From NCBI GenBank assembly GCA_018268695.1, contig JAFDWD010000801.1, forward strand, positions 1-11,405: a stretch of 11,405 nucleotides of DNA, written 5' to 3'. The notes beneath the pieces are model-generated. The model was not told the origin of the DNA and ran no database searches. It saw only the letters and a program-made list of their open reading frames with translations. Made by a program: the position numbers and the translations under genes. The DNA comes from Actinomycetota bacterium. GTDB lineage: Bacteria > Actinomycetota > Thermoleophilia > Solirubrobacterales > 70-9. Position 1 is the stretch's first letter; each line of letters begins with the position of its first letter. Shown piece after piece: positions 1-11,405 of the stretch.

Positions 1-401
1 TGCTGCCACTCGCCGCCGACTATCCGCTGCTGAACATCATCTGGACGATGCTGGTGTTCTTCGGCCTCTTCCTCTGGATCGCCCTCATCTTCCGCGCCTT
101 CATCGACCTTTACGGGCGCCATGACATCTCCGGCTGGGGCAAGGCGGGCTGGACGCTCGTGATCATCGTCATCCCGCTGATCGGTGTCTGTGCCTACTTC
201 CTCATCGACGGCAAGGGCATCGCCGAACGGGAGATGGCGAAGGCGCAGAAGCAGCAGGGCGAATTCAAGGATTACGTCCGCGACGTCGCGGGCCCCGGCA
301 GCGGCGCCGCCGACGACATCGCGAAGGCCAAAGAACTGCTCGACAGCGGCGCGATCGACGCCGACGAGTTCAGCCGCCTGAAGGCGAAGGCGCTCTCGTG
401 A
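1..401 (+). CDS. PLDc_N-like membrane protein with C-terminal SHOCT domain (start codon at window edge)
   Basis: Small membrane protein of unknown function. The first internal ATG is at 48, but the frame stays open to base 3 and reads LPLAADYPLLNIIWTM before it. This matches the N-terminus I know for this family (short, then AADYP and an aromatic-rich helix). The codon just before base 3 is NTG, its first base lying outside the window, so the true start is probably that codon. Two transmembrane helices follow (about LLNIIW to FRAF, and the WTLVIIVIPLIGVCAYFLI segment), the second with the PLDc_N-type proline-glycine turn. After a charged linker the last 30 residues, from DDIAKAKELLDSGAI to the end, form a SHOCT domain, a short helical module seen at C-termini and thought to mediate oligomerisation. 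The stop overlaps the GTG of the next gene, so the two are translationally coupled. Family assignment is good; function is unknown. Confidence 0.85.
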   Translation, partial: LPLAADYPLLNIIWTMLVFFGLFLWIALIFRAFIDLYGRHDISGWGKAGWTLVIIVIPLIGVCAYFLIDGKGIAEREMAKAQKQQGEFKDYVRDVAGPGSGAADDIAKAKELLDSGAIDADEFSRLKAKALS

Positions 402-844
402 GCGGCGTCGACGCGATGGACGGCCTGGGCGGGATCGAGGAGATGGGCCCGATCGACTACCTACTGGTCGAGTGGACCGGCCAACAGCCGAACGGCGAGC
501 TCGCCCCGCACCTGGTCGACCTGGTCGAGCGCGGGCTGGTCCGGATCCTCGACCTGGTCTTCCTGACCAAGGCGGAGGACGGCACGGTCGCGGCGATCGA
601 GCTCGGCGAGCTGCCCGAGCTGGAGGTCTTCGCGGGCGCCTCCTCGGGGCTGGTCGACGAAGAGGACCTCGCGGAGGCGGGCGCGGTGATGGAGCCCGGC
701 ACCTCGGCGGCCCTGCTCATCTACGAGAACACCTGGGCCGCCCCGTTCGCCGTGGCGATGCGCAAGAGTGGCGGCCAGGTCGTGTCCAGCGGTCGGATCC
801 CGGTCCAGCAGATTCTCGCCGCGCTCGAAGCGGCCGAGTCCTAG
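398..844 (+). CDS. DUF6325 family protein
   Basis: A 148-residue soluble acidic protein resembling the actinobacterial DUF6325 family: MGPIDYLLVEW near the start, a central LVFLTK strand, and a C-terminal segment with SAALLIYENTWAAPFA and a GRIPV motif. The repeated strand-helix pattern suggests a small alpha/beta fold. No catalytic motif or membrane segment is visible. I chose the GTG at 398 because it overlaps the upstream stop (GTGA) and has GAAGG at 386-390, 7 bases away. An internal ATG at 443, where family similarity really begins, has a purine-rich stretch directly abutting it with no spacing, so it is less likely. The gene sits between two SHOCT-domain genes, an arrangement I recall from other actinobacteria. 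The biochemical role is unknown. Confidence 0.85.
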   Translation: MSGVDAMDGLGGIEEMGPIDYLLVEWTGQQPNGELAPHLVDLVERGLVRILDLVFLTKAEDGTVAAIELGELPELEVFAGASSGLVDEEDLAEAGAVMEPGTSAALLIYENTWAAPFAVAMRKSGGQVVSSGRIPVQQILAALEAAES

Positions 845-858
845 AAGGAGCAGAAGAC

Positions 859-1140
859 ATGCCAGGTTTGTTGAGGGGAATGGCGCGGACGGCGGCGATC
901 GCCGGCACCGCGACCGCGGTCAGCGGCGGCGTCCGGCGTCGCCAGGAAAAGCGTTGGGCCCAGCAGGAAGCCCCGCAGTCATACCCCGAAGCGGCACCGG
1001 CGCCGGCCGCCCCCGCGGCTGCCCCGGCCGGCGGCGCCTCGGTGATCGACCAGCTGAAGGAGCTCGGGGAACTGAAAGAGCAGGGCATCCTCACCGAGGA
1101 CGAGTTCGCCGCCCAGAAGGCGAAGCTGCTCGCCGCATGA
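859..1140 (+). CDS. Small SHOCT-domain protein
   Basis: A 93-residue protein in three parts. Residues 1-25 form a hydrophobic-to-amphipathic segment (PGLLRGMARTAAIAGTATAV) that could lie on or in a membrane but is short and Gly/Ala-rich for a classical helix. A basic, Gln-rich stretch and an Ala/Pro linker follow (roughly residues 26-60). A C-terminal SHOCT domain then runs from VIDQLKELGELKEQGI to the end. GAAGGAG at 844-850 sits 8 bases before the ATG, a strong Shine-Dalgarno. The gene begins 14 bases after the DUF6325 stop, and its own TGA overlaps the ATG of the next gene. The SHOCT domain resembles the one in the first gene of the cluster (LLDSGAI versus LKEQGIL, then DEF and KAKAL/KAKLL), so the two proteins may associate. 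That pairing is inference. Confidence 0.85.
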   Translation: MPGLLRGMARTAAIAGTATAVSGGVRRRQEKRWAQQEAPQSYPEAAPAPAAPAAAPAGGASVIDQLKELGELKEQGILTEDEFAAQKAKLLAA

Positions 1141-2471
1141 CCAGGCCGTCGCTGGACTCCGACACCGCGCGGGAGATCGCGCTCGAAGCCTACGTCTACC
1201 TCTATCCGCTGGTGCTGATGGAGCGGACCCGCGTGCAGATGACGAACGTCGAGGTGGCGGGCGAAGTCCTCGGGCGCGGCCCGGTCGACGGCTTCGTCCA
1301 CATCCGGGAATTCCCGACGGCCGAGTTCCGCGACGTCGTCAAGCCGAACTTCGACACGCTCTACTCGCCCGCCTGGCTCGACCTGCGCAAGGAACCGCGG
1401 GTCGTCTCGGTCCCGGACACCGACCAGTACTACCTGCTGCCGATGTACGACATGTGGACCGACATCTTCGCCTGCCCGGGGACGCGGACCACCGGCGGCG
1501 TGGCCGCCCATTACGCGGTCTGCGGGCCCGACTGGGAGGGCGAGCTGCCCGACGGCGTCACCCTGGTGCGGGCGCCGACCCCGTGGGTCTGGCTGATCAC
1601 CCGCACCAAGGCGAGCCCGGCGACCTACGACGAGGTCCACGAGTTCCAAGACGGGATGCAGATCAGCCCGCTCGCCGCCTGGCCGAACGCGGTAACTCCC
1701 CCGCGCGGCCGGATCGACCACGACGTCGATGGCACCACGCCGCCGCTGCGCCAGGTCTTCGGGCTCTCGGCGGCGGACTTCTTCGCCGAGGCGGCGGAGT
1801 TGATGCGGGTGAACCCACCGCACCTGAACGACCACCCGGTCCTCGACCGGATGGCGCGCCTGGGGATCGTGGCGGGCGAGTCCTTCGACCTCGCGGCGGC
1901 CGCCCCCGATGCCCGGGACGCGCTGGAGGCCGCCGTCAAGGCCGGCCAGGAGAAGATCACCGCCAGGCAGCGGACCCTCGCCACCCCGGTCGACGGTTGG
2001 ATGTCGATGACCGAAGCCCTGGGGACCTGGGGCACGAACTACCTCAAACGCGCCACCGCCGCCCTGATCGGCCTCGGGGTCAACCTGCCCGAGGACGCGG
2101 TCTATCCGCTCTCCTACCTCGATGACGAGGGTCGCCCCTACGACGGCTCCAACCGCTACGTCCTCCACTTCGAGGCCGATCAGCTCCCGCCGGCGAAGGC
2201 GTTCTGGTCCCTGACCATGTACGACGAGGAGGGCTTCCAGGTCCCCAACCCGCTGAACCGCTTCGCGATCGGCGACCGTGACGCCCTGCGGTTCGCCGAC
2301 GACGGCTCGCTCGACATCCAGATCGCGGCGACCGAACCGGCCGAGGGGAGCGCCAACTGGCTGCCCGCGCCGAGCGGGTCGTTCAACCTCTGCCTGCGCC
2401 TCTACTACCCGGAGGCGAAGGTGCTGGAGGGCGGATGGACGCCGCCCGGGGTGCGTGTGGAATCCGCCTGA
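1137..2471 (+). CDS. DUF1254/DUF1214 domain protein
   Basis: A 444-residue protein. The N-terminal half carries the DUF1254 hallmarks: AYVYLYPLVLMERTR at about residues 19-32, NFDTLYSPAWLDL at 71-83, and YYLLPMYDMWTDIFACPGTRTTG at about 98-120. The C-terminal quarter is a DUF1214 module: AKAFWSLTMYDEEGF, then NRFAIGDRD and a closing LRLYYPEAKVLEGGWTPP. Members of this group are often annotated only as DUF1254 proteins and many are exported, but this one has no signal peptide or lipobox and is probably cytoplasmic. No enzymatic activity can be assigned. The ATG at 1137 overlaps the previous stop (ATGA), which fixes the start and couples it to the SHOCT/DUF6325 genes. It is the largest member of the cluster, so it may be the effector and the small proteins accessory. 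That last point is inference. Confidence 0.88.
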   Translation: MTRPSLDSDTAREIALEAYVYLYPLVLMERTRVQMTNVEVAGEVLGRGPVDGFVHIREFPTAEFRDVVKPNFDTLYSPAWLDLRKEPRVVSVPDTDQYYLLPMYDMWTDIFACPGTRTTGGVAAHYAVCGPDWEGELPDGVTLVRAPTPWVWLITRTKASPATYDEVHEFQDGMQISPLAAWPNAVTPPRGRIDHDVDGTTPPLRQVFGLSAADFFAEAAELMRVNPPHLNDHPVLDRMARLGIVAGESFDLAAAAPDARDALEAAVKAGQEKITARQRTLATPVDGWMSMTEALGTWGTNYLKRATAALIGLGVNLPEDAVYPLSYLDDEGRPYDGSNRYVLHFEADQLPPAKAFWSLTMYDEEGFQVPNPLNRFAIGDRDALRFADDGSLDIQIAATEPAEGSANWLPAPSGSFNLCLRLYYPEAKVLEGGWTPPGVRVESA

Positions 2472-2480
2472 GCCGTACGG

Positions 2481-2492
2481 GATAGTGGGCAG
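2481..2492 (+). promoter_or_regulatory. -10-like hexamer directly before the DUF202 start
   Basis: GATAGT (2481-2486) is followed by 6 bases and then the ATG at 2493. There is no Shine-Dalgarno in that gap. It fits the leaderless-start spacing seen at other unit-initial genes here, though the first base deviates from TANNNT and no -35 is evident. Confidence 0.4.
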
Positions 2493-2831
2493 ATGCCCGA
2501 CGAGGACCGCCGCACCTCCCTCGCCGGCGAGCGCACGCTGCTCGCCTGGTGGCGGACCGGCTTCACCGCGATCGCGGCGGCTCTCGCCCTGGGCCGGGTC
2601 GTCCCGGCGCTGCTCCACAACGGCACCCGCTGGCCATACGTCGTCGTCGGTCTGGGCTTCGCCTTCTACGGCATCGCCCTGATCGGCTACGGCACCAGGC
2701 GGATCCGGCGACTGAACGAGGAAATCGGGGCCTCCGGATCCGACGGGAAGATGGAGCGCGCGACCCTCGTCCTCGCCGGCGTCGGCGTCGCCCTCGGCAT
2801 CGCCACCATCGTCCTGATCATCGTCCAATGA
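2493..2831 (+). CDS. DUF202 (YidH-type) inner membrane protein
   Basis: A 112-residue protein with the DUF202 signature ERTLLAWWRT at residues 13-22, followed by three predicted transmembrane helices at about 22-42, 48-67 and 90-111. A short basic and acidic loop (RRIRRLNEEIGASGSDGKMER) separates helices 2 and 3. Length and topology are normal for the family, whose role is unknown. The gene begins 21 bases after the DUF1254 stop, so it could be read from the upstream operon, but GATAGT just ahead of the ATG may give its own leaderless transcript. The cupin gene follows 16 bases after its stop. Co-orientation of all six genes from 1 to 3258 allows a single long transcript, although the functions suggest no obvious common pathway. 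Confidence 0.88.
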   Translation: MPDEDRRTSLAGERTLLAWWRTGFTAIAAALALGRVVPALLHNGTRWPYVVVGLGFAFYGIALIGYGTRRIRRLNEEIGASGSDGKMERATLVLAGVGVALGIATIVLIIVQ

Positions 2832-2847
2832 GAGCCGGGAGAAGAAC

Positions 2848-3258
2848 TTGATCATCAGCAGGAGCTCGGCGGCTGTGACCGCTCCGGGCAACCCCGACTG
2901 GTTCACCGGCGAGGTCTACGCCGACATCGTCGCCTCCCCCGCCCCGCCTTGGCGCACCGCCGCCGCGAACGTCCACTTCGCCCCCGGCGCCCGCACGGCC
3001 TGGCACACCCATCCGCTCGGCCAGACGATCTTCGTCACCGAGGGCATCGGCCTCTGCCAGCGCGAGGGCGGGCCGATCGAGGAGATCCGCCCCGGCGACA
3101 GCGTCTTCTTCGAGCCGGGCGAGAACCACTGGCACGGTGCCGCCCCCGACCGCTTCATGGTCCACCTCGCGATGCAGGAGATGGACGAGAGCGGCAGCGT
3201 CGTGAGCTGGGGCCGGCACGTGACCGACGCCGAGTACAGCGCCGCCCGCGGGTCCTAG
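2848..3258 (+). CDS. Cupin protein of the (R)-hydroxynitrile-lyase-like family
   Basis: A 136-residue single-domain cupin. Motif 1 (residues 48-59) gives H53, H55 and Q59, and motif 2 (GDSVFFEPGENHWHG, 83-97) gives H94 with H96 nearby: a 3-His/1-Gln metal site. From memory, the Mn-dependent cupin hydroxynitrile lyase of Granulicella tundricola uses H53, H55, Q59 and H94 and has A40, V42 and Q110 in its pocket. With the TTG start all seven residues fall at the same numbers here. This supports TTG at 2848, which has GGGAG at 2837-2841. The in-frame GTG at 2875, with AGGAG at 2860-2864, is the alternative but would drop the family's N-terminal IxRS segment. Cyanohydrin cleavage is only a family possibility; the physiological substrate of most members is unknown. 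Confidence 0.88.
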   Translation: MIISRSSAAVTAPGNPDWFTGEVYADIVASPAPPWRTAAANVHFAPGARTAWHTHPLGQTIFVTEGIGLCQREGGPIEEIRPGDSVFFEPGENHWHGAAPDRFMVHLAMQEMDESGSVVSWGRHVTDAEYSAARGS

Positions 3259-3262
3259 CCCC

Positions 3263-3368
3263 CGGCCACGGCCACAGCCAGCCCCCTGCACGCTTGTCTC
3301 GCATAGCGAGACAAGCGTGCAGGGGGCCGTGGCCGAGACGGCCGTGTTTGCCGCCACGCCTTGCGTCC
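3263..3368 (-). repeat. Dispersed GC-rich inverted repeat, copy A, with a nested hairpin in its loop
   Basis: Read on the minus strand, downstream of the monooxygenase stop, this holds the box GGACGCAAGGCG (3357-3368 on +), 12 variable bases, a GC-rich arm (3325-3344) and, beyond a 45-base hairpin, the partner GGCCACGGCC (3264-3273). The arm, the box and the ACAGCCAG segment recur at 9851-9927 (copy B), also right after a minus-strand gene. Compared with copy B, the outer end of the second arm is missing, and a perfect hairpin stands where copy B has three bases. No T-run follows, so a classical intrinsic terminator is not evident, although a terminator or processing role at a convergent junction is plausible. 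Confidence 0.75.
3282..3326. terminator. Perfect 21-bp hairpin between convergent genes
   Basis: Bases 3282-3302 and 3306-3326 are exact reverse complements with only ATA between them. The stem begins CCCCCTGCACG and ends at the loop with GTCTCGC. It lies 23 bases after the cupin stop and 57 bases before the monooxygenase stop, so it could end transcription from both sides. No T-tract flanks it, which makes the terminator call tentative. It is nested inside repeat copy A. The structure itself is certain; only the function is open. Confidence 0.6.
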
Positions 3369-3383
3369 CTTCCTCGGGCGCCC

Positions 3384-4928
3384 CTACCGGCCGGTGACCA
3401 GCGTCGCGTAGCGCTCGACGTCGGCGAGGGTCCCGCCCTCGGCGATCAGGCCGATGTGGCGGTCGGGGCGGATCGCCAGGACGGCGAGGGACTTGATGCC
3501 AAGGGCGGCGGCCGCCTCCGGGTGGATCGTGCCGACGGGGGCGTCGCCGCGGGCGGTGGCGAGGGCGAAGGCGGCGTCGAAGAGCGGTGAGCGGGCGACC
3601 AGGGCCTCAAGCTGGGCGTAGAGGTGGGCCAGCTCCTCGCCGCCGTCGCCGACCGCGATCGCCAGCAGGGTGTGGCCGGGGCGGTGGGCAAGCTCGTGGA
3701 GGCGGGCGTCGGGCCGGCCGGGCGCGGCGGTCACCGGGCCGAGGTCGGGCAGGCGATCGCCTGCGCCGACCACGATCGGCGAGTCGCCGTAGGCGATGTT
3801 CAGCTCGGCCTCGGCGACGGCTTCGTTATGGACGGTCTCGGGGTCCGACAGGGTGGCGCGCACTTCCTCGTCGCGCTTCGCCCGACCCTCCTCACCGTCG
3901 AACTCGCCCATCGCTTCCATGCCCTCCCCGGCGGCGACGATCTCCAGGGCCACCGGCCGCCGCTCGGCCTCGTAGCTGTCGAGGAGCGCGGGGTCGGCAT
4001 CGCCCTCGCAGACGAGGGCCAGCTTCCACGCCAGGTTGAACGCGTCCTGGATCCCCGAGTTCATCCCGTGGCCCTGGTCTGGGGAGCAGACGTGGGCGGC
4101 GTCGCCGGCGAGCAGCGCGCGGCCCTCGCGATAGCGGGACGCGACGCGCGCGTGGCAGAGGAAGCGGGTCGGGTTCTCGACGTCGACCAGCTCCGCCTCG
4201 GGCTCGTAGGTCGCGATCACCGCCGCGGCGCCCGCGACGAAATCGTCGTCCTCATCGTGCGGGCGCGTGTAGACGCGATAGCGACGGCCCGGCAGCGGCG
4301 TGAGGATCGTCATCGGGCGGTCGAGGTAGACGAGCGTCGTCTCGAAGTCCTCGGTGCGCCCGCCGAGCGTGACGTCGAAGACCGCCCACGGGTCGGCGAT
4401 GTCGTGGCCCTCCAGCTCGATGCCGACCGCCTCGCGCACGGGGCAACGGAAGCCGCCACAGCCGACGATCCACTTGCAGCGGACCTCTTCCTCGCCCCCG
4501 GCCCGCTCCACCGTCGCGGTCACGCCGTCCGGGCCCTGCATCATCCCCAGCAGCCGGGTCGCGCGCTCGACCGAACCGCCCGCCGCCTCCAGGTACTCGG
4601 TGAGGAAGCGCTCGCTGTCCTCCTCGGAGAGGCCGAGGTTGTAGGGGTAGGGCGCGCCGGAGAGGCTGAAGTCCACCTCGACCAGCACCTCGCCGGCCGA
4701 GTACAGCCGCGCCGCGCGTTGCGGCACCCCGGCCGCGAGGAAGCGGTCGACGTTGCCGAGCGCCTCGAAGATCTCCAGCGAGCGCGGGTGGATGACCGTC
4801 GCCCGGTCCCAGTGCTGAGGCTCCTCGCGCGCGTCGATCAGCAGGACGTCGACGCCCCGACGGCGCAACTCCGCCGCCATCGTGAGGCCCGTCGGCCCGG
4901 CTCCGACGACGAGTACGTCGCAGTCCAT
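3384..4928 (-). CDS. FAD-dependent monooxygenase (PheA/TfdB/RdmE-type, group A)
   Basis: A flavoprotein hydroxylase of about 514 residues, expected to use NAD(P)H and O2 to hydroxylate an aromatic or polyketide-like substrate. Numbered from the ATG at 4928: the Rossmann motif GAGPTG is at 9-14, RATVIHPRS at 42-50, and the GD motif GDAAHVCSPDQGHGMNSGIQD at about 275-295. A C-terminal thioredoxin-like domain runs from about 417 to the end (LAIRPDRHIGLIAEGG). The middle DG motif, normally GADGxxS, reads GCGGFRC at 156-162, so the usual Asp is Gly. An ATG at 4958 would add ten residues, but 4928 gives the usual family N-terminus and has TATAAG 6 bases upstream. Neither start has a convincing Shine-Dalgarno. 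The gene is alone, with no partner reductase or regulator nearby, so the substrate cannot be guessed. Confidence 0.9.
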   Translation of the reverse strand: MDCDVLVVGAGPTGLTMAAELRRRGVDVLLIDAREEPQHWDRATVIHPRSLEIFEALGNVDRFLAAGVPQRAARLYSAGEVLVEVDFSLSGAPYPYNLGLSEEDSERFLTEYLEAAGGSVERATRLLGMMQGPDGVTATVERAGGEEEVRCKWIVGCGGFRCPVREAVGIELEGHDIADPWAVFDVTLGGRTEDFETTLVYLDRPMTILTPLPGRRYRVYTRPHDEDDDFVAGAAAVIATYEPEAELVDVENPTRFLCHARVASRYREGRALLAGDAAHVCSPDQGHGMNSGIQDAFNLAWKLALVCEGDADPALLDSYEAERRPVALEIVAAGEGMEAMGEFDGEEGRAKRDEEVRATLSDPETVHNEAVAEAELNIAYGDSPIVVGAGDRLPDLGPVTAAPGRPDARLHELAHRPGHTLLAIAVGDGGEELAHLYAQLEALVARSPLFDAAFALATARGDAPVGTIHPEAAAALGIKSLAVLAIRPDRHIGLIAEGGTLADVERYATLVTGR

Positions 4929-4940
4929 GACGGGCTTATA
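4929..4940 (-). promoter_or_regulatory. -10-like hexamer before the monooxygenase start
   Basis: On the minus strand TATAAG is followed by CCCGTC and then the ATG at 4928. The 6-base spacing is right for a leaderless transcript. The last base is G rather than T, and no clear -35 is visible. Confidence 0.4.
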
Positions 4941-5103
4941 CAGGCTGGGGCCGGACATCCGACGGCCCCGACAACGATTGCCGAGGCCGTCCGGCGCAAT
5001 TCAGGGGCATTCGGAAGGTGCTCCCCTGTGGTTTCGCGACGCAGGTCGCTGCGCTCTTGCCTACATCGAACCAGATCCGAGCGGAAAACGTTACGAATTT
5101 CGG

Positions 5104-5140
5104 CATGTCATGCGGGATTCATACAATTAGTGCTTGACAT
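5104..5140 (+). promoter_or_regulatory. AT-richer promoter region with TACAAT, TTGACA and an inverted repeat
   Basis: Within a locally AT-rich patch lie TACAAT (5122-5127, a good -10) and TTGACA (5134-5139, a perfect -35). The two do not pair with each other. TACAAT has no recognisable -35 but would start RNA near 5134. TTGACA has only a weak -10, GATGCT at 5157-5162, at 17-base spacing. ATGTCA (5104-5109) and TGACAT (5135-5140) form a 6-bp inverted repeat bracketing TACAAT, the layout of a possible operator. I favour at least one promoter for the zinc-ribbon gene here; which one is not decided. Confidence 0.45.
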
Positions 5141-5151
5141 CACATGGCTCC

Positions 5152-5194
5152 GGCGGGATGCTCGCGCGGCCCGGGACGAGAGGAGCGTCCCGCC
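5152..5194 (+). promoter_or_regulatory. Leader hairpin next to the zinc-ribbon ribosome binding site
   Basis: GGCGGGATGCTC (5152-5163) pairs with GAGCGTCCCGCC (5183-5194) over 12 positions with one T-G wobble, leaving a 19-base loop. The stem ends 2 bases before AAGGAG (5197-5202), with a second purine run GAGGAG at 5205-5210 before the ATG at 5213. If transcription starts near 5134, this hairpin is in the 5' leader. It leaves the binding site exposed rather than sequestering it, so it may stabilise the mRNA or present a binding surface. Confidence 0.45.
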
Positions 5195-5212
5195 ATAAGG
5201 AGTTGAGGAGAA

Positions 5213-5422
5213 ATGTTCCATTGCGAACGGTGCGGGATTCGTTTCAGCGCCGGCGCTTTGTCCGGCCGCATGGACTGTCCCCGCTGCAAATCTCGTGACG
5301 GCGTCACGGTTCAATTGGCCTGGGAGCCGATGCTTGCCGCCCGTGCCGAGGCGGCGCGCGCGCAAGCGCGAACGGAAACGAGCCGCGGACGCGTGCGGGT
5401 GCCGGTCGGCCCCGCCCCCTGA
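5213..5422 (+). CDS. Small zinc-ribbon protein
   Basis: A 69-residue protein. Residues 4-7 (CERC) and 22-25 (CPRC) are two CxxC knuckles spaced like a treble-clef or rubredoxin-like zinc ribbon, enough to bind one zinc ion. The rest is an Ala/Arg-rich helix (LAARAEAARAQARTE, about residues 41-55) and a basic tail, which could contact nucleic acid or a partner protein. The ATG at 5213 has AAGGAG 10 bases upstream plus GAGGAG at 5205-5210. The gene stands alone between a divergent monooxygenase and a convergent DUF2252 gene, with its own promoter region and a long leader. Zinc binding is well supported by the sequence. A regulatory role is inference. Confidence 0.75.
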   Translation: MFHCERCGIRFSAGALSGRMDCPRCKSRDGVTVQLAWEPMLAARAEAARAQARTETSRGRVRVPVGPAP

Positions 5423-5434
5423 CGCCGGACGACC

Positions 5435-5486
5435 CCGCGGACGACGAGCGGCCCGACTGACGACGAGCCGGGCCGCTCCTCCGCGG
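5435..5486. terminator. GC-rich hairpin between convergent genes
   Basis: GAGCGGCCCG (5446-5455) pairs perfectly with CGGGCCGCTC (5469-5478), and CCGCGG flanks both sides (5435-5440 and 5481-5486), so the stem can extend across an internal loop. It fills the 72-base gap between the stops of the zinc-ribbon gene and the DUF2252 gene. No T-run is present, so it may be a two-way terminator of the U-less type or an mRNA end barrier. Confidence 0.45.
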
Positions 5487-5494
5487 ACCTCCTC

Positions 5495-6895
5495 TCAGAG
5501 CCCCCGCTCGACCTCGATTTCGCCGAACTTCTCCGCTTCCAGCAGAGCGTTGTAGTCGGCGTCGTTCTGATCGGCGTAGCGCTCGGCGAACTCCGCCATC
5601 GCCTTGTCGAAGACGTCACCGCGGCCGAGGTAGGAAGCGATCGCGACGCGGTCGCCGGAGCGCGCGTGGGCCCGGGCCAGGGTGCGGGCGCAGAGCTGCC
5701 CGTACATCCCCAGCTCGTCCGCCGACATCCGTTCGACGTCGACCGATCCCTTGCCGTCCCAGAGCTGGCGCACGTAGAAGCAGCGCGACTCTTCGTCGAG
5801 GCCTTTCGCCTCGACCCAGCCGAGGAAGATGTCCGACGCCGCCTGCATCAGCCGCTGGCCCTCGACCACCCGCCGACCATGGTTCTCGTACTCGCTCTTC
5901 CCCAGGTAGGGCTCGAGCACGAACTCCCTCGCTTCCTTGGCCTGCAGGAAGAGCGGGTCGCCTTCGTCGTGCCCCATCATCAGGATGATCCAGGCGCGCG
6001 TGCCGACGCTGCCCACGCCGACCACTTTGCGTGCCGCGTCGACGTAGTCGAAGTCGCCCACCAGGCGACGGCGGTCGTCGGAGAGGCTCGCCAGGTAGGT
6101 GTCGAGGATCGGCCGCAGCGCGCCTTCGGTCGCCGCCCCCTCGTCGAGGTCGGCGAGCGGGGTGATCAGCGGCGGTTCGGCGACGATCCGCAGCTTCCCT
6201 TCGCGGTTGGTCGTGGTCAGCTTCCGCATCGCCCGGATGCTGTCCTTGGCCCGCGCCTTCGCCAGGTTGCGATCCATGTCGCGTCGGCGCGAGGCGCTCA
6301 AGGATTCGCGGAGGCGTTCGCTGATCGCGTCCACGTCGATCCGCGCGTACCAGACGTCGAGGTTGCGCATCTCGGCGAACTGGCGCATCGATTCGCGGTA
6401 GGCGGCGCCGGTCGACGCCAGCGCGCGGCGGCGCTCGCCGCGGCTGAAGCCGCGCTCCCGCCCGGCGATCGCGATGCTCGCCACCAGCCGCTTGACATCC
6501 CACTCGAACGGCCCGGGGAGCGTCTCGTCGAAGTCGTTGCAGTCGAAGACGAGGCGGCGGTCCGGCGCCGAGAAGACGCCGAAGTTGGAGAGGTGGGCGT
6601 CGCCGCAGAGCTGCACCCGCAGCCCGGTGTCGGGCCCGGGGGCGAGGTCGGCCGCCATCACCGCGGCGCCGCCGCGGAAGAAGGCGAAGGCCGAGGACAG
6701 CATGCGGCCGTAGCGGATCGGGACCAGGTCCCGCACACGGGTCTCGTCCTGAGCGGCGAGGGTGGCGATCGGGTTGCGATCGGCGGGTGGCTCCCATTCG
6801 CCGTGGGCGGAGCGCGGGACCTCGCGGCGCCGCTCCTTTCCGTCCACGGTGACCGTCGGAGCCTCGGACACGAGGGTGGCGTCGTCAGCGTTCAT
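5495..6895 (-). CDS. DUF2252 family protein (kinase-like fold)
   Basis: A 466-residue protein of the DUF2252/COG4320 family. Diagnostic motifs are IRYGRMLSSAFAFFRGGA (60-77), CGDAHLSNFG (97-106), FDCNDFDE (117-124) and EWDVKRL (131-137). The GDAHxxN and D-x-N-D-F-D-E pair resembles the catalytic HxxN and metal-binding Asp of aminoglycoside-phosphotransferase-like kinases, so a phosphotransfer activity is suspected for the family, though I know of no proven substrate. Length is normal and no membrane segment or signal peptide is seen. The first 35 residues are variable and charged. The ATG at 6895 has no Shine-Dalgarno but has TAAAGT 6 bases upstream. It is transcribed divergently from the diguanylate cyclase gene across a 165-base AT-richer gap, so the two may share control. 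The 3' end faces the zinc-ribbon gene. Confidence 0.9.
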   Translation of the reverse strand: MNADDATLVSEAPTVTVDGKERRREVPRSAHGEWEPPADRNPIATLAAQDETRVRDLVPIRYGRMLSSAFAFFRGGAAVMAADLAPGPDTGLRVQLCGDAHLSNFGVFSAPDRRLVFDCNDFDETLPGPFEWDVKRLVASIAIAGRERGFSRGERRRALASTGAAYRESMRQFAEMRNLDVWYARIDVDAISERLRESLSASRRRDMDRNLAKARAKDSIRAMRKLTTTNREGKLRIVAEPPLITPLADLDEGAATEGALRPILDTYLASLSDDRRRLVGDFDYVDAARKVVGVGSVGTRAWIILMMGHDEGDPLFLQAKEAREFVLEPYLGKSEYENHGRRVVEGQRLMQAASDIFLGWVEAKGLDEESRCFYVRQLWDGKGSVDVERMSADELGMYGQLCARTLARAHARSGDRVAIASYLGRGDVFDKAMAEFAERYADQNDADYNALLEAEKFGEIEVERGL

Positions 6896-6907
6896 GGGCG
6901 GACTTTA
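6896..6907 (-). promoter_or_regulatory. TANNNT -10 element giving a leaderless DUF2252 start
   Basis: On the minus strand TAAAGT is followed by CCGCCC and then the ATG at 6895. Just upstream the minus strand reads GTGTGAACAC, a 4+4 inverted repeat (6908-6917) overlapping where polymerase would sit and a possible operator. No firm -35 is recognised. Confidence 0.5.
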
Positions 6908-7048
6908 GTGTTCACACGCACGGTATGCACAAGCAGGTTTGTCCTTCGTATGGGCCGAACCGCGCGCCAAGTCATCGCTTTTTGGCACCCGCAAGGACCA
7001 ATAGAAAAAATTCTCCTTCCTCCTACGAACTTCAGACTCAAGTGGAGG

Positions 7049-7060
7049 TAGCTTCGGTCT
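7049..7060 (+). promoter_or_regulatory. TANNNT -10 element giving a leaderless GGDEF start
   Basis: TAGCTT (7049-7054) is followed by CGGTCT and the ATG at 7061, the 6-base spacing expected for RNA starting at the A of ATG. GGAGG at 7044-7048 is 12 bases from the ATG, too far for a good Shine-Dalgarno, so the leaderless reading is preferred. Confidence 0.5.
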
Positions 7061-8089
7061 ATGGCCGTCATCGAAGGGGAGTCGCGCCGACTACTTGACA
7101 TCATCCAGACCCAGGGGGAGATCGCGGCGGGCGATCTCGATCAGGATCGGGCGATGCAGTTGATCGTCCATCGCGTGCCCGCGCTGATCGGCGCCGACGG
7201 CGCACTGATCGACTCTCCTGTCGGCGACCGCCTCGTCTTCCGCGCCGGCTCCGGCGTCGAGGAGCGGGTGATCGGCCTCGAATACCCCCGCGCCGACAGC
7301 CTCTCCGGGCGCGCCCTGGAGCGCCGCGAGGTGCTGATCAGCAGCGACACCAAGCTAGATCCGCGGGTGGAAGCGGAGGCCTGCCGGAAGCTCGGGGCGC
7401 GCTCGCTGCTCTGCGCGCCCTTGTTGCACCGCGACGAGGAGCTCGGCTCGCTGACCGCCTTCTCCGCCCTCCCCCACGCCTTCGACGAGGGCGACCGCGA
7501 GGCGATCGACCTGATCGGCCGCTCGCTCTCCGCGCACCTTCACCACGCGGCGGGCTTCTCCCTCGCCTCCCACCAGAGCCGCCACGACCACCTGACCGGC
7601 CTGCAGAACCGCCGCGCCTACGAGTCGCGCCTCGAACAGGAGACCTCGAAGGCGGCCCGGACGGACGATGACCTGGCGCTCTGCCTGCTCGACCTCGACC
7701 GCTTCAAGGCGGTCAACGACCACTTCGGCCACGTCGTCGGCGACGACGTGCTGCGGGCCGTCGCCCGGGGCTTCCGCAACTGCCGGCTGCACGACGAGGC
7801 CTTCCGGATCGGCGGCGACGAGTTCGCCGTCGTCTTCCCCGGCGGCGACGAGCGGGCGGCGCGGACGGCGATCCGGCGGATGGTCGACGAGCTCGACCTC
7901 ACCGACCTGACCCGGCGCGGGGTCCGCTTCGGGGTCTCGTTCGGGATCGCCGCCGGCAAAACCGACCCGAGGGCCCTCCACGCCGCCGCCGACACCGAGC
8001 TGACCGCGGCCAAGCGCCTCGGTCGTCGCCCCCGCCGTGCACCCGACCCGGTTCTCTCGGGCGACGGCCGGGTAAGACTCAGTGCGTGA
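7061..8089 (+). CDS. GAF-GGDEF diguanylate cyclase
   Basis: A 342-residue soluble protein. Residues about 25-165 form a GAF-like sensor (LIVHRVPALIGADGALI, then SLLCAPLLHRDEELGSLTAFS). A GGDEF domain follows from DHLTGLQNRR at 176-185, with the metal and nucleotide segment LLDLDRFKAVNDHFGHVVGDDVL at about 209-231 and an intact GGDEF at 251-255. RLHD at 242-245, five residues before GGDEF, matches the RxxD inhibitory site, so both cyclase activity (2 GTP to c-di-GMP) and product feedback are expected. The C-terminal helix reads AADTELTAAKRLG, with Thr where a Tyr is common. There is no transmembrane helix, so the GAF probably senses a cytoplasmic signal. Its TGA overlaps the GTG of the dehydrogenase gene, which means co-transcription and coupled translation. 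Confidence 0.93.
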   Translation: MAVIEGESRRLLDIIQTQGEIAAGDLDQDRAMQLIVHRVPALIGADGALIDSPVGDRLVFRAGSGVEERVIGLEYPRADSLSGRALERREVLISSDTKLDPRVEAEACRKLGARSLLCAPLLHRDEELGSLTAFSALPHAFDEGDREAIDLIGRSLSAHLHHAAGFSLASHQSRHDHLTGLQNRRAYESRLEQETSKAARTDDDLALCLLDLDRFKAVNDHFGHVVGDDVLRAVARGFRNCRLHDEAFRIGGDEFAVVFPGGDERAARTAIRRMVDELDLTDLTRRGVRFGVSFGIAAGKTDPRALHAAADTELTAAKRLGRRPRRAPDPVLSGDGRVRLSA

Positions 8090-9429
8090 GGCGCCTATTC
8101 CCGGCGGTCATCCTGATGCTGCTCCTGACCGCGTGCGGTTCGGGTAGCTCGAGCACGGGATCGACCTCCGCGTCGGGCACGACCGCCTCCCCGGTCGGCG
8201 GCGGGCGCGAACTGGTGACGCTCGCCGTTCCCGCCGCGATGCGCGGCGGCGAGCTCTCCGAACCCCACCGGCTGAGCGTGCCGAAGGGCTGGAAGGCGAG
8301 CGTCTGGGCGCGGCCGGAAGGGGCCCGGATGATGGCGATCACGCCGGAAGGGAACCTGCTCGTGAGCAGGCCGAGCGACGGCGCGGTGATCGAACTTTCC
8401 GGCGGCGCCGAGGCGACGCAGGAAAAGGTCGTCCTCGCGGGTCTCGAATCCCCGCAGGGCCTGGCGTTCGGGAAACGCGGCGGGGAATCGATCCTCTACG
8501 TAGGCGAGTCGGACGAGATCGACGCCTACCCCTGGCTCGGCGGCGGCGAGGTCGGCGCGCGGGAGACCATCGCCCCGAACCTGCCCGACGAAGAACCGGC
8601 GGGCGACGACATCCACCGCCAGAAGGACGTCGTGGTCGGGGCGGACGGGCGGATCTACTTCGACGTCGGCAGCTCCTCCAACGCCTCCCCGGTCGACCGC
8701 ACCTACGACCCGCCGCGTGGGGTGATCGACTCGGTCGGGCCCTCAGGCGGGCCGGTGAAGGTCGTGATGCGCGGCGTGCGCAACGGCGAGGGGCTGGCGT
8801 TGGCTCCCGACGGCACGGTCTGGACCGCGGTCAACAACCGCGACGAAATCCCCTACCCGTTCCACGGCGCGCTCGGCGGTCACGAAGAAGCGTTCGGCGA
8901 AGTGATCCCCGACTACGTCGACAACCATCCGGTGGATGAGGTGGCGCCGGTGACCCAGGGCCGTGACCTCGGCTGGCCGCTCTGCAATCCCGAACAGGGT
9001 CAGAACACGCCACCCGGCTCCCTCGCCGACGTGCCGCTGATCCCCGACTCGGTGACGAATCCGGGCGGCAAGGCCCTCGACTGCTCGAAGCTGGCCCCGA
9101 TCGAGGTCGGGATCCCCGCCCACTCCGCCCCGCTCGGGATGTCGTTCCTCGAGGGCACGAAGGTGCCGGCGCCCTGGTCGGGCGGCGCGGTGGTCGCCGC
9201 CCACGGATCCTGGGACCGCCAGGAACCCCGCGCGCCCGCGGTCCTCTGGATGCGTTGGGACGAAGAGAAGCGGACCCTCGAGCCGGCCCAGGTCCTCGTC
9301 TCGGGCTTCCAGGACGAAGACGGCGAACGCTGGGGCCGCCCCGTCGACGTGGTTCCGGGACCGGAAGGCGCGCTATTCGTGAGCGACGACACGGCCGGGG
9401 CGGTTTACAAGCTGACGCCACCGGGGTGA
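8086..9429 (+). CDS. PQQ-type glucose/sorbosone dehydrogenase, lipoprotein
   Basis: A 447-residue protein. Residues 1-16 are a lipoprotein signal with lipobox LTAC at 14-17, then a Ser/Thr/Gly linker, so the mature protein is membrane-anchored outside the cytoplasm. The rest is a six-bladed beta-propeller of the sugar/sorbosone dehydrogenase family: ESPQGLAFG, HRQKDVVVGADGRIYF (H177), VRNGEGLALAPDGTVWTAV (R232-N233), DLGWPLCNP, HGSWDR (373-378) and RWGRPVDV (R415, R418). His, Arg-Asn and Arg occur in the order used by soluble PQQ glucose dehydrogenase for catalysis and PQQ contact; exact equivalence is inference. Oxidation of an aldose or related sugar is likely, electron acceptor unknown. 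No PQQ synthesis genes are in the window. The start is the GTG overlapping the cyclase stop. Confidence 0.9.
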   Translation: MRRLFPAVILMLLLTACGSGSSSTGSTSASGTTASPVGGGRELVTLAVPAAMRGGELSEPHRLSVPKGWKASVWARPEGARMMAITPEGNLLVSRPSDGAVIELSGGAEATQEKVVLAGLESPQGLAFGKRGGESILYVGESDEIDAYPWLGGGEVGARETIAPNLPDEEPAGDDIHRQKDVVVGADGRIYFDVGSSSNASPVDRTYDPPRGVIDSVGPSGGPVKVVMRGVRNGEGLALAPDGTVWTAVNNRDEIPYPFHGALGGHEEAFGEVIPDYVDNHPVDEVAPVTQGRDLGWPLCNPEQGQNTPPGSLADVPLIPDSVTNPGGKALDCSKLAPIEVGIPAHSAPLGMSFLEGTKVPAPWSGGAVVAAHGSWDRQEPRAPAVLWMRWDEEKRTLEPAQVLVSGFQDEDGERWGRPVDVVPGPEGALFVSDDTAGAVYKLTPPG

Positions 9430-9478
9430 GTAGAAGGATGGCGTTGTGCCGGCGGGGGTGGCAGTCCTAGAAGCGGTG

Positions 9479-9532
9479 CCTGGGCGTCTCATGGAGGTCC
9501 TGGCAGGCTGTGACCTCCATGAGACGCCCAGG
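9479..9532. terminator. Perfect 21-bp hairpin downstream of the dehydrogenase gene
   Basis: Bases 9479-9499 and 9512-9532 are exact reverse complements around a 12-base loop. The arm begins CCTGGGCGTCTCATGG. It starts 50 bases after the dehydrogenase stop. No T-run follows, so it may block 3' exonucleases or work as a U-less terminator. Its arm length equals that of the hairpin at 3282-3326, and both contain GTCTC. The stretch 9430-9478 before it holds nothing I recognise. Confidence 0.55.
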
Positions 9533-9560
9533 ACGTGAGGGTTCCGTGAAGGTCTTGTGA

Positions 9561-9580
9561 CGGAGAGCGTGGGATTCGAA
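9561..9580 (-). other. Possible tRNA-Ser 3'-end remnant
   Basis: The minus strand of 9561-9580 reads TTCGAATCCCACGCTCTCCG, which has the layout of a tRNA end: 7-base T-loop, 5-base T-stem 3' strand, 7-base acceptor 3' strand and a discriminator G. The next three bases are TCA, close to CCA. The matching 5' T-stem (GTGGG) and acceptor 5' strand are absent, so no tRNA is encoded. The TTCGAA part also recurs in the adjacent repeat array, so the likeness may come from the array instead. Confidence 0.3.
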
Positions 9581-9830
9581 CGATCAGGAATCTGCCGTGT
9601 TCCTTATCCGCCCATACGACGGATCTCGAACACCGCAAGGGTCTGCGGGGTTCGAAAAGGGCGCCATACGACCATTACGAACCACGGAGATCATTGCGTG
9701 GTTCGAAACTTCGGTCATGGCGAAGTAAGGAACCAGGGAAGATCTTGCGGTGTTCGAAACCTGGCGTATGGGCAGGTAAGGAACAGCGCAGATCCCTGAC
9801 CGTTCGGGGCCCGGCGTACGAACCGGGCCC
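9578..9830. repeat. Tandem 51-bp palindromic repeat array, four units plus a GC-rich end hairpin
   Basis: Four hairpin units of 33 bases lie at 9599-9631, 9650-9682, 9701-9733 and 9752-9784, separated by 18-base spacers, so starts are exactly 51 bases apart. Each begins GTTC and ends GAAC. Inner stems differ but pair: ATCCG/CGGAT, a weaker four-of-five pairing in unit 2, ACTTCG/CGAAGT and ACCTG/CAGGT. The loop carries CATACG or its complement. Unit 1 is inverted relative to units 2-4. Spacers are themselves partly palindromic, for example CGAACCACG/CGTGGTTCG around 9678-9705. A half-unit precedes (GAAC at 9578-9581), and an 8-bp hairpin, GGGCCCGG/CCGGGCCC (9807-9830), closes the array about 50 bases on. 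It is probably a structured RNA or protein-binding DNA array. It fills much of the 512-base gene-free gap; 9831-9850 holds nothing recognised. Confidence 0.85.
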
Positions 9831-9850
9831 AGCCGTCTCCCCCACATCCC

Positions 9851-9927
9851 CGGCCGTCTCGGCCACGGCCACAGCCAGCCAGGGCCGTGGCCGAGACGGC
9901 CGCGCTCGCCGACCCCGCCTTGCGTCC
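9851..9927 (-). repeat. Dispersed GC-rich inverted repeat, copy B
   Basis: CGGCCGTCTCGGCCACGGCC (9851-9870) is the exact reverse complement of 9883-9902, a perfect 20-bp stem with a 12-base loop. It is followed on + by 13 variable bases and CGCCTTGCGTCC (9916-9927). The same box, arm and loop segment ACAGCCAG form copy A at 3263-3368. Both copies sit within about 20 bases of a minus-strand stop codon with the box nearest the gene, so in the transcript the order is stop, GGACGCAAGGCG, hairpin. No U-run follows. Confidence 0.75.
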
Positions 9928-9941
9928 TTTTCCGGCCCCCG

Positions 9942-11123
9942 CTACCCCCCCGGCCGCTCCACCCGATAGTCGTCCGCCACCTGATGGACGTAGGCGAGGA
10001 CGTCGGGGTCGAGGCGGTCGCGGCCCTGGCGGTCGTAGCGGCGGACGAAGAAGGCGCCGAAGCCGAGCCAGAAGAGGAGGCCGACGGCGGTGGCGATCAG
10101 GCCCTCGGCGAGGCCGGCGTCGGCGCGTGCTTCCAGGTAGAGGATCGAGCGCACGCCGCCGAGGATCTGGCGCAGCGGATCGGCGTGGCTGACCGCGGCG
10201 AAGGCATCCGGCAGCGCCTGGATCGGCACCGTCCCGCCCGCCGAGGCGAGGCCGACGTAGACGAAGACCAGCAGCCCGACCAGCTGCCCCGGCGTGCCGA
10301 GCACGGCGAAGAGGGAGAGCGTGCCGATCGCGACCGTCGCCGCCCCGAACCAGCCGTAGACCCAGAGAAGCAGGGGCGATGGCGCGTCCATGCCGAGGAT
10401 GAGGCCGGCGACGAAGAGGAAGACGGCGACGAGGATGCCGGTCAGGACGACGGCCATCCCCCACTTCGCCAGCAGCGTCTGCCAGCGGCTGATCAGCGCC
10501 GGCCTCGCCATCGACCAGCGCGAGCCGATCTCGGTCGGCGCGAAGCCGAGCGCGCCGTCGAGGAAGGAGTTGACGATGGTCGCGCCGATGAACCCGCTCA
10601 TCAGGATCAGCAGCGCGGTGTAGAAGGCGCTCAGGCCGAGCGCCGCCTTCGCGGGCAACGGCCGGTAGACGGAGGTCTTCACCTCGATCTGGCCGTGGGA
10701 CCCTGCTTCGACGGCCGGCTGCAGGACGCCGGCGGCGAGGCTCGCCCCCTCGGTCCCGGCTCGCTGGTTGGTGAGCAGCCGCGCGGTCGGCGCCCCGCCG
10801 CCGGTGCCGCCCGGCACGACCAGGGTCGCGTAAGAGGCGCCGCGGTCCATCCGGTCGCGCGCGGCCGCCATCGACTCGACGTGGATCGCAAGCTTTTCGG
10901 TCACTTCCGGCGAGCCCAACAGACCTTTCTCCACGGCCCGCCCGGCCGGCGAGTCCGTCCTCACCAGAGAGACGGGAAGCCCGTGCATATGGTTGAGGGG
11001 ATCGACCGCGGAGCCGATGTAGAGGGCGGTCATCAGGCCGATCAGGATCGCGCCGACGACGATCGGGGCCGCCCAGACGGGCCGCTGCCTGAGGAGATCC
11101 AGTGCCCGCATGCGTTTAGGCAT
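9942..11123 (-). CDS. DUF3533/YhgE-Pip-like (ABC-2 type) membrane protein
   Basis: A 393-residue integral membrane protein. One N-terminal helix (about 17-38) is followed by an extracytoplasmic domain of roughly 120 residues and then five helices at about 162-185, 220-243, 251-276, 279-300 and 340-361. This is the layout of DUF3533 and ABC-2-type permease-like proteins such as YhgE/Pip and SNG1. The loop has the LVRTDSPAGRAV and ASYATLVVPGG segments typical of the group, and DPLRQILGGVRSILYL lies before the last helix. A cytoplasmic basic tail ends the protein. No ATPase gene is in the window, so it either works without one or has a distant partner; the substrate is unknown. ATGs at 11123 and 11111 are both possible starts, and neither has a clear Shine-Dalgarno. 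It is divergent from the secreted-protein gene across 50 bases. Confidence 0.85.
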   Translation of the reverse strand: MPKRMRALDLLRQRPVWAAPIVVGAILIGLMTALYIGSAVDPLNHMHGLPVSLVRTDSPAGRAVEKGLLGSPEVTEKLAIHVESMAAARDRMDRGASYATLVVPGGTGGGAPTARLLTNQRAGTEGASLAAGVLQPAVEAGSHGQIEVKTSVYRPLPAKAALGLSAFYTALLILMSGFIGATIVNSFLDGALGFAPTEIGSRWSMARPALISRWQTLLAKWGMAVVLTGILVAVFLFVAGLILGMDAPSPLLLWVYGWFGAATVAIGTLSLFAVLGTPGQLVGLLVFVYVGLASAGGTVPIQALPDAFAAVSHADPLRQILGGVRSILYLEARADAGLAEGLIATAVGLLFWLGFGAFFVRRYDRQGRDRLDPDVLAYVHQVADDYRVERPGG

Positions 11124-11160
11124 GTGGCCGAATACTGGTCCGGACCTCGGACGGTGGAAC

Positions 11161-11173
11161 TAGGGTGAGCGCC
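11161..11173 (+). promoter_or_regulatory. TANNNT -10 element before the secreted-protein start
   Basis: TAGGGT (11161-11166) is followed by 7 bases and the ATG at 11174. AGGGTGAG overlaps it and could be read as a weak Shine-Dalgarno, but the -10 spacing matches the other leaderless-type starts in the window. Confidence 0.45.
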
Positions 11174-11405
11174 ATGAACAGCCACTCGACTCCCCTCAGA
11201 ACCGCCGTCGCCGCGGCCGCACTCGCCGCCGCCGCGCTCCTCATGCTGCTCGCCTTCACCGGCGCTTCCGCCTCGGCAGGCGGCAAGAACAAGATCTACG
11301 AGTGCCAGCACCCGCTGGTCACCGGCCAGGAGGCCGTCAACCCGAAGGGCGTCACGCCGCAGGAAGCGTGCAAGGTCGTCCGCTCGCTGGGCAAGTTCCT
11401 CGAAA
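11174..11405 (+). CDS. Secreted protein of unknown function, 3' end outside the window
   Basis: The frame is open from the ATG at 11174 to the window edge, giving the first 77 residues. Residues 1-35 are a Sec signal peptide: NSHSTPLRT as the charged start, an Ala/Leu-rich core (about 11-28) and the cleavage motif ASA before GGKNK at 36. The mature part starts basic and has two cysteines, C44 (IYECQHP) and C66 (QEACKVV), which may form a disulphide outside the cell. I do not recognise the family. An in-frame GTG at 11165 would add three residues. The gene is divergent from the DUF3533 membrane protein, and the 50-base gap must hold both promoters, so shared control is possible. Confidence 0.65.
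   Translation, partial: MNSHSTPLRTAVAAAALAAAALLMLLAFTGASASAGGKNKIYECQHPLVTGQEAVNPKGVTPQEACKVVRSLGKFLE

Follow-up and report, generated by a model that had tools for sequence, protein, structure and literature searches.

The stretch of DNA analysed here (the window, 11,405 nucleotides) contains two convergent genes with a gap of palindromic sequence between their stop codons (Table 1). The nearest named relatives of the first gene (8086-9429) come from Solirubrobacterales MAGs. In the gap, four hairpin units of 33 nt with GTTC/GAAC ends follow one another at steps of 51, 51, and 51 bases, and this array is the middle of a larger element of about 480 bases (approximately 9453-9933), which lies between two inverted long hairpins, designated here the A and B frames. 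A sequence-only reading of the same DNA had described a stand-alone array at 9578..9830. The array is located there, but the two frame hairpins were missed, and the array is only one possible interior of a dispersed element, since 24 of the 36 framed elements described below have no such unit.

Table 1. Positions of the features in the window, with the basis of each assignment
Feature	Position	Strand	Basis or remark
Flanking gene 1, relatives named glucose/arabinose dehydrogenase	8086..9429	+	PF22807 precomputed; no Pfam match in our own profile search
Flanking gene 2, ABC-2 type membrane protein, convergent with gene 1	9942..11123	-	gene calls, profile search
Whole element, outer limits estimated	9453..9933	.	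where conservation stops
Outer A terminus CGGGGGTGGCAGTCCTAGAAGCGGTGC	9453..9479	+	end conservation
A frame hairpin, 21-bp perfect stem, 12-nt loop CTGGCAGGCTGT	9479..9532	+	inverted-repeat search; 74.3 bits
Large internal inverted repeat, left arm, 63 nt	9577..9639	.	84% complementary to 9744-9806
Hairpin unit 1 (inverted), 33 nt	9599..9631	-	unit pattern match
Hairpin unit 2, inner stem weak, 33 nt	9650..9682	+	fold energy, unit listing
Hairpin unit 3, 33 nt	9701..9733	+	unit pattern match
Hairpin unit 4, 33 nt	9752..9784	+	unit pattern match
Large internal inverted repeat, right arm, 63 nt	9744..9806	.	pairs with 9577-9639
Closing GC hairpin GGGCCCGG-CGTACGAA-CCGGGCCC	9807..9830	+	like sequence at the same place in several G001 copies
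B frame hairpin, 20-bp perfect stem, minus-strand loop CTGGCTGGCTGT, one base off the A loop	9851..9902	-	inverted-repeat search; 77.8 bits
Outer B terminus, inward reading GGAAAAGGACGCAAGGCGGGGTCGGCGAGCG	9903..9933	-	end conservation
Decayed second B-type copy, 20-bp palindrome (arm CCCCTGCACGCTTGTCTCGC) in loop	3263..3378	-	not found by R1 at E 0.01

Frames and hairpin units of the element

The limits of the element were estimated from 25 A and 24 B ends in the window and in one genome rich in copies (G001, see below), among which conservation is lost about 27 nt outside the A frames and about 30 nt outside the B frames. Read inward, the A and B frames have in common GTCTC, a loop CTGGCnGGCTGT, and GAGAC; because they share this core and loop, the whole element is a nested inverted repeat, although the outermost 25-30 nt differ between the two types. 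Frame stems are 14-25 bp long with at most two mismatches, and the frames contain 62-85% G+C. The A frame of the window is equalled in score and in G+C content by four A-type matches in the G001 sample. In both frames of the window, the motif CGTC lies inside the paired stem and not in an unpaired tag, as judged by eye. In the following, R1 denotes a covariance model built from the frame hairpin. The decayed second B copy of the window is located between convergent genes that end at 3258 and 3384, and it has kept the outer B terminus. It should also be mentioned that a frame hairpin of G001 (L007, 1363-1416) joins the arms of two stem types, which suggests recombination inside the loop.

The four hairpins at exact 51-base steps had been noticed in the sequence-only reading, together with the inversion of one unit and a GC-rich hairpin that ends the array, and each of these statements is borne out. 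The unit pattern (at most three mismatches) finds three of the four units in the window and none in 200 dinucleotide shuffles of it, unit 1 lies on the minus strand, and the closing hairpin occupies the expected place. Two further statements are correct in part: CATACG or CGTATG is found in three of the four units, but unit 3 has TCATGG; and the inner stems, which were said to vary while staying paired, are mostly paired, but that of unit 2 is paired poorly (-7.0 kcal/mol). Units 1, 3, and 4 are hybrids, in which the outer arms (GTTCGAAA/GTTCGAGA and TAAGGAAC) are unpaired at positions 5-7 and the inner stem is paired. Some unit centres are self-complementary (CATATG, CCTATAGG). The four units overlap the internal 63-nt inverted repeat, and the 281-nt array region folds better than all 200 of its shuffles on either strand (z -10.7 and -13.7). 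Elsewhere, units do not generally keep to the 51-bp step: seven distinct neighbouring pairs are spaced by 49, 50, 50, 51, 58, 62, and 100 bp. No Rfam family reaches its gathering score in the window, in agreement with the earlier statement that no described element could be recognised, and the open-licence papers searched contain no description of such repeats for this lineage.

Several familiar kinds of sequence were considered for the array and rejected. It is open on both strands (9557-9799 on the plus strand and 9584-9847 on the minus strand, 80 and 87 codons), and a coding array was set aside because neither frame is called by the codon-model caller and the spacings elsewhere are mostly not multiples of three. 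A CRISPR array was discarded because of the inverted unit, the partly palindromic nature of the spacers, and the absence of cas families from the Pfam matches of the ten window proteins. On the left flank, CGTTCGAATCCCACGCTCTCC (9567-9587, minus strand; TTCGAATCCCACG) has what we take to be a resemblance to the T arm and acceptor end of a tRNA, and similar letters recur in the G001 copies; a tRNA remnant was rejected at this place, as ARAGORN finds no tRNA.

Copies, interiors, and sites in related genomes

Homologues of the units were sought in related genomes and were found. An exact-pattern scan of genome contigs matched a single contig, from the Actinomycetota MAG SZAS-15 (G001), in which both frames and two units lie between two same-strand genes. 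We take these genes to be secY and adk. In the G001 genome, where 40 of the 248 candidate stretches were scored, blastn matches the element at least 128 times. Across the family, 14 of 50 genomes give a blastn match of any kind: six carriers (G001, G033, G038, G039, G041, and G043), each with at least 22 to 50 matches from 13 scored candidates, and eight further genomes with one or two matches each (E 4e-5 to 9e-4). Across the order, R1 matches 8 of 232 genomes, namely the six carriers, in each of which all 24 scored candidates match, and two non-carriers (G047 and G224) with a single weak match of 33 to 36 bits. Of 399 genomes drawn evenly from the class, 6 contain R1 matches: four belong to the six carriers, and the other two have one weak match each, again of 33 to 36 bits. 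When each carrier is scored alone, at least 138 to 150 of 150 scored candidates match R1, and the true numbers are uncertain, as palindromes can match on both strands. At E 0.01, 30 R1 hairpins, including a weak one within a called gene, are present in 314 kb of G001 and 8 in 386 kb of G041. The assemblies are fragmented, often at the repeats.

The same genomes can be compared by their long-stem hairpins (at least 13 pairs after mismatch penalty). In noncoding DNA, the carriers have 103 of these in 106.1 kb, of which 72 come from G001 and G041 and 31 from the remaining four carriers, and the non-carriers (ten contigs of nine genomes, G047 and G224 included) have 3 in 33.8 kb. The corresponding counts in coding DNA are 22 (990.7 kb) and 3 (353.9 kb). 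The contigs are not random, those of the carriers having been fetched partly for holding matches, which raises the densities, and those of the non-carriers for weak chance matches. A base shuffle of 354 kb yields no long-stem hairpin.

The ends of the element recur from copy to copy and the interiors differ. The 36 elements that have both ends span 222-764 bp from loop to loop, and under a limit of two mismatches per arm 24 of them have no 33-nt unit, 8 have one, 3 have two, and the window alone has four; an additional copy, L010, contains about three units by eye. Interiors without the unit consist of other palindromes, such as GTTGATGGGCCGAAAAC...GTTTTCGGCCCATCAAC, and both this palindrome and the 33-nt unit also occur in gaps that have no frame.

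With respect to neighbouring genes, frames are present in 15 of the 131 convergent gaps, in 11 of the 735 tandem gaps, and in 1 of the 134 divergent gaps. Convergent gaps are enriched over the rest (15/131 against 12/869, p = 1.2e-7), and divergent gaps do not differ significantly from all other gaps (p = 0.24). These counts are of R1 matches of at least 44 bits with called genes on both sides, the genes being called with a home-made codon-model caller; left out are the window, five matches lacking a called gene on both sides, a 35.6-bit match inside a called gene, and a 33.9-bit match in a convergent gap.

Ten element sites of G001 and G041 were queried against the other carriers and seven were compared, the other three having no carrier ortholog among the matches listed. 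At the site of the window, the stop-to-stop distance is 512 bp in the window, -4 in G043 and G033, where the stops overlap in CTAG, and 45 in G039; in G041 only gene 2 was found, with a lone palindrome of another family behind it, and the searches found no gene 2 in G038 and neither gene in G001. At a second site (G001 C281), the stops are 488 bp apart; the distance here is -4 for G038 and G039 and 36 for G041. Both flanking genes retain their ends to within about three codons. It should be mentioned that at both sites the relatives with a clean empty site (G043 and G033; G038 and G039) have convergent genes that overlap in CTAG stops. At four of the seven sites (C251:35519, C240:33255, C240:45777, and C251:13538), frames are also found in at least one of G033, G039, and G043, by loop search or by eye. 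Two of these, C251:35519 and C240:45777, were compared side by side: the interiors differ at both, and at C240:45777 the A-B order in G043 is reversed relative to G001. At the remaining three sites (C281:16895, C268:22484, and G041 C87:115354), no other compared species has frames. The set of sites is made up of clear insertions plus old or repeatedly used sites (hot spots), or sites kept for function.

Proposed spread of the element and pairing of its arms

The comparisons show inverted frames around a variable interior, a high copy number in six related genomes, a position mostly in gaps at gene 3' ends with an excess between convergent genes, and empty sites in relatives. We favour, with a probability of roughly 0.7, a non-autonomous interspersed mosaic of palindromic modules that is tolerated at gene 3' ends. 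Copies would be spread in trans by a candidate enzyme that recognises the folded frame hairpins, interiors would grow, shrink, and recombine through their palindromes, and elements would survive chiefly at gene 3' ends, where insertion harms least. Frames in this position may form a two-way transcription barrier or protect mRNA 3' ends; for REPs, roles in transcription end and mRNA 3' protection have been hypothesised (PMC3733652). The sites shared between species at four of seven places, and the fact that unit-bearing interiors are a minority, lower our confidence in the mosaic explanation slightly.

As to the means of spread, the transposase search covered Y1_Tnp (PF01797), which is found in none of the six carriers and in 3 of the 50 family genomes, none of them a carrier. 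No autonomous copy was seen in the sampled sequence, in which frame pairs 150-800 bp apart were sought. Nor was a target-site duplication detected: shared words are not in excess between the outer flanks of 36 elements, whose boundaries are only approximate (mean 4.33, against 4.51 when the flanks are re-dealt). A plasmid or phage origin was rejected because the element has no blastn match in plasmids or phages, and a viral origin because one A and one B pattern have no exact match in viral contigs.

In the sequence-only reading, compensatory changes in the unit stems were held to imply selection on structure. The covariation itself is real, in that the unit stems covary above both re-dealt and slid controls. 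In 41 units selected partly by pairing, the inner stem is paired in 90% of cells, against 49% re-dealt, and the covariation score is 1.008, against 0.253. In a set blind to pairing, in which units were selected by their outer arms only and which contains 22 distinct inner arms, 84% of the inner pairs are Watson-Crick, against 38% with the halves re-dealt (maximum 51% in 500). The frames behave similarly; 33 of them (32 distinct, selected partly by pairing) have two-sided changes at 12 of 22 pairs, amounting to 91 cells, and are paired in 94% of cells, against 81% re-dealt. The kinds of change in the 41 units show no excess over shuffles, either in the inner stem (two-sided pairs 5 against 5.0, further pair types 13 against 13.4) or in the whole stem (9 against 7.8 and 19 against 18.3).

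Selection on RNA helices should leave more G-U than A-C pairs. Among the 1406 stem pairs of 74 distinct frames read in gene-sense orientation, a set selected partly by pairing in that at least 15 of 19 pairs were required, 9 are G-T and 34 are A-C, 13 of the 34 at one position. Since G-U pairs are not in excess in the frame stems on the gene-sense strand, a cause at the DNA level, be it recognition of a cruciform or of a folded single strand, or correction of imperfect palindromes by template switching, is at least as good an explanation as a functional RNA. The two counts swap on the opposite strand, so that a constraint on an antisense RNA may still be at work. In view of these counts, and of the dispersed nature of the palindrome, the step from covariation to selection on structure is not supported. 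In other words, strong covariation in dispersed palindromes is by itself no proof of a functional RNA.

The alternative that survives best is that the complementarity is a mutational by-product, and we give this close to an even chance, if a little short of it. Template switching at quasipalindromes is described as extending the identity between imperfect arms (PMC3820800, PMC7202029); one arm would be copied onto the other, and complementarity would arise without structural selection. This would agree with the self-complementary centres of certain units, with the L007 frame and its arms of two stem types, and with the near absence of G-U intermediates (a single one-sided cell among 659 in the A1 set, and the 9 G-T against 34 A-C pairs), but both the A1 set and the 74 frames were picked partly by pairing, and an antisense strand would give more G-U than A-C. 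Against it are also the hybrid units, which retain three unpaired outer positions beside a paired inner stem, and the fixed length of the unit (8-17-8), the spacer being 17 nt in 47 of 48 distinct arm-only matches when 15-19 nt were allowed.

Somewhat doubtful, in our judgement, is the alternative that the frames serve the host as two-way terminators or as protectors of mRNA 3' ends, so that selection would keep them behind stop codons, any mobility being incidental or a thing of the past. The enrichment in convergent gaps, the long and nearly perfect stems, and the sharing of frames between species at four of the seven compared sites are all in its favour, as is the distance of the nearest frame from the stop codon in the G001 and G041 sample, which is 21-71 bp in 11 of 12 convergent gaps and 120 bp in the remaining one. 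However, the distance between a frame and the stop it faces is 53-968 bp in G033, G038, and G039, 116 of the 131 convergent gaps have no frame of at least 44 bits, and overlapping stops suffice in relatives. Unlike Rho-independent terminators, neither frame of the window is followed by a T-run, the longest run of T or A in 9453-9933 being 4. A terminator scan of the window finds none; it takes loops of 3-8 nt only, and the 12-nt frame loops are thus beyond its judgement.

At longer odds, we may speculate that a mobilising or maintaining system acts on folded single-stranded DNA, reading the near-fixed 12-nt frame loop together with fixed-length modules whose inner stems are free in sequence but complementary, and placing the mosaics at convergent junctions, perhaps at CTAG overlaps. 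A functional structured RNA or protein-binding array, as proposed in the sequence-only reading, is very improbable: the fold is strong on both strands and the inner stems are paired well above their controls in the partly pairing-selected and the unbiased sets alike, but two-sided changes and pair types match those of shuffles, two thirds of the framed elements (24/36) have no unit, and the frames show no gene-sense G-U excess.

Likeness to known repeat families

The mosaic element is built like BOX and BIME, and its likeness to BOX lies in the arrangement of the modules. Pneumococcal BOX (boxA-boxB(n)-boxC) also has an end module on either side of a variable number of short modules; it folds tightly, is in excess between convergent genes, clusters with other repeats, and has large copies that are open on both strands, as the array of the window is (PMC3049150). 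BOX elements are held to be parasitic (PMC3049150). Unlike BOX as described there, the present element belongs to another lineage, each of its ends is a long hairpin with a near-fixed asymmetric loop, its inner modules are palindromes with variable paired stems, and unrelated palindromes can fill its interior.

Like REPs and BIMEs (PMC3733652, PMC2817692), the repeats are high-copy extragenic palindromes in opposite orientations, mostly downstream of genes, and are joined as mosaics. REPs are 20-40 bp long (PMC3733652), whereas the frames here are about 52 nt and enclose 222-764 bp from loop to loop. There is, moreover, no unpaired GTAG or CGTC tag at the end of the palindrome, CGTC being within the frame stem, and the RAYT (Y1_Tnp) gene is absent from all six carriers; REPs of the CGTC type are likewise described as being without a dedicated transposase (PMC3733652). 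MITEs, as defined in PMC3049150, resemble the element in being short and highly paired, with a high copy number and empty sites in relatives, and perhaps also in their inverted ends, the A and B frames being inverted and alike in loop and core but different in their outermost 25-30 nt. They are AT-rich (PMC3049150), whereas the element is G+C-rich; it may also differ from them in that the Y1_Tnp search revealed no parent transposon and that no target-site duplication was detected in the 36 elements with approximate ends.

Tagged REPs are reported from more than 80 species in 8 phyla, mostly Proteobacteria, and the word Actinobacteria is absent from the main text of that source (PMC3733652). 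In a G+C-rich actinobacterial lineage, a burst of palindromes that is limited to one clade and is not accompanied by a Y1 transposase offers a clean case in which the spread of repeats and the complementarity of their arms can be studied.

The same genomes contain other palindromes. The GTTGATGGGCCGAAAAC...GTTTTCGGCCCATCAAC palindrome, 49 nt long with a variable centre (L067 2322-2370 in G041, L219 13568-13616 in G038, and L144 17129-17191 in G001), stands alone in gaps of G041 and G038 and is located within frames in G001. G041 also has a second frame-like family, GGCGCG...CCCTCAT-loop-ATGAGGG...CGCGCC with a loop near GCTTCGGCTGGTT, whose members occur in opposite orientations within one gap (L111 8657-8709 and 8953-9013), and similar pairs are found elsewhere.
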